DNA of 64,000 nucleotides from Candidatus Nitrosotenuis cloacae (lineage in GTDB: Archaea > Thermoproteota > Nitrososphaeria > Nitrososphaerales > Nitrosopumilaceae), in contig NZ_CP011097.1 of the NCBI RefSeq assembly GCF_000955905.1, positions 631,957 through 695,956 of the forward strand, in the 5' to 3' direction. The position numbers were made by a program, and so were the translations under genes. Of this stretch, positions 1 to 64,000 are shown in pieces. A model generated the notes under the pieces. The model was given only the letters and a program-made list of their open reading frames with translations. It made no database searches and was not told where the DNA came from. How positions within the stretch are numbered: the stretch's first letter is position 1; each line of letters starts with the position of its first letter.

Positions 1-2
1 TT

Positions 3-182
3 CTTGGAACTGTTTGGCTTTTGTTAGTCTTGGGAATCTCTCTTAGTACTCTTGCTGATGTGTGGTATTATTATTTAGAAATATTTGGTCTATATGAGCG
101 AGAACACATAACTATGGCGCTGTGGATTACCAGCAGCTTTTTCATCATCTACGCTCTCTACAAGCACAGAGAAAGCATCTAA
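3..182 (+). CDS. C-terminal end of a membrane protein (partial)
   Basis: An open frame enters from the left edge and stops with TAA at 180-182. The 59 visible residues contain a very hydrophobic segment (LGTVWLLLVLGISLS), a Trp/Tyr-rich stretch (DVWYYYLEIFGLYERE) and a second hydrophobic segment (ITSSFFIIYALY) before a basic tail KHRESI. This is the end of a multi-pass membrane protein. The family cannot be named from this fragment. Confidence 0.6.
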   Translation, partial: LGTVWLLLVLGISLSTLADVWYYYLEIFGLYEREHITMALWITSSFFIIYALYKHRESI

Positions 183-342
183 GATGATCTTAACAATTGT
201 CCACTTTTAATAATAAAATCTCATAAATTTTCACTATTCTCGAATTCCTGATGCGCTTCTAAACAAATTTTCAGTATACTTGGGATCCACATTAAGTAAC
301 TTGCATTCCATAATATCATAATTCGAAAATGTAAGGGAACGA

Positions 343-449
343 AGTGTCCAATTGCAATTTTGAGCTAGCCATCAAGTGCTACTTGAGTTTGCTCTCTTGC
401 GCCGGCACAATGGTGCCAAATCGAATTCTAGCCAAGTGAATTGGACACT
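343..449. ncRNA. Candidate structured RNA in the gap before the MBL gene
   Basis: The 183-543 gap has no convincing gene. It holds an 11-bp perfect inverted repeat (AGTGTCCAATT at 343-353, AATTGGACACT at 439-449) enclosing two further hairpins: CAAGT-GCT-ACTTG at 373-385 and GGCAC-AATG-GTGCC at 404-417. Together they would fold as a closed three-way junction of about 107 nt. AT-rich DNA around 310-322 could be a TATA box for a plus-strand transcript. The strand and the existence of the RNA are inferred; an operator or processing site is also possible. Confidence 0.3.
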
Positions 450-543
450 CTTCATCGTTTTTTTGTACCAATCTTTGCATTCTTTGTCAATTATTAATCA
501 AAGCCCAGACTTAAATCAGATATTTCTTCTGCCAAATCATTCC

Positions 544-1518
544 ATGGTAAAAATCAAGATGACAAAATCCGGCATTGTATGCCAAACTGATGGCAAAACC
601 GTAAATTTAGACCCAAAATCTGCCTTGCCAAACTGTATTAATTTCGTCTCCCATGCTCACTCTGATCATCTGCCAAACGGCAATACGGGCTTGGTCTTGG
701 CAACTAGGGAAACAAAAGAGATTGCAGCCCTGAGGGGCCACGCCATTTCAAACCATGTGGAGTCCCTTGATGAGTTCAAGCTGTATGATTCTGGCCATAT
801 CTTGGGTGCACGCGGTGTGCTGTTTGATGATATTTTCTATACTGGCGATATCTGCACCAGAGACCGGGGCTTTTTGAGGGGTGCCACAATACCAAAATGC
901 CATACCCTGATTACAGAGTGCACATTTGGCAAACCAGAATTTGTCTTTCCCAATCTGGATGATACAATAAAGCGAGTAAATGAGCTCATTTCAGAATTAT
1001 ACCACAAGGGCAAGCCGATAATTTTGATGGGCTATCAGCTTGGCAAAGCCCAAACCATATCAAATCTCTTTGGGCACTGGGAGCCATTATACTATCACGA
1101 CTCAGTCAAGGCAATGAATGATCTGCACATCAAGCTGGGCATTCCACTAAAGGATGTGATGGGCCACACAGAGGCCGAATCAAGGGGACTGCTGGCAAAA
1201 AAGCCCTGGGTTATGGTATGCCCCTTAATGTCCGAGAACAACCCGCTCATAAAACAAATGAAATCAAAGTATGATGCAATAACAATAGGCTTTACTGGAT
1301 GGGCAAAATCCAACATGCCGTTTGCTCGAAAAAGCGACTATTCCATTCCGCTTTCTGATCATTGTGATTATTTGGAATTACTTGATCTGGTCAAAAAAAG
1401 CGGGGCTCAGAAAATCTATACAATTCATGGCTTTGTAAACGAGTTTGCCTCTGATCTTACCAAACTGGGCTATGATGCACAACCACTACTAGAGAATGCG
1501 CTGGACGAGTTTTTCTAG
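544..1518 (+). CDS. MBL-fold exonuclease-like metallohydrolase
   Basis: A 324-residue protein of the metallo-beta-lactamase superfamily. It has the metal-binding HAHSDH signature near residue 36, a GHILGARG segment, a second metal-site region TGDICTRD, and a C-terminal SDHCDY/IHGF part typical of the beta-CASP and ligase-associated exonuclease branch. The family hydrolyses nucleic acid phosphodiesters using two zinc ions. The size and the YQLGKAQ motif fit the DNA-ligase-associated exonuclease type (about 330 residues) rather than full-length CPSF nucleases, but no ligase or helicase partner is adjacent. The frame stays open back to 376, but the residues before 544 are unlike the family, so the ATG at 544 is chosen. 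DNA or RNA as substrate is unresolved. Confidence 0.75.
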   Translation: MVKIKMTKSGIVCQTDGKTVNLDPKSALPNCINFVSHAHSDHLPNGNTGLVLATRETKEIAALRGHAISNHVESLDEFKLYDSGHILGARGVLFDDIFYTGDICTRDRGFLRGATIPKCHTLITECTFGKPEFVFPNLDDTIKRVNELISELYHKGKPIILMGYQLGKAQTISNLFGHWEPLYYHDSVKAMNDLHIKLGIPLKDVMGHTEAESRGLLAKKPWVMVCPLMSENNPLIKQMKSKYDAITIGFTGWAKSNMPFARKSDYSIPLSDHCDYLELLDLVKKSGAQKIYTIHGFVNEFASDLTKLGYDAQPLLENALDEFF

Positions 1519-1606
1519 GCTTGGAATTGTACCATAAAACACCTCACTAAAACAATTCCGTAAAATCTTCACTAGTCTTAATTTCCAATATACCATACAC
1601 CATGCC

Positions 1607-1912
1607 ATGTCAAAAACTATCCAAGAAATAGCACAAAAAGAACTCTGGGTGTTGGTGAGCCAGCTCAAAGAAAACACAAACAATGCAGAGCTAGAGCGCA
1701 TAGCACCGCAGGTTTTGTCCCTAATTGATCAGTGGACAAGCTCAGGCAAGTTCATCTGGTCTGGTCCATTTGGCGATGGAACATCCGGCATGGCAGTCTT
1801 TGAGGCAACAAAGGATGAGGCATCCAAGTTCTCACAAGACTATTCTGCCATAACCTCGCATGTTCTGGCACATTATGTCTACAAGTGGGATGTTTTGTGG
1901 GGCTCAAAATAA
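1607..1912 (+). CDS. YciI-like small protein
   Basis: A 101-residue soluble protein. An N-terminal helical half of about 50 residues leads into SGPFGDGTSGMAVFEATKDEA and then HVLAHYVYKWDVLWG. The GPF...G-MAVFEA...Y-Y pattern resembles the ferredoxin-like YCII fold (small oxidoreductase- or hydrolase-like proteins of unknown role), although the helical N-terminus is extra. It stands alone on the plus strand after the MBL gene. The family call is a motif impression and the function is unknown. Confidence 0.55.
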   Translation: MSKTIQEIAQKELWVLVSQLKENTNNAELERIAPQVLSLIDQWTSSGKFIWSGPFGDGTSGMAVFEATKDEASKFSQDYSAITSHVLAHYVYKWDVLWGSK

Positions 1913-2146
1913 CCTCACTTTATTTTTTTAAAAACTAGAAAAGTGTCAAATTGTACTAGTGGCATTTTTCAAATTCCCGACCAAAATTCATAGTCCTAAC
2001 TATATCACATAACTGAGACGCAGAGGATAGACAGAGCGGTCCCGTTTGACCTTTTTAGAATGTCAAAACTGTGAAAAATACGTCAGACTCTGGTTGAAAA
2101 CTGCAAAACCAATAATATTACATAGTAAAATGCCGTAATCATATCC

Positions 2147-2401
2147 ATGAGTTACGGTGGAGGGTATCCATTTTGGCTAAAAAATCAAGCAGATAACGCA
2201 AGCGCGAATGCAAGTATGGCAAGACGCGAAGCAGACAAGGAGAGATCTGAAAAAGAAGAATATCAAAAACAGATGGCAAACGTGGAAAAAGTCATACATG
2301 AATTAAAACTACTTTTGGAAAAAGGACGCAAAGACGGCAGTATAGAACCAGAACTCTTTGAATTAATCAATGAGAAAATAAAACAAGTTAAAACAAAATA
2401 A
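2147..2401 (+). CDS. Small coiled-coil protein, unknown function
   Basis: An 84-residue acidic/basic protein that opens with a Gly/Tyr-rich MSYGGGYPFW segment. It continues as one long charged helix (about residues 15-80, rich in K, E and Q) with heptad-like spacing, so it probably forms a coiled coil. It has no signal peptide or metal motif. An AT-rich box near 2110 is a plausible promoter. No family recognised. Confidence 0.55.
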   Translation: MSYGGGYPFWLKNQADNASANASMARREADKERSEKEEYQKQMANVEKVIHELKLLLEKGRKDGSIEPELFELINEKIKQVKTK

Positions 2402-2444
2402 CCTGTGTACCTAGACTTGAAAAAACATTCGATCGTTAGTATTT

Positions 2445-3278
2445 TTAATGTTTAACATACATGTCCCTAAACAATGCATAGTCAAGAGCAGTTCTTCCTA
2501 GACACACAATCCAAAGATAAGTAACGGACACTTTAGGATCCCACCCCTCATACAATAACATGAATAAGATTGCCGTGAATCCGACGTTTAGACATAACCA
2601 TCCCAGTGGTGGCGCACCTTGATGTTTTCGTTGGCCTATAATCACCCATAATGAATCAACCAACATTAACAAAACAAACATCACTATTGAAAACAAAAAG
2701 GATTCCAACGATAAAGAAATTCCTAGAAGTATTATTGATTGTAAAAATAGGAAGCCAAAGTGATATCCTAACTGCCTTAGATTGCTTATTGCCCCCATCT
2801 TTGATTTTTCAGATAGAAATATCATTGCACCATGATAAAATGGAATGGCAGTAGAAATGAATGCAATAGCCATAAAAATTTCATAATGCGTGTCAGTTAT
2901 GGCTAATAGAAGAGTACGAAATGATGTTTCGGTGATGTGGCCTGAAGCAGCGTGGAGGTCGTTAAGTCTACCTATCACCTGCTCAAATGTTTTATCCAGA
3001 GAAGTTTTAATTGAAAATCCTGCAATTACGCCGTACAGTGATGCAGATACAACTGCAATAAGGTTGGATTTGTTTTTTTCAGGATCTGATTCAATAGGTG
3101 TTTCATCTGATGATTTTTTCGGTATTTTGTATAATGACACTCCGCTACATATCACTGAAATCGATAAACATACAACATAAAGTTCAAAATTAGTTCTCAA
3201 AAAGAAACTTGCCACTATCAATCCAGAACCAATAATTAAAAATGAATATGTTCTGTAACGATTTATCTCTTTTAACAA
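2445..3278 (-). CDS. Multi-pass membrane protein, unknown function
   Basis: A 277-residue protein with about seven predicted membrane segments: two near the N-terminus (YSFLIIGSGLIVASFFL, LYVVCLSISVICSGVSLY), a charged cytoplasmic linker (residues 52-70), and further segments to the end. The central stretch between TM3 and TM4 (about residues 95-125) is polar and helical. I cannot assign a transporter or sensor family. It is the only minus-strand gene between 2.1 and 7.0 kb. Confidence 0.6.
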   Translation of the reverse strand: MLKEINRYRTYSFLIIGSGLIVASFFLRTNFELYVVCLSISVICSGVSLYKIPKKSSDETPIESDPEKNKSNLIAVVSASLYGVIAGFSIKTSLDKTFEQVIGRLNDLHAASGHITETSFRTLLLAITDTHYEIFMAIAFISTAIPFYHGAMIFLSEKSKMGAISNLRQLGYHFGFLFLQSIILLGISLSLESFLFSIVMFVLLMLVDSLWVIIGQRKHQGAPPLGWLCLNVGFTAILFMLLYEGWDPKVSVTYLWIVCLGRTALDYALFRDMYVKH

Positions 3279-3360
3279 TAGGCTTCACTAATACTGCATT
3301 CTAATAAACATTAGATGAAATTAGCGAAACAGTTAACATCCTACCATATGATGAATTGAT

Positions 3361-3702
3361 ATGTCAAAAATTATCTTCATTTGTCACCCTTGGCGTGGAA
3401 ATGGAAAGTCCCACAAAGATGCGAACTATCCAGAATTAACCAAAAAAATATGTGCATATTTAGCCAAGAATACAAATGACATTCCACTTTCTACCGGATT
3501 ATATCTGAATCAATTTCTTGATGATGATATTGAAGATGAAAGAAATCTCGGAATAAAATTAGGACGTGAATTAATGGAAAAATGCGATGAGGTCTATTCT
3601 TATGAAATGCACGATATCAGTCAGGGCATGAAAGGAGATCTTGAATTTGCAGAGTATCTCGGCAAGCCAATTAAAAGATTCGACAAATATCCTTGGGAAT
3701 GA
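3361..3702 (+). CDS. DUF7768/DUF4406-like protein
   Basis: A 113-residue protein beginning MSKIIFICHPWRG. It has the ICHP...RG opening, an internal LDD...ER-LGIKLGRELM segment, CDEV-Y, SQGMKGDLEFAE and a LGKPI end. This is the layout of the small Rossmann-like proteins related to nucleoside 2-deoxyribosyltransferases (DUF4406/DUF7768), which are common in phages and mobile regions. The catalytic function is not established for this branch. It sits just before the RTX gene in what looks like an accessory block. Confidence 0.6.
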   Translation: MSKIIFICHPWRGNGKSHKDANYPELTKKICAYLAKNTNDIPLSTGLYLNQFLDDDIEDERNLGIKLGRELMEKCDEVYSYEMHDISQGMKGDLEFAEYLGKPIKRFDKYPWE

Positions 3703-3853
3703 TTATCTGGTTATTCTTGGAATTGTTTCGACTAATTTGTTTATCTCAGCAACAATAGTCCAACCGGATTTTCTGAATTAGAGAATTCAGTCAATTCTAG
3801 AATTGATTTATTTCTGATCCCGAACTTAAATATCACAACACAATTACAATTCC

Positions 3854-5992
3854 GTGCTAAAGCCCGGCGCAATTTTTCTCATTACAGTAATTTTCTTATC
3901 CATCATACCGAGCATATCATCAGAAAAAATCCAAGTAATCTCTATTGGCGGAAAGGACTACCCAGCATCGCAATTCAAATTATCACATCCAGATTCCGGA
4001 TGTGACTTTGAGCATTTACATGCAAACATGGGTTCTGTCACCTCACTTGATGGAACCACACTGCCTGACCCGGACCCAACCAGGTGCGGCTATGGCAAGG
4101 CAACTGACTTTCATGTAATCACAATAGAAACGGAACCAACATCACAGACACCACAGACCCAGACAAAAGAGACACCGCCGACAAACAACCAGGCCATATC
4201 CGCTACAGAACTAGAGCCCACAATTTATGGCGAGGTAATTGAGGGCGGCTGTACCTGCGGAGGCGTGCCTGCCACCATAATTGGAACGGAAAATCCTGAC
4301 ACCCTCACAGGCACGGCAGGAACCGATGTTATCTGTGCCCTGGGAGGGGATGATTTTGTCGACGGACTTCAAGGAGTCGACCTTATCTGCGGCGGTGCAG
4401 GAAATGACAAGATTTTCGGAGGTGATGACCGGGATTTCATTTATGGTGATGGCGGAAATGACAATATTTTTGGAGAAACAGAAAAGGGCGGAAATGCGGG
4501 AGACGACATAATCCGTGCAGGCCCAGGAAACGATGTGGCACATGGATATGACGGAAAAGACGAAATCTATGGCGATGATGGGAATGACCTACTCTTTGGC
4601 GGACTGCACGAGGACAAGATTTGGGGTGGGCAGGGCGAGGACCAGCTCATCGGAGGACAGGAAGATGATGAAATGTATGGTGAGGATAACAAGGATTTTC
4701 TTGAAGGGCAAGACGGCGATGACAAAATGTACGGAGGAAATGGTGATGATACCTTTACCGGTGGGCGGGGGGATGACCAGATGTATGGCGAGGACGGCGA
4801 GGACAAGATGGATGGCAATAAGGACAATGACAAGATTTGGGGAGGTGCGGAAACTGACACCATTGATGGCGGAGAAGGCAATGATGAAATCTATGGCGAG
4901 GACGGGTTTGACTGGCTAGATGGCAATGACGGAAACGACAAGATAGACGGTGGAGACAAGGTAGACATGATCTGGGGCAAAAAGGGTACCGACACCATCC
5001 ATGGCAATGAGGATGATGATCACATTTACGCAGGAGACGGTGATGACATTCTGTACGGAGATGCGGGCGAAGACGAAATAGAAGGAAATGATGGCAATGA
5101 CCAAGTATGGGGCGGTGATGATCGTGACTATATCACTGGCGGAAACGGTAATGACCAGATTCGCGGTGAGGGAACACAAGACCTCATAATTGGCGGACAG
5201 GGCAATGATGAAATCTATGGCGGTGATGGCGATGACGGATTATACGGGTATGATGGAAACGACCGCGTCTATGGCGAGGCTGGAAAGGACACCGTAGGCG
5301 GTGAGGCAGGCGATGACACACTTGATGGTGGGGAAGAAGACGATACGCTTTACGGCGGAAGCGGAAACGACGTCCTCACTGACAATTTGGGAAAATCCAT
5401 GATGTATGGAGGTGCAGGCAATGATATCCTGACTGCGGGACCAGAAAATGACCAGCTTTACGGCGGAGATGGGGATGACACCATGACAGGTGCCGGTGGA
5501 AACGACAGGCTGCTTGGGATGGGAGGAAACGACAGAATAACCGGCGGTGCAGGAATAGACCTGCTGCTTGGAGATGACGGAAATGATGAGCTCAATGCAG
5601 GTGATGAAAATGACTTTCTAAATGGCGGTGCAGGAAACGATGCAATCAATGGAGACTCGGGAAATGACTTTTTGACAGGAAACATAGGCGATGATACCAT
5701 GAATGGAGGTACAGGGGACGACACCATTCAGACAAACATGGGAAATGATTCGGCGCAGGGCGGAAGCGGCGGGGATGCAATTTTTGGCCAGGAAGGCAAT
5801 GACAATATTTCAGGTGGTGATGGCAACGATGGAATCAACGGCGGAAGCGGAACAAACACTATAGATGGCGGGCCGGGAACTGACAGCTGCGGCCTCGGCA
5901 ACCCAATTACAAACTGCGAGAACAACAACAATTTCAAGATTCCAGTAAGGTTCTGGACGTTTGAGGAATTCCAGAATGCGTTTAGGAGATGA
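3854..5992 (+). CDS. Secreted RTX-type calcium-binding repeat protein
   Basis: A 712-residue exported protein. The first ~22 residues (after a GTG start) form a signal peptide, LKPGAIFLITVIFLSIIPSISS. A ~110-residue Cys- and Thr/Pro-containing region follows. From about residue 145 to 690 it is almost wholly tandem nonapeptides of the GGxGxDxUx type (GGAGNDKIF, GGDGDDTM, GGAGNDILT), which in known RTX proteins wind into a parallel beta-roll binding Ca2+ between turns. The repeats end in a Cys pair (CGLGNPITNC). No type I secretion genes are nearby and the N-terminal signal suggests Sec export. TATA-like ACTTAAATATC near 3825 places transcription near the GTG. The next gene starts 2 nt after its stop, so the two form an operon. 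Probably a surface or adhesion protein acquired by transfer. Confidence 0.85.
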   Translation: MLKPGAIFLITVIFLSIIPSISSEKIQVISIGGKDYPASQFKLSHPDSGCDFEHLHANMGSVTSLDGTTLPDPDPTRCGYGKATDFHVITIETEPTSQTPQTQTKETPPTNNQAISATELEPTIYGEVIEGGCTCGGVPATIIGTENPDTLTGTAGTDVICALGGDDFVDGLQGVDLICGGAGNDKIFGGDDRDFIYGDGGNDNIFGETEKGGNAGDDIIRAGPGNDVAHGYDGKDEIYGDDGNDLLFGGLHEDKIWGGQGEDQLIGGQEDDEMYGEDNKDFLEGQDGDDKMYGGNGDDTFTGGRGDDQMYGEDGEDKMDGNKDNDKIWGGAETDTIDGGEGNDEIYGEDGFDWLDGNDGNDKIDGGDKVDMIWGKKGTDTIHGNEDDDHIYAGDGDDILYGDAGEDEIEGNDGNDQVWGGDDRDYITGGNGNDQIRGEGTQDLIIGGQGNDEIYGGDGDDGLYGYDGNDRVYGEAGKDTVGGEAGDDTLDGGEEDDTLYGGSGNDVLTDNLGKSMMYGGAGNDILTAGPENDQLYGGDGDDTMTGAGGNDRLLGMGGNDRITGGAGIDLLLGDDGNDELNAGDENDFLNGGAGNDAINGDSGNDFLTGNIGDDTMNGGTGDDTIQTNMGNDSAQGGSGGDAIFGQEGNDNISGGDGNDGINGGSGTNTIDGGPGTDSCGLGNPITNCENNNNFKIPVRFWTFEEFQNAFRR

Positions 5993-5993
5993 C

Positions 5994-7043
5994 ATGAAAA
6001 CAAGATATCTGATATTTTTCTCACTTGTTGCACTGGCATACCCAGTGATAATGGCGAATGCAGAGCCTGCCTTTGTGTATTCGGAGCAGGTAACAAAAAC
6101 TGGTGATGCAATACAGGTCTGCTACCAAATAGTTGATGTAAATGCAAAACCAATAGGCGAGACTGGAATCATTCTATCACTGGACGGCAAGCAAAAACAG
6201 GAAGAACTGACAGCAACAGACACAAACGGAATTGCAATTGCGTCATTTGTCGTAAACCCTGACACATTTACGCTCAAAATAGCAAAAATCCTTGGCAACA
6301 ATACCTATACCACAACGCACGAGACGAAAATCACAGTTCTTGATTCTGGCGTGACATCAGAGCCAAAGACAAAATCAGTCACACTTGCGGCAAAGCCAAA
6401 GGTAAAGATGACCTGTGCTGATCAGGCCCAGACTCAATGGGAGATATGGGATCAGGATGGGACCACGACCACATATTTTGATCTAAACACGTGGACCACA
6501 GTCAAAACAGACAAGACCAAGGTCATAGAAATAACACAAGCTGGCAAGACAGTAAAGGCAAATCTGTCCCTCAAATCATGGCAAAAAGACATTGATGCAG
6601 TATTGGCAAAAAACGGCCTTGCACCGACATCAAATCCTGGAACCGTACAAAAAGTGACAGTGTCTGAATCACTCAAAAAATCCGATACCAAAAAGGAAAT
6701 CAAAAAGGACACCAAAAAAGAAACAAAAGAAAAGACCAAGAAAGAAACTAAAACAAAGATATCCAAGGACGCCAAGACAGTCAAGATAAAAAAAGGTCAA
6801 ACAGTCACCGAAAAAATCACCGGAACAATTCCGATGAATCTCTATGAGCGCGGCAAGACTGCAGATGTCACCATACTAAGACCGGACGGAAAGACAGAGA
6901 TGCAACAAACTGCGGTGGGAAGCAAGGGCAAGTTTGAGCATTTATTCAGAATCACCGACAAGACCATTCCAGGCAAATACGAGATTACGATAAGCTATGC
7001 GGGAATGGAAGTAAAGAAATTCACGTATGAAATAAGAAACTAG
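5994..7043 (+). CDS. Exported Ig-like protein with Lys-rich linker
   Basis: A 349-residue protein with a clear signal peptide (MKTRYLIFFSLVALAYPVIMANA). It has an N-terminal Ig-like/carrier-type beta domain (residues ~25-120), a middle WEIWD.../W-TV domain, a Lys/Glu/Thr-rich disordered linker (~residues 220-260, repeated KKxTKK) and a C-terminal beta domain (GQTVTEKITGTIP...YEITISYAG). The ATG at 5994 follows an AGGAG at 5984-5988 located in the end of the RTX gene and lies 2 nt after that stop, so the two proteins are co-translated and may act together at the cell surface. In-frame codons back to 5961 belong to the overlap and are not used. Confidence 0.7.
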   Translation: MKTRYLIFFSLVALAYPVIMANAEPAFVYSEQVTKTGDAIQVCYQIVDVNAKPIGETGIILSLDGKQKQEELTATDTNGIAIASFVVNPDTFTLKIAKILGNNTYTTTHETKITVLDSGVTSEPKTKSVTLAAKPKVKMTCADQAQTQWEIWDQDGTTTTYFDLNTWTTVKTDKTKVIEITQAGKTVKANLSLKSWQKDIDAVLAKNGLAPTSNPGTVQKVTVSESLKKSDTKKEIKKDTKKETKEKTKKETKTKISKDAKTVKIKKGQTVTEKITGTIPMNLYERGKTADVTILRPDGKTEMQQTAVGSKGKFEHLFRITDKTIPGKYEITISYAGMEVKKFTYEIRN

Positions 7044-7055
7044 ATCTAGACAGTG

Positions 7056-7715
7056 CTAGGATCTATTGCCCTTGAACTGGCCATCAATACTTACCTCTCC
7101 GCCAAGCGAGCCTGAAACTTTGCCGCTTATCAGATCACTTGTTACCGAACCCTTGATGTTCAATCCGCCTACCGTGCCAGAGAATCCAGAGCCAAAGACC
7201 TTTGCATTAACTGCGCCAAGGGTACTAAATCCACCCTCTGCGCATACGTCCATGTTTCTTCCCTGCGTGACTGCTACATTGCCGAGTGCCGCATTGCCGG
7301 TAACAGAATTGCCGTTCTGGTTTAGGACCATCTCAAAGCTTCCCTGGTACATGCACACTTCGCGATAAGAGCCGATGTTGGGATCATAGTAATCAAATGC
7401 CGCGGACCATGTTGCGATTCCAGTCCATTTGCCGGCCAGATCCAGTGTTGCAGTCGATGACTTGGTCTTGAGTTCAGGCTTGTCGGGTTTTGTTTTTGCA
7501 GGCTCTTCTGCCTTTGTTTTTGGCGTAAATGGCTGCAGTCCTGGCTTTAGCTTTTTCTTCTCGCTTGTCTGAGTTTTTTTCACAATCGGCTTTTTTGCCT
7601 TCTCGGTTTTCTTTTTCTGCTCAGAGGATTTTTTTTCTTCAGCGAGTGCAGAGACCGGCAACAGCACACTTGATAACAAAATCATTCCAAGCAATAGCGC
7701 GACTAGTTGATTCAA
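7056..7715 (-). CDS. Secreted Lys-rich beta protein, unknown function
   Basis: A 219-residue protein with a signal peptide (QLVALLLGMILLSSVLLPVSALA) after a TTG start. A ~70-residue Lys/Pro/Thr-rich linker follows, then a C-terminal beta domain (about residues 90-219) with a Gly-rich repeating pattern (GSFEMVLNQNGNSVTGNA, GTVGGLNIKGSV, GKVSGSLGGEV). That domain looks like the small beta-barrel lipocalin-like repeats of other exported proteins. It converges on the Ig-like gene, 12 nt away. The shared Lys-rich linker style suggests both are envelope-exposed. Confidence 0.65.
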   Translation of the reverse strand: MNQLVALLLGMILLSSVLLPVSALAEEKKSSEQKKKTEKAKKPIVKKTQTSEKKKLKPGLQPFTPKTKAEEPAKTKPDKPELKTKSSTATLDLAGKWTGIATWSAAFDYYDPNIGSYREVCMYQGSFEMVLNQNGNSVTGNAALGNVAVTQGRNMDVCAEGGFSTLGAVNAKVFGSGFSGTVGGLNIKGSVTSDLISGKVSGSLGGEVSIDGQFKGNRS

Positions 7716-7900
7716 GCATGACAGATACCACCTTAAACGATATAAGGCTTGTTTTGTTAGGTACTAACAATTTTTTGTTTTGGGTTTTTTTTGGCATCTA
7801 ATTTTACAGCATTTGTAAAATTTGTGGGAGATTTGGGGAAAAGCGAAAGTTTTGAAAAATAAAATTAGCTTTAAATGAGATCTGTTGTGCGCCAAGTTTG

Positions 7901-8455
7901 ATGGCAACAGAATCGCTGCGAAAGGACCACGACCTAATAGAAAAGGTAGTCAAGGCAATGGAAGTCACACTACAACTATTAAAGTCGGGCAAAAAAATCC
8001 CAGAATCTATTCTGATGCCAACAGTTGATTTCTCAAAAAACTTTACAGACGTGTGTCACCATGGCAAAGAGGAAGAGTCGTTTTTCCCAGCCCTTGCCCA
8101 GTCTGGCATGCCAACAAACATGGGTCCAATTGCAGTAATGCTAATGGAGCACGAGATTACCCGCAAAATAGCCATAAAAATGGAGCAATCAGCCAAGGAC
8201 TATCTTGCCTCAGGCTCCCCAGATGAACTAATTTCTGATATCTCGCAGTACATTGAGCACATGTCTCAGCATCTTTGGAAGGAAAACAATCGACTGTTCA
8301 TGATGGCAGAGATGCGCCTCTCAGGTGTGTCTGATAAGGTTAATGCAGGACTGGATGATGTTGAGCAAAAAAAGCTGGCGCAGCTTGGCAAGTCCAGATC
8401 AGACTACGAATCCCTAGTGCAAAACCTCCAGCAAGACCTATCCAAAATAAATTAA
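7901..8455 (+). CDS. Hemerythrin-like HHE domain protein
   Basis: A 184-residue soluble four-helix-bundle protein. Iron-ligand candidates are seen as RKDHDLIEKV (helix 1), CHHGKEEESFF (helix 2), MEHEITRK (helix 3) and HMSQHLWKENN (helix 4). This is the H...HxxxE...H...HxxxxD/E spacing of hemerythrin HHE cation-binding domains, which bind a di-iron centre for O2/NO sensing or iron handling. The C-terminal ~40 residues are an extra charged helix. ATG 7901 is preferred over the overlapping TTG at 7898. Confidence 0.85.
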   Translation: MATESLRKDHDLIEKVVKAMEVTLQLLKSGKKIPESILMPTVDFSKNFTDVCHHGKEEESFFPALAQSGMPTNMGPIAVMLMEHEITRKIAIKMEQSAKDYLASGSPDELISDISQYIEHMSQHLWKENNRLFMMAEMRLSGVSDKVNAGLDDVEQKKLAQLGKSRSDYESLVQNLQQDLSKIN

Positions 8456-8474
8456 AAGAAAAATAGTTGTGGAC

Positions 8475-9089
8475 TTATTCCACTGATACTTTGCCAGTCA
8501 TCCATGGATGGACGATGCAAAAGTAATCGTATTGGCCTGCTTCTTCAAAGGTGTACTCAAAGGTAGCGCCTGACATTACAATACTGCTATCAAACATACC
8601 GTCTGGTCCATCAGTTGGCGTTCCACTGGTTATGGTGTGTGCTGCGGTGTCATCATTTGTCCATGTGACTGTTCCGCCAATACCTACTGTGGTCTCTGCT
8701 GGCAAATAGCATGCATTGTCTGCCTCACATCCCGGTGTTGAAGAGCCTTCTGGAATTGATACATCAGCAGACATTGGTGCTGCCTCGACTGTCTCTTCTT
8801 CCACTTCCTCTACGGTTTCTTCCTCGGTGTGTTCTTCCTCTTCAGTGTGTTCCTCTTCCTCTGCTACCATTTCTTCTTCCTCTACTGCCTCTTCCTCTGG
8901 AGTCTCTTCCATTACTGGGGCCTCCTCGATAGTTTCTTCAACTACTGGCGGTGCAGGTTTTTCGACTGGTGGCATTGGTGTAGGAGCTGCTGGTGCACTA
9001 CTCATTGCGCCAAATGACATGGCAATTGCAATCAGTGCAACAGTAAATCCAACTGAAAAAGCGATGCCGAATTTATCTGCGGCTGTCAT
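8475..9089 (-). CDS. Membrane-anchored blue copper protein (plastocyanin-like)
   Basis: A 204-residue protein. An N-terminal uncleaved membrane anchor (~residues 8-30) leads into a Pro/Ala segment, a strongly acidic Glu-rich linker (~45-100) and a C-terminal cupredoxin domain (~105-204). Type 1 copper ligands are visible as His in AAHTITSG and Cys/His/Met in YFCIVHPWM. An extra Cys pair (GCEADNAC) may form a disulfide. Thaumarchaea use many such proteins as soluble electron carriers in place of cytochrome c. The cupredoxin core closely matches that of the PEFG protein at 47556. Confidence 0.88.
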   Translation of the reverse strand: MTAADKFGIAFSVGFTVALIAIAMSFGAMSSAPAAPTPMPPVEKPAPPVVEETIEEAPVMEETPEEEAVEEEEMVAEEEEHTEEEEHTEEETVEEVEEETVEAAPMSADVSIPEGSSTPGCEADNACYLPAETTVGIGGTVTWTNDDTAAHTITSGTPTDGPDGMFDSSIVMSGATFEYTFEEAGQYDYFCIVHPWMTGKVSVE

Positions 9090-9119
9090 GGGTGCACTGA
9101 CTATGCACGCTAAATAAAG

Positions 9120-9683
9120 CTAATTGGACTTTGCCTGAGCCTGAGTTTGGCAAATCTGGAGTATCTTTTCTGTAAACTCAGCCAGATCATCAAAGATTTG
9201 CCCAAAGTATTTTTGCGGATTTTTGCTTTTCTGGACGAATCTGTAGTTTCCTTCGTCATGTATGGTGTATGGGAAAAGCAATGTGCCGTTGGAGACTTGG
9301 ATTATGTTTCCATGCATTGCCTGATTGCGCAAGGCCTGCAGTCTCCAAAGACTGCTTTTGTTGACATTGGTAGTTGTTCCAATGCGTTGAGGTACACTGA
9401 AATAATTTGTAATTGTGTTCTTTGTTTTTTTCTGAATGCCAGAGTTGGCAAGATTTTTCCGCAAGCCATGCATGTAAAATACATTTTTCTTATCAAATAT
9501 CTCAAATGTGTCATTGATGTGTCTCTTTACTATCTCTATAACACTTGATGCAAAAAACAAAAACACAGACGCGTTTTCTTCTAGTCTCATTTGCTGTGCA
9601 TGATTCTTTGGAGTGCCCTCTGGAATTTTATCTAGGAATTTTCTTGCCATTTTGATCTTGAATTCTAAATCTATCTTATTCAA
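9120..9683 (-). CDS. Helical protein of unknown function
   Basis: A 187-residue, largely helical, basic protein. It contains a short hydrophobic segment (ASVFLFFASSVIEIVKRHIND) and RLQALRNQAMHGN, the kind of RN...HG motif seen in HEPN-like or RiboL-PSP-HEPN helical domains. A HEPN relationship is only a motif-based guess. No toxin or antitoxin partner is adjacent. Likely cytoplasmic. Confidence 0.5.
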   Translation of the reverse strand: MNKIDLEFKIKMARKFLDKIPEGTPKNHAQQMRLEENASVFLFFASSVIEIVKRHINDTFEIFDKKNVFYMHGLRKNLANSGIQKKTKNTITNYFSVPQRIGTTTNVNKSSLWRLQALRNQAMHGNIIQVSNGTLLFPYTIHDEGNYRFVQKSKNPQKYFGQIFDDLAEFTEKILQICQTQAQAKSN

Positions 9684-9721
9684 TTATGATTTGATGTGGT
9701 TTTAGCTAAAAATAAAATGTT

Positions 9722-9994
9722 CTAAAAAGTAAATGCCTCTTTTAGCATGCTGTGGAATTCCTCTTTGAGCTGCGAATTATTCATTGACAGCCTCAGATTC
9801 TCCAATAATGTCTCAATTATTGTGCACTGGTTCTTTGAGAACTGGTAGTAGCATTCCAGCACGTCTTCGTGCGTTTTTGCCTGCCTGTACATCTGCCAGA
9901 AATTATCGGACATTATCTGGTAATTGTACAAAAACACCCTGATTGGCTCTTGCACATTTGGAGTCGAATTGTATCGAAGCATGTTTACCAGCAA
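9722..9994 (-). CDS. Small helical protein, start uncertain
   Basis: A 90-residue helical protein rich in Tyr, Gln and Asn (VFLYNYQIMSDNFWQMYRQA). The only usual start codons are TTG at 9994 and ATG at 9983, but the same frame stays open to a stop at 10058-10060 and the extra residues (YKSIFEANLDARLEELL) look like the natural continuation of the helix. GGAGG lies only 2 nt before the TTG. The true start may therefore be upstream at a non-standard codon. Loose resemblance to the protein at 43650 in length, Tyr/Trp content and helicity; function unknown. Confidence 0.5.
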   Translation of the reverse strand: MLVNMLRYNSTPNVQEPIRVFLYNYQIMSDNFWQMYRQAKTHEDVLECYYQFSKNQCTIIETLLENLRLSMNNSQLKEEFHSMLKEAFTF

Positions 9995-10143
9995 TTCCTC
10001 CAGTCTTGCGTCTAGGTTTGCCTCAAAAATTGACTTGTAAATGCTTGATACTGCCGTCTATCCTACTATGTGATAATAAAAAATAAGTCTGTCCTGGACT
10101 GGCCTAAACAAATATCCAATAAATCACATCAAAACTGGACAAA

Positions 10144-10404
10144 CTAACACAAGATTTCCTGCTCTTCATTTACCATCATTGTGATGGCAGACTCGATGTG
10201 CTCTATTTTGCGCAGCCTCTCCAAGATGATTTTGCGCAATACCTCATCGGTGCCTGCGCTGATCTTTACTAGTATGTCATATACTCCAAACACGCCCTGT
10301 ATCTCGTATGGAATCTTAGAGTGATCCAAGACCAGCTTTATTTTCTCAATGATTTCTGTTTCATGGTTTAGGCGGGCGTTTATCAAAAAATAGGCAGTTG
10401 ACAT
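10144..10404 (-). CDS. Stand-alone RAM (Lrp/AsnC ligand-binding) domain protein
   Basis: An 86-residue protein consisting only of the alpha-beta RAM/ACT-like effector domain of Lrp/AsnC regulators: AYFLINARL at the start, then IQGVFGVYDILVKI and a closing IESAITMMV strand. There is no helix-turn-helix. In known cases such proteins form dimer assemblies that bind amino acids and may modulate full-length Lrp proteins. The ATG at 10404 overlaps the stop of the upstream paralogue (TAATG), showing translational coupling. Longer in-frame N-terminal extension into that gene is not used. Confidence 0.8.
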   Translation of the reverse strand: MSTAYFLINARLNHETEIIEKIKLVLDHSKIPYEIQGVFGVYDILVKISAGTDEVLRKIILERLRKIEHIESAITMMVNEEQEILC

Positions 10405-10646
10405 TACTCCTGTCCTTCTATTCCCATGAGGGTTAGTGTGGAGCGGATTCTGTCTATTTTGCGAATCTTCCAAGTTATGGTCTCTCGGAGCTGCTCTGCA
10501 GTCGTGGTTTCTATTTTTGCCAAAATGTCGTATGCCCCAAAGACTCCCTTGACTTCGCGTATTCCATCCATTGGCCTGATTTGATCAATTACCTTTTGCT
10601 CTGATCCTAAATCACAGTTGATCAAAACATAGGCAGTTGCCATCAT
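10404..10646 (-). CDS. Stand-alone RAM (Lrp/AsnC ligand-binding) domain protein
   Basis: An 80-residue RAM domain (ATAYVLINCDLGSEQ, VKGVFGAYDILAKIE, IRSTLTLMGIE) without a DNA-binding part. It is closer in sequence to the third RAM protein at 42053 than to its operon partner at 10144: compare GVFGAYDI and DRIRSTLTLMG in both. GAGTGAGG precedes two adjacent ATG codons (10646, 10643). First gene of a two-gene unit with a TAATG overlap. The likely role is amino-acid-responsive regulation through hetero-oligomers, by inference from the family. Confidence 0.8.
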   Translation of the reverse strand: MMATAYVLINCDLGSEQKVIDQIRPMDGIREVKGVFGAYDILAKIETTTAEQLRETITWKIRKIDRIRSTLTLMGIEGQE

Positions 10647-10753
10647 GCCTCACTCTGCAGTTTCATGGTATGTTTGTGCCTTTGACGTATATATTGTAAA
10701 TTATGAAAAAACCAATAATTTGTTTAGTTTTGTAATGTGATATTAAATGAATT

Positions 10754-12343
10754 TTAAGTAAATTTGGATTTTGGCATACGCAGAGATCTGTTGTATGATA
10801 CACCAAATCTGTGTGCCTCATCACGTGCATGCTGTAAAATCTTGAGTGATTGGGTTTGCCTTGGTATTATGACTGGTGTCTTTTTGTTTGGCAGGTACAC
10901 CTCTTCGTTTTCTTTGGCAAGTGATACACATGATATCTTGATTGCCATGCTCTCAAGTGCTGATATGGCCGCTCGTAGCTGCCCCGGACCACCATCAATC
11001 AGGACAAGATTAGGCATTTGGTGGTTTTCATTATCTAATCTGTAATATCTGCGCTTTACTATCTCGTTTATCATTGCAAAGTCGTCTTGACCACTTACTG
11101 TTTTTATCTTGAATTTTCTATATCCTGATTTGTCTGGCCTGCCATTGACAAATCTTGACATGGCGCCAACCGCATATGATGTACCGTGGTTTGAGATATC
11201 AAAGCATTCTATTATGATGGGTGTTTGTGATAGGCCTAGTTTTTCTTTGAGCTCAACCAGTCCTGGCTCTGAGCCGCTTGATTGCACCAGCTCAATGTTT
11301 CGCATTATAAGATCAATCATTTCCCTGCGCTTGCCGGATTTTGGCAAAACTATTTTGACTGGGAATCCTACTGCCTTTGTTAATAGTTCTTCCAGCATTG
11401 TAGGATTTTCCGGCATTTCATTTACTATGATAAATGGTGGTACTTGGTTTGTCGTATAATATTGGAATATGAAATTGGCAAACGAGTTATCGCCAACCAG
11501 ATCAAAGGAATACTTGTTGCTATCGCGAATCACTCCGTTAATTTTCTTAAATGTCATTACATCAGCTGCCTGGTCTGAAACTTTGATGCCAAAATACTCC
11601 TCATCAGAGCCGGTAGTGCTTTCCATTTTTTGTCTGGTCTTGAGGCTGCCGAGTCTTTGTAGGGTGTCCTTTATCTCTTGGGCGCGCTCAAACTGGAGTT
11701 GGTCTGATGCCTGTATCATCTCTTCTTGCAGGCTTTTTGTGAATGCTCCAAGGTCCTTTCCTTTTAGGATGGATTCTAGGTTGGATACGTGTTTTTTGTA
11801 TCTGCTCTGTGCCTCTGCAAACTCGCATGGCGCCTCGCAATTGCCCAGATGATACTCTAGACACGCCTTTTTTGGCAGCCTCTTGCAGATTCTAATCTTG
11901 AATGTCTTTCGCAGTGAGCCAATGCTGAGAAGCTTTGAGCTGCCAGAGGTAAACGGCCCAAAGACCTTGCCGTCTCCTAGGAATTTTCCAGACCTGGTTC
12001 GTCTTGCGACTAGCAATCTTGGGTACAGCTCATTTGTTATTCTAAGATAGGTGTATCGTTGCTGGTCTTTGAGCTCGATGTTGAATATCGGCCTGTATTG
12101 CTTTATCATGTTTGATTCAAGCAAGAACGCCTCGGATTCGTTGTCTGTTAGGACAAATTCGATTCCTTCTATTTTTGTTACCAGTTTTTGTGTCTTGTAG
12201 TTTTGGTTTTTTAGAAAATACGAGCGGACTCTGTTTTTGAGATTCTTTGCCTTTCCAATGTAGATTATCTTGTTTTCGGAATCCTTCATCAGGTAAATTC
12301 CGGGCTGCGCAGGTATTGCTATCTTTTTTATGTCTAGTGTCAA
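10754..12343 (-). CDS. uvrC: UvrC excinuclease subunit, short form
   Basis: Makes the two incisions around damage in nucleotide excision repair. The N-terminal GIY-YIG nuclease domain is seen as PGIYLMKDSENKIIYIGKAKNLKNRV. A UvrB-interacting (UVR) segment lies around residues 195-235, and the RNase H-like 5' nuclease domain has IECFDISNHGTSYAVGAM and LVLIDGGPGQL. At 529 residues it ends just after ARDEAHRFGVSYNRSLR, so the C-terminal tandem helix-hairpin-helix domain of most bacterial UvrC (about 600 residues) is missing. The ATG overlaps the uvrA stop by 4 nt. Third gene of the uvrBAC operon. Confidence 0.95.
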   Translation of the reverse strand: MTLDIKKIAIPAQPGIYLMKDSENKIIYIGKAKNLKNRVRSYFLKNQNYKTQKLVTKIEGIEFVLTDNESEAFLLESNMIKQYRPIFNIELKDQQRYTYLRITNELYPRLLVARRTRSGKFLGDGKVFGPFTSGSSKLLSIGSLRKTFKIRICKRLPKKACLEYHLGNCEAPCEFAEAQSRYKKHVSNLESILKGKDLGAFTKSLQEEMIQASDQLQFERAQEIKDTLQRLGSLKTRQKMESTTGSDEEYFGIKVSDQAADVMTFKKINGVIRDSNKYSFDLVGDNSFANFIFQYYTTNQVPPFIIVNEMPENPTMLEELLTKAVGFPVKIVLPKSGKRREMIDLIMRNIELVQSSGSEPGLVELKEKLGLSQTPIIIECFDISNHGTSYAVGAMSRFVNGRPDKSGYRKFKIKTVSGQDDFAMINEIVKRRYYRLDNENHQMPNLVLIDGGPGQLRAAISALESMAIKISCVSLAKENEEVYLPNKKTPVIIPRQTQSLKILQHARDEAHRFGVSYNRSLRMPKSKFT

Positions 12344-15153
12344 GGCAGGATCTTTTTGAGATATTGGCCTGTATAGCTTTTGGGACTGGATGCAATCTGC
12401 TTTGGTGTTCCAGTGGCAATCACCTTGCCGCCCTTATCGCCACCCTCTGGTCCCAAATCAATTATCCAATCAGAATTTTTAATCACATCCATGTTGTGCT
12501 CTATTACTACGATGGTATTGCCAAGATTCACCAGTCTGTTTAGCACATCTAATAGTTTTTGAACATCTGCAAAATGCAGACCTGTTGTTGGCTCATCCAG
12601 AATGTACAGAGTTTTACCAGTGTCCCGTTTTGCCAATTCTGAGGCTAGTTTTACTCGTTGGGCCTCCCCGCCAGACAGTGTGGTTGATGATTGACCAAGC
12701 TTGATGTAGCCAAGACCTACATCAAATATTGTCTGCAAGATTCGCTTAATCTTTGGAATGTTCTCAAAAAACAATAATGCCTCTTCCACTGTCATGTCCA
12801 GTATGTCTGCAATGTTTTTGCCCTTGTATAGGATGGAGAGTGTCTCGGAATTGTATCGCTTTCCCTTGCACTCGTCACACCGGACATATACGTCTGATAG
12901 AAACTGCATCTCTATTTTTTTGACGCCATCACCCTCACATGCAAAACACCTGCCATCTGCAACATTGAATGAAAACTGTCCTGGGGTGTAGCCGCGCTCC
13001 TTTGAGGATTCTGTACCTGCAAATAATTCCCGAATTGGGGTGAATGCGCCAATGTATGTTGCGGGGTTTGATCTTGGAGTTCTGCCTATTGGGGATTGGT
13101 CTATTGCAATTACCTTGTCCACCAAAGTAGCCCCATCAATGGACTTGTGTTTTCCTGGACGATCATTTGATTTGTAAAAATATGATGATAGTGCCTTGAG
13201 CAATATCTCATTTACCAGGGTGGACTTGCCAGAGCCGGACACTCCAGTTACGGTAACTAGCAATCCTAGTGGTATCTCTACTGTGATGTCCTTGAGGTTA
13301 TTTTCGGCAGCACCCTTGATTGTTATTGTTCCAAACTGGTTTCTTTTTTTATCGACTAGTCTGATGAGATTTTTGTCCTTGAGGTAATCCCCGGTTACTG
13401 ATTTGTGATTGTTCATTATTTGGGGAACCGTTCCCTCAAACACAATTTGGCCGCCATGGATGCCAGCACCTGGTCCCAAATCCACTATCCAGTCGGCGTT
13501 TTTGATTACCTCCTCGTCATGCTCTACTACTATGACGGTATTGTCCAAGTCTCGCAGCTTTACCAAAGTCTTGATCAATCTGGCATTGTCACGCTGGTGC
13601 AGCCCGATTGTAGGCTCGTCTAATACATACAGGACGCCTGTCAGATTCGAGCCAATCTGGGTTGCAAGCCTGATTCGCTGCGACTCGCCGCCAGACAGAG
13701 TCGAGCTTTGCCTGTTTAGTGTAAGATAGTTTAGGCCCACGTTTCTTAGGAATTCTAGTCGCTCTGTTATTTCCTTTAGGACATCTTTTGCAATGTATTT
13801 TTCGGTCTCGGTAAACTTGATGTTTTTGAAAAACTCGTAGCAATCATCAATGGAAAGATCACACACATCATAGATTCCCATCTCGCTTACCTTTACTGCC
13901 AAAGCTTCTGGCTTTAGCTTTTTTCCATTGCAAACATTGCACGGAATATCCCGCATGAACTGCTTTAGCCAGTCTCGCTTTGATTCAGAATCGGTTCCCA
14001 TAAAGACACGCTGCAGATTATTCAAAACCCCCTCAAACGAGTTGGTGTAAGCCCAGTGCGAGTCTGTTGTTTGTGATTCGTAATGAAAGTTGATTCTCTG
14101 GTCTGTACCATGTAAGATGACTCGCAGATGCTCCGGCTTGAGCTTGTTCATTGGAGTCATCAGATCAAAGCCAAACTTTTTTCCAACTGCCCGCAGCTCC
14201 TGCTTTCTGAATGCGGAAAATCTTCCACTCCATGGAACTATGGCGCCATCTAGGATTGATTTTGTTTTATCTGGAATGACCAAATCTTCATCAAACTCCA
14301 TCTTTACTCCCAAGCCGTGGCATGCCTTGCATGAGCCAAACGGCGAGTTGAACGAAAATGTTCTTGGCTCTATTTCGCCAATTGTTATGCCACAGTATGG
14401 GCAGGCATTATTTTGTGAGAATATCTTCTCGTCTTTATCGGATGATACCAAAACAGAGCCCTTTGCTGCCTTTAGTCCTGTTTGGATTGCCTCAAAGAGC
14501 CTGCTTTTTTCCGCCTTTGATGCCTTGAGCCTGTCTACGATGATCTCGATGTTGTGCCATTTTTGCCTATCCAGCGCAGGCATCTCATCTTCTAGTGTGA
14601 TGATTTGACCATCGACTCGTGCGCGGGAATAGCCGTCCTTTTTCATCTGCTCAAATAATTTCTCATATGTTCCCTTTTTTCTCTGAACCAGTGGCGCTAA
14701 AATCAGGACTTGTTTATCATCAAAGTCTTTGAAGACTGACTCGCAAATGGACTCGACTGACTGGTTTGATATCTTTCTGCCGCATTTTATGCAGTGAGGG
14801 ATTCCAATTCTTGCGTATAGTAATCTGAGATAGTCATAGATCTCAGTAGTAGTGCCAACAGTAGAGCGGGGATTCTTTGATGTCGTTTTTTGCTGAATAG
14901 AAATGGCGGGGGATAACCCTTCAATGGAATCAACGTCTGGCTTGTCCATCATCTCTAGGAACTGTCTTGCATATGCGGAAAGCGATTCTACATACCTTCT
15001 TTGGCCTTCGGCATAAATTGTATCAAATGCCAGTGTGGATTTTCCAGAGCCAGAAAGTCCAGATATTACTACGAGTTTGTTTTTTGGAATGTCCAGATTT
15101 AGGTTCTTGAGGTTGTGGTGACGCGCCCCTCTGATCTTTAGTTTATCGTGCAT
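12340..15153 (-). CDS. uvrA: UvrA excinuclease ATPase subunit
   Basis: Damage-recognition ABC-type ATPase of nucleotide excision repair, 937 residues, full length. Two ATPase modules are present: Walker [10 protein letters not shown] near residue 34 and GVSGSGKST near 635, signature LSGGE twice, and Walker [10 protein letters not shown] and ILDEPTTGL. Zinc-finger cysteine clusters are visible ([28 protein letters not shown]). It overlaps uvrB by 11 nt upstream and uvrC by 4 nt downstream. The UvrABC system in mesophilic archaea is regarded as acquired from bacteria, and nothing here contradicts that. Confidence 0.97.
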
Positions 15154-17092
15154 TTTTCTTTTCCAACTCTATTTGAATTCGCCTCAGTCTATCGCGACAG
15201 GCAATCGCGTTCTCAAAGTCCAATTCCTCTGCATATTTTTTCATCTGCATCTCTATTTCTATTATCTCACGGGACAGATCATGCGGTGTCTTGTTTTTGA
15301 GATCATCCAGTGTTGCTACCTGCTCTGGAATGGACTTGATAATGGTTCGTGGCGTGATGTTGTGGATGCTGTTGTATTCTAGTTGTTTTGCCCGTCTGCG
15401 ATTTGTCTCCTCGATTGCCGATGTGATGGACTTTGTTATTGTATCTGCATACAAAATAACGGCACCATCGACATTTCTTGCGGCACGCCCAAATGTCTGA
15501 ATCAGGCTGGTATAATTACGCAAAAAGCCCTCCTTGTCCGCATCCAGTATGGCAACAAGGGCAACCTCTGGAATGTCTAGTCCTTCTCGTAGTAGGTTTA
15601 TGCCAACCAAAACATCAAAGTCGCCAAGCCTCAACTGGCGAATCAGCTCAGTTCTTTGGAGGCCTTCAATCTCTGCATGCAAATATCTGACTCGAATCTC
15701 TTTTTTGGATAGGTATTCTGCAAGGTCTTCTGCCATTCTTTTTGTTAGCGTGGTTACCAAAACTCGCTGGTTTTTCTCGGTTTTCTTTTTTATCTCACCA
15801 ATAAGATCATCCATCTGGTTCTTTGTTGACCTGATCTCTACTTGTGGGTCCACCAGTCCTGTTGGGCGGACCAACTGCTCTGCTATTTGATATGATTTTT
15901 CTCGCTCATATACGGAGGGTGTGGCAGAAACAAAGATTGTATTTTTGATATATTTTTCAAATTCCTCAAACTTTAGTGGTCGATTATCAAATGCGCTTGG
16001 CAGCCTAAACCCATATTCGATTAGGGATTTTTTTCGGGTGTAGTCCCCTCCATACATTCCGTGTAATTGTGGAATGGTAACGTGTGATTCATCGATCACT
16101 AGCAAATAATCATCCCCAAAAAAGTCAATCAAGCAAAACGCCTGCTCGCCTGGCTTTCTTCCATCAAAGTGGCGTGAATAGTTCTCTATTCCAGAGCAAT
16201 ATCCAAGCTCTTCGATCATTTCCAGATCAAACTTGGTTCGCATCTCTAGTCTTTGTTGCTCCAGCTCTCTTAGTTCTGGCAGGCGGGCCTTTAGCTCATC
16301 GCGAATTGATTTTACTGCCTTGGACCGAACATCATTTGCAACCAAATAATGCTTTGCCGGAAATATTTTAATCGAGTTTACCTTGCGCTTTTCTTTTAGT
16401 GAGACCGTATCTAGGATGGCAATCTTTTCTATCTCATCTCCAAACAAAGAGATTCGTATTACATCCTGCGAGTATGCGGGAATCACATCGATGGTATCAC
16501 CTTTCACCCGAAACGTGCCTGGAGATATGGTAACGTCATTACGCTCATATCGTGCGTTGACAAATCGCTTGATTATCTCGGATCTGCCGTACTGCATGCC
16601 TGTTTTTATGGTCGTTGCCATCTCTTCCCAGTCTTTTGGGTTTCCAAGGGAGTAGATGCAAGATACTGTTGCAACTATGATGGTTGGCTCCCCAGACAAG
16701 AGCATGGCAGTTGCCTCTAGTCTCATTTTCTCTATTTTCTCATTGATTTCAGTGTCCTTTTCGATGTAGGTATCAGTTTGCGCAATGTAGCTTTCCGGCT
16801 GGTAATAGTCATAGTATGATACAAAATATCCGACATTATTCTTTGGAAAGAACTGCTTTAGCTCAGAATACAGCTGGGCAGCCAAAGTCTTGTTGTGTGA
16901 TATTACAAGTGTATTCTTGCCAGTCCTCGCAATTACATTTGCAACGGTAAATGTCTTGCCAGAGCCCGTCACTCCAAGCAGTGTCTGTATTTTGTTTTTC
17001 TGAACGCCGCTGACTAGTTTTTCAATTGCCTGTGGCTGATCCCCCGTTGGGATGTATTCAGATGATAATTGGTATGATGTCTGTACTTGCAA
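15143..17092 (-). CDS. uvrB: UvrB excinuclease helicase subunit
   Basis: Damage-verifying helicase-like subunit, 649 residues. Visible are Walker A GVTGSGKTFT near residue 41, the beta-hairpin region YYDYYQPESYIAQTDTYIEKD, the DEAD-like VIDESHVTIPQ, motif VI QTFGRAARNVDG, and a C-terminal UVR domain (EIEMQMKKYAEELDFENAIACRDRLR) that contacts UvrC. First gene of the operon; the promoter would lie in the 17093-17222 gap shared with the divergent membrane protein gene. Confidence 0.97.
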   Translation of the reverse strand: MQVQTSYQLSSEYIPTGDQPQAIEKLVSGVQKNKIQTLLGVTGSGKTFTVANVIARTGKNTLVISHNKTLAAQLYSELKQFFPKNNVGYFVSYYDYYQPESYIAQTDTYIEKDTEINEKIEKMRLEATAMLLSGEPTIIVATVSCIYSLGNPKDWEEMATTIKTGMQYGRSEIIKRFVNARYERNDVTISPGTFRVKGDTIDVIPAYSQDVIRISLFGDEIEKIAILDTVSLKEKRKVNSIKIFPAKHYLVANDVRSKAVKSIRDELKARLPELRELEQQRLEMRTKFDLEMIEELGYCSGIENYSRHFDGRKPGEQAFCLIDFFGDDYLLVIDESHVTIPQLHGMYGGDYTRKKSLIEYGFRLPSAFDNRPLKFEEFEKYIKNTIFVSATPSVYEREKSYQIAEQLVRPTGLVDPQVEIRSTKNQMDDLIGEIKKKTEKNQRVLVTTLTKRMAEDLAEYLSKKEIRVRYLHAEIEGLQRTELIRQLRLGDFDVLVGINLLREGLDIPEVALVAILDADKEGFLRNYTSLIQTFGRAARNVDGAVILYADTITKSITSAIEETNRRRAKQLEYNSIHNITPRTIIKSIPEQVATLDDLKNKTPHDLSREIIEIEMQMKKYAEELDFENAIACRDRLRRIQIELEKKNAR

Positions 17093-17222
17093 TAGATGCG
17101 ATCAAAATAATTCAAATTTAAAGGATGGGTGATTATATCATCACATGATTACCACTAGGTAAGTAGTCCACTGATAATTCATACGTCTGTCTTTTAAGCG
17201 AATTTTTAAAACCGAGTGGTGG

Positions 17223-17867
17223 TTGCAAGGCTCATTTAATGTGCACTTGATCGGATTGAGCTGTATTGTTTTTGTGGCAGCAGCGGCGTTTTTGATTTTT
17301 GATCTAGACTCCAAGTTTTATCCAGCACCAAAGCAGCATGTCTCAACTATTGGTTATGATGAGACCACAAAAACCATCATCCCAGAGCCTGCAGAAATTA
17401 TTCCGCCACAAACCATACCTGTTGCTCCAAAAAAGGCAGAGCTGCCAGTACGAGTCCAAATAGAGCCGAAATCACGCCTAAATGAGCTTGAAAATAAGGA
17501 ATTCTCACTGAATCTGAGCGGTGATGCGCATGTGTCTGGTATGGTAAAAAAGACAACCATAACACTAAAGCTGCAGCCAATCAAGGGCACAAACCTGCAA
17601 GAATTCAGGATTCTGGATTCAAGACTAGTTCTTGGCAGCTCAGGCGTATCAATTTCTGGCACTACACTCAAAATCGATGAAAAAAACATTACAATCGAGT
17701 TTGTCTCTGACACATTTGGTAAATTCATAATACGCGCAACACTTGATGAGCCCATCTTGTCTGACACAAACAACAAGCAAAGCGTCTTGGTAGAGGATCA
17801 GAACTTTTATCTCATAAACAAAGAGACGCCGTACCGACTAAATCTGATTGGTAATTTGTCCAGCTAG
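17223..17867 (+). CDS. Membrane-anchored beta protein, unknown function
   Basis: A 214-residue protein with one N-terminal membrane segment (LIGLSCIVFVAAAAFLIFDL). A Pro-rich spacer (~residues 55-80) is followed by an extracytoplasmic domain of beta character (about 85-210, with FSLNLSGDAHVSGMVKK, ITIEFVSDTFGKFIIRA). Starts at TTG 17223; an in-frame GTG at 17241 is an equally likely start, given the TATA-like TTTTTAAAA near 17205. No family recognised. Divergent from uvrB. Confidence 0.6.
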   Translation: MQGSFNVHLIGLSCIVFVAAAAFLIFDLDSKFYPAPKQHVSTIGYDETTKTIIPEPAEIIPPQTIPVAPKKAELPVRVQIEPKSRLNELENKEFSLNLSGDAHVSGMVKKTTITLKLQPIKGTNLQEFRILDSRLVLGSSGVSISGTTLKIDEKNITIEFVSDTFGKFIIRATLDEPILSDTNNKQSVLVEDQNFYLINKETPYRLNLIGNLSS

Positions 17868-17869
17868 TC

Positions 17870-18502
17870 TTACCAGGTTGGGTCCCTGACCATCTTTACA
17901 TCGTTTTCTATAATATCAAAGCCCATTGTCTGTATGGTTTGTCTTGCAGTGGGACTGTTTTTTTCCAGGATTTTTTTTGCTATTTGCATGCGTGTTGCCT
18001 TGTCCATGTGCTGACCTATCTTGTACTTTCCACGCATTGTCTTTGGTATGACTTTGATTATTGCAACCTCATCAACTACATGCATTTCTGGTGCCAGCCT
18101 TTCGTATTTTCCCTCCGGCTGGTATTTTTCCATTAATGCATTTAGGGCAAGTGTTTTTTCCTCTTTGTCATTTATGATGATGCCATCTCCCTTGATTACC
18201 ACGCTGATGTAGAGCGTGTCTGCCTGCGATGCATCAGTTGGCGAGCTGAAGTACGATGGCAAAAATTCCAACTCTTTGTCTACCTCAAAGCCTACCTTTG
18301 GGTTTGCTTTGATATTGTCCAGTTTTTCGCCTCTGGTGTGGGAATGCATATAGATTACACCGTTTACAAAGGCAAAATTCATTGGTATGATTTGCGGAAA
18401 TCCATCCTGGTCTAGTGAGGCAATTCTGCCCACGTGCTCTTCGTTTAGGAATTGAGCTATTTTTTCCTCTGATTTTATCTCCAGTCTGCCTAATAATTGC
18501 AC
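17870..18502 (-). CDS. Pyridoxamine 5'-phosphate oxidase-like flavin protein
   Basis: A 210-residue protein with the split-barrel FMN-binding fold. It opens with a helix and EEHVGRIASLDQDGFPQIIPMNFAFVNGVIYMHSH, the canonical first strands and flavin-contact region of the PNPOx/NimA-like family. This is followed by GEKLDNIKANPKVGFEVD. The C-terminal ~60 residues are an extra helical part. Members bind FMN or F420 and reduce small molecules or heme; the substrate here cannot be told. It ends 3 nt from the convergent membrane protein gene. Confidence 0.8.
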   Translation of the reverse strand: MQLLGRLEIKSEEKIAQFLNEEHVGRIASLDQDGFPQIIPMNFAFVNGVIYMHSHTRGEKLDNIKANPKVGFEVDKELEFLPSYFSSPTDASQADTLYISVVIKGDGIIINDKEEKTLALNALMEKYQPEGKYERLAPEMHVVDEVAIIKVIPKTMRGKYKIGQHMDKATRMQIAKKILEKNSPTARQTIQTMGFDIIENDVKMVRDPTW

Positions 18503-18549
18503 AAATGAAAGATAAAATAATTCGTAATTAAATTACACTAAAACCATTT

Positions 18550-18640
18550 TGATGCTTGGGGTGTGGTCTAATCCCCAAGCACTGGGTACAGGTATGGTTT
18601 AGGGTCCATGTGCCCTAATGGTATGATTGTGGTTTTTTGA
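18550..18640 (+). ncRNA. Candidate small RNA with two hairpins and T-run
   Basis: The 18503-18741 gap holds an 8-bp perfect hairpin (GCTTGGGG 18554-18561, CCCCAAGC 18573-18580, 11-nt loop) and a second hairpin TTAGGG/CCCTAA (18599-18604, 18613-18618). On the plus strand these are followed by TTTTTT at 18633-18638, and an AT-rich TATA-like stretch sits near 18525-18535, about 27 nt upstream. That layout fits a short independent transcript of about 90 nt. No tRNA, C/D or H/ACA signature could be fitted. It could instead be the 3' end of the minus-strand gene at 18742. Confidence 0.35.
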
Positions 18641-18741
18641 AATAAAACGATTACGTATGAATCATCAGTGACTTGGGCAAGAATTGTTTTTTGATATAAA
18701 GCAGCATTTCTTCAAGGTATGCTCTGAGTATTTTATCTTAA

Positions 18742-19683
18742 TTATAATTCCCTGTTTGTTGCAATCAAGGCCCAATTGTTGCCGCCGTCTGAGCTACTAT
18801 GGACTTCCTGAAATCCATCTGGGGAATAACCTGCAACATAAATTACATTATTCTGCGAATCTGCGGCTATGCTCATAATTGTTAAATCTGGCTTGTTGAT
18901 TTCATCCCAAGTTTGGCCCATGTCGGCTGATCTTGCAAGACCTGTATCTGAGGTATATGTGTACAAAACGCCGTCCTCATCAAAGTATAGTGTGAAAACC
19001 GTCAGCCCATTGTAGCCCTCAAGCAATGTCCAACTTGTTCCACCATCTATTGACTTTGCTATTCCTTTTTGAGTACCGGCAAATCCTGCAAACACTACAT
19101 TAGCATCATTAGGATTAATGGCAAGAGCAGTTATGTAATCTGGCACAGGCAATGTTTCCCATGTCTTGCCAGCATCAATAGTTTTGAACAAGCCTCTTCC
19201 AGCACTATCATAACCAATTATTACATTGGAATCAGATTTACTCACAGACATTGCATGAAAATCAACTGGTGGCTCTAGTATTGTTGCAACTTGTTGCCAT
19301 GTCTTGCCACCATCCGTGCTTTTGATCAGCCCAGTATTTCCGCCAGTTGCAGGGTGTCCACTTGCGTATAGGGGTGTTCCTTGTGAGTATGGTGCATTAA
19401 ATGCCATGTAATCAGCTCGTTGCTCATCCACCTTTACTGGTGGATTGCCACTTACGCTTTGGTAAAAGTCTCCATGAGTTGCAATGTACAAAATATTTCT
19501 GTCAACTGGATCTATTCCCAGACCATGAATGTGCCTCCAGAATATGGTTTTAGAATTTTGTGTTGAGACATCAGATTCTGGCATCAGATTGGTTGCAAAA
19601 GATGCTCCAATACCAATTGCTACTGCAATTATGCCAATAACCGCAATCTTAGTTTTACTAGATTTTATCACAATCCACTCCAT
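18742..19683 (-). CDS. Exported F510_1955-type BNR-repeat protein
   Basis: A 313-residue protein with an N-terminal membrane anchor (IAVIGIIAVAIGIGASFA) and a beta-propeller made of Asp-box/BNR repeats: STDGGKTWQQV, TIDAGKTWETL, SIDGGTSWTLL, SADMGQTWDEI and SSDGGNNWALI. HIHGLGIDP...LYIATHGD near residue 52 is the opening of the F510_1955 family, often filed as glycosyl hydrolase without shown activity. It follows the Met/His-rich protein gene by 29 nt on the same strand, which suggests an operon that is perhaps copper related. Confidence 0.75.
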   Translation of the reverse strand: MEWIVIKSSKTKIAVIGIIAVAIGIGASFATNLMPESDVSTQNSKTIFWRHIHGLGIDPVDRNILYIATHGDFYQSVSGNPPVKVDEQRADYMAFNAPYSQGTPLYASGHPATGGNTGLIKSTDGGKTWQQVATILEPPVDFHAMSVSKSDSNVIIGYDSAGRGLFKTIDAGKTWETLPVPDYITALAINPNDANVVFAGFAGTQKGIAKSIDGGTSWTLLEGYNGLTVFTLYFDEDGVLYTYTSDTGLARSADMGQTWDEINKPDLTIMSIAADSQNNVIYVAGYSPDGFQEVHSSSDGGNNWALIATNREL

Positions 19684-19712
19684 GTGAAAATCTATTTGAG
19701 GATTTTACCAGA

Positions 19713-20174
19713 TTATTTTGCAATTACACCAACATCCATGTGATTATTCATCATACTCATCATTGACTTGCCGTCAGGTATTACATGCGTGTGAATAGTG
19801 TAAACGCCCTTTTTGTCTGGGGTGAACTTGACTTGATATTTTCCTTGACCAATTTCCTCTGCTGATATCATTGATCCCATCATATCCATCGTACTCATTG
19901 ATGATCCGTGTTCTATCATTATTGGGACTTGGGCATCAAGTAATGGTTTGTTTGTTGTTTTATCTTTGATTAGTAAAGTTATGGCTGCTTCTTGCCCCAC
20001 TTTTACTATTTGGGATGATGCGGGTTTTATTGTCACATCCTTTGGGGCCTTGTTCATCATACTACACATTCCCATCATGGATTGTGCTTCTGAGTTTTGT
20101 GAAGCTGCAAAAGCGAAAAATACAGTGGATAAGACTACGGTCAATAACAAGACACCATGAATTTGTTTCAACAC
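19713..20174 (-). CDS. Met/His-rich exported FixH/YtkA-like protein
   Basis: A 153-residue exported protein with a signal peptide (LLLTVVLSTVFFAFAAS) and one Ig-like beta domain. PASSQIVKVGQEAAITLLIKD, DAQVPIMIEHG and GQGKYQVKFTPDKKGVYTIHTHV have the pattern of FixH/YtkA-like domains found near copper oxidase and copper resistance genes. Clusters of Met and His (MMGMCSMM, HGSSMSTMDMMGSM, HTHVIPDGKSMMSMMNNHM) suggest Cu(I) binding. A TACA-N2-TGTA palindrome lies 35 nt upstream of its start. Copper function is inferred. Confidence 0.7.
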   Translation of the reverse strand: MLKQIHGVLLLTVVLSTVFFAFAASQNSEAQSMMGMCSMMNKAPKDVTIKPASSQIVKVGQEAAITLLIKDKTTNKPLLDAQVPIMIEHGSSMSTMDMMGSMISAEEIGQGKYQVKFTPDKKGVYTIHTHVIPDGKSMMSMMNNHMDVGVIAK

Positions 20175-20208
20175 TGTTTGCTTGGATTATTGGATATATG
20201 AAATGGTA

Positions 20209-20226
20209 ACTTTACAACTGTAAAGT
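20209..20226. promoter_or_regulatory. CopY-like palindromic operator
   Basis: ACTTTAC-AACT-GTAAAGT is a perfect 7-bp inverted repeat whose core TACAACTGTA matches the TACAnnTGTA box bound by CopY/BlaI-type copper repressors. It lies between the Met/His-rich gene (start 20174, minus) and the small zinc ribbon gene (20263, plus). The match is seen in sequence; binding by such a repressor in an archaeon is inference. Confidence 0.45.
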
Positions 20227-20262
20227 ATAGTTATTAAATAAATCAGAAAATATATCATTCCA

Positions 20263-20424
20263 GTGAATCGCAGACATATAGAGAAACCTGATCCAACGAA
20301 ACACTGTCAAGTGGATGAGATCAAAATCTGCACCAGATGTGGATCAATTAACATCAAAATAGAAAAAGACACGATTTTTTGCAATGATTGTAACGCGATT
20401 TTGTGTTTTGAGCATAAAGAGTGA
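20263..20424 (+). CDS. Zinc-ribbon microprotein
   Basis: A 53-residue protein starting at GTG 20263 with two Cys pairs (CTRCGS and CNDC, 20 residues between the pairs), the usual four-cysteine zinc ribbon. There is an additional Cys/His near each end. It is divergent from the Met/His-rich exported protein and separated from it by the CopY-like palindrome. Zinc or copper binding is likely; the function is unknown. Confidence 0.6.
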   Translation: MNRRHIEKPDPTKHCQVDEIKICTRCGSINIKIEKDTIFCNDCNAILCFEHKE

Positions 20425-20460
20425 TTCAAACAGATATCAGAATAGCTGGGATTGTGATGA

Positions 20461-21042
20461 TCATGATAATGGAGGAATAAGCCAGTGCATCAGTTCTGGA
20501 TATGGAATATCCAAGCCGTAGATGATCAGAGGAATTCCAGTCAATGCTAGCAATATTCCTGAGGCCAGTCTTGTCAGCTTTAATGGAATTCGCTTGATTA
20601 TTCCAAGGTACAGCAAGCCAATTATCAATCCTATTGCAATGACTGCACCGGATACTGCACTTGCCATATCAATTAGGCTAAATGTTGCCAGTGCAACCGA
20701 GTTTTCTACTGCCTCCAATATTGCAATGTACAGATAACCAATCTTGTACTTGGTCGTGCTTTCCTCTTTTTCAATTTCAAAAAACTCTTTGAACATCGTA
20801 TAGCTAAAGTACAGCAATCCCACGCCTAGTGCTATCTCAACTAGATTGGTTGGGAAAAACCCAACAATATTCAAAAATAGAAAATAAAGAAAGATGCCGA
20901 CTGCAATACCAATCAGTGTGATTTTGAGGGTTTCACGATAGCCAATTCTTGCAAGCGTTCCGATTCCAACTAGGGCTTGTTCCCCACCCTCAACAAAGAC
21001 ATACTTGAGTGCGGTAAAAAACACAATAAATTCAAAGACCAC
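20461..21042 (-). CDS. Multi-pass membrane protein with FTR1-like motif
   Basis: A 193-residue protein with six or more membrane segments. It starts FIVFFTALKYVFVEGGEQALVGIGTLARIG and has a second acidic repeat ILEAVENSVALATFS. A pair of intramembrane E-x-x-E segments in equivalent places of the two halves is the hallmark of FTR1/EfeU-type iron permeases. Here the usual REGLE is VEGGE. Cation transport is therefore plausible but unproven; the LysE/TMEM165-type superfamilies are alternatives. No partner gene is adjacent. Confidence 0.55.
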   Translation of the reverse strand: MVFEFIVFFTALKYVFVEGGEQALVGIGTLARIGYRETLKITLIGIAVGIFLYFLFLNIVGFFPTNLVEIALGVGLLYFSYTMFKEFFEIEKEESTTKYKIGYLYIAILEAVENSVALATFSLIDMASAVSGAVIAIGLIIGLLYLGIIKRIPLKLTRLASGILLALTGIPLIIYGLDIPYPELMHWLIPPLS

Positions 21043-21155
21043 ACACTAGTGCTACGAGTTTCATATATAGGAAATACGTCGTTTCTTTTTCAACTAATTC
21101 AAGACGAATCACACTTGGAAACTTTTAGGTTGTGTTTTTTGATCTAACCAATAGA

Positions 21156-21566
21156 TTACGAGTATGCCCACTCGTATATTGAAAAGGACAAACCTTCGTC
21201 TTTTTCGGACTCGACTAGCTTTTTTTCTAGTATTGTTTTGTGTATGAGTGAGTCATCCTTTATGATGTCTAGGCCCTTTTCTACTTCTTTCCCAGACGCC
21301 ATGGTTGGAGACAAAACAGCAAGCAATACGTTGGACAGAGAATGCGTGTCTTTTTTTGCATGTGTCGAATCTTTTTGCACATAAAATGTAACGCTTACCG
21401 ATAATGGTTTTGATTCGATTCTCTTTTTGACTGCCTCGATATTTTTTCCAAGCTTTGTCTCAATTGATTCTTTGATCTTTTTTTTGTCTTCCTTGACGTT
21501 TTTGCCGGCAATTGCAGGAATGAATCCCTTAACTTGGATGTTTTGCAGTAGGATGTCGCCTTTCAT
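21156..21566 (-). CDS. Possible RusA-like endonuclease fold protein
   Basis: A 136-residue soluble protein. The second half, LSVSVTFYVQKDS...KKDTHSLSNVLLAVLSPTM...DIIKDDSLIHKTILEKKL, follows the layout of RusA Holliday-junction resolvases: an Asp before a helix of the D-x-x-N/L type, then KDD-x-I and a Lys-rich strand. Conservation is too weak to be sure, and the N-terminal half is Lys-rich. If correct it would cut branched DNA. Otherwise a conserved hypothetical. Confidence 0.5.
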   Translation of the reverse strand: MKGDILLQNIQVKGFIPAIAGKNVKEDKKKIKESIETKLGKNIEAVKKRIESKPLSVSVTFYVQKDSTHAKKDTHSLSNVLLAVLSPTMASGKEVEKGLDIIKDDSLIHKTILEKKLVESEKDEGLSFSIYEWAYS

Positions 21567-21642
21567 GATGTTGTGGTATGGTGGTTGTAATTTAAGCTAG
21601 GTCTGCAAAGAAAATCTGATCGAAAAGCTTGCACTTTTGGAT

Positions 21643-22155
21643 TCACTCAAATTTGATTGGACGATGCCCAAAATGCGAGATGGTCTCATTTGCACCTTCT
21701 AGCAATTTATTCAGGCCCAACGCCTTGTCGCGATTCTCTGCAATGTTTTTCTTTAGTATGTTCAGATAGTGAATGTTTTGCTTGAGTAGTTTTGATCTTT
21801 TGGTCCTGGAGAGTTCGGATTCCTTTATGACTTTGAGGTTTGCTGAAATCTCACATAATTTTACCAGCACCGACTCCCATGGTGCCTGTTTTAACTGCTC
21901 AACGTATGTTTCCTCTTGTTTCTTTTTTGACAGGGTGTAATCACGCATAATCGAGGTTGTCATTACTGCCATCTCTCGCCCAAATCGCTCAAATATCTCA
22001 TCAAAGCTTGCCCTGGTCTGTGATAGTATTGCAGCACAAAGAATCTGCTCATGTGATATTCCAATTGATTTGAGCCTAAAGACTACGCCCATACAGAATG
22101 GAATATCTGCATTTTTGCCGCGAGCATAGGCCTCGCATTCATCCAGCGTGGCCAT
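21643..22155 (-). CDS. Degenerate HD-like (RelA/SpoT-type) helical protein
   Basis: A 170-residue helical protein. ILCAAILSQTRASFDEIFERFGREMAVMTTSIMRDY aligns by eye with the AALLHDTVEDT...ERFGxEVAxLV region of RelA/SpoT-type HD hydrolases, and VLVKLCEISANLKVI aligns with the VKLADRLHNL helix. The metal-binding His-Asp pair is replaced by SQ, so hydrolysis is unlikely. It starts 9 nt after the stop of the LLM-class enzyme gene and probably shares its transcript. Function unknown. Confidence 0.55.
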   Translation of the reverse strand: MATLDECEAYARGKNADIPFCMGVVFRLKSIGISHEQILCAAILSQTRASFDEIFERFGREMAVMTTSIMRDYTLSKKKQEETYVEQLKQAPWESVLVKLCEISANLKVIKESELSRTKRSKLLKQNIHYLNILKKNIAENRDKALGLNKLLEGANETISHFGHRPIKFE

Positions 22156-22164
22156 CTAAGAAAA

Positions 22165-23250
22165 CTATCGGGTATTGCCTTTGAGGTGTGGCATTACTTT
22201 GGATGCAAACTTGTCAATAGAGCCAAAATAGTTAGAGCCCCAGAATCTAATGACAAAGTGGTTCACACCTGCCTTGACAAATCGCTCAAAGACTGGAATT
22301 ACATCGTCTGGTGTTCCTACTGCAACAGAAGAGCGTGCAATTGCATCTGGAATTGTAGTGGCACCCTCTCTCATCTTTACAATCCAGTCCTGATTTGACA
22401 TGGAATACTCTGTGAAATATTTCTTGAAATCAAATCCTTCAATTGACTTTAGGTTGTGAACGCGCAATACTTCTGGCTTGAAGAGTGATACCTTGACTGC
22501 TTCCTTCATCTTTGCCCATGATTCTTCTGCGTCTTCTGAGAAATACACATCAATATCCAGTGCATACTGGAAGTTTTCCTGCTCTTCTTTTGTCCTGCCG
22601 TTTTCTTTCATGGATTTTGTAATGGTTGCAGCATGATCCTCAAATAATTCCGGTGTGTATCCGATTGGCAGCCAGCCATCACCATACTTTCCAGTCATTT
22701 GTAAGGTGCGTTGTCCGCCTGCTGCCATGTATGTTGGTGGATGTGGTTTTCTAATTGGCTTTGCTTGAAGGCATGCCTGATTTAGCTCATAGTATTTTCC
22801 TTTAAAGTTGACAGTATGATCTGGTGATGATTCGTATAATAGTTTGATTACCTGTAATTGCTCTTCCCACTTTGAAACTGGATTATCAAATGGAATGTTA
22901 AACTCTTTGAGATTTTGTGCCTCGCCTGCGCCAATGCCTAGTGTGCCTCTGCCTTTTGAGATTCTATCCAGTGTTATGGCAGCAAGTGCAATGTTTGATG
23001 GATGGCGTCGTATTGCATCAGTAACACATGTTCCAAGCTCAACATTTTGTGTAGTGGCAGCAATTGCAGATAGCATTACCCATGGGTCAAGCACCGTTGC
23101 CTTGGTCCATTGTGGGACATTGGAATGGTCCATGTACCAAATAGAATTGTATCCGACTCTGTCTGCCAAAAGACACGCTGTTAAAATCTGGTCTTCTGAG
23201 AATCCAGCCCTTGCGACGTTTAGGCCGTTTTGAATTCCGAACTTTAACAT
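22165..23250 (-). CDS. F420-dependent LLM-class oxidoreductase
   Basis: A 361-residue TIM-barrel flavin/F420 enzyme of the luciferase-like monooxygenase class. It opens FGIQNGLNVARAGFSEDQILTACLLADRVGYNSIWYMDHSNVPQW, with the substrate/coenzyme loop ISKGRGTLGIGAGEAQNLKEFNIPF and KPHPPTYMAAGG...GKYGDGWLP. Closest by appearance to methylene-tetrahydromethanopterin reductase (Mer-like) and other F420 enzymes abundant in thaumarchaea. The substrate is unknown. It is followed by the HD-like gene and preceded by the iron alcohol dehydrogenase gene, all on the minus strand. Confidence 0.85.
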   Translation of the reverse strand: MLKFGIQNGLNVARAGFSEDQILTACLLADRVGYNSIWYMDHSNVPQWTKATVLDPWVMLSAIAATTQNVELGTCVTDAIRRHPSNIALAAITLDRISKGRGTLGIGAGEAQNLKEFNIPFDNPVSKWEEQLQVIKLLYESSPDHTVNFKGKYYELNQACLQAKPIRKPHPPTYMAAGGQRTLQMTGKYGDGWLPIGYTPELFEDHAATITKSMKENGRTKEEQENFQYALDIDVYFSEDAEESWAKMKEAVKVSLFKPEVLRVHNLKSIEGFDFKKYFTEYSMSNQDWIVKMREGATTIPDAIARSSVAVGTPDDVIPVFERFVKAGVNHFVIRFWGSNYFGSIDKFASKVMPHLKGNTR

Positions 23251-23315
23251 CTTTTTTTGTGATCAGACTTGTGGTATTTAAGTTTAGTAAGACTTGCGAA
23301 AATCGTGACCAACAA

Positions 23316-24260
23316 CTAGAGCTTGCCATCGATAATGTCTTGGAGACACTGGATGACATCTTGTTTTGTTACTGGGTGTGGGTTTGGGTCTAGGTGACCT
23401 TTGTCAGTCATTACCACATCTGCTGCCTGGTCTAGTGGGGCTTTGAGTGACATTCTATCGAATTTTAGCTTTTCAATTACCTCTTTGAATTGCTCATAGA
23501 AAATGGACTTGTTGAATTTGTGCGCAACTGTTGTACACGATGATAACGAGTATCCATGTGCAACGCCCTCATTTGAGAAGACATACGATAAGGCATGGCC
23601 AAGTGTGGTGGAACAGTTGCCAAATCCGATTCCTGATAACATTGAACCATACGGATAGTTTTCCGGCTTGTCATTCATTATTGCATCATATAGCACCTCA
23701 AAGGCTTGCTTGCACATTGTTCTGGTGAACTCGTTGCCAAGCTTGGAATCATACCCCTCTGTTGCCTGCGCACATGCGTCACAGACAGAGTTTTTGACAA
23801 TTTGCTCTGGTGTACCGTCCATGAAATAAGAATCAACTACTGCTCTGTCTGCTAGGAATCTGTCTTCACGCAATAGTTTCTTTTTGCCATCAAATTTCAA
23901 AACACAATATGTGGTCATCTCTGCTCCCGTTCCAAATGTTGTTGGGATGAGAATCTTTTCTAATTTCATTTCTGCTGCAGAATATTTTGCAACATCCAAG
24001 GAACTTCCGCCACCAAGTCCGATTATGCATGATGGATTCTTTGGCTTGAATTCTGCAATCACATTTTGTACAGTTTCAATTGATGGTTCCGGCTCTACCT
24101 TGTCATACAACATGTAGTCTTTGATGCCCATCCTGCCTAACCACTTTGCAGATATTGCTGGTGGTGCGGTTGTAATGACTAGGGAATTTTTTGGATATTC
24201 TGCTTGGGATAATGCATCTTTACCGAAATTGATAATCTTTGGAATCTTTACTGTATGCAT
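23316..24260 (-). CDS. Iron-containing alcohol dehydrogenase (semialdehyde reductase candidate)
   Basis: A 314-residue group III iron alcohol dehydrogenase. NAD(P) binding is seen as CIIGLGGGSSLDVAKY, then IPTTFGTGAEMT, and metal ligands are found around CDACAQATEGYDS, TTLGHALSY and GVAHGYSLS. It is somewhat shorter than the usual ~380 residues. In Nitrosopumilus, enzymes of this family reduce malonic and succinic semialdehyde in the 3-hydroxypropionate/4-hydroxybutyrate CO2-fixation cycle, so this is a natural candidate. The exact substrate cannot be read from the sequence. Lies 26 nt downstream of the ureohydrolase gene. Confidence 0.8.
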   Translation of the reverse strand: MHTVKIPKIINFGKDALSQAEYPKNSLVITTAPPAISAKWLGRMGIKDYMLYDKVEPEPSIETVQNVIAEFKPKNPSCIIGLGGGSSLDVAKYSAAEMKLEKILIPTTFGTGAEMTTYCVLKFDGKKKLLREDRFLADRAVVDSYFMDGTPEQIVKNSVCDACAQATEGYDSKLGNEFTRTMCKQAFEVLYDAIMNDKPENYPYGSMLSGIGFGNCSTTLGHALSYVFSNEGVAHGYSLSSCTTVAHKFNKSIFYEQFKEVIEKLKFDRMSLKAPLDQAADVVMTDKGHLDPNPHPVTKQDVIQCLQDIIDGKL

Positions 24261-24285
24261 ATTTTGGGGTCTTTGTTTTGCCTAA

Positions 24286-25167
24286 TTATACCTTACAGGA
24301 TGAGATGACCTCACCTATCATTCTTGATGCCAGGTGTGATGTTAAATCATTTAGATCGTGAGCAGGACAGACCTCCATCATATCAAAGCCCACGATTCCT
24401 TTTTGTACAATTTTTTTTATGGCAAATGTTGCGTCCTGCGATTCCATCCCAATTGGAACTGGGACAGATACTCCAGGAGCATATGATGGGTCCAGGCAGT
24501 CCATATCAAATGAGATGTAGACATTGTCCTGTATGGTATCCACGATGGTCTTTGTGATGGATTTGATGCCTGATTCTATGATATCAAATGGCGTGATCAC
24601 ACCAAGTTTGTGCTTTTTGATGTTTTGCAATTCTTCCTGCTCGGGGCTGCGAATGCCGACTTGGATGCTGTGCCTTACATCGATATAATCCAGCGAATCG
24701 GTAATGACAGAACCATAATAGTTTCTAGTGTGAGAGACAAAATCAGGATGCGCATCAAAATAAACCAAGGATAGTTTGCCGTATTTTTTTGATAATGCCT
24801 TTAAAATTGGGGTTGTGTTGGAATGGTCTCCGCCAATGGATATTGGCAGTTTTTTAGAGCCAAGGATTTTTTCAAATGTGTTTGGAATCTGCCGTTTTTT
24901 GATGTTTCCAAAGTCATGGACTCGGGCTCTGCCGATTCCTAATGCGGGTTGTGCAAGACAGGTGAATCCTTTTTCTACATAAATGTCGTTTTTGATTGAG
25001 ACTTCTCTGATGTGGTTTGGCGCCTTTGATGCGCCTGCAAATATTGCATGCGAGCCGGATTCGTCTGGTATGCCGAGTATGACCACATCTGAATCACTGT
25101 ATGATGAGTTTGCCCAACAAATCTGAGTCTTTTTATCCAATTTGAGAGTGTACTGACTCTTTTGCAA
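24286..25167 (-). CDS. Arginase/agmatinase family ureohydrolase
   Basis: A 293-residue dinuclear manganese hydrolase. All metal motifs are visible: GGDHS (residue ~113), VYFDAHPDF and SFDMDCLDPSYAPG. The family cleaves guanidino compounds (agmatine, arginine, guanidinobutyrate) to urea or similar, and in archaea agmatinase gives putrescine. The substrate is not determined. The start is a TTG at 25167. The gene faces the glycerate kinase gene, and their promoters must share the short space between them. Confidence 0.88.
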   Translation of the reverse strand: MQKSQYTLKLDKKTQICWANSSYSDSDVVILGIPDESGSHAIFAGASKAPNHIREVSIKNDIYVEKGFTCLAQPALGIGRARVHDFGNIKKRQIPNTFEKILGSKKLPISIGGDHSNTTPILKALSKKYGKLSLVYFDAHPDFVSHTRNYYGSVITDSLDYIDVRHSIQVGIRSPEQEELQNIKKHKLGVITPFDIIESGIKSITKTIVDTIQDNVYISFDMDCLDPSYAPGVSVPVPIGMESQDATFAIKKIVQKGIVGFDMMEVCPAHDLNDLTSHLASRMIGEVISSCKV

Positions 25168-25245
25168 ACAGCAGATAACTCTTTCTACTGTTTTTGCCTT
25201 TGGTGTGATGGTAATCTAATAAGGAGCAAACAAAACCTAAACTCA

Positions 25246-26481
25246 TTGAGCAGATCTGATGCAATGCAAATCCTAAATGCCGGAATAAAGTCTACAATGC
25301 CTGCAAATTTTGTTTCAAAATTTGTAAAAAAGAATTGCCTCATATGCGCAAACCGCACATACAAAATCTCTGACTATGATCACATTTGGCTAGTTGCAAT
25401 GGGAAAGGCAGCAGATACAATGGCAAAATCCGTCCACAGTATAATCAACTCCGCTGGTGGGCTGGTAATAATTCCAAAAAACCATGTCACACAATTTCAT
25501 AATAAAAAATTCCAAACCATAAAGGCGGGACACCCAACTCCTAACAAAAATTCTGTGCATGCGGCAAAGAAAATCATCTCATTTTTGCAAAATACCGGAA
25601 AATCTGACCTTGTGATATTTTTGGTGTCTGGTGGATCCTCTGCTCTGGTTTGTGCACCTTTTGGGATTGGCTTGAGCCAAAAAATAGCAATAACCAAAAC
25701 ATTACTAGCATCCGGAGCATCAATTTCGGAGATAAACGCAATTCGCAAGCACCTATCAGCAATAAAGGGTGGAAGGCTACTAGAATCCCTGCAATGCCCA
25801 GCCATATCGTATGTAATGTCAGATGTTGTGGGTGATGATCTTGGCTCTATTGGCTCTGGCATCACATATTGTGATAAATCCACCTTTTCAGAGTGCCTTG
25901 GAATAATATCCAAATACAAATTGGCGCAAAAAATCCCAAGAATCGCCCTCAAAATGTTGCAAAATGGCGTAGCGGGCAAAATCCCAGAGACTCCAAAGAG
26001 GCCAAAAATACCAAACCAAATCATTGCAACAAATTCTGACTGTCTTGGTATAATGGCAAAAAAAGCAAAATCGCTTGGATATTGCACTAAAATCTATTCT
26101 GGTGTGAGTGGTGATGTAAGACTTGCTGTAAAAAGAATATTACAAAAAACAAATCTGAAAAAAAATAACTGCCTTATTTTTGGTGGTGAGACAACTGTGA
26201 GACTGGCCGGCAATGGCAAGGGCGGCCGCAACCAAGAACTTGTCTTGCACATGATATCAAATCTAAAGCAAAATGCCATAGTTGCATCAGTTGGGACTGA
26301 CGGAATTGATGGCAACACAAAACATGCGGGCGCTATGTTTGATCGCAAAATATCCAAACATATCACAAAACCATACCTGCAAAACAATGATTCCAGCTTG
26401 TTTTTCAAAAAGTTTGGCGGCTTGATCACCACAGGCCCCACTCACAGCAACCTCTTAGATGTGGGACTGGTATTACTGTAA
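25246..26481 (+). CDS. Glycerate 2-kinase (MOFRL family)
   Basis: About 411 residues from the chosen TTG. The N-terminal domain has VAMGKAADTMAKSV, KAGHPTPNKNSVHAA and LVSGGSSALVCAPFG, with the hinge NAIRKHLSAIKGGRL. The C-terminal MOFRL domain has FGGETTVRLAGNGKGGRNQELVL and SVGTDGIDGNTKHAGA. It phosphorylates D-glycerate to 2-phosphoglycerate. The frame is open back to a TTG at 25162, inside the divergent ureohydrolase gene; the TTG at 25246 or ATG at 25264 leaves room for promoters. The LSRSDAMQIL segment resembles the family's first helix, so 25246 is preferred. Confidence 0.85.
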   Translation: MSRSDAMQILNAGIKSTMPANFVSKFVKKNCLICANRTYKISDYDHIWLVAMGKAADTMAKSVHSIINSAGGLVIIPKNHVTQFHNKKFQTIKAGHPTPNKNSVHAAKKIISFLQNTGKSDLVIFLVSGGSSALVCAPFGIGLSQKIAITKTLLASGASISEINAIRKHLSAIKGGRLLESLQCPAISYVMSDVVGDDLGSIGSGITYCDKSTFSECLGIISKYKLAQKIPRIALKMLQNGVAGKIPETPKRPKIPNQIIATNSDCLGIMAKKAKSLGYCTKIYSGVSGDVRLAVKRILQKTNLKKNNCLIFGGETTVRLAGNGKGGRNQELVLHMISNLKQNAIVASVGTDGIDGNTKHAGAMFDRKISKHITKPYLQNNDSSLFFKKFGGLITTGPTHSNLLDVGLVLL

Positions 26482-26862
26482 TAGTTTGGTTGAAATGTTT
26501 TGTGCAGAATCTATTTTCTCGTACTGGTATACCAGTGAGCGCTGAGTCGCAAGCTGGTTGATGAATCCCTTTTTACCTTCAATTAGTCTGTCATTAGATG
26601 TTTGATCCGTTGACAGATGCTTTATCATCTCGTCCGAGTCAATCTGAATCCTTATGGTATCGCCGTTTTTTATGATAAACACACCGATACTCCAAAAAAT
26701 CCCGACATGCAATGCGATGTACTTTGATTGAATCTCATTTACTTTATCCAAATAGATGTCTGCATGATCACGAAACTGTTCAACTGTGTTTTGATCAGTC
26801 TTGATGCTCCAGCAAATTCTTTTTTGGTTTCCATCAGAAAACAATGTGTGAATCAAAGTCAA
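26473..26862 (-). CDS. Conserved-looking protein of unknown function
   Basis: A 129-residue soluble protein with a beta-rich middle (KYIALHVGIFWSIGVFIIKNGDTIRIQID) between helical parts. It overlaps the end of the convergent glycerate kinase gene by 9 nt. No catalytic or metal motif is seen, and no family is recognised. Confidence 0.55.
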   Translation of the reverse strand: MTLIHTLFSDGNQKRICWSIKTDQNTVEQFRDHADIYLDKVNEIQSKYIALHVGIFWSIGVFIIKNGDTIRIQIDSDEMIKHLSTDQTSNDRLIEGKKGFINQLATQRSLVYQYEKIDSAQNISTKLLQ

Positions 26863-26932
26863 CCAAAAAGGCGCTCTTTGTCTATATAATTTGAATTCAA
26901 GTCTGAATAATCAATCATAAAACTAATCCATA

Positions 26933-27139
26933 ATGCAAAAGTCCTTTGTGTTCTTTACAAGGATGGTCGACGAGCTGGTACAATTCTCAGACACCGATCC
27001 TGAGCTGGCAGAAGGAATCAAGTGGCTTGATGCACAAGCACAACAAAAGGGAATAACGTTCTACGAGATGGTCTTTCAGGTCCTCTACAAACATGACATA
27101 ACAAATCGTGCACAAACTTGGCTGAACACTAGAAACTAG
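26933..27139 (+). CDS. Small helical protein, paralogue of the 28581 protein
   Basis: A 68-residue protein. Its core (VDELVQFSDTDPELAEGIKW then LDAQAQQKGITFYEMVFQVL) aligns with that of the 62-residue protein at 28581 (VDDLI...LGQIDQKAQMSGQTFYDVYSAL). The shared pattern is VDxL, a variable helix, LD/ID-xxAQ-xxG-TFY-x-V-x-L. Two helices joined by a G-TFY turn are likely. The two copies flank the citrate synthase gene. Function unknown. Confidence 0.6.
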   Translation: MQKSFVFFTRMVDELVQFSDTDPELAEGIKWLDAQAQQKGITFYEMVFQVLYKHDITNRAQTWLNTRN

Positions 27140-27282
27140 ATCTCGGATGCTTTTCTGAATTCTACTTTGTGAGTCCCTGGGATAATTTTGATCTTTGGCT
27201 CTATCCTTGGCTTTTTGCTTTTTGATTTTGTGATTTTTTTCTTTTTTGGCTTGCCATAGTCAGACCACTTAATCCAGACCAT
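27136..27282 (-). CDS. Lys-rich microprotein downstream of citrate synthase
   Basis: A 48-residue basic protein (ATG 27282). It begins MVWIKWSDYGKPKKKK, has a Lys/Ser run, and ends with IIPGTHKVEFRKASEI. It lies 24 nt after the citrate synthase stop on the same strand and its last codons overlap those of the convergent 26933 gene by 4 nt. It could bind nucleic acid. The coding call rests on a clean start, biased composition and operon position. Confidence 0.45.
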   Translation of the reverse strand: MVWIKWSDYGKPKKKKITKSKSKKPRIEPKIKIIPGTHKVEFRKASEI

Positions 27283-27306
27283 GATATGGTGTGTTGATTG
27301 CAGTAA

Positions 27307-28473
27307 TTATTTTCTTAGATCGATTGACTGGTACTCGCAACCTTGCGGTCCGCAATACTTGCCAACATATACTGCCTTTGGCCTGTACAGTGCCGTCTTT
27401 GGTGCTGCCTGTGCAAACTTTTCCTCAATAACGTGTGATGTCCAGCCGGCAACACGAGATATTGCAAAGATTGGCGTGTTGAGATCCGGTGGAATTTTTA
27501 GCATATAGTATAGCGATGCGGAATACAAGTCGACATTTGGATAAATGTCGATTCCCTTTTGCTTTTTCATCTCATGTATGGTAGCCTCCTCTACTGCTTG
27601 GGTTATCTCAAACCATGGTGCACCTGTTTTTTTTGCCAGCTTGCGTGATAACTCTTTTAGAACCTGGGCTCGTGGATCATAGGTTCGATATACCGCATGG
27701 CCCATGCCCATTATCTTCTGGCCGTTTGTTATTCTCTCTTTTACCCAGTCTGCAGCATTGTCTGCTGTTTTGATCTCAAATAGCATCTTCATTACCTCAT
27801 AGTTTGCGCCACCATGCAATGGTCCTGATAGTGCGCCAATTGCGGCGCTAACTGCCGAATACATGTGGGCACCAGTTGATGCTACCTCTCTTGCGGCAAA
27901 CGTGGATGCATTAAAGGTGTGGTCTGCGTGCAATATTAGGCAAATATCAAAAATTCTCTCTGTTTCGGCATCGGGCTTTTCTCCAACTAGCATGTTTAGA
28001 AAGTTGCCTGCATGCGATAGTCTTGGGTCTGGGTCTACGATGTCTTTGCTTGATCTGACTCGCTCCCAGCTGGCTACTATGGTGGGGGTCTTTGATATCA
28101 GCGAGATGGCGCTTTGGTAGTTGATTTCCTGATCATTGGCGCCCTTGTCATCATAATATCCAGATAGTGCTACCACAAATGCCTGCATCATTACCATTGG
28201 GTCTGCATTTTTCTTCCAGTTTCTCATATTGGACTGCATCTGTCTTGGCATGTCGCGCGCATCAATTAGTCTCTGCTTGAACTCGTCCAGCTCGGTCTTG
28301 GTTGGGAGCTTGTCATTGAGCAATAGATATACAGTCTCCTCAAATGTAGAATTTTTTGTCAAATCCAAAATGTCGTATCCGCGGTAGATGAGCTTGCCGT
28401 GCTCGCCGTCAATGTCAGAGATTTTAGTGTCAGCTACTTCTATGTCGCGCAGGCCGATATTTTTTGTCTCCAA
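27307..28473 (-). CDS. gltA: Citrate synthase
   Basis: A 388-residue citrate synthase/2-methylcitrate synthase family enzyme that condenses oxaloacetate with acetyl-CoA at the entry to the TCA cycle. It has the family start GLRDIEVADTKISDIDGEHGKLIYRGYDI, catalytic His regions LHADHTFNAST and PLHGGANYEVM, MGMGHAVYRTYDPRA, and the C-terminal RVAGWTSHVIE. The length is that of archaeal type II-like dimeric forms. It starts at TTG 28473 with AAAGG upstream. The 2-methylcitrate activity common in archaeal enzymes cannot be excluded. Confidence 0.92.
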   Translation of the reverse strand: METKNIGLRDIEVADTKISDIDGEHGKLIYRGYDILDLTKNSTFEETVYLLLNDKLPTKTELDEFKQRLIDARDMPRQMQSNMRNWKKNADPMVMMQAFVVALSGYYDDKGANDQEINYQSAISLISKTPTIVASWERVRSSKDIVDPDPRLSHAGNFLNMLVGEKPDAETERIFDICLILHADHTFNASTFAAREVASTGAHMYSAVSAAIGALSGPLHGGANYEVMKMLFEIKTADNAADWVKERITNGQKIMGMGHAVYRTYDPRAQVLKELSRKLAKKTGAPWFEITQAVEEATIHEMKKQKGIDIYPNVDLYSASLYYMLKIPPDLNTPIFAISRVAGWTSHVIEEKFAQAAPKTALYRPKAVYVGKYCGPQGCEYQSIDLRK

Positions 28474-28580
28474 TTCGGCCTTTCTTGCTCAAAAATTACC
28501 TATTAAGTTTATGCAGAAATTTAGCATTTAGTCTAATCTGACAAAGCTGAATCCTATAGGCGGATCTTTCATTATTTATT

Positions 28581-28769
28581 ATGAGCCAAATCGAGCGCGA
28601 CTTTATGCGACAGGTGGATGATCTTATCCTTTCTGCCACACCAGAAGTTCTGGCAAAGCTTGGACAAATTGATCAAAAAGCGCAAATGTCTGGCCAAACC
28701 TTCTATGATGTGTACTCTGCTCTGTCTGATGAGGACAAGCGACAAATCATCATTCTCAAAAAAGACTGA
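28581..28769 (+). CDS. Small helical protein, paralogue of the 26933 protein
   Basis: A 62-residue protein with the same core as the 26933 protein (VDDLI, IDQKAQ, GQTFYDV) and a short basic C-terminus. It is divergent from citrate synthase and 36 nt upstream of the DHH phosphoesterase gene, with which it may be co-transcribed. An AT-rich box just before the ATG (TTATTTATT) fits a short leader. Function unknown. Confidence 0.6.
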   Translation: MSQIERDFMRQVDDLILSATPEVLAKLGQIDQKAQMSGQTFYDVYSALSDEDKRQIIILKKD

Positions 28770-28805
28770 TTTTTGATTTAAATTAGGACTGCCAAGACCC
28801 AAGCC

Positions 28806-29819
28806 GTGGCAGCTGCAAAAAAGGCAAAAGCAATCAAGAAAACAAAGGTTCTGTGTCTGTCCCACATGGAAGATGCAGATGGAATCAGCTCGGCCGCTTT
28901 AATCCGTGAAGCATTTGGCGGCGATACCATTCTAGTTGACTATCCTGGATTGATGCCGGCAGTGGAATCACTCCTAAACGATGAGAAACTAAAATCACTA
29001 TACATTTGTGATCTAGGCCTTGCAAAAAACAACCAAGACAAGTTTGTCGAGGTTTTATCCACTTTACGCAAAAAAAAGGTATCAGTAACTTACATTGATC
29101 ATCATGATATCGATCCAGAAATAGTAAAAAGACTCGAAAAGGCCAAAGTCAAAATATTTCATGACGTCAACGAGTGCACCACGGTCCAAGTTTATGATGC
29201 GTACAAGAAAAAACTCTCAGACCACTCCACATTTGTTGCCACCTGTGCAGCTATAACTGACTACATGGAGGACAGACCAAAGGGCGCAAAACTGCTCCAA
29301 ATCTATGACAGGCAATTTGCATTGATATCGGCTACTGTTCTTACATACAATATCGTAGGACACCAAAAAGACCCAGATTATCTGTTGTATCTAGTAGAGA
29401 TGTTGTCTGAATCAAAATATCCACACGAGATACCAAATACGTTTGAGTTTGCGCAAATCCAAGTAGGCAAACTAGCAGAGATGATCGCCAAGGTCAAAAA
29501 GTCACTAAAGACAATGAAGAATCTTGGCTACATGGAGATAATGGATGCGGGTGCGTCAGGCGCAGTAAATTTTGTTCTGGGACTATCCGGCAAAGAAGTA
29601 GGCGTCGCATACAAAGAGCGAGTAGACCATGGAATCTATGCAGTATCAATTAGGGGCTCTAAATCCTGCAAAGTACATCTTGGAAGAATGGTAAACTCGC
29701 TGGCTGCGGAATTTGGCGGCTCTGGGGGTGGACACGACAAGGCATGCGGCGCAGTAATACCAAAGGACAAGATTATGGCCTTTGTCAAAGAGTTTAACTC
29801 TAGACTGAATCAGAAATAA
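28806..29819 (+). CDS. DHH/DHHA1 family phosphoesterase
   Basis: A 337-residue protein from GTG 28806. After a Lys/Ala-rich lead it shows the DHH superfamily motifs SHMEDADGISSAA (motif I), ICDLGL, and YIDHHDID (the DHH itself). A helical spacer leads to a C-terminal DHHA1 domain ending with GGSGGGHDKACGA. The family includes RecJ-like nucleases, oligoribonuclease NrnA and archaeal GINS-associated nucleases; metal-dependent removal of nucleotides from 5' ends or short oligomers is likely. Which branch it is cannot be settled here. Confidence 0.85.
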   Translation: MAAAKKAKAIKKTKVLCLSHMEDADGISSAALIREAFGGDTILVDYPGLMPAVESLLNDEKLKSLYICDLGLAKNNQDKFVEVLSTLRKKKVSVTYIDHHDIDPEIVKRLEKAKVKIFHDVNECTTVQVYDAYKKKLSDHSTFVATCAAITDYMEDRPKGAKLLQIYDRQFALISATVLTYNIVGHQKDPDYLLYLVEMLSESKYPHEIPNTFEFAQIQVGKLAEMIAKVKKSLKTMKNLGYMEIMDAGASGAVNFVLGLSGKEVGVAYKERVDHGIYAVSIRGSKSCKVHLGRMVNSLAAEFGGSGGGHDKACGAVIPKDKIMAFVKEFNSRLNQK

Positions 29820-29822
29820 TCT

Positions 29823-30278
29823 TTAGGCAAATTCGACTATCATGTCGATTTCTACAGTAGAATTTAGCGGCAGACTGGCCACGCCAACTGCAATTCTGGA
29901 ATGCTTGCCTTTTTCGCCAAATATCTCAAAGAACAGGTCTGATGCGGCATTGATTATCTTTGGCTGCTCTGAAAACTCTGGCGTGCAATTTACAAATCCT
30001 GACACTCGTACAATTTTTGTAATTTTATCCAGACTGCCGAGATTTGCTTTTAGCTGCGCCAAGAGATTAATCGCACATAATTTTGCAGCACTTTGGGCTT
30101 CCTCAATTGACTTTTCAGATGGGACCTTGCCAGTATACAAGACCTTGCCGTCCTGCATTGGGATTTGTCCTGAGACAAACGCCAAATTGCCTGATATTAC
30201 AACCGGAATGTAAGAGCCTGCCGGTTTTGGAGGCGTTGGCAGTGTGATGTTTAGTTGCTTTAGCTTGTCTTCAATCAA
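29823..30278 (-). CDS. RidA family protein
   Basis: A 151-residue member of the RidA/YjgF/YER057c family, forming trimers that hydrolyse reactive enamine/imine intermediates. It has the family opening PPKPAGSYIPVVISGNLAFVSGQIP, a central EEAQSAAKLCAINLLAQLKANLGSLDKI, and a VGVASLPLNSTVEIDMIVEFA end. The equivalent of the conserved active-site Arg occurs as HSRIAVGV, as in the longer YjgF-like subgroup. TTG start at 30278. Converges on the DHH gene with a 3-nt gap. Confidence 0.85.
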   Translation of the reverse strand: MIEDKLKQLNITLPTPPKPAGSYIPVVISGNLAFVSGQIPMQDGKVLYTGKVPSEKSIEEAQSAAKLCAINLLAQLKANLGSLDKITKIVRVSGFVNCTPEFSEQPKIINAASDLFFEIFGEKGKHSRIAVGVASLPLNSTVEIDMIVEFA

Positions 30279-30415
30279 TGATTATTGTGATTTTTCTTGG
30301 TTATTATTTTTTGATGATCATTTGATCTTAGTGTTGTCAACTTAATACCAAACAATAGTGTACAATAATTCATTACCAGAGTTTAAATCGACTATTCCGA
30401 CTGCATAAAAAATCG

Positions 30416-31321
30416 ATGAATATCAGAATCATTCCGATCGTACTATTATTGGCACTTACAGTTCCTGCAGCGTTTGCTCAGGAAGACTTTCTTAAGGGAA
30501 TCTATGCCCCAACAAATGATGCGCTAAGTGCATTTGCCATAAGTGTTGCAAACAGCATCCCAAAGGTAATTGCTGCCGTTATTTTATTGATAATTGGCTT
30601 TGTTGCAGGCAAAATAGTCGGCCGCGTAGTAACCAAAGCAGCAAAGAACATACTACAAAAGACACGCCAGCAGGCAGGCACTCAAATCACGGAAGGGATG
30701 CCTGAACGATTTGACTCGGTAAGGCTAATTTCTGCCACTATACGATGGTTTGTCTATCTGTTCTTTATTGTGGCAGCAGTAAATGCAATGCAGTTTGAGC
30801 AGCTAACTACTGCCCTGACAAATCTGTGGCTGTGGGTTCCAAACCTTTTGGCGTTTGTATTGATTATAGTGATTGGATCAATTGTGGTTAATTTTGTCAG
30901 CAAGTGGGTCGAGCACCAACTACTAGAGCACCACATCGGTGGTCCAAAGCCAATCACTGCTATAGTCAAGGCAGTCATCTATGGCATAGTATTTGCAATC
31001 GGCTTTACACAACTTGGTGTTGGCGAGTCAATCATTCCTATTTTGGTGTCTGCATTTTCATGGAGTATTGCAGTAGCAATTGGTGCAGCCATTGCAGTCG
31101 GCCTTGGCTTTGCGCTAAAAGACATCTTACCTGCAGCAATAATTGGTGCAACCAACCAGCGAACACTTCTCAAAGTGGGACAAAAAGTAAGAATTGGTGA
31201 TGTCACAGGAACTGTCACTGCAACTCAAATGCTGTATGTGATAGTTACAAACGAAAAAAATGAAAGCACAGTAATTCCAACCAAGGACTTGATGAGCAAG
31301 ACTTTGGTAATTTTGAATTAA
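30416..31321 (+). CDS. MscS-like mechanosensitive channel family protein
   Basis: A 301-residue membrane protein. A signal peptide-like start (IIPIVLLLALTVPAAFA) precedes about five transmembrane helices with the conserved TM-helix repeat (AISVANSIPKVIAAVILLIIGFVAGKIVGRVV; ALTNLWLWVPNLLAFVLIIVIGSIVVN). A pore-like Gly/Ala helix (SIAVAIGAAIAVGLGFALKDILP) follows, then a small MscS beta domain (VGQKVRIGDVTGTVTATQMLYVIV and STVIPTKDLMSKT). Probably an osmotic release channel. The C-terminal cytoplasmic vestibule of full MscS is absent. Confidence 0.75.
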   Translation: MNIRIIPIVLLLALTVPAAFAQEDFLKGIYAPTNDALSAFAISVANSIPKVIAAVILLIIGFVAGKIVGRVVTKAAKNILQKTRQQAGTQITEGMPERFDSVRLISATIRWFVYLFFIVAAVNAMQFEQLTTALTNLWLWVPNLLAFVLIIVIGSIVVNFVSKWVEHQLLEHHIGGPKPITAIVKAVIYGIVFAIGFTQLGVGESIIPILVSAFSWSIAVAIGAAIAVGLGFALKDILPAAIIGATNQRTLLKVGQKVRIGDVTGTVTATQMLYVIVTNEKNESTVIPTKDLMSKTLVILN

Positions 31322-31382
31322 TCCTTATAATAAAAATAAACCAGATCTTTGATCATTAATCTTTACTCTGCTGAATCAACCC

Positions 31383-31392
31383 TATACAATAT
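31383..31392 (+). promoter_or_regulatory. TATA box of the tRNA gene
   Basis: TATACAATAT lies about 30 nt before the first acceptor nucleotide of the tRNA at 31418, the right distance for an archaeal TBP/TFB promoter starting a few bases upstream of the mature 5' end. Confidence 0.45.
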
Positions 31393-31417
31393 CTGCACAA
31401 ATGAATAATGCAAACAC

Positions 31418-31507
31418 GGTGAGTTCGGCAAGCTCGGAATGCCGAGAGTTTGAAAAACTCTATTTGAGTGCCCCTCAGATTCATGGGTTCGAATCCAATA
31501 CTCACCG
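31418..31507 (+). tRNA. Class II tRNA with GAA anticodon (identity uncertain)
   Basis: A 90-nt cloverleaf: acceptor GGTGAGT/ACTCACC (7 perfect pairs), D stem GGCA/TGCC, anticodon stem AGAGT/ACTCT with loop TTGAAAA (anticodon GAA, 31452-31454), a 21-nt variable arm with a 6-bp stem (TTTGAG/CTCAGA), T loop TTCGAAT on a 5-bp stem with one G-A mismatch, and discriminator G (31507). A long variable arm with G73 is a serine-tRNA trait (a long arm with A73 would suggest leucine), while GAA reads Phe codons. A single change from a GGA (Ser) or GAG (Leu) anticodon, a non-canonical intron in the variable region, or a decayed copy would each explain the conflict. Confidence 0.7.
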
Positions 31508-31568
31508 GATTCTAAACTATCCTGGCATCCAACAAATTAAAAAGTTGTGTATCTTGCTGTGTTGATAT

Positions 31569-32720
31569 CTAGTTAATCTTGAGATGAATCATCTCGCCTT
31601 TGTGAGAATCAGAATGATAAATCATCTTTGGGTGATTGCCCTTTTGCTCCAAATAGCTCTCAATTAGCATCGCCCATGGTAGGGAATGACCAGAGTTTAT
31701 CTTTGATTCTAGTATGATGTTGTTTGTTTTAGAGTCATACTGGACTTTGCCTGCGCAGGTCATCTCTAGTGTGGAGTTTACAATATCCAGTACCTGCTCT
31801 AGTGTCTTTTCTTTGAGTGAGATTCCTGATTTTTCCAAAAACTTGGCAAAGTCTACGAATTTCTTAGAGTTTAGTATTGAATGCAATGCAAAGCCCAAGC
31901 CGTTCTGATTGATGACATTGATTATCTTGCAGACCTCTAGCGCCTGGCTTTTTGTCATTTCTGATAAATTGTCAATTTTTAGTGCATCCTTCCATAGTTG
32001 TGCGAATAATCGAGTCTGGCTTGCGCCCAAAATGTCAGTTGCAGAAAAGACTGCGCCCTTGCCATTGGTGCTGTCTATTAGGAGTAGTTCGGTGTCATCA
32101 AAGATGAAACAGTTCTGAATTATCTCAGATGAGCGAATGGTCACCCCCTCTGGTATTACTCTAAATGATTCAGATCCAATGACTGATACGGGAACAATCA
32201 GTCTTACCTCCAGATCACGTCTTAGTACTGATAGTATCTCTTCTTTACACTCTGCCAAAATGCTCAGGCCCCATGAGTCTGCTGTAATGTGTATTGATGA
32301 TTTTGCGCCCTCTATCATTGTGCGCATCTGATTGACAACATAGTTTGCGCTGAGATGAAAGTATCTTTTCTCTTCTGCACCTCTTGCCTTTTTGCTCTCT
32401 TCGCTGATTTTTTTCATCTTTGATACTAGATTGTTCATTGCCTCGACTTTGTTTATCTGCTCATGAACAATGTCATCAAATGCATCTTCTGGTGCGATTC
32501 CCGTGCATAATACTGGCTTTGATTTTGATAATATGGCTAGTTTTTTTTGCTGTAGTTTTAGCAAAACCGGATAGACCTTGGTTCTTGGCAATTCTGCATA
32601 ATAAGCAACCTCGCTTGCTGATATTGTACCTCTTGTGATTAGTGTGACATAGGCTCGAGCCTCATATTGGGATAGACCAAACTCTTCTAAGCTGACTGTG
32701 ATTTCTCGCTCTTTTCCCAT
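31569..32720 (-). CDS. TrmB family transcriptional regulator
   Basis: A 383-residue protein. The N-terminal winged-helix (about residues 8-80: LEEFGLSQYEARAYVTLITRGTISASEVA, then LPRTKVYPVLLKLQQKKL) is followed by a coiled-coil dimer segment and a PLD-like effector domain (YVVNQMRTMIEGAKSSIHITADSWG). This is the TrmB layout of archaeal regulators that respond to sugars or other metabolites. A further ~120-residue C-terminal part is unassigned. It is divergent from the cdvB-like operon, and the 150-bp gap between them (containing an ACCGCGGT palindrome) may hold its operator. Confidence 0.85.
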   Translation of the reverse strand: MGKEREITVSLEEFGLSQYEARAYVTLITRGTISASEVAYYAELPRTKVYPVLLKLQQKKLAILSKSKPVLCTGIAPEDAFDDIVHEQINKVEAMNNLVSKMKKISEESKKARGAEEKRYFHLSANYVVNQMRTMIEGAKSSIHITADSWGLSILAECKEEILSVLRRDLEVRLIVPVSVIGSESFRVIPEGVTIRSSEIIQNCFIFDDTELLLIDSTNGKGAVFSATDILGASQTRLFAQLWKDALKIDNLSEMTKSQALEVCKIINVINQNGLGFALHSILNSKKFVDFAKFLEKSGISLKEKTLEQVLDIVNSTLEMTCAGKVQYDSKTNNIILESKINSGHSLPWAMLIESYLEQKGNHPKMIYHSDSHKGEMIHLKIN

Positions 32721-32872
32721 GCGCTAAATTTGCGAAATCTTAGTCAAGACTGTTTGTCAAATTCAGTAAACCATTAGAAAAAAAGTGTAACCCTCAGGTG
32801 CTGTTACCGCGGTTAATGCAAAATTCGTGACACCGCGCTCATAAGCAAAACCCAGATCAGTTGATCACAGGT

Positions 32873-33424
32873 ATGGTCGCAAGCTCAATATTCGTAAATG
32901 ACTCTGTGCAGGTTTTGCCAAACCCATATGCTCTTACCATCAAGCCCAGACTAGAATATTCTATCTATGTGACTGGAATAATACTGGAAAAACTAGAATC
33001 CGAAAGAGAGTCAATCCATGGGAATAATTACAAATTTTACTCACAAAACGACATAACAGATAGTGCAGATTTTGTCAAGCAGGTCGAATCAGAATCTTCC
33101 ATCATAGTGGCAATTGAGGCAATCAAAATAGTCAAAAACGCACTCATTTCTGTATCACAAATCTCAAAGCTGACAGAAATTGCATCACTCATATCGCTAA
33201 TCAGAATGGTAAATTCCAACATTTACGGAATCATACACACCACACGACATGACCTAGTTGAGCTCTCGACTTCTTTGGGCAGCATTGTTATGGATTCGGG
33301 GTGTTTGCTTGAGGCCACCTTCGACTTTAAGCAGACCAACTCCGAATCCAAACAAATTCTAGCTGAGCTAAATTTGATTGCCGAATCTAAAATACGCAAG
33401 CAGTATCCTAATCTCAATTCTTAG
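32873..33424 (+). CDS. CdvB-like (ESCRT-III/Snf7-type) protein, short
   Basis: A 183-residue helical protein. The C-terminal half (EIASLISLIRMVNSNIYGII, SIVMDSGCLLEATFDF, ILAELNLIAESKIRKQYP) follows the pattern of thaumarchaeal CdvB proteins: IASVISVVK, a variable helix, then ML-x-I-MVDAG and ILEEASAIAEQK-x-K-PELP. CdvB is the ESCRT-III homologue that forms division filaments. The first ~90 residues are more divergent and the C-terminal winged-helix/MIM region is lacking. ATG 32873 is preferred over TTG 32861. First gene of a three-gene unit ending with cdvC, which supports the call. Confidence 0.65.
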   Translation: MVASSIFVNDSVQVLPNPYALTIKPRLEYSIYVTGIILEKLESERESIHGNNYKFYSQNDITDSADFVKQVESESSIIVAIEAIKIVKNALISVSQISKLTEIASLISLIRMVNSNIYGIIHTTRHDLVELSTSLGSIVMDSGCLLEATFDFKQTNSESKQILAELNLIAESKIRKQYPNLNS

Positions 33425-33435
33425 AAAGCACACTC

Positions 33436-33909
33436 ATGAACTTTGAGAACACCTCACTTGAGCGTGATTTGGGCAAAGTCAGAATGCTTTCGGGGCTGGT
33501 TAGAAAAAAGATACTGGAATCAAATCCAAACTATGAGCGCAAAATAGACAATCTTAGCCAGGAGGAGCTAGAAGACCTTGATAGCATTTTGGCCCTGGCC
33601 GAGCAATTAGTACTAAAACATTATCACAAAAAAGAAGCGTATCTGCTGCTCAAGGAGTTTGCTGATATGATGAAGAACTGGACCATGTCAATCGGCGAGG
33701 TAAATGATCAGATCCAAGAGTTGCTCATATCTGCAAAATCATCAGTATCAGAAATAGAAAGCGCGCAAAACGATGTTTCCAATAATCTGTCCTTTGGGGA
33801 CAAGCCATCACAAAACCAAGGTACAATAAATTTAACAAAATCTGCTACAGGAATTTACACCCAAGAATACCAAGGCAAATCTCCAATTCAGTATGAGCAG
33901 GTAATATAA
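33436..33909 (+). CDS. Uncharacterised protein encoded between cdvB-like and cdvC
   Basis: A 157-residue, mostly helical, acidic protein. A helix-rich N-terminal ~115 residues (KVRMLSGLVRKKILESN, EELEDLDSILALAEQLVLKHYHKKEAYLLLKEF) precedes a disordered C-terminal tail of ~40 residues, rich in Gln, Ser and Gly, that ends SPIQYEQVI. No ATPase or DNA-binding motif is present. The gene lies 11 nt after the cdvB-like stop and 1 nt before cdvC, so it is probably a cell division component or a CdvC adaptor. This is inferred from position only. Confidence 0.7.
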   Translation: MNFENTSLERDLGKVRMLSGLVRKKILESNPNYERKIDNLSQEELEDLDSILALAEQLVLKHYHKKEAYLLLKEFADMMKNWTMSIGEVNDQIQELLISAKSSVSEIESAQNDVSNNLSFGDKPSQNQGTINLTKSATGIYTQEYQGKSPIQYEQVI

Positions 33910-33910
33910 G

Positions 33911-35110
33911 ATGAGTCTAGCACCCCAAGAATTAGAAAATAATGCAAGCAAGTATGCGTCTGACGCAATAAAACTTGACTCCCAGGGTGCCCGAGGTATG
34001 GCAATTGCCAACTATCAAAAGGCAATCGATTCACTAATGAAGCTAATCCACCTATACCCAGAAAACAAGCTAAACAAAGTTTACACTGAAAGATGCAGAG
34101 CGTATGAGAACAGAATCAAAACCTTACAGCTAAACCATGGCGTCGATATAGAGCCTGCCGTGGACCCAAACGCTACTCCTTCTGAGCAAAAGGCTCAGCT
34201 GGAAAAGAAAAAGGATGAAGATGACTTTGATGACATGATAATGAAGGAAAAGCCAGACGTTACCTGGAAGGAAGTAATAGGACTGGATGACGCTAAAAAC
34301 GCTTTGCGTGAATCTATTGTTTATCCAACTCAACGCTCTGATCTATTCCCACTTGGCTGGCCAAGAGGAATCTTACTGTATGGACCACCAGGATGTGGAA
34401 AAACTGTTCTGGCAGCAGCTACTGCAAATGAGATTGACGGCTATTTCATAGTGGTTGATGCTGCATCCATGATGAGCAAGTGGCTTGGCGAGGCAGAAAA
34501 AAACGTCTCCAAGGTATTCAAGATGGCTCGTGGATATGCAGAAAAGGAAGACAAGCCAGTAATACTATTCATTGATGAAATCGACTCCTTACTAGGAAAC
34601 AGAAATTCCGAAGTTGGAGGCGAGGTCCGCACAAAGAACCAATTCCTAACAGAAATGGATGGAATCAACGGAAAAGGAAAAGACATCAAGATGTATGTGA
34701 TTGGCGCTACCAACAAGCCATGGAGTCTGGACTGGCCATTCCTGAGACGATTCCAAAAAAGAGTCTATGTTCCATTGCCAACACTAGAGGCACGTGAGGC
34801 ACTCTTTGAGCTATACACTGCAGAACTAAAGAAGGACGACAAGGTAAAGCCAATGGAGCTTGCAAAAATATTTGATGGATATTCTGCATCTGATGTCAAG
34901 GATGTTTGTCAGAGCGCTCAGCTAAGAATAGTAAACGAATTATTCACACAGCCTGGCTATCATGAACCAGTAGAGGGCGAGACTCCACCGCAACCACGAG
35001 AGCTAACTGTAGCTGATTTCAAGGAAATAATGACTAGGAGAAAGCCAAGCGTATCAATGGATATGATCCGTGCATACTACAAGTGGAGCGAACAGTTCCG
35101 CGCACTATAA
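33911..35110 (+). CDS. cdvC: CdvC, Vps4-like AAA ATPase
   Basis: A 399-residue AAA ATPase that remodels ESCRT-III-like filaments during archaeal cell division. An N-terminal MIT domain (about residues 5-75, three helices: ASKYASDAIKLDSQG, AIANYQKAIDSLMKLIHLYP, YTERCRAYENRIKTLQ) is joined by an acidic/Lys linker to the AAA module. That module has VTWKEVIGLDDAKNAL, Walker A GPPGCGKT, Walker B ILFIDEID, the sensor GATNKPWSLDWPFLRRF, and a C-terminal Vps4-type helix (RAYYKWSEQF). It begins 1 nt after the preceding stop. Confidence 0.95.
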   Translation: MSLAPQELENNASKYASDAIKLDSQGARGMAIANYQKAIDSLMKLIHLYPENKLNKVYTERCRAYENRIKTLQLNHGVDIEPAVDPNATPSEQKAQLEKKKDEDDFDDMIMKEKPDVTWKEVIGLDDAKNALRESIVYPTQRSDLFPLGWPRGILLYGPPGCGKTVLAAATANEIDGYFIVVDAASMMSKWLGEAEKNVSKVFKMARGYAEKEDKPVILFIDEIDSLLGNRNSEVGGEVRTKNQFLTEMDGINGKGKDIKMYVIGATNKPWSLDWPFLRRFQKRVYVPLPTLEAREALFELYTAELKKDDKVKPMELAKIFDGYSASDVKDVCQSAQLRIVNELFTQPGYHEPVEGETPPQPRELTVADFKEIMTRRKPSVSMDMIRAYYKWSEQFRAL

Positions 35111-35184
35111 TTTCCGTTTTGGAATTAGAAAAATGCCCAAAATTCCGTATTTCCTATAACTGATCCCACTCTTTTACTCTCAAA

Positions 35185-36039
35185 TTGAATAGTACTGGAT
35201 TGGTGCTTGTACTTGTCGTGTTTGTTATGGCTAGCTTTGCGACATTGCCGGTACATGCACAAACCTTTACCATGTATGTGCAGGAAATGCCAAGAAACTG
35301 GCAGGCGCAATTTGGCGACACACTTTCCACATCAACAAAATACTGGGAGCAGAAAATTCCAGGAATCAAGTTTGAAACTACTCAAAAAATCGACGACTCT
35401 GATTTTGTAGTTGAATGGACATCAAATAATGGTGATGGAATGCTTGGATATTATTCAACAAACACTGCAAACCATTATGGAAAGCCAACGCTGGCAATAA
35501 CATTGGGATTCTTCAAGGATGGAAAGCTGCAAATGCTATCACCTGAATCTGCACTAGAAGTAACAACACATGAGCTTGGCCATGCAATTGGAATGCAACA
35601 TAGTACAAACCCATCCGACATAATGTTCCCAACAGTGGATGACTATGAATCACTGCAAGTCTTGGAACAAACACATGATCGTATTGCTAACAATGATTGG
35701 CATACAATATCTGAAAAGTATCGAATACTCTCAAATGAGAAAATAACTCCACTAGATGCACAAATCAATGACGCAAAATCTGCACTTGGTGCCATACACT
35801 ATGGAGACAAGGCATATGATCAAACACTTGATGATGCGTGGATGGCTTATTGGTGGGCAATCAAATATCTGGATTCTGCGGAAAACGCTCAGACTCGTGG
35901 AGGTGCATTTGTTCTACAGTCTGATCATCAAAATGCATATGCCGAATTCAAATTATCGTACGATTTTGCGAAAAAAGCAGAAGAAAAGCTGATTCTGATC
36001 TCTGAATTGATTGAAAAGGTAAATATCGTATCTAACTGA
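35185..36039 (+). CDS. Secreted metzincin-type metalloprotease
   Basis: A 284-residue exported protein with a signal peptide (VLVLVVFVMASFATLPVHA) after a TTG start. The catalytic domain (about residues 30-160) has the zinc signature HELGHAIGMQHS (HExxHxxGxxH) and the Met-turn SDIMFP, the marks of matrixin-like metzincins. Residues ~185-275 form a helical C-terminal domain of a TPR/helical-bundle kind (DAWMAYWWAIKYLDSAENA). It acts outside the membrane. There is no visible prodomain cysteine switch. Confidence 0.85.
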   Translation: MNSTGLVLVLVVFVMASFATLPVHAQTFTMYVQEMPRNWQAQFGDTLSTSTKYWEQKIPGIKFETTQKIDDSDFVVEWTSNNGDGMLGYYSTNTANHYGKPTLAITLGFFKDGKLQMLSPESALEVTTHELGHAIGMQHSTNPSDIMFPTVDDYESLQVLEQTHDRIANNDWHTISEKYRILSNEKITPLDAQINDAKSALGAIHYGDKAYDQTLDDAWMAYWWAIKYLDSAENAQTRGGAFVLQSDHQNAYAEFKLSYDFAKKAEEKLILISELIEKVNIVSN

Positions 36040-36058
36040 CCTGGTTTTCTTACCTTAT

Positions 36059-36172
36059 ATGGCAGTAGCCACCCTAGTATGCGTGTTAAAAAATCTATTA
36101 TCAAAACTAAGACAAAAATCAACCACAATTACAACTGAGAAAACCAAGGAAAACCCAGAAGACGGCAAATGA
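36059..36172 (+). CDS. Microprotein with short hydrophobic N-terminus
   Basis: A 37-residue frame (ATG 36059) that starts MAVATLVCVLKNLLSKLRQK and ends in a Thr/Lys/Glu-rich tail. The N-terminal amphipathic or membrane-associated helix is short. Its stop overlaps the start of the next microgene (AATGA) and the chain runs without gaps into the GIY-YIG gene, which is the main reason for calling it coding. Confidence 0.35.
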   Translation: MAVATLVCVLKNLLSKLRQKSTTITTEKTKENPEDGK

Positions 36173-36267
36173 TCTATAACTGCAAAGACTGTGATTTTCG
36201 CTGGATAGGCTGGATGGATACTTTTTCCAAAGTAATCGAGCACGAAAGGACTCATTTGAAAAAGTAA
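36169..36267 (+). CDS. C2H2 zinc-finger microprotein
   Basis: A 32-residue protein with NCKDCDFRW near the N-terminus and EHERTHLKK at the end, i.e. Cys-x2-Cys ... His-x3-His, a single C2H2 zinc finger and little else. The ATG overlaps the stop of the preceding microgene and its TAA touches the ATG of the GIY-YIG gene. Single C2H2 microproteins are known in archaea as possible DNA- or RNA-binding factors. Confidence 0.5.
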   Translation: MIYNCKDCDFRWIGWMDTFSKVIEHERTHLKK

Positions 36268-36585
36268 ATGGAACTATTAGAAGAAAAAGTCCATTTGTGG
36301 ATTGAGAGTGCCAGATTTGTCAAAGCAAAACCCGGCGTCTATATTTTCTATGATCGAAAGCTTGATGCTATCTATATTGGCGAGAGCGACAATTTGCAGG
36401 CCCAATTCGCAAAATACTTGGACACTGACTTTGAGGGAGACGAGTGCAAAAAAAAGATACACACCTATCAGAGAACCTTTGTCGCAAACCCAAAAGAAAA
36501 GAAAAAGCAGCTACTCGAAGACTACAAGGCAAAACATGGAAAACTCCCATCCTGCAATGTAGAGTCTGATGTTTTGGCCTGCTAG
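36268..36585 (+). CDS. Small GIY-YIG nuclease-like protein
   Basis: A 105-residue protein with the GIY-YIG core: KPGVYIFYDRKLDAIYIGESDNLQAQF (GVY ... YIG, then the ESxN loop) near residues 21-47. A charged helical end contains CKKKIHTYQRTF and a final Cys-rich stretch. The catalytic Arg expected after YIG is replaced (GESDNL), so activity is uncertain. It directly abuts the zinc-finger microgene and its last 4 nt overlap the convergent gene. Confidence 0.65.
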   Translation: MELLEEKVHLWIESARFVKAKPGVYIFYDRKLDAIYIGESDNLQAQFAKYLDTDFEGDECKKKIHTYQRTFVANPKEKKKQLLEDYKAKHGKLPSCNVESDVLAC

Positions 36586-36854
36586 AACTCTTCGGTATAG
36601 TGCACTAGGAGTGTTTTTTCCATTACTGGGTGCACTGCAACTACCTTGTCGCCCTTTTCCGCCAAAAAGTCATTTACTACATCCTGCAAAAAGACTCCTG
36701 GCTTTAGCGCAGCTGCCTCAAAATATTTTATTTTATGGATCATGCAGGAATGGTACGGTTCATCGTTATAACGGTGCTTGATTGGCATTTGCTGGATTGA
36801 AGTTTTTCTGATCGCATTACCAACGCTAAAACTTAAATCATCTCTAAAATCCAA
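36582..36854 (-). CDS. Small protein of unknown function
   Basis: A 90-residue mixed alpha-beta protein (TTG start at 36854), with KYFEAAALKPGVFLQDVVNDFLAEKGDKVVAVHPVMEKTLLVHYTE. The last part is a clear beta-strand pair. Its start region is only 16 nt from the carA start on the other strand, so the promoters must overlap. No family recognised. Confidence 0.55.
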   Translation of the reverse strand: MDFRDDLSFSVGNAIRKTSIQQMPIKHRYNDEPYHSCMIHKIKYFEAAALKPGVFLQDVVNDFLAEKGDKVVAVHPVMEKTLLVHYTEEF

Positions 36855-36869
36855 ACACGGAGGGTCACA

Positions 36870-38027
36870 ATTTCAATAAAAAAAGCCCAGTTTGCAAACA
36901 AGTTTGGTAAGCTGATTTTATCTGATGGAACGGTTCTTTCTGGCAAGGGCTTTGGGTTCCCAAAGGCAGTGTTTGGTGAGCTGGTATTCAATACCGGAAT
37001 GGTCGGCTATACAGAAACGCTTACCGATCCCTCATATTCAGGACAGATTCTGACTCTGACTTATCCGCTAATTGGCAACTATGGCGTGCCGGACCCAAAG
37101 AAAATCGACGAATCCGGCATATCCTCATACTTTGAGTCTGAGCGAATTCAGGCACGTGGATTAGTAGTCCATGAATTATCCGAGATTGCCAGCCACTGGA
37201 ATCTTTCCATGACACTGGATGAGTGGATGCACAATGAGGGAGTTCCAGGAATTTCAGACATTGACACTCGCGAATTGACAAAAAAATTGCGAACAAGCGG
37301 CGTTACAATGGCGGCACTTGTCGTATCTGATAGTGAAATCGATGTGGAAAAAATCAAAAAAGAACTTGCAGTTGCAAAGCCTTACACCGATGAGAAATTC
37401 ATGGATGCCGTATCAACAAAACATGTCCAAACATTTGGTAATGAATCAAACTGTGTAGTTGTGGTAGATACCGGTGTGAAAAACGCCATACTGCGAAATG
37501 TACATGAACTAGGATACCAAGTAGTCAAGGTCCCATGGAATGCAAGCTATTCTGATATTATGAAGTATAATCCAAAAGGCGTCGTACTAAGTAATGGGCC
37601 TGGAGATCCAGAGGCCTGCCCTGAAACAATCCAGACAGCAAAAGATCTAATCCAAAATGATATTCCAACACTTGGGATCTGCCTTGGAGCACAAATCATT
37701 GGCCTGGCCGGTGGTGCCACAACATACAAGCTAAAGTATGGACATCGCGGACAAAACAAGTCATGTCTTAATTTGCAAAACAAACAAGTCTATGTCACAT
37801 CACAAAATCATGGATATTGTATTGACCCCAATTCGCTTGGCAAAACCGAATTTGATTTGTGGTTTACAAACACTGATGATAATACCGTAGAAGGAATTCG
37901 ACACAAGCTCAAAAAAATAATTGCAGTCCAGTTTCATCCCGAGGCGTCACCCGGGCCGTATGACTGCAAATTTGTTTTTGAGGAGCTTGACTCTATGATC
38001 AAGGAGGTAGATTCTAATAAAAAATGA
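36870..38027 (+). CDS. carA: Carbamoyl-phosphate synthase small subunit, non-ATG start
   Basis: Glutamine amidotransferase subunit that feeds ammonia to CarB for arginine and pyrimidine synthesis. The CarA N-terminal domain includes KLILSDGTVLSGKGFGF, FNTGMVGYTETLTDPSYSGQ and PGISDIDTRELTKKLR. The class I amidotransferase has nucleophile LGICLGAQIIG and QFHPEASPGPYD. The first ATG/GTG/TTG in frame is GTG 36969, which would remove 33 conserved residues. The frame is open upstream, and GGAGGG (36859-36864) sits 5 nt before an ATT at 36870, the best start position (ATA 36876 is the alternative). From there the length is 385, normal for CarA. Confidence 0.88.
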   Translation: MSIKKAQFANKFGKLILSDGTVLSGKGFGFPKAVFGELVFNTGMVGYTETLTDPSYSGQILTLTYPLIGNYGVPDPKKIDESGISSYFESERIQARGLVVHELSEIASHWNLSMTLDEWMHNEGVPGISDIDTRELTKKLRTSGVTMAALVVSDSEIDVEKIKKELAVAKPYTDEKFMDAVSTKHVQTFGNESNCVVVVDTGVKNAILRNVHELGYQVVKVPWNASYSDIMKYNPKGVVLSNGPGDPEACPETIQTAKDLIQNDIPTLGICLGAQIIGLAGGATTYKLKYGHRGQNKSCLNLQNKQVYVTSQNHGYCIDPNSLGKTEFDLWFTNTDDNTVEGIRHKLKKIIAVQFHPEASPGPYDCKFVFEELDSMIKEVDSNKK

Positions 38028-38088
38028 AGGTCTGAAAAAAATCCTAGTTCTTGGCAGTGGGGCAATCAAAATCGGAGAAGCAGGCGAA

Positions 38089-38109
38089 AGTCGCTAAAAC
38101 GACCGCTAA
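38089..38109 (+). other. 21-nt in-frame insertion with two stops in carB 5' end
   Basis: Between the conserved Glu codon at 38086-38088 and Phe codon at 38110-38112 (the GEAGE|FDYSGSQ junction of CarB) lie 21 extra bases with TAA at 38095-38097 and 38107-38109. The insert contains a GTCG-CTAAAA-CGAC hairpin, repeats CGCTAA, and is flanked by CGAA/TTCG, which can pair to close the loop. Its removal restores a perfect CarB reading frame. Confidence 0.8.
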
Positions 38110-38166
38110 TTCGACTACTCCGGTAGCCAGTGCCTCAAGGCCATACACGAAGACGGTCTGAAATCC

Positions 38167-41100
38167 GTGCTGATAAATCCGAACATCGCTACGATTCAGA
38201 CCGACACTAGGTTTGCAGACAAGGTGTATTTGCTGCCGGTAACCCCCGAGTATGTCTCGTCTATTATCGAGTCCGAGCGACCAGATGGAATAATGCTGGG
38301 ATATGGCGGGCAGACTGCCCTGAACTGTGGAGTAAAGATAGCCGAGGCAGATGTTCTGCAAAAATACGGAGTCAAGGTATTAGGAACACAAATTCCTGGA
38401 ATTCAGAAAACCGAGGACCGCCAATTATTCAAGGATTCAATGTCAGAGTGTGGAGTTCCAGTACTGAAATCAAAAACAGTCAACACATTTGAGGATGCAA
38501 AAAAGGCAGCCGAAGAATTGGGATATCCTGTTATCATAAGGGTGGCATACACTTTGGGCGGTCGTGGTGGCGGCGTTGCTCACAATGAAATCGAGCTGCA
38601 CGAAATAGTCGAGCGAGGATTGAACGCAAGCCTAGTTCACCAAGTTCTAATCGAGGAATACATTGGCCACTGGAAGCAAATTGAATATGAGGTAATGCAG
38701 GACTATGAAGGCAATAATGTTATAGTGTGTAATATGGAAAATGTCCTTTCCATGAGGGTTCATACTGGTGATAACATTGTGGTTGCACCATCTCAAACAA
38801 TTGATAATCGTGAATACCACATGCTGCGATCTGCCGCATTGCGTGGAACAAAACATGTTGGAATAATCGGAGAATGTAACATCCAGTTTGCTTTGGATGT
38901 AAGCTCTGATAGATATGTTGCAATTGAAATAAACCCAAGACTATCCAGATCTTCTGCTCTTGCCAGCAAAGCAACCGGATATCCACTAGCTTACATGTCT
39001 GCCAAAATAGGCCTTGGTCATACTTTGCCAGATCTGGTGAACCGTATCACAAAAACCACCACTGCGTGCTTTGAGCCGTCACTGGACTATGTGGTGATAA
39101 AACACCCGAGATGGGATTTTACCAAATTTGAGCGTGCAAATAGGCGTCTTGGACCTACAATGAAGTCTGTAGGTGAGGTAATGGCGGTTGGCCGCACATT
39201 TGAGGAGTCTTTGCAAAAATCAATCCGAATGCTGGATATTGGTAATGATGGATTGGTACTAAATCGAAATGATGCCAAGGATTACGAAATCGAGGAAATA
39301 GAAGACCACCTACTAAACGCAGAAGACAATGTTTTGTATTATGTGGCAGCTGCACTCAAAAAAGGCATATCTGTTGAAAAAATACAAAAACTGTCCTTTG
39401 TGGACCCTTGGTTTATTGAGAAAATAAAAAACATTGTGGATGTCGAGTCTAATCTAAAACAAAAACCACTGGACAAAACCCTGATGCGAAAGGCAAAACA
39501 CTTGGGTTTTTCTGACAAACAAATTGGCCGTGCCATCCAAAAAGAAGACCTTGAGGTGAGAAAAATAAGAAAAGACATGGGAGTCTTACCAGTCATCAAG
39601 CAAATTGATACCCTAGCAGCAGAATGGCCTGCCAAGACAAACTATCTTTACATGACTTATGGTGGACTGGACAATGACATTACGGTAAGTGCTGATCAAA
39701 GGGGAATTGTTGTTTTAGGTGCTGGACCATACCGAATAGGCAGCTCAGTTGAGTTTGATTGGGGAACAGTCAACATGGTTTGGGGCCTGCAGCAAAACGG
39801 AGAATCTAATGTTGTCGTGGTGAATTGCAATCCGGAAACTGTATCAACTGATTATGATATTTGCTCCAGACTATACTTTGAGGAATTGACTCTGGAGAGA
39901 ATCTTGGATATCACAGATGTGGAAAATCCAAAAGGCGTGGTGACATCAGTTGGTGGGCAAACTGCAAACAACCTTACACCAAAGCTTGCAAAATCTGGCA
40001 TCAAACTATTTGGCACATCTGCTGAAGATGTGGATAGGGCAGAAGACCGCTCCAAGTTCAGCGCAGTCTTGGATAAACTGCACATAAAACAGCCTCAGTG
40101 GCAGGCATTCTCGTCATTTTCTGAAGCAAAATCGTTTGCCATCAAGGTCGGCTATCCAGTATTGGTTAGACCATCATACGTTTTGTCCGGGGCTGCAATG
40201 AAGGTAGTCTGGTCTCAAGAGGAATTATCAAAATACGTCGGCGAGGCAACCACACTGTCGCCTGACCATCCGGTAGTAATTACAAAATTCATGCTAAATT
40301 CACTGGAAGTAGATGTTGATGGCGTGTCTGATGGAAAGAATGTCTTCATTGGTGCATTGGTAGAACACATCGATGCGGCAGGAGTCCATTCTGGCGATGC
40401 AATGATGGTGATTCCACCATGGAGACTATCAAACAAGCAGATAGAGACCATCACAGATTATGCCACACGAATCGCAAAATCATTTAACATCAAGGGACCA
40501 TTTAATCTGCAATTTTTGATACACCATGATCAGGTGTATGTAATAGAGCTGAACATTAGGGCATCACGATCAATGCCATTTGTATCCAAGCTAATCAAAA
40601 CTAATTTGATCACACTAGCAGCTCAGGCTGTACTGGGAAAAGAGCTGCCAAAGGTAGCTCCAGACAAGTGGAAAAAGACTACTATCCATGGAATCAAGAT
40701 GCCCCAATTCTCATTCATGCAGCTGGATGGCGCAGATATTGTATTGGGAGTGGAAATGCAATCAACTGGTGAGGCTGCCTGCTTTGGAGATAGCTTCTAT
40801 GATGCTTTGGCAAAGGGCTTGATTTCTGTCGGGTATAATCTTCCAAAGACTGGAACTGCACTAATTACAATCGGTGGTGCTGAAAACAAGGAAAAACTGC
40901 TCCAGACAATGGCCACACTAAAACATCTGGGATTCAAAATACTGGCAACAGAGCACACTGCTGAATTTCTAACGGAAAAGCAAATCGGCGAGGTCCAAAT
41001 AGTACACAAAATATCAGAACCTGATCGCAAGCCAAACATATCTGATTTACTATATGAGAGAAAAATCAATTTTATCATAAATATCCCATCCACTTCGACT

Positions 41101-41277
41101 CTGGAAAAATACGTCGGAATGTTGTATGATGAATATCAAATCCGAAGAAAGGCAATCGAGCTTGGCATTCCTGTGCTGACTACGACTGAGCTTGCCGAGT
41201 CCTTTGTGAAAACATTAGAGTGGATGACGCACAATGAAACAACCAAAAAAGCACTGGAACCATACGATCCTATCTGA
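38167..41277 (+). CDS. carB: Carbamoyl-phosphate synthase large subunit (5' end disrupted)
   Basis: Makes carbamoyl phosphate from bicarbonate, ammonia and 2 ATP. The 1036-residue frame from GTG 38167 holds both halves: the first ATP-grasp (VIIRVAYTLGGRGGGVAHN, EINPRLSRSSALASKATGYPLA), the oligomerisation region, the second pre-ATP-grasp (VVLGAGPYRIGSSVEFDWG), the second ATP-grasp (VRPSYVLSGAAMKVV) and an MGS-like allosteric end. The conserved first ~45 residues (KKILVLGSGAIKIGEAGE, FDYSGSQCLKAIHEDGLKS) are encoded just upstream at 38026-38166 but are split by the 21-nt stop-bearing insertion and lack an in-frame ATG. AAGGAGG at 38001-38007 marks the original start area. Overlaps the carA stop region. 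Confidence 0.88.
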   Translation: MLINPNIATIQTDTRFADKVYLLPVTPEYVSSIIESERPDGIMLGYGGQTALNCGVKIAEADVLQKYGVKVLGTQIPGIQKTEDRQLFKDSMSECGVPVLKSKTVNTFEDAKKAAEELGYPVIIRVAYTLGGRGGGVAHNEIELHEIVERGLNASLVHQVLIEEYIGHWKQIEYEVMQDYEGNNVIVCNMENVLSMRVHTGDNIVVAPSQTIDNREYHMLRSAALRGTKHVGIIGECNIQFALDVSSDRYVAIEINPRLSRSSALASKATGYPLAYMSAKIGLGHTLPDLVNRITKTTTACFEPSLDYVVIKHPRWDFTKFERANRRLGPTMKSVGEVMAVGRTFEESLQKSIRMLDIGNDGLVLNRNDAKDYEIEEIEDHLLNAEDNVLYYVAAALKKGISVEKIQKLSFVDPWFIEKIKNIVDVESNLKQKPLDKTLMRKAKHLGFSDKQIGRAIQKEDLEVRKIRKDMGVLPVIKQIDTLAAEWPAKTNYLYMTYGGLDNDITVSADQRGIVVLGAGPYRIGSSVEFDWGTVNMVWGLQQNGESNVVVVNCNPETVSTDYDICSRLYFEELTLERILDITDVENPKGVVTSVGGQTANNLTPKLAKSGIKLFGTSAEDVDRAEDRSKFSAVLDKLHIKQPQWQAFSSFSEAKSFAIKVGYPVLVRPSYVLSGAAMKVVWSQEELSKYVGEATTLSPDHPVVITKFMLNSLEVDVDGVSDGKNVFIGALVEHIDAAGVHSGDAMMVIPPWRLSNKQIETITDYATRIAKSFNIKGPFNLQFLIHHDQVYVIELNIRASRSMPFVSKLIKTNLITLAAQAVLGKELPKVAPDKWKKTTIHGIKMPQFSFMQLDGADIVLGVEMQSTGEAACFGDSFYDALAKGLISVGYNLPKTGTALITIGGAENKEKLLQTMATLKHLGFKILATEHTAEFLTEKQIGEVQIVHKISEPDRKPNISDLLYERKINFIINIPSTSTLEKYVGMLYDEYQIRRKAIELGIPVLTTTELAESFVKTLEWMTHNETTKKALEPYDPI

Positions 41278-41347
41278 GAATAATCTTATTGACTCACCTA
41301 TTGACTCCATATCTTGTACAAAATAATTTTTTAAGATGAATTGATGA

Positions 41348-41473
41348 TTACTTGTTACGTACTTGACCACAATTTCCACAAGTACTGGTTTGCTCTTTGA
41401 TGCCGTTTTGCATTTTATCCAAAATCTCGGATCTGGATTCAAGTAATAATTCTCCGCAATTCTCGCATCTCAT
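41348..41473 (-). CDS. Zinc-ribbon microprotein
   Basis: A 41-residue protein (ATG 41473) with MRCENCGELL at the N-terminus, a short helix, and TCGNCGQVRNK at the end. The two CxxC knuckles are spaced 28 residues apart, typical of a zinc ribbon. It faces the end of carB. It may be a nucleic-acid-binding or metal-handling protein; no family named. Confidence 0.55.
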   Translation of the reverse strand: MRCENCGELLLESRSEILDKMQNGIKEQTSTCGNCGQVRNK

Positions 41474-41655
41474 TGTACCACTAGGTATTGTTCTCTCATA
41501 TAAGGTAGAGCAAATTGATTTTTTTGCGTAGCTGAATAGTTACCTCAGTCTTTCCAGAATGGATGTGCAAACTCACACTACTACGCTGGTATGTTTAAGC
41601 TGATGTGTAATATGGACCTACGCAGATTAATTAGATTGATTGATCCAATCATACC

Positions 41656-41751
41656 ATGAGTCCTACATCATATTGGTATCGGATTTGCTCTGATTGCAAA
41701 CGAGTCAAATGTCACAAGGGCTGTAACTGTGATTGTCATTGGAATCCATAG
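41656..41751 (+). CDS. Cys/His-rich microprotein
   Basis: A 31-residue frame (ATG 41656) with CSDCKRVKCHKGCNCDCHW: six Cys and two His in 19 residues, enough for one or two zinc sites. The ATG is about 30 nt after an AT-rich stretch, consistent with a leaderless transcript. Very short, so the call depends on composition. Confidence 0.4.
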   Translation: MSPTSYWYRICSDCKRVKCHKGCNCDCHWNP

Positions 41752-41906
41752 ATAACCCGGACAATATTTTACGATCTTTAAATAATTTCATAATTGAACA
41801 AAAAACTGTTATTTTCAAACAAATGTGTGGTATTTTACTGAATTATCTAATATTTTTATAAAAATCAAATACATCACTATATATGTGTTAACGTGTATCC
41901 AATAGC

Positions 41907-42053
41907 ATGAGTTTTTGTGTTAGTTGTGGAGATACTACGATTGTCTGTTACTGCGATTTGGAAAAAAAGACAACTAGCGACTATGTTGGTGCACAAAAAG
42001 AATGCCATGATCTAAATTGTTATAGAAAACACAATGCCGGTGTCCTAGTGTAA
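41907..42053 (+). CDS. Cys-rich microprotein coupled to a RAM protein
   Basis: A 48-residue protein (ATG 41907): FCVSCGDTTIVCYCD, then KECHDLNCYRKH. Its eight Cys/His candidates could bind zinc. TATA-like CTATATATGTG near 41878 is about 29 nt upstream, fitting a leaderless mRNA. Its TAA overlaps the ATG of the RAM gene (TAATG), so the two are translationally coupled and probably work together. Confidence 0.55.
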   Translation: MSFCVSCGDTTIVCYCDLEKKTTSDYVGAQKECHDLNCYRKHNAGVLV

Positions 42054-42298
42054 TGACTACTGCATATGTTTTGATAAACTGCGAGCTTGGAGCAGAAGAA
42101 GAAATTTACTCTCATCTAAAATCAATTAGCAAAATAAAAGAGACCCGCGGTGTGTTTGGCGCATATGATATCATAACAAAAATCGAGGCATCTTCTGTAG
42201 AGTTGGTAAAAGACATTATCACAACAAATATTCGGGGAATTGACAGAATCCGTTCTACTTTGACCTTAATGGGAAGCGAAAAGGAAAAACAAAGTTAA
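42053..42298 (+). CDS. Stand-alone RAM (Lrp/AsnC ligand-binding) domain protein
   Basis: An 81-residue RAM domain without helix-turn-helix: AYVLINCELGAEEEIYSHL, TRGVFGAYDIITKIEA, GIDRIRSTLTLMGSEKE. Close relative of the 10404 protein. It is expressed behind the Cys-rich microprotein (TAATG overlap) and 10 nt before a TFB gene. The triple arrangement suggests a transcription-regulatory role, perhaps sensing an amino acid. Confidence 0.8.
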   Translation: MTTAYVLINCELGAEEEIYSHLKSISKIKETRGVFGAYDIITKIEASSVELVKDIITTNIRGIDRIRSTLTLMGSEKEKQS

Positions 42299-42308
42299 GA
42301 GTCCGATT

Positions 42309-43208
42309 GTGGTAATGCAAGTTTTGAATGTAAAGAGTGGATGTACTAGATGTGGGGGCTCGATGCTAACTGATGGTTCTACAGGTGAACGATTCTGCCA
42401 AAAATGTGGCAATGTGATAGTTGAAAACATTGAAGACTCTCGCCCAGAGAGACGATTCATATCTGATGATTCCTCTGATAATAGCAGAACTGGCACTCCG
42501 AATTCACTTGCCATACATGATAGAGGGCTGGCAACAACAATTGGCAGCACGAGCAAAGATGCTACCGGAAAGTCGCTTTCATCTGTTATGCAGCAGGACA
42601 TGCGACGATTGCGAATTTGGGACAATCGTAGTCAGAGCGAAAAAACCGGCAGAAACCTAAGGGCTGCCTTTATGGAACTAGGCAAGCTAAAGGACAAACT
42701 CACCCTGTCTGATGCAGTGATTGAAAAGGCTGCTTTTATCTATAGAAAAGCTGTTGGCAAAGGACTGGTTCGTGGCAGGTCTATCCCACATGTTCTTGCT
42801 GCCTCTGCGTATGCCGCATGCCGTGATGCTGGAACTCCAAGAACACTGAGTGATTTCTCGGATGCACTAAACATCAAGAAAAAGGCAGTTTCTTGCAGCT
42901 ATAGGATGCTTCTCAAAGAGTTGGACATGAAAATGCCAGTAATGGACTCGTTGAACTGCATATCAAAGATAGCAAGCAAGCTAAACTTGGATGAAAAAGT
43001 AAAGCGACATGCACATGAGATCCTAAGTGATGCCAATGACAAAGAACTTACTGCGGGAAAGGGCCCAATGGGTCTTGCCGCCGCCGCATTATACATGGCG
43101 TGTGTAAAGTATGATCTCAAAATCTCCCAGCGAGAGATCTCTGTTGCATCAGGTGTTACTGAAGTGACAATACGAAATAGATCACGTGCACTACGGGAAT
43201 CTATATAA
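42309..43208 (+). CDS. tfb: Transcription initiation factor TFB
   Basis: A 299-residue archaeal TFIIB homologue that bridges TBP-DNA and RNA polymerase. The N-terminal zinc ribbon (CTRCGGSMLTDGSTGERFCQKCG) is followed by a B-reader/linker region (PERRF) and two cyclin-like repeats (about residues 100-190 and 200-295) with RKAVGKGLVRGRSIPHVLAASAYAACR and GPMGLAAAALYMAC. The last part has an HTH (ISQREISVASGVTEVTIRNR) that reads the BRE. GTG 42309 or ATG 42315 is the start. A paralogue lies at 49007. Confidence 0.95.
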   Translation: MVMQVLNVKSGCTRCGGSMLTDGSTGERFCQKCGNVIVENIEDSRPERRFISDDSSDNSRTGTPNSLAIHDRGLATTIGSTSKDATGKSLSSVMQQDMRRLRIWDNRSQSEKTGRNLRAAFMELGKLKDKLTLSDAVIEKAAFIYRKAVGKGLVRGRSIPHVLAASAYAACRDAGTPRTLSDFSDALNIKKKAVSCSYRMLLKELDMKMPVMDSLNCISKIASKLNLDEKVKRHAHEILSDANDKELTAGKGPMGLAAAALYMACVKYDLKISQREISVASGVTEVTIRNRSRALRESI

Positions 43209-43231
43209 ATCGACACTAGGGAAAAATTGCT

Positions 43232-43372
43232 TTATGGTTTATTTGCATCATATGTGATGAATTTGTGGCATCTGGTGCACTCGTATCTGTCTTTGAATCC
43301 GGCCATCTTTACTTTGGCGTCATGAATACAGGTGGTCTGATCGGTTATTTTGACCTGCTCTCCTCTTTCCAA
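43232..43372 (-). CDS. Zinc-finger microprotein overlapping the next gene
   Basis: A 46-residue protein from TTG 43372: TTCIHDAKVKMAGFKDRYECTRCHKFITYD. CxxC-H preceded by a Cys-x-His pair could bind one zinc. It overlaps the 3' end of the gene at 43345-43506 by 28 nt on the same strand in a different frame, implying coupling. The coding evidence is the intact frame and the Cys/His pattern. Confidence 0.4.
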   Translation of the reverse strand: MERGEQVKITDQTTCIHDAKVKMAGFKDRYECTRCHKFITYDANKP

Positions 43373-43506
43373 TTCTTTTGATTTTCTGCTATTGATTTTT
43401 TTAGCTCATTGTATGAATCCAAATATTCTTTTTTCATCAAGTTGCCAGGCTTTGTCTTGTTGTTTTTGTTGATTTGCAGTGATGATTTGTTTTTTGATTT
43501 GCTCAT
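43345..43506 (-). CDS. Small Lys-rich protein
   Basis: A 53-residue basic, polar protein beginning MSKSKNKSSLQINKNNK and ending in an amphipathic helix (YLDSYNELKKSIAENQKNWKEES). ATG 43506 is chosen; the frame upstream to 43560 is hydrophobic and unlike the rest. No family recognised. Confidence 0.45.
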   Translation of the reverse strand: MSKSKNKSSLQINKNNKTKPGNLMKKEYLDSYNELKKSIAENQKNWKEESRSK

Positions 43507-43649
43507 GATGTAGAATATGTTGATGTTGTATATGTAATGGAGGACACCTATTTTCAGCAATGAGCATCAATCAGTGAGGATTTTGTTCGTAAAATCCCAA
43601 TGTCTTGGAACAATGTTTACTAGTGATGGAGACGTATCTATTGACATAG

Positions 43650-44063
43650 TTGGAAAACAACCCCTCGGGAATCTCTATCTGTGATATTCTAAAAAACAAC
43701 ACAACCAAAGTCATTCGAAAACTGGAATCCCAAATACCGCCAAATGTGCAAGCAAACTCTGATTTATACACCCAGTATCTGCACTTGCTGGATGATTACT
43801 TTGGGTCCTGCTATCTGTGGCAAAAACAGTACTTTGATAGGTTTGGCTTTGATAATCAGACGCTAAATGCAATTAACCAGTACTGGGATGTCGTAACTGA
43901 TCTGTATTGCACACAAATTGATCTCATAACCGGCGCACAAAAATCCAGCATTGAGGTACGGGCAAACATGATGACTCTATGTGATCAGTACATTCATCAG
44001 GCAATGGACTATTACGGAAAAATCTTCTCTGAAGCGTTATCAAAAATGAATCAAAAGATCTGA
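43650..44063 (+). CDS. Helical protein, phasin-like in character
   Basis: A 137-residue all-helical protein from TTG 43650, rich in Tyr, Trp and Gln (YLWQKQYFDRFGFDN, NQYWDVVTDLYCTQIDLITGAQ). The long amphipathic helices and repeated Q-x-D-L/A-x-Q pattern recall phasins and PhaE-type proteins of polyhydroxyalkanoate granules. No PHA synthase gene lies in the window, so this is only a resemblance. Compare the 9722 protein. Confidence 0.5.
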   Translation: MENNPSGISICDILKNNTTKVIRKLESQIPPNVQANSDLYTQYLHLLDDYFGSCYLWQKQYFDRFGFDNQTLNAINQYWDVVTDLYCTQIDLITGAQKSSIEVRANMMTLCDQYIHQAMDYYGKIFSEALSKMNQKI

Positions 44064-44193
44064 AATATTTTTCAAATTTGCGATCTGATTTAGATCGCAA
44101 AATTATTTTTTTGTTTTGTAATTTTTTGTAAAAATAACTTTACAAAATCACAAAATGAACATGCTTAATAACTCAGAAAAATCTTACAGGAGT

Positions 44194-44250
44194 ATGGCAG
44201 CAAAGAAAAAAGCAGCAGCAAAATCAAAATCAAAGAAAAAATCAAAGTAA
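44194..44250 (+). CDS. 18-residue Lys/Ala-rich peptide
   Basis: MAAKKKAAAKSKSKKKSK, preceded by AGGAG 3 nt before the ATG and followed at about 20 nt by a T-rich terminator-like run (TTTTCTTTTTT, 44271-44281). In-frame ATGs further up (44155, 44161) would add up to 13 residues. The composition resembles histone-tail or ribosomal-tail peptides. A short independent peptide or a regulatory ORF; unproven. Confidence 0.4.
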   Translation: MAAKKKAAAKSKSKKKSK

Positions 44251-44393
44251 TTGACCTAACAAGGTCCGTTTTCTTTTTTCATTAACGAGTGATTCTAAAA
44301 TTATTTTTACAAACTCTTAATTTCTAATGTTTTGGCTTGGCGTGAAATAGCTAGATTCTCTCATAATTTACGCACGGAAAAACTGATTTTGAT

Positions 44394-44558
44394 TTATGCT
44401 TTTGAAAGTTTTTTGACGTGACTTGGATCATCTTTGACTGCATCCCTCATTTTCTTTTTTAGTTCACTGATCTTTGTTTCTGCACATCTTGAGGAACAAA
44501 AACTGCCGGATGGATTCGGTATTTCTTTACCGCAATTTGAACACTTTTTGATCGTCAA
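44394..44558 (-). CDS. Zinc-ribbon protein, third gene of the kamA unit
   Basis: A 54-residue protein from TTG 44558: KKCSNCGKEIP...GSFCSSRCAE, two CxxC/CxxxC knuckles 15 residues apart (treble-clef or YacG-like ribbon), followed by a charged helix (KISELKKKMRDAVKDD). It lies 13 nt downstream of the next Cys-rich gene and is probably on the kamA transcript. Confidence 0.5.
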   Translation of the reverse strand: MTIKKCSNCGKEIPNPSGSFCSSRCAETKISELKKKMRDAVKDDPSHVKKLSKA

Positions 44559-44571
44559 TCTGTACAACCAA

Positions 44572-44739
44572 TTATCTTAGAAAATCCAATGATTGATGTA
44601 GATCAAAACATCTGCACGGGTTTTTCTTTATGTTTGTGCACTTGGTGCAAATTACTTCAATTATCTGCTTGCATTTTGCACATGTGGAATATACACCGGT
44701 TTGCCCCTTGCACAGATTGCAAATGTCCCTCATGTTCAT
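44572..44739 (-). CDS. Double zinc-knuckle protein, second gene of the kamA unit
   Basis: A 55-residue protein (ATG 44739) with four evenly spaced Cys pairs: CNLC, CAKC, CTKC and CRC, followed by FDLHQSLDF. It could hold two zinc ions or one zinc plus an Fe-S centre. It starts 7 nt after the kamA stop. The association with a radical SAM enzyme is notable, but no function is known. Confidence 0.5.
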   Translation of the reverse strand: MNMRDICNLCKGQTGVYSTCAKCKQIIEVICTKCTNIKKNPCRCFDLHQSLDFLR

Positions 44740-44746
44740 TTTTTAT

Positions 44747-46249
44747 CTAAGAAAAGTTTCTTCCTCCAATTTTCCAATGGTATAATCCAATTCGGTCCTC
44801 AAAGAGACGTGTCTTTACGTTGTTTATTGAGGATAAAATTGGCGTTTTTCTTTTTCGTATTTTTTTTTCTGTTTTTGCTGCGGTGGACTGTTTGCTTTCC
44901 AGAATTTCTTCCAATTCGTTTTCAAAAAAGAATTTCTTACCAGAAAGCGGCTTTAGATCATCAATCCATATTGCTTTCTCATCAAATCGTGCCAGAAACG
45001 GTCTTTGTACCCATACTGGATTCCGTCCCTGTATGAATTGCAATAGAATTGCCTTTTTCTTTCCAAAATCCATCGTGCCAATGACGTGAATTTTTCCTGG
45101 ATTTGCAGACATTATTGGCCCACGTACTGTTCTTGCTAGGCCGCTGACTTTTTGATACGCGTCTTTGAATATTTGATGTGCTCGAATGAGTGGAATTCCA
45201 AAAAAGTCCTGCGCTCCAGTGTCTCTTGTGACAAACATGTAGTATGGAACGCATCCCAGACTGACTTGTCTTTGCCACATATCAGCCCAGATTTTTGGGT
45301 CATCATTTATGTTGGCAAGAACTGGAGACTGTGTTCGTATCTGAGCTCCTGTTTTTCGTATTCTATGAATGGCTGCAGCTACTGCTTGAGTTGAAAGTTC
45401 GACTGGATGGTTAAAGTGGGCCATGAATGCAAGATGTATTCCAGACTCGCCAACTCTTTTGAACAGATCTAGTAATTCATCTGCGTCATTATCTGTTAGG
45501 AATCGATATGGCCAGTATGATAGGGCTTTGGTTCCTATTCGAATTGTTTTGAGATTTTTAATTTTCGCATTGATAAGTGAATCAATGTATCTGGAAAGGA
45601 TTTTTGTTTTCATGATCATCGGATCCCCACCAGTAAACAAGACATCCGTGACCTCGTTGTGTTCTGAGAGGTACTGGATGAGCAGATCTGTTTCCTGCGT
45701 TGCAAACTGGAGTTCTTTTATTCCAATAAACTGAGGCCATCTAAAGCAAAATGTGCAGTAGGAATGACATGTTTGGCCTTGGCTTGGGAAGAAAAGGACC
45801 GTTTCGTCATATTTGTGCTGCATTCCGTACAGCTTTGTGCCGTCTTTGAGCTGCGGAATGTTGTATTCCTGACCTGCAGGATGAGGATTCAGACTCATAC
45901 GGATCTTGTTTGCAACCAATTGGATGGTGTCCTTATCGCCACTTTGTAATGCGGTGGACATTTTTCTGAAATTATCTGCAGAAAGCATTTTCTTTTGTGG
46001 GAATGTCAGAGTAAAGATCGGATCATTTGGAACATTATTCCAATTGATGAGTTGATCAATCACATAATTGTTAACTTTGAACGGAAATACACTTGCAACT
46101 ATCTCTATGTCTGATTGTCTTTCATTTGAGAGTGCTTTAATCTGCGAAATGTCCCTGAAATTATGCTGCATAAATGGCTGATACTGATATGAAGTGTCAA
46201 TTTGGATTTGCTTTGAACCCTTGGCGGGGATTTTCTCAATTACTGGCAT
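44747..46249 (-). CDS. KamA-family radical SAM aminomutase-like enzyme
   Basis: A 500-residue enzyme. The radical SAM cluster motif is CHSYCTFC (CxxxCxxC) near residue 160. It is preceded by the PLP/lysine-binding style N-terminus of lysine 2,3-aminomutases and followed by LFTGGDPMIM, IRIGTKALSYWPYRFL and a PGKIHVIG end of the TIM barrel. Lysine 2,3-aminomutases make beta-lysine, an osmolyte precursor, or modify EF-P, but the partner acetyltransferase AblB is absent and the C-terminus carries an extra basic tail (KKIRKRKTP). The substrate is therefore open. An operator-like palindrome lies 170 nt upstream. Confidence 0.8.
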   Translation of the reverse strand: MPVIEKIPAKGSKQIQIDTSYQYQPFMQHNFRDISQIKALSNERQSDIEIVASVFPFKVNNYVIDQLINWNNVPNDPIFTLTFPQKKMLSADNFRKMSTALQSGDKDTIQLVANKIRMSLNPHPAGQEYNIPQLKDGTKLYGMQHKYDETVLFFPSQGQTCHSYCTFCFRWPQFIGIKELQFATQETDLLIQYLSEHNEVTDVLFTGGDPMIMKTKILSRYIDSLINAKIKNLKTIRIGTKALSYWPYRFLTDNDADELLDLFKRVGESGIHLAFMAHFNHPVELSTQAVAAAIHRIRKTGAQIRTQSPVLANINDDPKIWADMWQRQVSLGCVPYYMFVTRDTGAQDFFGIPLIRAHQIFKDAYQKVSGLARTVRGPIMSANPGKIHVIGTMDFGKKKAILLQFIQGRNPVWVQRPFLARFDEKAIWIDDLKPLSGKKFFFENELEEILESKQSTAAKTEKKIRKRKTPILSSINNVKTRLFEDRIGLYHWKIGGRNFS

Positions 46250-46418
46250 GGTGAATTCTAAATCTATAGACTAAGCATCAAAACACTGTGTCTTGTATCA
46301 ATGAATCGTATGATTCAATGTGAAAAGACATCTAATGCAAATTTTTTACACTTCATATGTCTGCATGTCGTTTCTGTCATTGCATTCTATAATATGAATA
46401 CTTATTTAAGTACTACAG

Positions 46419-46436
46419 TACTCATCTTCGTGAGTA
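46419..46436. promoter_or_regulatory. TACTCA-N6-TGAGTA palindrome, copy 1
   Basis: TACTCA-TCTTCG-TGAGTA, an 18-bp inverted repeat between the kamA start and the 3' end of the wHTH gene. It is identical except for one spacer base to the copy at 47498. Probably an operator. Confidence 0.55.
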
Positions 46437-46462
46437 TTTTGGTTAAATGTTATCAAAAATAT

Positions 46463-46768
46463 TTAATCGTCTTGAAAAAATTTTATTCCTAGCTTTTTTG
46501 TTAATTCGTCTATTCTGTCGTATTCTTTGAGGAATTTTTTGCCTTTCTCAGTCAGAATTAGAGGATCTGTTACAATGAGATTTTTTTCCTCCAACTCTGT
46601 AAAATATGTAGTCAGCTTATCATATGAGGTTCCAACTAAAAACTGAATTCGTGTTGGTCGAACGGTTTCATTATCGATTAGTTCAATGCGCATCGCATTT
46701 AACACTGCATAATACAGCTCCATTCTACTCCTCTTTTCCTTTGATTGTGAGATTACTTTGCGGGCCAT
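46463..46768 (-). CDS. Small winged-helix DNA-binding protein
   Basis: A 101-residue winged-helix protein of the archaeal HTH_45 kind: RSRMELYYAVLNAM (helix 1), PTRIQFLVGTSYDKLTTYFTELEEKNLI (recognition helices) and a wing LILTEKGKKFLKEYDRI. It begins 1 nt after the stop of the membrane protein gene and lies between the two TACTCA palindromes, so it is the prime candidate to bind them. The cognate signal is unknown. Confidence 0.75.
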   Translation of the reverse strand: MARKVISQSKEKRSRMELYYAVLNAMRIELIDNETVRPTRIQFLVGTSYDKLTTYFTELEEKNLIVTDPLILTEKGKKFLKEYDRIDELTKKLGIKFFQDD

Positions 46769-46769
46769 A

Positions 46770-47480
46770 TCAAAACGATTTTTTTATAATGACTGGGTTT
46801 TTTGGTTTTCTTGCCAGTGCAATGATGATTATTCCGAGCCCTGCTATTTTTAGCACTCCAGATATGATGAGTGTCAGACTTGTGGGGTCTACTGTAAATA
46901 ATAGTCGTAGGTATTGAGACAAAAAGACAATGCCAAACCCAACTGGTAGTACAAAAAGATCAGATCTTGTTTGTAGTTCGGAGTTTGATCCTATTTTGAG
47001 AATAATGTATCCTAGTGCTACGAGGTTTAGAATTCTAAAGTATTCATTGTACTGGTGGAAATCTGGAAGAAACGAATTGCCAATACCTGTAACTACTAGT
47101 GATAAGCCTATGGGGATTAAAGAAATGAGGGCAGTCTTTATGACCATCTTGAATTTTTTTTCTGTATATTTTTTAAAATAATATACCAACCCAATGACGA
47201 TAAATCCATAGGAAACAAACGATAATCGTAACCAATGCAAAACATTGTAAATTTCACGATTATTTGTGACATCAATAGTCATGGAAAAAAAGAAATCACT
47301 AAACGCAACAAGTGCAAATCCGATCACCAACCCGCAAATATGGGCCGATGAGATCACCCTGTAAATTTTCAAGAAATACACCGAGATGACAGCACCTAGA
47401 ATTCCACTAATCATATACATGAAAAACAACATTGAGCTGTTTTGCTCAAATAGTAGTGCCTCCATGATTTGGTAAATCAT
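46770..47480 (-). CDS. Seven-helix membrane sensor-like protein
   Basis: A 236-residue integral membrane protein with about seven helices (MLFFMYMISGILGAVISVYFLKIY, HICGLVIGFALVAFSDFFF, and so on) and a short basic C-terminus. The topology resembles bacterial 7TM or MASE-type sensor domains without an output domain. It is co-transcribed with the winged-helix gene and shares its upstream palindrome with the divergent PEFG plastocyanin, suggesting a membrane signal passed to the regulator. The function is inferred from context. Confidence 0.65.
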   Translation of the reverse strand: MIYQIMEALLFEQNSSMLFFMYMISGILGAVISVYFLKIYRVISSAHICGLVIGFALVAFSDFFFSMTIDVTNNREIYNVLHWLRLSFVSYGFIVIGLVYYFKKYTEKKFKMVIKTALISLIPIGLSLVVTGIGNSFLPDFHQYNEYFRILNLVALGYIILKIGSNSELQTRSDLFVLPVGFGIVFLSQYLRLLFTVDPTSLTLIISGVLKIAGLGIIIIALARKPKNPVIIKKSF

Positions 47481-47497
47481 TCAAACATAATAAAATC

Positions 47498-47515
47498 TAC
47501 TCATCTTAGTGAGTA
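47498..47515. promoter_or_regulatory. TACTCA-N6-TGAGTA palindrome, copy 2
   Basis: TACTCA-TCTTAG-TGAGTA, in the 75-bp divergent promoter region between the membrane sensor/wHTH operon and the PEFG plastocyanin gene. Only one of 18 positions differs from the copy at 46419. Confidence 0.6.
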
Positions 47516-47555
47516 CCATAATACTCTTAAATAATCATGAATAATAGCTGCATCA

Positions 47556-48422
47556 ATGAAGACAATAGCAATAGGATCCATTTTGGCGATATTTGCTGTT
47601 ATGGCGACTGCTCCAGCGTTTGCAGATCATGCATCTGTTGAGGTCAGTATTCCTGAGGGTTCTTCTACAGTTGGCTGTGAAGAGACCAACGAGTGTTACA
47701 TCCCAGATGAAGTAACAATCGATGTAGGAAGTGAGGTAGTGTGGTCAAATGATGACACCGCTTCACACACTGTAACAAGCGGAGATCCACAAAACGGTCC
47801 AGACGGAAACTTTGATAGTAGTTTGTTCCTGTCGGGACAGACCTTTTCTCACATGTTCGAGGACGCCGGCGAATTTCCATACTTTTGCTTGGTGCATCCA
47901 TGGATGAGAGGTATTGTGATAGTCGAGGAAGCACATGCTGACGATCACAGTGACGATGTGGAAGAGATCCCTGATGAGCAAACCGACGCAGTGGTAATGT
48001 CACAAGACGGTTCAATTGTGATCAACATCAATTCTGATGTTCCAACAGAAGGTGCAGAGTCTGCATTAACCGTTGAATTCACAGATGCTGATGGAAATCC
48101 AATCGAGCACGTGAATTTTGAGGTCACTGTAACACAAGACGATCAAGAAGTCTTGGCAGAGACAGAACAACATGCACATAGTGGGATTACAGAATTCACA
48201 ACATCTGCTCTAGGATCAGACAGTCCACTAGATGTCCAAGTCACAATTCTAGGAATAGGATTGCCAGACGATGATCCAGCAACATGGACAGGTCCAATAG
48301 GGGAAACAATATCTGCTCAAGTAGTTCCAGAGTTTGGCCCACTTGCAATGATTATTTTGGCTGCAGCCATTGTAAGCATTGTTGTTGTGACAACACGATC
48401 TAAGGTAATGCCAAAACTTTAG
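47556..48422 (+). CDS. Plastocyanin with PEFG-CTERM sorting signal
   Basis: A 288-residue exported copper protein. It has a signal peptide (IAIGSILAIFAVMATAPAFA), a cupredoxin domain (about residues 27-125) with His in SHTVTSG and Cys/His/Met in YFCLVHPWM, an Asp/Glu-rich linker, and a second Ig-like beta domain (about 150-255). The C-terminal VPEFGP motif, hydrophobic helix and basic end are the thaumarchaeal PEFG-CTERM signal, processed by an archaeosortase-like enzyme for surface attachment. It carries electrons or binds copper at the cell surface. Confidence 0.92.
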   Translation: MKTIAIGSILAIFAVMATAPAFADHASVEVSIPEGSSTVGCEETNECYIPDEVTIDVGSEVVWSNDDTASHTVTSGDPQNGPDGNFDSSLFLSGQTFSHMFEDAGEFPYFCLVHPWMRGIVIVEEAHADDHSDDVEEIPDEQTDAVVMSQDGSIVININSDVPTEGAESALTVEFTDADGNPIEHVNFEVTVTQDDQEVLAETEQHAHSGITEFTTSALGSDSPLDVQVTILGIGLPDDDPATWTGPIGETISAQVVPEFGPLAMIILAAAIVSIVVVTTRSKVMPKL

Positions 48423-48533
48423 AATCCATCTTTATTTTTTCATCAAATATGATTATTGTGCCTGAGGCTCAAATTATTCGCGCCAAATCGACTTTACAAT
48501 CTGAATCCCTATTTTCGTCTAATCATCATACTG

Positions 48534-48554
48534 TGACGCCACATGATGGTGTCA
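48534..48554. promoter_or_regulatory. Palindrome upstream of nuclease-like gene
   Basis: TGACGCCA-CATGA-TGGTGTCA, an 8-bp inverted repeat with one G-T wobble, 47 nt before the TTG start of the PD-(D/E)XK-like gene. It could be an operator or an RNA hairpin. Confidence 0.35.
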
Positions 48555-48600
48555 TCAAATGATTGCCAAGGGTTAATAGTGGCGTAATGGAAAACTTGCG

Positions 48601-48990
48601 TTGTCCAAGGGCCGCCAAGATCATAATTCACTAATCAAGCATCTAATTGATCATTTTACATCACTTGGACTCGAAGTACAATATGCAAACTATGACAAAT
48701 ATCAAAAACCATTCCCAATCAGCAGACACGCGCCTGACGTTATAGCGTATGATAGGACAAAAAAAATTGGATACATCGGCGAGGCCAAAGTCTGTACAGA
48801 ACTAGTTGAGCAGAGAACAAAAGAGCAGCTAGAAGATTATTCTAAAAAAGTCATGAAGACTGGTGATTCAGAAACCACAAAGATGCCGTTTTTCATTGCA
48901 ATCCCACACGACTGCAACCTCAAAATGACGCAGACACTAAAGGAACTGCATCTGGATACCAGAGACAACATCCACGTTATGGATTTCTGA
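48601..48990 (+). CDS. PD-(D/E)XK nuclease-like protein
   Basis: A 129-residue protein from TTG 48601. The core APDVIAYDRTKKIGYIGEAKVC has the PD ... (D/E)-x-K pattern (PDV, then EAK 15 residues on), with a helix before it and VMKTGDSE...FFIAIPHDC after, as in single-domain restriction-endonuclease-like proteins such as VRR-NUC or Holliday junction resolvase relatives. No methylase or other restriction gene is adjacent. The target is unknown. Confidence 0.6.
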   Translation: MSKGRQDHNSLIKHLIDHFTSLGLEVQYANYDKYQKPFPISRHAPDVIAYDRTKKIGYIGEAKVCTELVEQRTKEQLEDYSKKVMKTGDSETTKMPFFIAIPHDCNLKMTQTLKELHLDTRDNIHVMDF

Positions 48991-49006
48991 TTAGTATCTG
49001 ATTTTA

Positions 49007-49918
49007 ATGGTAGTCCACACATTTAGCTCAAACGATACATGTCGGCGCTGCAAAGGCCTGATGGTAACTGATGCCGTTACTGGCGAGCGATTTTGTCGCA
49101 ACTGCGGATTTGTTGTAGATGAGCAAATAGCGGAATTGGGTCCTGAGCGCAACGTATCAAAGGACAGCGACAGAGACGATAAAAGCCGGGTTGGCATTCC
49201 AACATCTTTGGCAATTCATGATATGGGACTAGCCACTGTAATTGGTGCTGCAAACAAGGACGCCACTGGCAAGCCACTTTCTGCGCAGGCAAAACATGAA
49301 ATGAAGCGTCTTAGAACTTGGGATAATCGCAGCCAGATGAGTGAGCAGATGGACAGAAACCTTCGGTACGCATTCATCCAGCTGGACAAGCTAAAAGACA
49401 AACTCACCTTATCTGATGCCGTAATTGAAAAAGCGGCCTACATTTATCGCAAAGCACTATCAAAGAGTTTGGTTCGGGGAAGATCAATTGAAGGAGTGCT
49501 AGCAGCTGCAGTATATGCAGCATGCAGAGATGTTGAAACACCACGAACTCTTGGCGATGTTGCAACTGCAATTAACATCAAACGAAAGGATCTCTCAAAG
49601 AACTATAGATTATTGGTAAACGAGCTGGAAATGAAGATGCCAGTAGTTAGCTCAATCACATGCATGTCAAAGATTGCAAGCAAGGTTGGTCTGAGTGAGA
49701 AGGTAAAGCGACACGCCCTTGGCATACTAAAGGAGGCAAATGACTCTAGAATCACTGCTGGAAAGGACCCAATGGGGATGGCAGCGTCTGCTTTGTACAT
49801 TTCATGTGTAAAGATGGATGTTGACATATCCCAAAAAGACATTGCAATGGCAGCCGGCGTAACCGAAGTGACAATTCGAAATCGCTACAAGGATCTCAAA
49901 AAGTCTCTCCACATCTAA
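49007..49918 (+). CDS. tfb: Transcription initiation factor TFB (second copy)
   Basis: A 303-residue TFB with a zinc ribbon (CRRCKGLMVTDAVTGERFCRNCG), PERNV linker and two cyclin repeats (VRGRSIEGVLAAAVYAACR; DPMGMAASALYISC), ending in ISQKDIAMAAGVTEVTIRNRYKDL. It is clearly paralogous to the 42309 protein across its length, including the unusual SLAIHD-x-GLAT linker. ATG 49007 is 16 nt after the nuclease-like stop. Multiple TFBs in thaumarchaea are thought to give promoter-specific regulation. Confidence 0.95.
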   Translation: MVVHTFSSNDTCRRCKGLMVTDAVTGERFCRNCGFVVDEQIAELGPERNVSKDSDRDDKSRVGIPTSLAIHDMGLATVIGAANKDATGKPLSAQAKHEMKRLRTWDNRSQMSEQMDRNLRYAFIQLDKLKDKLTLSDAVIEKAAYIYRKALSKSLVRGRSIEGVLAAAVYAACRDVETPRTLGDVATAINIKRKDLSKNYRLLVNELEMKMPVVSSITCMSKIASKVGLSEKVKRHALGILKEANDSRITAGKDPMGMAASALYISCVKMDVDISQKDIAMAAGVTEVTIRNRYKDLKKSLHI

Positions 49919-49956
49919 AAATTCATAATAAAAAAACGTAAAGATTCAACTAAGCT

Positions 49957-50106
49957 TTAGTATCTTTTTTGAAATCTTGGTTTTGAGTGCTTTGGTAGAC
50001 ATTCCCTGCAATAAACTGGTCTGTCTGGTTTTGGTTCAAAAGGTACCTCTGATGCTTTGCCACAGTCTGAGCATGTGCATGGGTACATTTTTTTGTCATA
50101 TGACAT
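49957..50106 (-). CDS. CxxC zinc-ribbon microprotein
   Basis: A 49-residue protein (ATG 50106): MYPCTCSDCGKASEVPFEPK, then RPVYCRECLPKHSK. This is the widespread CxxCGK-x-VPF-x-P-x-x-RPVYCxxC ribbon often found alone or appended to RNA helicases and translation proteins. It is 81 nt downstream of the metallophosphoesterase gene on the same strand. Possible RNA binding; confidence in the coding call is high because the motif is complete. Confidence 0.75.
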   Translation of the reverse strand: MSYDKKMYPCTCSDCGKASEVPFEPKPDRPVYCRECLPKHSKPRFQKRY

Positions 50107-50187
50107 GCCTGCCAAAACCGGCAATCCAAATAAGAATGATGAGATTAGCTAACCTTCACCTCGGGTGTGTTTTTGGTAAAATAGCCA

Positions 50188-50934
50188 TCAGATCACCTGT
50201 GATAGTAGGGATTCATCGCCAATTATTGTTCCATCAAGGGTGACTATTTTGGCAGATGAAATGTCCTTTATTTTTTCAATAATTGGTGATATGGACTTTT
50301 TGTATGCCTTTTTCTTTGTGGCATAAAAATATCGATTAAAAGATGGTACTATGATTATTTCCAGCTCGCCAGACTCTGATGGAAATAGGTTTTCTTTTTG
50401 CGTTCTTATGGAAACCCAGACCCGCTGGCCATTCAGAATGGAATCCTCATCAAAAAACACAGGATGGACATGACCCATCACTATTTTGGAGATGTGGGCA
50501 AAGTTTGCAGTAGGCATGGTATGGCCATGAGTCAGCAGCGTATCTTCTATAATCATGCCAATGGAGCTGATCAGAGTGATATTGTCTGGCGTAAGATATG
50601 ATATGTTTGCGTCATGATTTCCAGGAATCAAGACTGTCTCGGTTTTTTGGGCAAGTGCTGACAATAGTTTTGGGATCTCATCCCATTCTGACTTTGATAT
50701 TTTGTTGATTCCGGATTTCACATCTCCAAGCAAGACAAGTGAGTCTGGCTTTGCTGCATCAATTAGTGAGGTGATCTTTTGGATTGACTCATTTAGTGTG
50801 GTGTTTTTGCCAACAAAGATTTTGTTGTGAGCAAGATTTGCCTCAAAGCCGACATGAAGATCAGTGAGAACTAGGTGCTTTTTTTGTCCTTCTAGAATCA
50901 ATGCCGGCTCTCCGGGAATTGGCTTTGTCTTCAT
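50188..50934 (-). CDS. Metallophosphoesterase (COG1407-like)
   Basis: A 248-residue calcineurin-like phosphoesterase: LVLTDLHVGFE (motif I), LVLLGDVKSG (II), LIPGNHDANI (III), LTHGHTMP and MGHVHPVFF (IV, V). The family, often encoded beside Lhr-like helicases or ligase systems in other organisms, hydrolyses phosphomono- or diesters with two metal ions. In-frame codons upstream to 51072 overlap the divergent SWIM gene, and the ATG at 50934 matches the family start. Confidence 0.85.
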   Translation of the reverse strand: MKTKPIPGEPALILEGQKKHLVLTDLHVGFEANLAHNKIFVGKNTTLNESIQKITSLIDAAKPDSLVLLGDVKSGINKISKSEWDEIPKLLSALAQKTETVLIPGNHDANISYLTPDNITLISSIGMIIEDTLLTHGHTMPTANFAHISKIVMGHVHPVFFDEDSILNGQRVWVSIRTQKENLFPSESGELEIIIVPSFNRYFYATKKKAYKKSISPIIEKIKDISSAKIVTLDGTIIGDESLLSQVI

Positions 50935-50950
50935 TAAACCATAATACAAA

Positions 50951-51271
50951 GTGATTTGCATTAAATTCTTGTTGCCAAAACCAGAGAAAACATCGCTTAT
51001 CATTTCTGAGAGGCGTGTAAAATGCCATGTCTTTGAGCCAAGCAAGCGACAGGTCTGGACAGTAGTCGGCATGGGAAAGGAGCATTGGCTTGCACCAGAA
51101 TATGACTATTGTTCTTGTGAGGGGTTTTACTTTGGCAAGCTAAAGGGGAAACAATCTTGCTATCATTTGGACTCGCTAAAGCTAGCTCAAGAACAACATG
51201 AAATAGAATTCATAACATTTTCTGATGATGAATATGTGGATTTTCTAAAAGGGTTAGTAGCGGAGATTTGA
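50951..51271 (+). CDS. SWIM zinc-finger protein
   Basis: A 106-residue protein from GTG 50951. After a basic N-terminal strand region, YDYCSCEGFYFGKLKGKQSCYHLDSL gives the SWIM signature CxC-xn-CxH, a zinc module that binds DNA or proteins (Shu2-like, recombination-related proteins in eukaryotes and archaea). It is divergent from the phosphoesterase, 16 nt away. Confidence 0.75.
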   Translation: MICIKFLLPKPEKTSLIISERRVKCHVFEPSKRQVWTVVGMGKEHWLAPEYDYCSCEGFYFGKLKGKQSCYHLDSLKLAQEQHEIEFITFSDDEYVDFLKGLVAEI

Positions 51272-51466
51272 TTACTCGTTTCTGATTGTCTCTCTTGCGT
51301 GACCCTTGTTGACTACCATTTGTATGATGGCTTCCATTGAATAATCAATTCCATGTTCCGAGTCTACATGTTCTTTGAATTGTTTAAGCAAAGACATGCT
51401 CTTTCTTCCATCAAGTACAAAATCACATTCAAATCCATAATCTGAACATCTAAGCTTGATTGTCAT
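51272..51466 (-). CDS. DUF1059-type small protein
   Basis: A 64-residue protein with KLRCSDYGFECDFVLDG and FKEHVDSEHGID: the Cys-x(5-6)-Cys ... His-x(5)-His arrangement of DUF1059, a small zinc-binding protein of unknown function. Its stop is directly against the SWIM gene stop. Confidence 0.75.
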   Translation of the reverse strand: MTIKLRCSDYGFECDFVLDGRKSMSLLKQFKEHVDSEHGIDYSMEAIIQMVVNKGHARETIRNE

Positions 51467-51547
51467 CTAGCTTGGAATTTTCTTGTTTGCATATAACTTT
51501 TGTTCCGTTATTCAAGAACAAACACTAGGTTACCAATTTTGGAAAAA

Positions 51548-51841
51548 TTATAGTGGAATGGTTGTAATGTCTTCCTTTGAGACGCCCTTCCAAAGACCGA
51601 TCATTCCTTGAGGCTCTACTGGCTCGACTTTGGTGATTTTCTGTATCTTGATGTGATCTGGATTTGGAGGCATCCAAAGCATTGCCATGTATTCGCCTAT
51701 CTGTCCTACCTTGGTTGGAACTGCTGGAGTTATCTTGTCCTTTGAGAACCCCTTTGATACTAGGGCATCAACTGATTTTTGCATCAGGTCCATTCTTCCG
51801 TGGACAAACAAGTAGATTGTTTGTGTGTTGTCTAGTGACAT
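51548..51841 (-). CDS. Small alpha-beta protein, unknown
   Basis: A 97-residue protein: IYLFVHGRMDLMQKSVDALVSKGFSKDKITPAVPTKVGQIGEYMAMLWMPP is a ferredoxin-like beta-alpha-beta start with a Pro-rich middle, then a beta-rich end (IQKITKVEPVEPQG). No motif of known function; not identified. Confidence 0.55.
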   Translation of the reverse strand: MSLDNTQTIYLFVHGRMDLMQKSVDALVSKGFSKDKITPAVPTKVGQIGEYMAMLWMPPNPDHIKIQKITKVEPVEPQGMIGLWKGVSKEDITTIPL

Positions 51842-51924
51842 TTGACCATATCCGTGTGTTACATTAAATCAACGTTTTGTATGTGATGAAAAACGGTTAA
51901 ATTGGCACGCGTGGGCGCAAAAAC

Positions 51925-52221
51925 GTGAAGATTGTAACTATCGGTAGCAGAATCTTTGTTACAAGTTTTCAGCTAGCTGGCGTCCAGGGAGTTGTAGTGG
52001 ATAGTCCGCAGACAGCATTCTCTGAGGTAAAAAAACTCGCAGAAGATCCTGATGTTGGACTAGTTTTGATGTCAGAGGACATGTCAACTCCAATTAGCAC
52101 AGAGCTTACCAAGCTTCGCGCAACAAAATCAAAGCCACTCATATTTTCACTGCCAGCATCTGGCTCTGAGAAAAAGGAAGTCGATTACAGAAAGATGCTC
52201 AAGACAATTCTTGGCGTCTAG
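51925..52221 (+). CDS. atpF: A-type ATP synthase subunit F
   Basis: A 98-residue protein (GTG start) matching V/A-type ATPase subunit F: KIVTIGSRIFVTSFQLAGVQGVVV, EVKKLAEDPDVGLVLMSEDMS and RATKSKPLIFSLPASGSE. This is the Rossmann-like subunit on the central stalk. No other ATPase subunit genes are in the window, so it is encoded apart from the main operon. Its last 4 nt overlap the convergent membrane protein gene. Confidence 0.85.
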   Translation: MKIVTIGSRIFVTSFQLAGVQGVVVDSPQTAFSEVKKLAEDPDVGLVLMSEDMSTPISTELTKLRATKSKPLIFSLPASGSEKKEVDYRKMLKTILGV

Positions 52222-52919
52222 AGCCTGTCGTATTTTGTTAATTCATTGCTTGATATCTTGTTGATTTTTGGCCCGCCAAGATATGTTGTGGCATAGGCAA
52301 TCCCACCAGAAATCATTCCTATTGCAAAGACCATTGCGGAAATGGCGACTGGCAATTTTACTAGTTCTGTGATGTATGCTGCCTGGTTTTGCTCGCCTTC
52401 TGCAAAGCTGACAAAGCCGGTTCCGACAAAGCCTGCTACTATCAGCAGTATGGTTGTGATGGCGCCGCCGACATTCATCCCAATTAGTTGCATCCATACT
52501 AGCTGATTCTTTTTTCCTCGCACCTTTTTGTTCAGGTTTGATTCCAAGTGGTTGTAGAAGATGGCAGTGATTGCTATGCTAACTACAAGTGTGATATACA
52601 TGAAATATCCAAAAAAGAACCATTTTGCCGGACCATCTAGTGACAATGAGAGAAACTCAATTAGCGATGTGTCTGAAAATACTGCCTGCATTATGATGAG
52701 TGACACTGTAAGTCCTGTTATGATTGCACCCTGAATTATTGCAGATAGGACGAACCTGTTGCCCCATGGGCTGGGTCGTTTTTTGTCAGAGACTTCGAGG
52801 AATTTTTTTCGCTCTGACTCTTTTTTCTCAATCTCTGCATAGTCGTAGAATTTCTTCATTAATCGCGACTCTTCATCCTCGTTAAAGAAATCATCCACTG
52901 GATTATCCCATCTCGACAT
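52218..52919 (-). CDS. Four-helix membrane protein, unknown
   Basis: A 233-residue protein from ATG 52919. An acidic/basic cytoplasmic N-terminus (SRWDNPVDDFFNEDEES, KKFYDYAEIEKKESERKKFLE) precedes four or five membrane helices (FVLSAIIQGAIITGLTVSLIIM, AKWFFFGYFMYITLVVSIAITAIFY, GAITTILLIVAGFVGTGFV, LPVAISAMVFAIGMISGGIAYA). An AT-rich TATA-like block at 52934-52945 (minus strand) supports a leaderless start at 52919 rather than 52958. No family recognised. Confidence 0.65.
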   Translation of the reverse strand: MSRWDNPVDDFFNEDEESRLMKKFYDYAEIEKKESERKKFLEVSDKKRPSPWGNRFVLSAIIQGAIITGLTVSLIIMQAVFSDTSLIEFLSLSLDGPAKWFFFGYFMYITLVVSIAITAIFYNHLESNLNKKVRGKKNQLVWMQLIGMNVGGAITTILLIVAGFVGTGFVSFAEGEQNQAAYITELVKLPVAISAMVFAIGMISGGIAYATTYLGGPKINKISSNELTKYDRL

Positions 52920-53017
52920 TGATTTGTTTGGTTTGAATTTTATAATAATTGATTTCATGTTCGAATCGAACGGATTGTTTAAAAAATTATAACAATATTT
53001 TCAAAGCTATGAGGGTG

Positions 53018-53479
53018 CTATGTTATAGTAAAGACGTATCCTGTGATGACTCCGTAAACCAAATGTCCGATCAGGCTTGTGATCATGGGCATTGCACCAT
53101 CGGGATGTCTCCATGGGGTTATGCCAGTAATTGGCTTGTGTATTGGTACGAGTGTTACTAGCCACAAAAACACTCCATAGGCAATTCCTGCAAAAATGAT
53201 GTTCGTTGCAAACGAAAACACCATCAATGCCAACGCAAAACCCACCCCACCCAAGCCGCCGTTTGCAAAATGCAGAAAAAATATACCTTTTACGTGCAAG
53301 TTGGACTCGTCTAGTCTGAAAAGTTTTGTAGATAGGACCTGGTTTTCATGCCACTCCAAAACCCCCCTTAGGCCAAATCGCCTCCATACTGGAATCTCGA
53401 CTAGTGTCATGATTAGAGTGGCAAAAAGACCAATCAAAAACGCGACAAAAAATGTACCGGCGTCTGGACTGATGTTCAT
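53018..53479 (-). CDS. Integral membrane protein, unknown
   Basis: A 153-residue protein from ATG 53479 (TTG 53491 also in frame) with four membrane helices (GTFFVAFLIGLFATLIMTLVEI, GGLGGVGFALALMVFSFATNIIFAGIAYGVFLWLVTLV, MITSLIGHLVYGVITGYVF). A conserved-looking loop (WHENQVLSTKLFRLDESNLHVKGIFFLHF) faces one side. A perfect palindrome (53491-53514) lies directly upstream, shared with the divergent fic gene. Confidence 0.65.
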   Translation of the reverse strand: MNISPDAGTFFVAFLIGLFATLIMTLVEIPVWRRFGLRGVLEWHENQVLSTKLFRLDESNLHVKGIFFLHFANGGLGGVGFALALMVFSFATNIIFAGIAYGVFLWLVTLVPIHKPITGITPWRHPDGAMPMITSLIGHLVYGVITGYVFTIT

Positions 53480-53490
53480 GAGGCGATTCA

Positions 53491-53514
53491 ATATCGGATA
53501 ATTTTATCCGATAT
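53491..53514. promoter_or_regulatory. Perfect palindrome in fic/membrane gene promoter
   Basis: ATATCGGATAA-TT-TTATCCGATAT, an 11-bp perfect inverted repeat. A second, one-mismatch repeat (TATCTGAT-N6-ATCCGATA, 53522-53543) follows 7 nt later, ending 2 nt before the fic GTG. Two half-site pairs with the same ATCCGATA core suggest a repressor site controlling both divergent genes. Confidence 0.65.
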
Positions 53515-53545
53515 ATTTTAGTATCTGATAGACTCATCCGATATT

Positions 53546-54505
53546 GTGACACAATACGCAGAATTACCTTCACACATACAAAAGAGAATAACGGAGAAGA
53601 AACAAAAACTTGGATCAAAAGGACATCTTACTCCAAGAAGAATTAAAGAGATTGACGAACGCATGCGGGTGGACTTTGTTTATAATAGCAACAAAATAGA
53701 AGGCAGTACGCTTTCCAGAGGCGAGACTGAGCTAATACTACGAGGAATAACGATAGGAAAAAAGAATATTCCAGACGCATTACGTGGAAAAGACCTCGGA
53801 GATATTCTGGTTGCACATAACCATTCCAGTGCAATTGATTTGATTAAAAAAATTGCATTTGATCGAGTTTACAAAGTAACTGAATCAGATATTAAAAAAA
53901 TTCACGGAATCATAATGAAAGGAGTAATTGCTAGTGCTGGACAATACCGAAATTATGACATATCTGTAAAGGGCGCTGGCTTTACACCGCCTCCATTTTA
54001 TGACATTTCAAAACACATGAGGGATCTACTGCATGCATTAAACAGCAACCCCGATGAGTTGAGGTCGATTGAGCTTGCGGCACAGATTCATTATGATTTT
54101 GCATGGGTTCACCCATTTGAGGATGGAAACGGGAGAATGTCCAGATTATTACTTAATTTGATTCTGGTGAGAAACGGATATCCGTTTGCGGTAATCAAAA
54201 GTGTTGACAAGCCGCAATATCTTAGGGCACTACGGGAAATGGACATTTCTGGTAATTTCAAGCCATTTCTGATTTATGTGTCGCGATGTGTAGAGCAGAC
54301 ATTGGATCTTTATCTGGCACCAAAAAAACCCTCAAAAAAGGAAGAATTCCTACCGTTGGCAAAGCTTGCAGGCGGCACGCCTTATTCTGCAGAATACCTA
54401 AGCCTGCTCGCAAGAAAGGGACGAATTGATGCTATAAAGGAAGGCAAGACGTGGAAAAGCACCAAAAAAATCATCAGCACCTATCTTAAAGAACAGGGAA
54501 AATGA
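53546..54505 (+). CDS. Fic/Fido domain protein
   Basis: A 319-residue Fic protein with N-terminal inhibitory helix motif SNKIEGS (S-x3-E-G, the class II auto-inhibition signature), the Fic flap region, active site HPFEDGNGRMSRLLLN (HPFxxGNGR, intact), and a C-terminal winged-helix-like domain (PYSAEYLSLLARKGRIDAIKEGKTWKSTKK). The family transfers AMP or other nucleotides to protein hydroxyls. The C-terminal wHTH could bind the ATCCGATA palindromes directly upstream, as in other Fic-wHTH proteins. GTG start. It borders a truncated doxX, suggesting insertion. Confidence 0.9.
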   Translation: MTQYAELPSHIQKRITEKKQKLGSKGHLTPRRIKEIDERMRVDFVYNSNKIEGSTLSRGETELILRGITIGKKNIPDALRGKDLGDILVAHNHSSAIDLIKKIAFDRVYKVTESDIKKIHGIIMKGVIASAGQYRNYDISVKGAGFTPPPFYDISKHMRDLLHALNSNPDELRSIELAAQIHYDFAWVHPFEDGNGRMSRLLLNLILVRNGYPFAVIKSVDKPQYLRALREMDISGNFKPFLIYVSRCVEQTLDLYLAPKKPSKKEEFLPLAKLAGGTPYSAEYLSLLARKGRIDAIKEGKTWKSTKKIISTYLKEQGK

Positions 54506-54520
54506 CATCATTCCTCCTAG

Positions 54521-54829
54521 AGAACGGAATCTCTGAGCATTCCACAACGCCGGAATCCTGAGCTGCAAATTCCAATTGCGCTTGCAGAAACCATTGGTGG
54601 AATATTTCTGATAGTTGGAATATTGACTAGAATTACTGGAGTGATATTCAGCATAATTCTAGTTGATGCGATATTTCACATACGATGGAATAATGGGTTT
54701 TTCATAGCAAAGGGTGGCTGGGATTTTGACTTGGCACTAATTGCTATGACTCTATTTATCGTGGTGATGGGTTCGGGTAGACTATCGATTTCATCTAGTT
54801 TGAAGAAAATTCCAAGTTTTCTCCAATAA
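54521..54829 (+). pseudogene. 5'-truncated DoxX family gene remnant
   Basis: The open frame from after a TAG (54518) to 54829 encodes the last three-quarters of a DoxX-type membrane protein: NPELQIPIALAETIGG, FLIVGILTRITGVIFSIILVDAIFHIRW, GGWDFDLALIAMTLFIVVMGSGR, and a KKIPSFLQ end. The first membrane helix (~45 residues) and any ATG/GTG/TTG before TTG 54623 are missing. The break is just after the fic gene, so insertion or deletion there probably destroyed doxX. Confidence 0.65.
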
Positions 54830-54952
54830 CTCTTTTTTTATTTATTTGATATGAGCACAAAACCTTTGGTCTAACTGACGCCGATTGATGGTTACGCTAG
54901 AATCTAAACTGCCTAAAAGACTACATATACCTAAAATCGGTAACTCCATCAA

Positions 54953-55978
54953 ATGAAGACCGCATCAGTCAAGGGGCCAGCACTAGTGGATGTTACCGAG
55001 ACAACAAAGCCTACTGTCGGCCCAGGCGATATCCTAGTCAAAATGCGGTCCTGTGGAATATGTGGCTCTGATGTGGAAAAGGTCTTTGGCAAATACGGAC
55101 AGCCATCAATGAGGCTTGGCCATGAGCCTGCGGGAATTATTGTAGAGGTGGGATCAGGCGTTGCTAATTTTCAAAAAGATGATCGTGTCTTTACACATCA
55201 CCACGTACCGTGTTATTCATGCCATCTTTGTAATCATGGAAACGAGACCATGTGTCCAAAATATTATGAGACAAATCTATCCCCATGCGGATTATCTGAA
55301 GAATATGTTGTTCCGGAATGGAATGTTACCCATGGTGGGGTCCTAAAGATTCCAAACGCAATGACCTTTGAAGAGGCAGCAATGATTGAGCCACTCGCAT
55401 GCTGCGTTCGTGCATGGTCCAAATTCTCGTACAAAAAGGGCGATACATGTGCAGTCTTTGGGGCGGGGCCAACCGGAATGATGCACGTGATGCTTGCGCA
55501 GGCAAACGAGTTCTCACGGGTATTTGCCTTTGATGTTAATGACTTTAGATTGGACTTTGCGCGCTCCTTTGGGGCATTTCCTCTAAAATCTGCTGATCCC
55601 CAATCCGCACAAAAGGTCCTAACTGAGACCCAAAACCAGGGGGTTGATGTGAGTATAGTAGCAACGGGGGCTCTGTCCGCAATATCTGATGCTCTGTCTG
55701 TGACAAGAAAGGGGGGAACAATAGTGTTGTTTGGCGTTCCATCAAAGGGCGCCACAATGAATGTTGACATGAGTGTGGTGTATTCTAAAGAACTTACTCT
55801 GACTCCAAGCTATGCCGCATCGGACAAGGACTGCAAGCGAGCACTGGAACTGATATCATCTGGCAAGGTTGCAGCAAAACGGCTCATCACTCACAGATAT
55901 TCACTGAGCGATTCGCAGAAAGCATTTGAGCATGCACATAGCGGCCAAAACGCCATGAAGATAGTAATAAACGGCTGA
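54953..55978 (+). CDS. Zinc-dependent MDR alcohol dehydrogenase
   Basis: A 341-residue medium-chain dehydrogenase: catalytic zinc site MRSCGICGSDVE, GHEPAGIIVEVG, structural zinc cysteines CYSCHLCNHGNETMC, and the Rossmann motif AVFGAGPTGMMHVMLA. The overall pattern is that of L-threonine 3-dehydrogenase/sorbitol dehydrogenase relatives. Oxidises an alcohol with NAD(P); the substrate is not fixed. It lies 41 nt upstream of the aldolase gene on the same strand, so it may act on the same carbohydrate pathway. Confidence 0.85.
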   Translation: MKTASVKGPALVDVTETTKPTVGPGDILVKMRSCGICGSDVEKVFGKYGQPSMRLGHEPAGIIVEVGSGVANFQKDDRVFTHHHVPCYSCHLCNHGNETMCPKYYETNLSPCGLSEEYVVPEWNVTHGGVLKIPNAMTFEEAAMIEPLACCVRAWSKFSYKKGDTCAVFGAGPTGMMHVMLAQANEFSRVFAFDVNDFRLDFARSFGAFPLKSADPQSAQKVLTETQNQGVDVSIVATGALSAISDALSVTRKGGTIVLFGVPSKGATMNVDMSVVYSKELTLTPSYAASDKDCKRALELISSGKVAAKRLITHRYSLSDSQKAFEHAHSGQNAMKIVING

Positions 55979-56019
55979 GGAAAAGATTAAGAAGGGTCTG
56001 GAAACGTCGGAGTTCAGAT

Positions 56020-57303
56020 ATGGATTATGGACTCAAAAGCAGAATAGCAAGCATTCTCAAGCCAAACAACGGACGCGGCGTAATGTTGGCAGTAGATCAC
56101 GGTTATTTTCTTGGACCAACAGAAAAGCTCGAAGTACCAAAAAGAACAATTGCACCAATCGTAAAGTATTGCGATTCCCTTATGGTGACTCGAGGAATAG
56201 TCAGAAGCTCAGTTGATCCAAACTTTCCGGTGCCAATCGTACTAAGAGTATCTGGTGGCGCTAGCATCATTGGAGAGGACCTATCCAATGAAGAAATTAC
56301 AACAAGCATCAAAGATGCAATCAGAATTAACGCAACCGCAGTAACAATGTCAATTTTCGTTGGAGCCAAGTACGAGCACAAGTCCTTGGTTAGCCTTGGA
56401 AATCTGGTAAATGAGGCAGAAGAATATGGCTTGCCAGTATTGGCAGTAACTGCAGTCGGAAAAGAGCTTGCAAAAAGAGACGCAAGATACCTATCACTAT
56501 CATGTAGAATTGCAGCCGAATTTGGCGCACACATGGTCAAGACCTATTATTGCGATGACTTCCAAAAGGTGGTCGCATCTTGCCCCGTCCCAATTATAGT
56601 TGCAGGCGGACCAAAGATCCCAGAACGTGATGCACTAGAGTTGACGTACAACTCGATTCGAGCAGGCGCTGCAGGCGTAGATATGGGACGAAACATTTGG
56701 CAATCACAATACCCAGTTGCAATGATTAGGGCCGTGCGAGCCATCGTTCACTCTAATTACAATTTGGACCAGGCATACAAGATGTTCCAGCAACTAGCAA
56801 AGGGTCAACCACCGCAACAAAACGGAGGCAACTTTAATCAAAACAGACCAAATCCAAACCAAAACAGACCAAACCAACCACGTCCACAACAAAACCAAAA
56901 CCGCCCACAAGGAAATAGGCCAAACCAGAATAGAAACCAAAACAGACCTCAAGGCAACAGACCAAATCCAAACCAAAACAGACCTCAAGGCAACAGACCA
57001 AATCCAAACCAAAACAGACCAAACCAACCACGTCCACAACAAAACCAACCACAAAACAGGCCAAATCCAAATCAAACTAAACAAAATCCAAACCAACAAA
57101 GACCACAAAACAAACCATCACAACAAAAACCAAACCAAGGAAAACCAAATCAAAACAAACCACAACAAAAACAACCACAAAGACCAGCACAAGCAAAACC
57201 TCCGCAAAAACCACAAAACAAAAAACCAGCACAAGCAAAACAGCAACCAAAACCAGCTGCACAGCCGGCAACTCCGGCACCAGCAGCCAGTAAACCACAG
57301 TAG
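56020..57303 (+). CDS. DhnA-type class I aldolase with N/Q/P-rich tail
   Basis: A 427-residue protein. Residues 1-265 are a DhnA/LsrF-type class I aldolase: GVMLAVDHGYFLGP, catalytic-Lys region HMVKTYYCDDF, VAGGP and GAAGVDMGRNIWQ. These enzymes include archaeal fructose-bisphosphate aldolase and ADTH synthase (aromatic amino-acid route). From about residue 268 to the end there is a ~160-residue low-complexity tail of Asn, Gln, Pro and Arg, changing to Gln/Pro/Lys/Ala, with repeats such as NPNQNRPNQPRPQQ. The tail is intrinsically disordered and prion-like, very unusual on a metabolic enzyme. Confidence 0.85.
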   Translation: MDYGLKSRIASILKPNNGRGVMLAVDHGYFLGPTEKLEVPKRTIAPIVKYCDSLMVTRGIVRSSVDPNFPVPIVLRVSGGASIIGEDLSNEEITTSIKDAIRINATAVTMSIFVGAKYEHKSLVSLGNLVNEAEEYGLPVLAVTAVGKELAKRDARYLSLSCRIAAEFGAHMVKTYYCDDFQKVVASCPVPIIVAGGPKIPERDALELTYNSIRAGAAGVDMGRNIWQSQYPVAMIRAVRAIVHSNYNLDQAYKMFQQLAKGQPPQQNGGNFNQNRPNPNQNRPNQPRPQQNQNRPQGNRPNQNRNQNRPQGNRPNPNQNRPQGNRPNPNQNRPNQPRPQQNQPQNRPNPNQTKQNPNQQRPQNKPSQQKPNQGKPNQNKPQQKQPQRPAQAKPPQKPQNKKPAQAKQQPKPAAQPATPAPAASKPQ

Positions 57304-57394
57304 ATTTTCTCAAAACCTAATTTCTGAGTCTAATTTCTCTATGTTTGTCTAAAATGAACAAACAACCGCATTTGATTTCTTATGCCAAGTAAGG

Positions 57395-60139
57395 ATGTTG
57401 ATACTTTCAGCGGAAATAGGATACACTGTACTACTGGGAGTTGGGCTGTTTATTGCTCTAGTAGTATCGCTTATCATCAAGGCAGAAACCAAGTGGCTTG
57501 GCACAAAAAAGACCAGTGATTGGTTTTCAACCGCAGGAAGATCTGTCAAAACAGGACTGATATCGACATCAATTGTATCTGCGTGGGTATGGGCAGCCAC
57601 ACTGTTGCAATCCTCCACTGTTGCCTACAAGTTTGGAATATCAGGACCATTTTGGTATGCGGCAGGGGCGACAATTCCGATTGTACTCTTTGGCATACTC
57701 GCAATGCAAGTAAAAATGAAATTTCCTAATGTTACTACATTTACTCAAATCATTTATCAAAGATATGGATCACATTCGCACAAGGTCTTTTTGTTCTTTG
57801 CAATTTTGACAAATACAATTGTAACATCAATGCTGGTCTTGGGTGGTGCCGCGGTAATTCATGAAATGACTGGGATTAATCTGGAAATTGTCTCATTTTT
57901 GATTCCAGTTGGAATTATACTGTATACGTATTTTGGTGGCCTTCGGGCAACATTTCTTGCTGACTATATCAATGTCATAGTGCTATTTGTTGGCGCATTG
58001 ATTTTTGTTTCATTTGTTTATTTTCTCAGTCCAGAAATTGGAGGAATCTCTGGCATGTATGAAAAGTTACAACAATCATCGATATTGATGCCAGTTAATG
58101 GCAATACTATGGGCTCATTTCTTACAATGGCATCTATTGGAGGACTGGTCTTTGGCGTCATAAACATAGTTGGAAATCTTGGAACTGTATTCATTGATCA
58201 GTCATACTGGCAACGAGCAATTGCTGCCAAAAACAAAATCGCCGGAAAAGCCTTTCTTACTGGAGGTCTGGTGTGGTTTGCAATCCCATTTGGCGTGGCA
58301 TCTACGCTTGGACTAGTAGCAGTAGGCCTTGAGATCCCGATATCTGATAATGCTCTAAACAATGGACTCGTGGCCCCCTTTGCAGCCTTTGGGATACTGG
58401 ATGTGTTTGGGGCAATTCTAATTTTGACAATGCTAGTCACGGCGGTGACTTCGGCAGGCTCGGCACAACTAATGGCAATTTCCTCGCTGATCAGTCAGGA
58501 CATTTACAAGACTTACAAAAATCCAAACGCCACAACCGAGAAGATCTTTTCTGTCAAGCGAAAATTGGTCATAATACTTGGCATGGCAATGGGATTCTTG
58601 GGAATATTACTATTCAACTTGCACCTAAACCTACAGTATCTATATCTAGTAATGGGAATTCTAATTGGTGCTGCAGTCGGACCTGTATGTCTTGCACTGG
58701 TGTGGTCAAAAACAAACAGAATTGCCGCAACCCTTGCGGCAGTTACTGGCTTGGCATCTGGAATTGCATCCTGGCTATTATCCACTCATTCCATGTTTGG
58801 CTCAATTTCGATTCAGACTACTTCAAATGATATTTCGCTTTTGATTGGCAATGTGGTGTCAATTGGAGTTGGCTTTGCAATTACAATTCTTGGCAGCCTA
58901 ATCAAATCAGAAAGATTTCATTTTCAAAAAGACACCAGCTTATCACCACAAGAAGAAAATGATGTTGTAATTGAATACAAGAAAATAAAAAAACTCGCAC
59001 TAATTGTTCCGACAATTTTGGTTGTGATTATCCCACTTTCATTATATTCTTCAGGCTGGGTCTTCTCAGAGACTGGCTTTACGCTGTGGATAGGCTCAAT
59101 GATTCTATGGGTTGTTGGTGCAGCAATTATCGGAATATTGTATCCAATACTAGAATCAAAGTCAGAGATTTTACAAATCATGAAAAACTCTATACTTGCG
59201 TTAACCTTTATTGGAATTGTCGCCTTTGGGCTGTTTTCTCTGTCTTTAGTAAACTCACCAAACAACCAGGCCGTTTTGGGATACTATGTGTATGCAATGT
59301 TTGGCATACTGAGCGTGTTTGGACTTGCAGTTGTTATCATAAACAAGAGGCTCAAAAATCTAGTCACTTTCCAAACACGACAACTAGAGGCCGAGCGTGA
59401 CGATCTAGAGTCTATTGTGGCACAAAAAACCGACCTGCTCTTAAAAAAGGAAAAACTCGCATCAATTGGGCAGCTGTCTGCAAGAATTGCGCATGATCTG
59501 AGAAACCCACTCAGTGTTCTGCAGAGCACACTGGACATTCTGCTACTCCGAAACAATGACTATGATGAGAAAACCCTTCTACAATACCAGCGAATGAAGA
59601 GGGCAATTGACAGAATGAGTCACCAAATCGATGACGTGCTGGACTATGTACGAGTTACAAATCTGCGAATAGAGGATTGCTCACTGTATGATTTGTTGTC
59701 TTTGGTGCTGGAGAAAATAGACATGCCTAGTACGGTTGATTTCAAAATGTCAGTCAGTGACATTCGTTTGGAGTGTGACAAGCTAAAGATTGAAGCTGCC
59801 TTTACCAACCTATTTCTTAATGCGATTCAGGCAATTGATGGGGCGGGTAAAATCCGAATACGTGCAGTTGAAAAAGACAAAAATGTCATAATCGAAATAG
59901 AAGACTCTGGAGCATTACTTGATGATGAGACACTCAAGAAAATGTTCACTCCGCTTTTTACTACAAAACAGCGAGGAACCGGTCTTGGCTTGGTTAGCTG
60001 CAAAAATACAGTAGAGCAACACCATGGTACGATCTCGGTTAAAACAAAACCCACAATATTTGTCATAACGCTGCCCAAAGTTCAGGATCTCCCACGAGAT
60101 GTCAAATATGACACTGCGACGACCTATTTGCATTTTTGA
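57395..60139 (+). CDS. DUR3-type symporter fused to sensor histidine kinase
   Basis: A 914-residue fusion. Residues ~1-500 are a sodium:solute symporter (SSS/SLC5) with the urea-transporter signature [28 protein letters not shown] and [15 protein letters not shown]. Further helices and a linker lead to a coiled coil (~residues 660-690), then a HisKA dimer domain with H-box [16 protein letters not shown] and an HATPase_c domain (N-box [14 protein letters not shown]-boxes IEDSGA and [20 protein letters not shown]). The layout is that of CbrA-like transporter-kinases, which sense transport of a substrate, here possibly urea. No response regulator is adjacent. Confidence 0.9.
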   Translation: [914 protein letters not shown]

Positions 60140-60164
60140 AAAGATTCTCGGGATTTTTTATGTT

Positions 60165-60566
60165 TTAAGAAATTTTTGATAGATGGATGTGAGCTATCTT
60201 CCAGCTTGGCCTTCTTACCAGAACAAAGGTTGCGCGGCCCTCAATTACAATGTGCTCGCCTGTGAATGCCTTGTTGTCTACTAGCATTCCCTTCTGGATT
60301 AGCTCAAACGCTACTATTGCAACGTCCCCAAAGAGACTGATCTTTGGGTTTCGAATGGTATAATCATAATCAGATATTGAGACAAAACGGAGCTCTTCTA
60401 GATCAACTGTTGTCTTGTAGTCCTTGAGATCATATGGCGGAACATCGGAAAAAGACGAAAATGCCGAGTCATTTAGCTGGATTTCTCGAAGCGGTGTGAG
60501 GTCTTTTGTCTTGCCACACTCAAAAAACGTCTCTATTATTCGTATAATGTCTTCTCTGTCTGACAC
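60165..60566 (-). CDS. SnoaL-like (NTF2 fold) protein
   Basis: A 133-residue protein with the cone-like NTF2 fold pattern: DREDIIRIIETFFECGKTKD (first helices), then FVSISDYDYTIRNPKISLFGDVAIVAFELIQKG and a closing ATFVLVRRPSWKIAHIHLSKIS. This DUF4440/SnoaL-like group includes isomerases and many orphan proteins. Convergent with the transporter-kinase gene; separated from the ilv leader by a divergent promoter. Confidence 0.75.
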   Translation of the reverse strand: MSDREDIIRIIETFFECGKTKDLTPLREIQLNDSAFSSFSDVPPYDLKDYKTTVDLEELRFVSISDYDYTIRNPKISLFGDVAIVAFELIQKGMLVDNKAFTGEHIVIEGRATFVLVRRPSWKIAHIHLSKIS

Positions 60567-60630
60567 GGAAATTTACGAGCCTACTCTGACTTTAAGCCTT
60601 GGGATTTGGCTTCAAGACATCGAGGCAATC

Positions 60631-60640
60631 TTTATAAAAA
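60631..60640 (+). promoter_or_regulatory. TATA box of the ilv leader
   Basis: TTTATAAAAA. Its centre is 29-30 nt before the ATG at 60665, predicting transcription start at about 60660-60664, so the first codon of the leader ORF would be at or near the 5' end of the mRNA. Confidence 0.6.
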
Positions 60641-60664
60641 TCTCACCAACTCTATACACTGAAC

Positions 60665-60718
60665 ATGACATACATCTTGACACAACCATTTCTGGTACTG
60701 GTCGAGCTGGTGCTGTAA
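60665..60718 (+). CDS. Candidate Leu/Val/Ile-rich leader peptide of ilvBN-leuA
   Basis: A 17-residue frame, MTYILTQPFLVLVELVL, in which 9 of 17 residues are Leu, Val or Ile, clustered toward the end. It begins just after the predicted transcription start, i.e. leaderless, and its stop codon lies in the left arm and loop of a terminator-like hairpin. Its layout equals that of bacterial ilv attenuator leaders. Expression is not shown. Confidence 0.5.
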   Translation: MTYILTQPFLVLVELVL

Positions 60719-60740
60719 ATTTATACTACAGCGCATTTTT
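60710..60740 (+). terminator. Attenuator-like hairpin plus T-run before ilvB
   Basis: GTGCTGTA (60710-60717) pairs with TACAGCGC (60727-60734), 8 bp with one G-U and a 9-nt loop, followed by A and TTTTT (60736-60740). It overlaps the last codons of the leader frame. GGTGA (60743-60747) and the ilvB ATG come after it. Archaeal termination needs mainly the U-run; the hairpin's role is inferred. Confidence 0.5.
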
Positions 60741-60754
60741 GTGGTGATTAATTT

Positions 60755-62443
60755 ATGGAAAAACTCTCTGGCGCAAAAGCGTTAATCAAAGCATTAGAAA
60801 AACAAGGGGTCAAGGAGATCTTTGGGCTACCGGGAGGTGCGAATCTTCCAATGTATGATGAGCTATACAAGAGCAACATCAGACACATTCTAGTAAGACA
60901 CGAGCAATCCGCTGCCCACATGGCAGACGGCTATGGCAGGGTATCCAGACGGGCAGGTGTGTGCTTTGCAACATCTGGTCCTGGAGCTACTAACATTGTG
61001 ACAGGCCTTGCAACCGCAAATGCAGATTCATCCCCAATGGTTGCAATCACCGGACAGGTGCCGACTGCAATGATTGGACGTGATGCATTTCAGGAAAGTG
61101 ACATTATAGGTATAGCAAATCCGGTTGTAAAATATTCATTTCAGCCAATAAAGGCAGTGGACATTCCAGAGGTGGTCAAAAAAGGATTTTATATTGCAGA
61201 GACTGGCAGACCAGGCGCCGTTCTTATTGATATTCCAAAAGATGTTCAGACAAACGAAGCAGACATTCCATTCCCAGACGAGGTCAAGATTCGCGGCTAT
61301 CATCCATGGACCGATCCGGATGTTGTCGCAATAGAAAAGGCAATCAAACTATTACTATCATCAACAAAACCAGTCATACTAGCTGGTGGAGGAGTAATCA
61401 TATCATCGGCATTTGCGGAATTGCAATCAATTGCGGAATTGCTAATGATTCCCGTAGTATCTACATTCAAGGGCAAGGGAGCATTCCCAGAGACTCATCC
61501 ATTATCGCTAGGTCCAATAGGCATGCACGGACACGCAGAGGCAAACAAGATAATGTCAGAGGCTGACTGTGTGTTGGCAATTGGCACTCGTTTTTCTGAT
61601 AGATCGGTTGGGCGATTTGATGAGTTTGAGAAAAATCTCAAGATCATACACTTGGATGTAGACCCTGCAGAGATTGGCAAAAACCAAACAACCAGTGTTG
61701 CAGTGGTAGGAGATGTCCGTGCATCACTTAGAATATTCTTAAGATTATTGATACAAAAGGTAACAAAACCATCCGAGGACAATGTATGGATAAAGCACGT
61801 AAAGGAAGTAAAGGAATACTGGAAAGAAAACCTCAAGCTACATCCAGGAGAATTGACTGCGGCAAGAATTTTGCGCAAGCTAAGGGAAGTAATGCCGCAC
61901 CAGTCTATTGTTACAACTGAAGTCGGACAGCACCAAATGTGGGCCTCATTATTCTATGATGTGATATCACCTGGCACTTTCTTTAGCTCAACTGGATTAG
62001 GTACAATGGGTTGGGGATTCCCGGCAGCAATTGGTGCAAAGGCAGCAAGACCTGACTTGCCGGTAGTGGACATTGCAGGAGATGGCAGCTTTAACATGAC
62101 AGAAAACTCGCTAGCTACATCTGTTTTGGATAATTTACCAGTTATTGTGTTCCTAGTAAACAACTACACACTAGGAATGGTTGCACAGTGGCAGCGAACA
62201 TTCTATGATAGAAGAATGATTGGCGTTGATCAAAAGCAATGCCCTGACTATTGCAAGCTAGCCGAATCATATGGCGCGCAAGGAATCCGAGTCGGAAACT
62301 TGGATGAATTGGGCCAAGCAATCAAGGCAGGACTCAAATCCGATGTTGCAACAGTAATTGACATTCCAATTGACCCAGAAGAAGACGTATTGCCGTTTGT
62401 AGCGCCAGGAACCTCACTCAAGGACATGATCCTCCCATCTTAG
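60755..62443 (+). CDS. ilvB: Acetolactate synthase large subunit
   Basis: A 562-residue ThDP enzyme, the first committed step of Val/Leu/Ile synthesis (2 pyruvate to acetolactate; 2-ketobutyrate to acetohydroxybutyrate). It opens KALEKQGVKEIFGLPGGANLPMYDEL. The catalytic Glu lies in RHEQSAAHMADGYGR, the FAD region includes QVPTAMIGRDAFQE, and the ThDP-binding GDGSFNMTENSLAT...NNYTLGMV is intact. SD GGTGA is 7 nt before ATG 60755, unlike the leaderless upstream frame. Followed without a gap by ilvN. Confidence 0.96.
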   Translation: MEKLSGAKALIKALEKQGVKEIFGLPGGANLPMYDELYKSNIRHILVRHEQSAAHMADGYGRVSRRAGVCFATSGPGATNIVTGLATANADSSPMVAITGQVPTAMIGRDAFQESDIIGIANPVVKYSFQPIKAVDIPEVVKKGFYIAETGRPGAVLIDIPKDVQTNEADIPFPDEVKIRGYHPWTDPDVVAIEKAIKLLLSSTKPVILAGGGVIISSAFAELQSIAELLMIPVVSTFKGKGAFPETHPLSLGPIGMHGHAEANKIMSEADCVLAIGTRFSDRSVGRFDEFEKNLKIIHLDVDPAEIGKNQTTSVAVVGDVRASLRIFLRLLIQKVTKPSEDNVWIKHVKEVKEYWKENLKLHPGELTAARILRKLREVMPHQSIVTTEVGQHQMWASLFYDVISPGTFFSSTGLGTMGWGFPAAIGAKAARPDLPVVDIAGDGSFNMTENSLATSVLDNLPVIVFLVNNYTLGMVAQWQRTFYDRRMIGVDQKQCPDYCKLAESYGAQGIRVGNLDELGQAIKAGLKSDVATVIDIPIDPEEDVLPFVAPGTSLKDMILPS

Positions 62444-62452
62444 GTGGATACA

Positions 62453-62938
62453 ATGGTGTGGGCAATCCTATCAATTTTAGTAGAAAACAAGCCTGGAATA
62501 CTATTCAAGGTGACTCATTTGTTTCGTTCTAGAAACTTTAACATTGATTCTATTTCAGTTGGCGTAACTCAAAACCCAGAGTTTTCCAAGATGACAATCA
62601 CCACAATTGGTGATGAAAAGCAGATAGAGCAAATTGTAAAGCAACTAGACAAAATGATTGACACAATAGAGGTAAAGAGACTAGATGACAAAAAAACCGT
62701 ATTCAGGGAGTTGTCTTTGTTTCGAGTCAAGGTCTCAAAACCATCGGATTCAATGGAGATAAACAATATTGCAAATTCGTTTGGCGCCAAGGTACACGAT
62801 GCTCGAAAGGACTCACTCATGGTAGAATTGACCTCCACGCCTGACCAAATTAACAATCTTCAAGAGTTACTTGCACCATACGAAATACTAGACATTGCAC
62901 GAACAGGTGTTGCAGCACTACAAAGGGGCGGAGACTGA
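62453..62938 (+). CDS. ilvN: Acetolactate synthase small subunit
   Basis: A 161-residue regulatory subunit with N-terminal ACT domain (ILSILVENKPGILFKVTHLFRSRNFNIDSISVG) that binds valine, and a C-terminal ACT-like domain (ELSLFRVKVSKPSD, ELTSTPDQINNLQELLAPYEILDIARTG). GGTGG at 62444-62448, 4 nt before ATG 62453, favours this start over the GTG at 62444. Its TGA overlaps the leuA ATG (TGATG). Confidence 0.93.
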   Translation: MVWAILSILVENKPGILFKVTHLFRSRNFNIDSISVGVTQNPEFSKMTITTIGDEKQIEQIVKQLDKMIDTIEVKRLDDKKTVFRELSLFRVKVSKPSDSMEINNIANSFGAKVHDARKDSLMVELTSTPDQINNLQELLAPYEILDIARTGVAALQRGGD

Positions 62939-64000
62939 TGCGAGTTAGAATATTTGATACCACACTACGAGATGGCGAGCAAACACCAGGTGTTGCATTA
63001 TCGCCAGAAAAGAAACTATCCATTGCAAAAAGACTGGATGAATTGGGCGTTGATGCAATAGAGGCAGGCTTTCCAGTAATATCTGAAGGAGAGCAACAAG
63101 GAATCAAACTAATCACAAAGGCCGGACTAAACGCAGAGATTTGTGGCCTAGCTAGGACCAACAAAAAGGATATCGATGCAGCAATTGACTGCGGTCTCAA
63201 ATACATTCACACATTCATTGCAACATCGGACATTCACTTGCAGTACAAGCTAAAGATGACTCGAGAGCAGGCACTAGCAAAGGCAATTGAGGCGGTAGAG
63301 TATGGCAAAGCACATGGACTACAAGTAGAGTTTTCAGCAGAGGATGCCACTAGAACTGATAGGACATTTCTAAAGCATGTCTTCTCTGAGGTAGCAAAGG
63401 CTGGTGCAGACAGAGTGGACATTCCAGATACTGTAGGTTATTCCACTCCTCAATACATTGCAGAAATCACAAAAGACACAATTGCAGCAACCAAGTTACC
63501 AGTTTCAGTTCACTGTCACAATGACTTTGGGTTGGCAGTTGCAAATGCCATTTCTGGAATACAGGCGGGGGCTGCATGTGCACATGTTACAATAAATGGA
63601 ATTGGCGAGCGAGCAGGAAATGCATCACTGGAAGAGCTAGTCATGGCATTACAATGTTTGCAATTTGATGGACAAAAATGGGAAACCGGAATCAACACCA
63701 AGCTACTATATGAAACCTCAAAGTTTGTATCAAACTTGGTTGGAATCAAGGTCCAGCCAAACAAGGCAATAGTGGGTGAGAATGCATTTGGCCACGAGTC
63801 CGGCATCCACACACATGGCATTTTGAATAATCCATTGACATACGAGCCAATCAGCCCAGAATTAGTTGGCAGAACACGTTGGCTCCAAGTAGGAAAGCAT
63901 GCCGGCATTCATGGAATATCTGCAATGCTAGAAGAATATGGAGTAAAGCCATCAGAGGATCAGCTAAAGCAAATTTTGGATAAAGTCAAGGGAATTGGTG
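62938..64000 (+). CDS. leuA: 2-isopropylmalate synthase family protein (partial)
   Basis: The 354 codons before the right edge open with RVRIFDTTLRDGEQTPGVALS, the HMGL/IPMS start with the metal-binding Asp. SVHCHNDFGLAVANAISGIQAGA and NAFGHESGIHTHGIL supply the remaining metal and substrate residues. It is probably isopropylmalate synthase (leucine), given the ilvBN partners. Citramalate or homocitrate synthase share these motifs, and the diagnostic C-terminal LeuA dimer domain is beyond the window. ATG at 62938 overlaps the ilvN stop. Confidence 0.9.
   Translation, partial: MRVRIFDTTLRDGEQTPGVALSPEKKLSIAKRLDELGVDAIEAGFPVISEGEQQGIKLITKAGLNAEICGLARTNKKDIDAAIDCGLKYIHTFIATSDIHLQYKLKMTREQALAKAIEAVEYGKAHGLQVEFSAEDATRTDRTFLKHVFSEVAKAGADRVDIPDTVGYSTPQYIAEITKDTIAATKLPVSVHCHNDFGLAVANAISGIQAGAACAHVTINGIGERAGNASLEELVMALQCLQFDGQKWETGINTKLLYETSKFVSNLVGIKVQPNKAIVGENAFGHESGIHTHGILNNPLTYEPISPELVGRTRWLQVGKHAGIHGISAMLEEYGVKPSEDQLKQILDKVKGIG

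Follow-up and report, generated by a model that had tools for sequence, protein, structure and literature searches.

A rare palindrome at the promoters around a membrane-protein/winged-helix gene pair of Candidatus Nitrosotenuis cloacae, a candidate operator of the winged-helix protein

The window considered here is a stretch of 64,000 nucleotides of the Candidatus Nitrosotenuis cloacae genome (NZ_CP011097.1, positions 631,957 to 695,956). Within it, two adjacent genes encoding a predicted membrane protein, referred to below as the sensor, and a small winged-helix (wHTH) protein lie between a divergently transcribed plastocyanin gene and a run of three genes that begins with kamA and ends with two genes for zinc-ribbon-like proteins. 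An 18-bp palindrome, or dyad, is found on either side of the sensor/wHTH pair. The features are listed in Table 1, together with a wHTH paralogue encoded elsewhere in the genome. Genes for TFB-like transcription factors flank the region, at 42309-43208 and 49007-49918.

Table 1. Genes and promoter elements of the locus, in window coordinates, and the wHTH paralogue, in genome coordinates (C1)
Feature	Position	Strand	Remarks
57-aa treble-clef/zinc-ribbon-like protein	44394..44567	-	last gene of the kamA run
55-aa zinc-ribbon-like protein	44572..44739	-	follows kamA; G001 orthologue directly behind the dyad without kamA
KamA-family radical SAM protein	44747..46249	-	
TATA-like box TTAAATAA of the kamA operon	46402..46409	-	9 nt after dyad 2; implied 5' leader of ~120 nt
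Dyad 2, TACTCATCTTCGTGAGTA (+ strand)	46419..46436	.	~27 bp past the wHTH stop codon and ahead of the TATA-like box of kamA
101-aa winged-helix protein, Pfam HTH_45	46463..46768	-	likely dyad-binding regulator (predicted)
Predicted multi-helix membrane protein, wHTH partner	46770..47465	-	ORF extends to 47480; start probably at 47465
TATA-like box TTTTATTA of the sensor operon	47488..47495	-	2 nt past dyad 1 and ~26 nt ahead of 47465, the likely start
Dyad 1, TACTCATCTTAGTGAGTA	47498..47515	.	in the promoter region common to plastocyanin (+) and the sensor/wHTH pair (-)
TATA-like box TTAAATAA of the plastocyanin gene	47527..47534	+	11 nt past dyad 1 and ~26 nt ahead of the ATG, a leaderless spacing
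PEFG-CTERM plastocyanin	47556..48422	+	
wHTH paralogue (HTH_45)	C1:355923-356249		~320 kb away; overlapping MEDS-domain protein follows, the pair spanning C1:355923-356849 (L094 5924-6849)

The plastocyanin passes the cut-offs of both the copper-bind family (PF00127; 29.1 against 21.2) and the PEFG-CTERM family (TIGR04296; 31.9 against 25). The KamA-family protein scores 136.9 bits with TIGR00238, below the subfamily cut-off of 199.2, its homology nevertheless being clear. A second palindrome, TGAATCGTATGATTCA, is located at 46301-46316 in the presumed 5' leader of kamA. Translation of the sensor probably starts at 47465 and not at 47480, as codon 6 aligns with the start of its orthologue and lies 26-27 nt from the TATA-like box directly after the dyad. 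With the start corrected in this way, the sensor mRNA would be leaderless.

The dyad had been noticed by eye as a sequence, TACTCATCTT(C/A)GTGAGTA, and it is indeed present twice, with 17 of 18 bases identical and one base differing. Its rarity was assessed in the 1,620,156-bp single-contig genome under a first-order Markov model. The two window sites, 1.1 kb apart, are the only occurrences of TACTCA-N6-TGAGTA in the genome (0.074 expected), which excludes the possibility that the motif is common at random places; for TACTCATCTTNGTGAGTA, two copies were observed where 0.0002 were expected genome-wide. Within the window, allowing up to three mismatches still returned only the same two 18-mers, against an average of 0.09 in shuffled sequences. 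A larger regulon of relaxed sites was ruled out: with two mismatches allowed, the genome contains 35 sites compared with 55 for the reversed control, and the three sites with one mismatch each lie inside a gene. The signal is thus strictly local and strict in sequence.

A shorter core, ACTC-N3-AAGATGAGT, occurs at three sites in the genome (0.067 expected), namely dyad 1, dyad 2 and a position ahead of the wHTH paralogue gene, C1:355830; this core was defined after the paralogue site had been seen, the paralogue promoter having been checked beforehand for ACTC-N8-GAGT. Outside genes, ACTC-N8-GAGT is likewise confined to the window dyads and the paralogue promoter, dyad 2 being scored as coding in that scan on account of a spurious 63-aa ORF at 46301-46492. 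The putative regulon appears to be slightly larger than originally proposed, as the promoter of the second wHTH gene, ~320 kb away, also carries the core. The asymmetric centre of the dyad, TCTTnG, is conserved as well, a feature that a plain model of two half-sites does not explain.

The wHTH protein belongs to Pfam family HTH_45 (PF14947), which it matches with 37.2 bits against a cut-off of 25.5, the paralogue scoring 45.5. A structure model of the window protein (pLDDT 74) is predicted to contain a wing and a long C-terminal helix, and its structural matches include Sso10a (PDB 1r7j; TM 0.62/0.69, E 0.05). A sequence search of the PDB with the wHTH protein gave no significant match. Exactly two close members of this wHTH subfamily are encoded in the genome (E 3e-42 and 6e-42, the next match having 1e-9). 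The partner of the second is a MEDS-domain sensor and not a membrane protein, and its promoter carries ACTCGTCAAGATGAGT with the same dyad core.

Less can be said of the membrane protein from its structure, since the model obtained was poor (pLDDT 52) and unfit for a fold search, and its family matches are weak. Domain-family searches detected no protease, kinase or other catalytic domain in it, and no match to a histidine kinase or receiver domain reached the cut-off in either the membrane protein or the wHTH protein. The pair is not a two-component system. Nor is it, in the strict sense, a one-component system, the term originally applied to it, as input and DNA binding would reside on separate polypeptides encoded by two adjacent genes. 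A fusion of input domain and wHTH was found only in G013, where the wHTH protein beside the sensor includes a MEDS domain (65 bits against a cut-off of 29.8). The sensor and the MEDS-wHTH fusion lie side by side in that genome (C1:217886-219416, L161/L091), an apparent intermediate between the two types of partner.

A profile search identified relatives of the sensor in 27 of 400 genomes of the order, and none in viral contigs. The wHTH gene directly adjoins the sensor gene at 25 sensor loci, the remaining loci being partial or cut by contig ends; the gene pair for the putative 7TM protein and the wHTH is a conserved module. Within the family the sensor gene is present in four of 250 genomes: the window genome, the Nitrosarchaeum MAGs WB-IL-22 and LakeFargette/Lac Pavin (G081 and G084), and, as a distant relative, G013.

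TACTCA-N6-TGAGTA itself is found in six of the 250 family genomes, and in four of these it has the same centre, TCTTnG: the window genome, a second genome of the same genus (G001) and the two Nitrosarchaeum MAGs. Three of these four have the sensor/wHTH pair. In both Nitrosarchaeum genomes the same 18-mer (17 of 18 bases or better) is located 22 bp after the wHTH stop codon. As the wHTH proteins of the window and Nitrosarchaeum are only 64-66% identical, and the sensors 49%, conservation to this degree indicates that the 18-mer is under constraint. Relative to the wHTH gene the TCTTnG centre can point either way, as would suit a site in double-stranded DNA and not an RNA hairpin. The Nitrosarchaeum dyads (L048 640-690 and L090 6412-6462) have arms extended to 13-14 bp, with compensating outer bases. 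No dyad precedes the sensor gene in G084, the only one of the two genomes in which that region is present.

In G001, the dyad lies between a plastocyanin gene and a zinc-ribbon gene, at the promoters of both. Neither a sensor nor a close wHTH relative was detected in this genome, which is 93% complete in 200 contigs, so that their absence may be an assembly gap. A scan of named GTDB genomes with the 17-base motif yielded 16 matches, three of which, all in Nitrososphaerota (the two Nitrosarchaeum MAGs and G001), are meaningful; the others are scattered over unrelated taxa, as by chance. A single match to the motif was found in viral contigs, no more than expected by chance. Four genomes of other genera of the order (G037, G043, G051 and G053) contain TACTCA-N6-TGAGTA with a different centre and away from wHTH operons, within predicted ORFs in the case of G037 and G053, and these sites were set aside.

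Related dyads are found at more distant sensor operons. A search for inverted repeats with no preset motif revealed a recurrent CTCCC-N5-GGGAG some 75-93 bp upstream of the sensor start in f8 genomes. This element corresponds to ACTC-N9-GAG(T/C), and a TATA-like box comes after it at a short, constant distance; the f8 dyads mostly have GAGC instead of GAGT, with a spacer of 9. An example from G038 reads ACTCTCTATAGGGGAGT-ATTTC-TTAAATAC, the dyad being followed by a TATA-like box. The 300 bp preceding the sensor operon were inspected in 22 cases from other genomes: ACTC-N8/9-GAGT is present in exact form at three (0.1 expected) and with up to one mismatch at 15 (3.2 expected), counts that do not represent independent events since the operons come partly from related genomes, those of f8 among them. 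The wHTH gene of G043, which is partnered by a MEDS protein, has ACTCCCCAAGGGGAG directly before its TATA box. No such dyad was found at wHTH or sensor loci of G021, G010, G034, G303, G352 and G312.

Across 23 genomes, ACTCYC-N5-GRGAGYA has 30 sites, compared with five for the reversed control; sensor operons account for 13 of these sites and various other genes for the rest. Further dyads of this form precede other genes in Nitrososphaerota (L198 and L210 in G406 and G410; L191, L206, L213 and L214 in G342 and G392). Some of them occupy matching positions in related genomes, and they are candidates for a wider regulon in that lineage.

The window plastocyanin is a recent paralogue of the protein encoded at C1:1475579-1476436, with which it shares 81% identity and forms a sister pair (87/89 support). 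This parental gene has a dyad-free promoter, GAATAAGGATTTTTATTCG, which its orthologues within the genus share. A separate duplication probably gave rise to the dyad-bearing plastocyanin of G001: placing the two dyad-bearing proteins in one old clade was weakly rejected (AU p 0.022), the G001 copy being truncated and long-branched. Orthologues of kamA are present in nine other genomes, none of which contains the exact dyad; the kamA promoters inspected, those of G004, G009, G011 and G013, have no dyad, and kamA was not found in G001, G081 or G084. The palindrome is therefore not a general property of kamA or of plastocyanin genes, whose orthologues lack it. Judged from these comparisons, the regulon looks young and lineage-specific. 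In G013 and G004 (L087 6190-11204 and L086), the kamA and zinc-ribbon genes are followed by genes for a DUF432 protein, an MscS-type channel and glutamine synthetase, neighbours which hint at a connection to osmotic balance or to osmolytes of the beta-amino-acid type.

Taken as a whole, these observations make it likely that the dyad is an operator of the HTH_45 wHTH subfamily, and that the window wHTH protein acts on its own operon and has brought a duplicated plastocyanin gene and the KamA-family operon under its control. In support of the operator interpretation, the palindrome is rare, is placed at promoters and is tied to the wHTH family, through the paralogue promoter, the distant operons and the Nitrosarchaeum 18-mer; the G001 site, with no detectable wHTH or sensor gene, the position of the Nitrosarchaeum site 3' of the wHTH gene and the wHTH or sensor loci that lack a dyad do not fit so readily. 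As the dyad goes with the wHTH gene whatever the sensor partner, it is the wHTH protein that is pointed to as the binder. In keeping with autoregulation, a conserved dyad is present in its own promoter, in the paralogue promoter and at sensor operons of other families, with some exceptions.

It is proposed that the wHTH protein, probably as a dimer, binds the half-sites ACTC...GAGT. At dyad 1 it would autoregulate the sensor/wHTH operon and control the divergent plastocyanin gene, and at dyad 2 it would control the kamA/zinc-ribbon run. With the same operator at the paralogue, the window protein and its MEDS-partnered counterpart might act on each other's genes. Signal input probably comes through the membrane protein, its place being taken in other members by a MEDS protein or domain; signalling from the membrane protein to the wHTH protein is assumed, given that the two are constantly partnered in this branch.

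The position of the dyad relative to the TATA box may bear on the direction of control. At most of the wHTH-operon promoters inspected, the gap between GAGT and the TATA box is 0-5 nt (window sensor 3, paralogue 4, G043 0, G038 5, f8 ~5), so that a bound protein would cover the BRE, and autorepression is tentatively considered likely. At three other promoters the gap is 10-12 nt (plastocyanin 12, kamA 10, G001 zinc-ribbon gene 10), which would leave the BRE free and might therefore fit activation. The G001 plastocyanin promoter, with a gap of 4 nt, is an exception to this rule.

Other explanations for the dyad can be envisaged. It could be the operator of another regulator acting in trans, the wHTH genes being merely among the targets, and such an arrangement would account for G001, which keeps the dyad at its plastocyanin and zinc-ribbon promoters with the sensor and a close wHTH undetected. 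That genome is fragmented and incomplete, however, and a regulator in trans would not be expected to have core sites only at or beside the two wHTH genes of the window genome, or dyads that recur at wHTH operons of other families and with a different sensor partner; this explanation is considered unlikely. Much less probable is the idea that the 18-mers are recombination or insertion sites, direct repeats generated when the sensor/wHTH pair inserted between the plastocyanin and kamA/zinc-ribbon genes. Near-identical direct repeats do flank the pair, which is patchily distributed, and the plastocyanin-dyad-zinc ribbon order of G001 resembles an 'empty' arrangement. Yet the asymmetric centre in G001, set against the genes around it, points the opposite way from that of a simple deletion product, and no homology other than the TATA box flanks the repeats. 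The Nitrosarchaeum loci have a single copy, the same core precedes the unlinked wHTH paralogue, and the ORFs nearby, as far as they were looked over, included no evident integrase gene.

The location of both Nitrosarchaeum sites just past the wHTH stop codon, with their long, compensated arms, could be taken to mean that the palindrome acts at the RNA level, the wHTH mRNA ending in a hairpin or terminator. Against this, the second window copy and the paralogue copy are upstream of genes, the centre is found in both orientations, and the copies in the window genome have no arms beyond ~6 bp, with the arm bases themselves conserved; a role in RNA is thus very improbable. Finally, a short motif present in two copies and picked out by eye might be a chance resemblance with no function, but 0.07 exact dyads were expected where two were seen close together, the site is conserved across genera and a third core copy stands at the paralogue promoter, so that coincidence is the least probable explanation of all.

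Beyond the window, the balance tips slightly in favour of an unnamed class of regulators, in which one wHTH subfamily with a conserved ACTC-N8/9-GAGT operator would be served by interchangeable sensors (a putative 7TM membrane protein, or MEDS either as a protein of its own or as a domain of the wHTH protein). Young gene duplicates, the window plastocyanin among them, would come under control by acquiring the operator. Ammonia-oxidizing archaea have many small winged-helix proteins, few of which were found to have assigned operators in the literature searched. The present case offers a specific candidate protein-operator pair that can be recognized throughout the order and whose candidate targets include a membrane sensor and a surface copper protein. 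Such a pair would be of use in assigning a regulon, and in time a signal, to one class of regulators in archaea, and it illustrates the exchange of sensor partners around a constant DNA site. No description of the sensor/wHTH pair or of the dyad was found in the open-licence literature searched.

Promoter motifs associated with copper limitation have been described in Nitrososphaera viennensis, namely TTCSGSMTTTGWACYANT and RATTTAAABATAGATTTAAATAATAAS (PMC7785015). Like these, the window dyad is found in promoters of an ammonia-oxidizing archaeon, upstream of a copper-linked gene; unlike them, it has the form ACTC-N8-GAGT, which resembles neither sequence. As the published motifs differ in this way, there is no evidence that the dyad is the copper motif.

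A second point of comparison is Sso10a, an archaeal PF14947 protein described as an architectural chromatin protein (PMC4941522). The window wHTH protein is similar to it in passing the HTH_45 cut-off and in its predicted fold, but it misses the cut-off of the Sso10a chromatin family (NCBIfam NF053610, Sso10a_fam; 33.2 bits against 60) and is associated with a sensor partner and with a site that is both rare and conserved. The rarity and conservation of the dyad would speak against a mode of DNA binding that is architectural and for the most part independent of sequence.

The pair resembles the regulators with a MEDS domain, the sensory domain of DcmR, in that the same wHTH subfamily has members paired with or fused to MEDS; it departs from them in having a membrane protein in the MEDS place. 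Systems in which a membrane sensor works with a soluble DNA-binding partner are exemplified by BlaR1/BlaI. The window membrane protein is unrelated to BlaR1/BlaI in sequence and has no detected catalytic domain, but the organization is shared, with adjacent genes for a membrane protein and a small winged-helix regulator in an operon that, as proposed here, would be under its own control.
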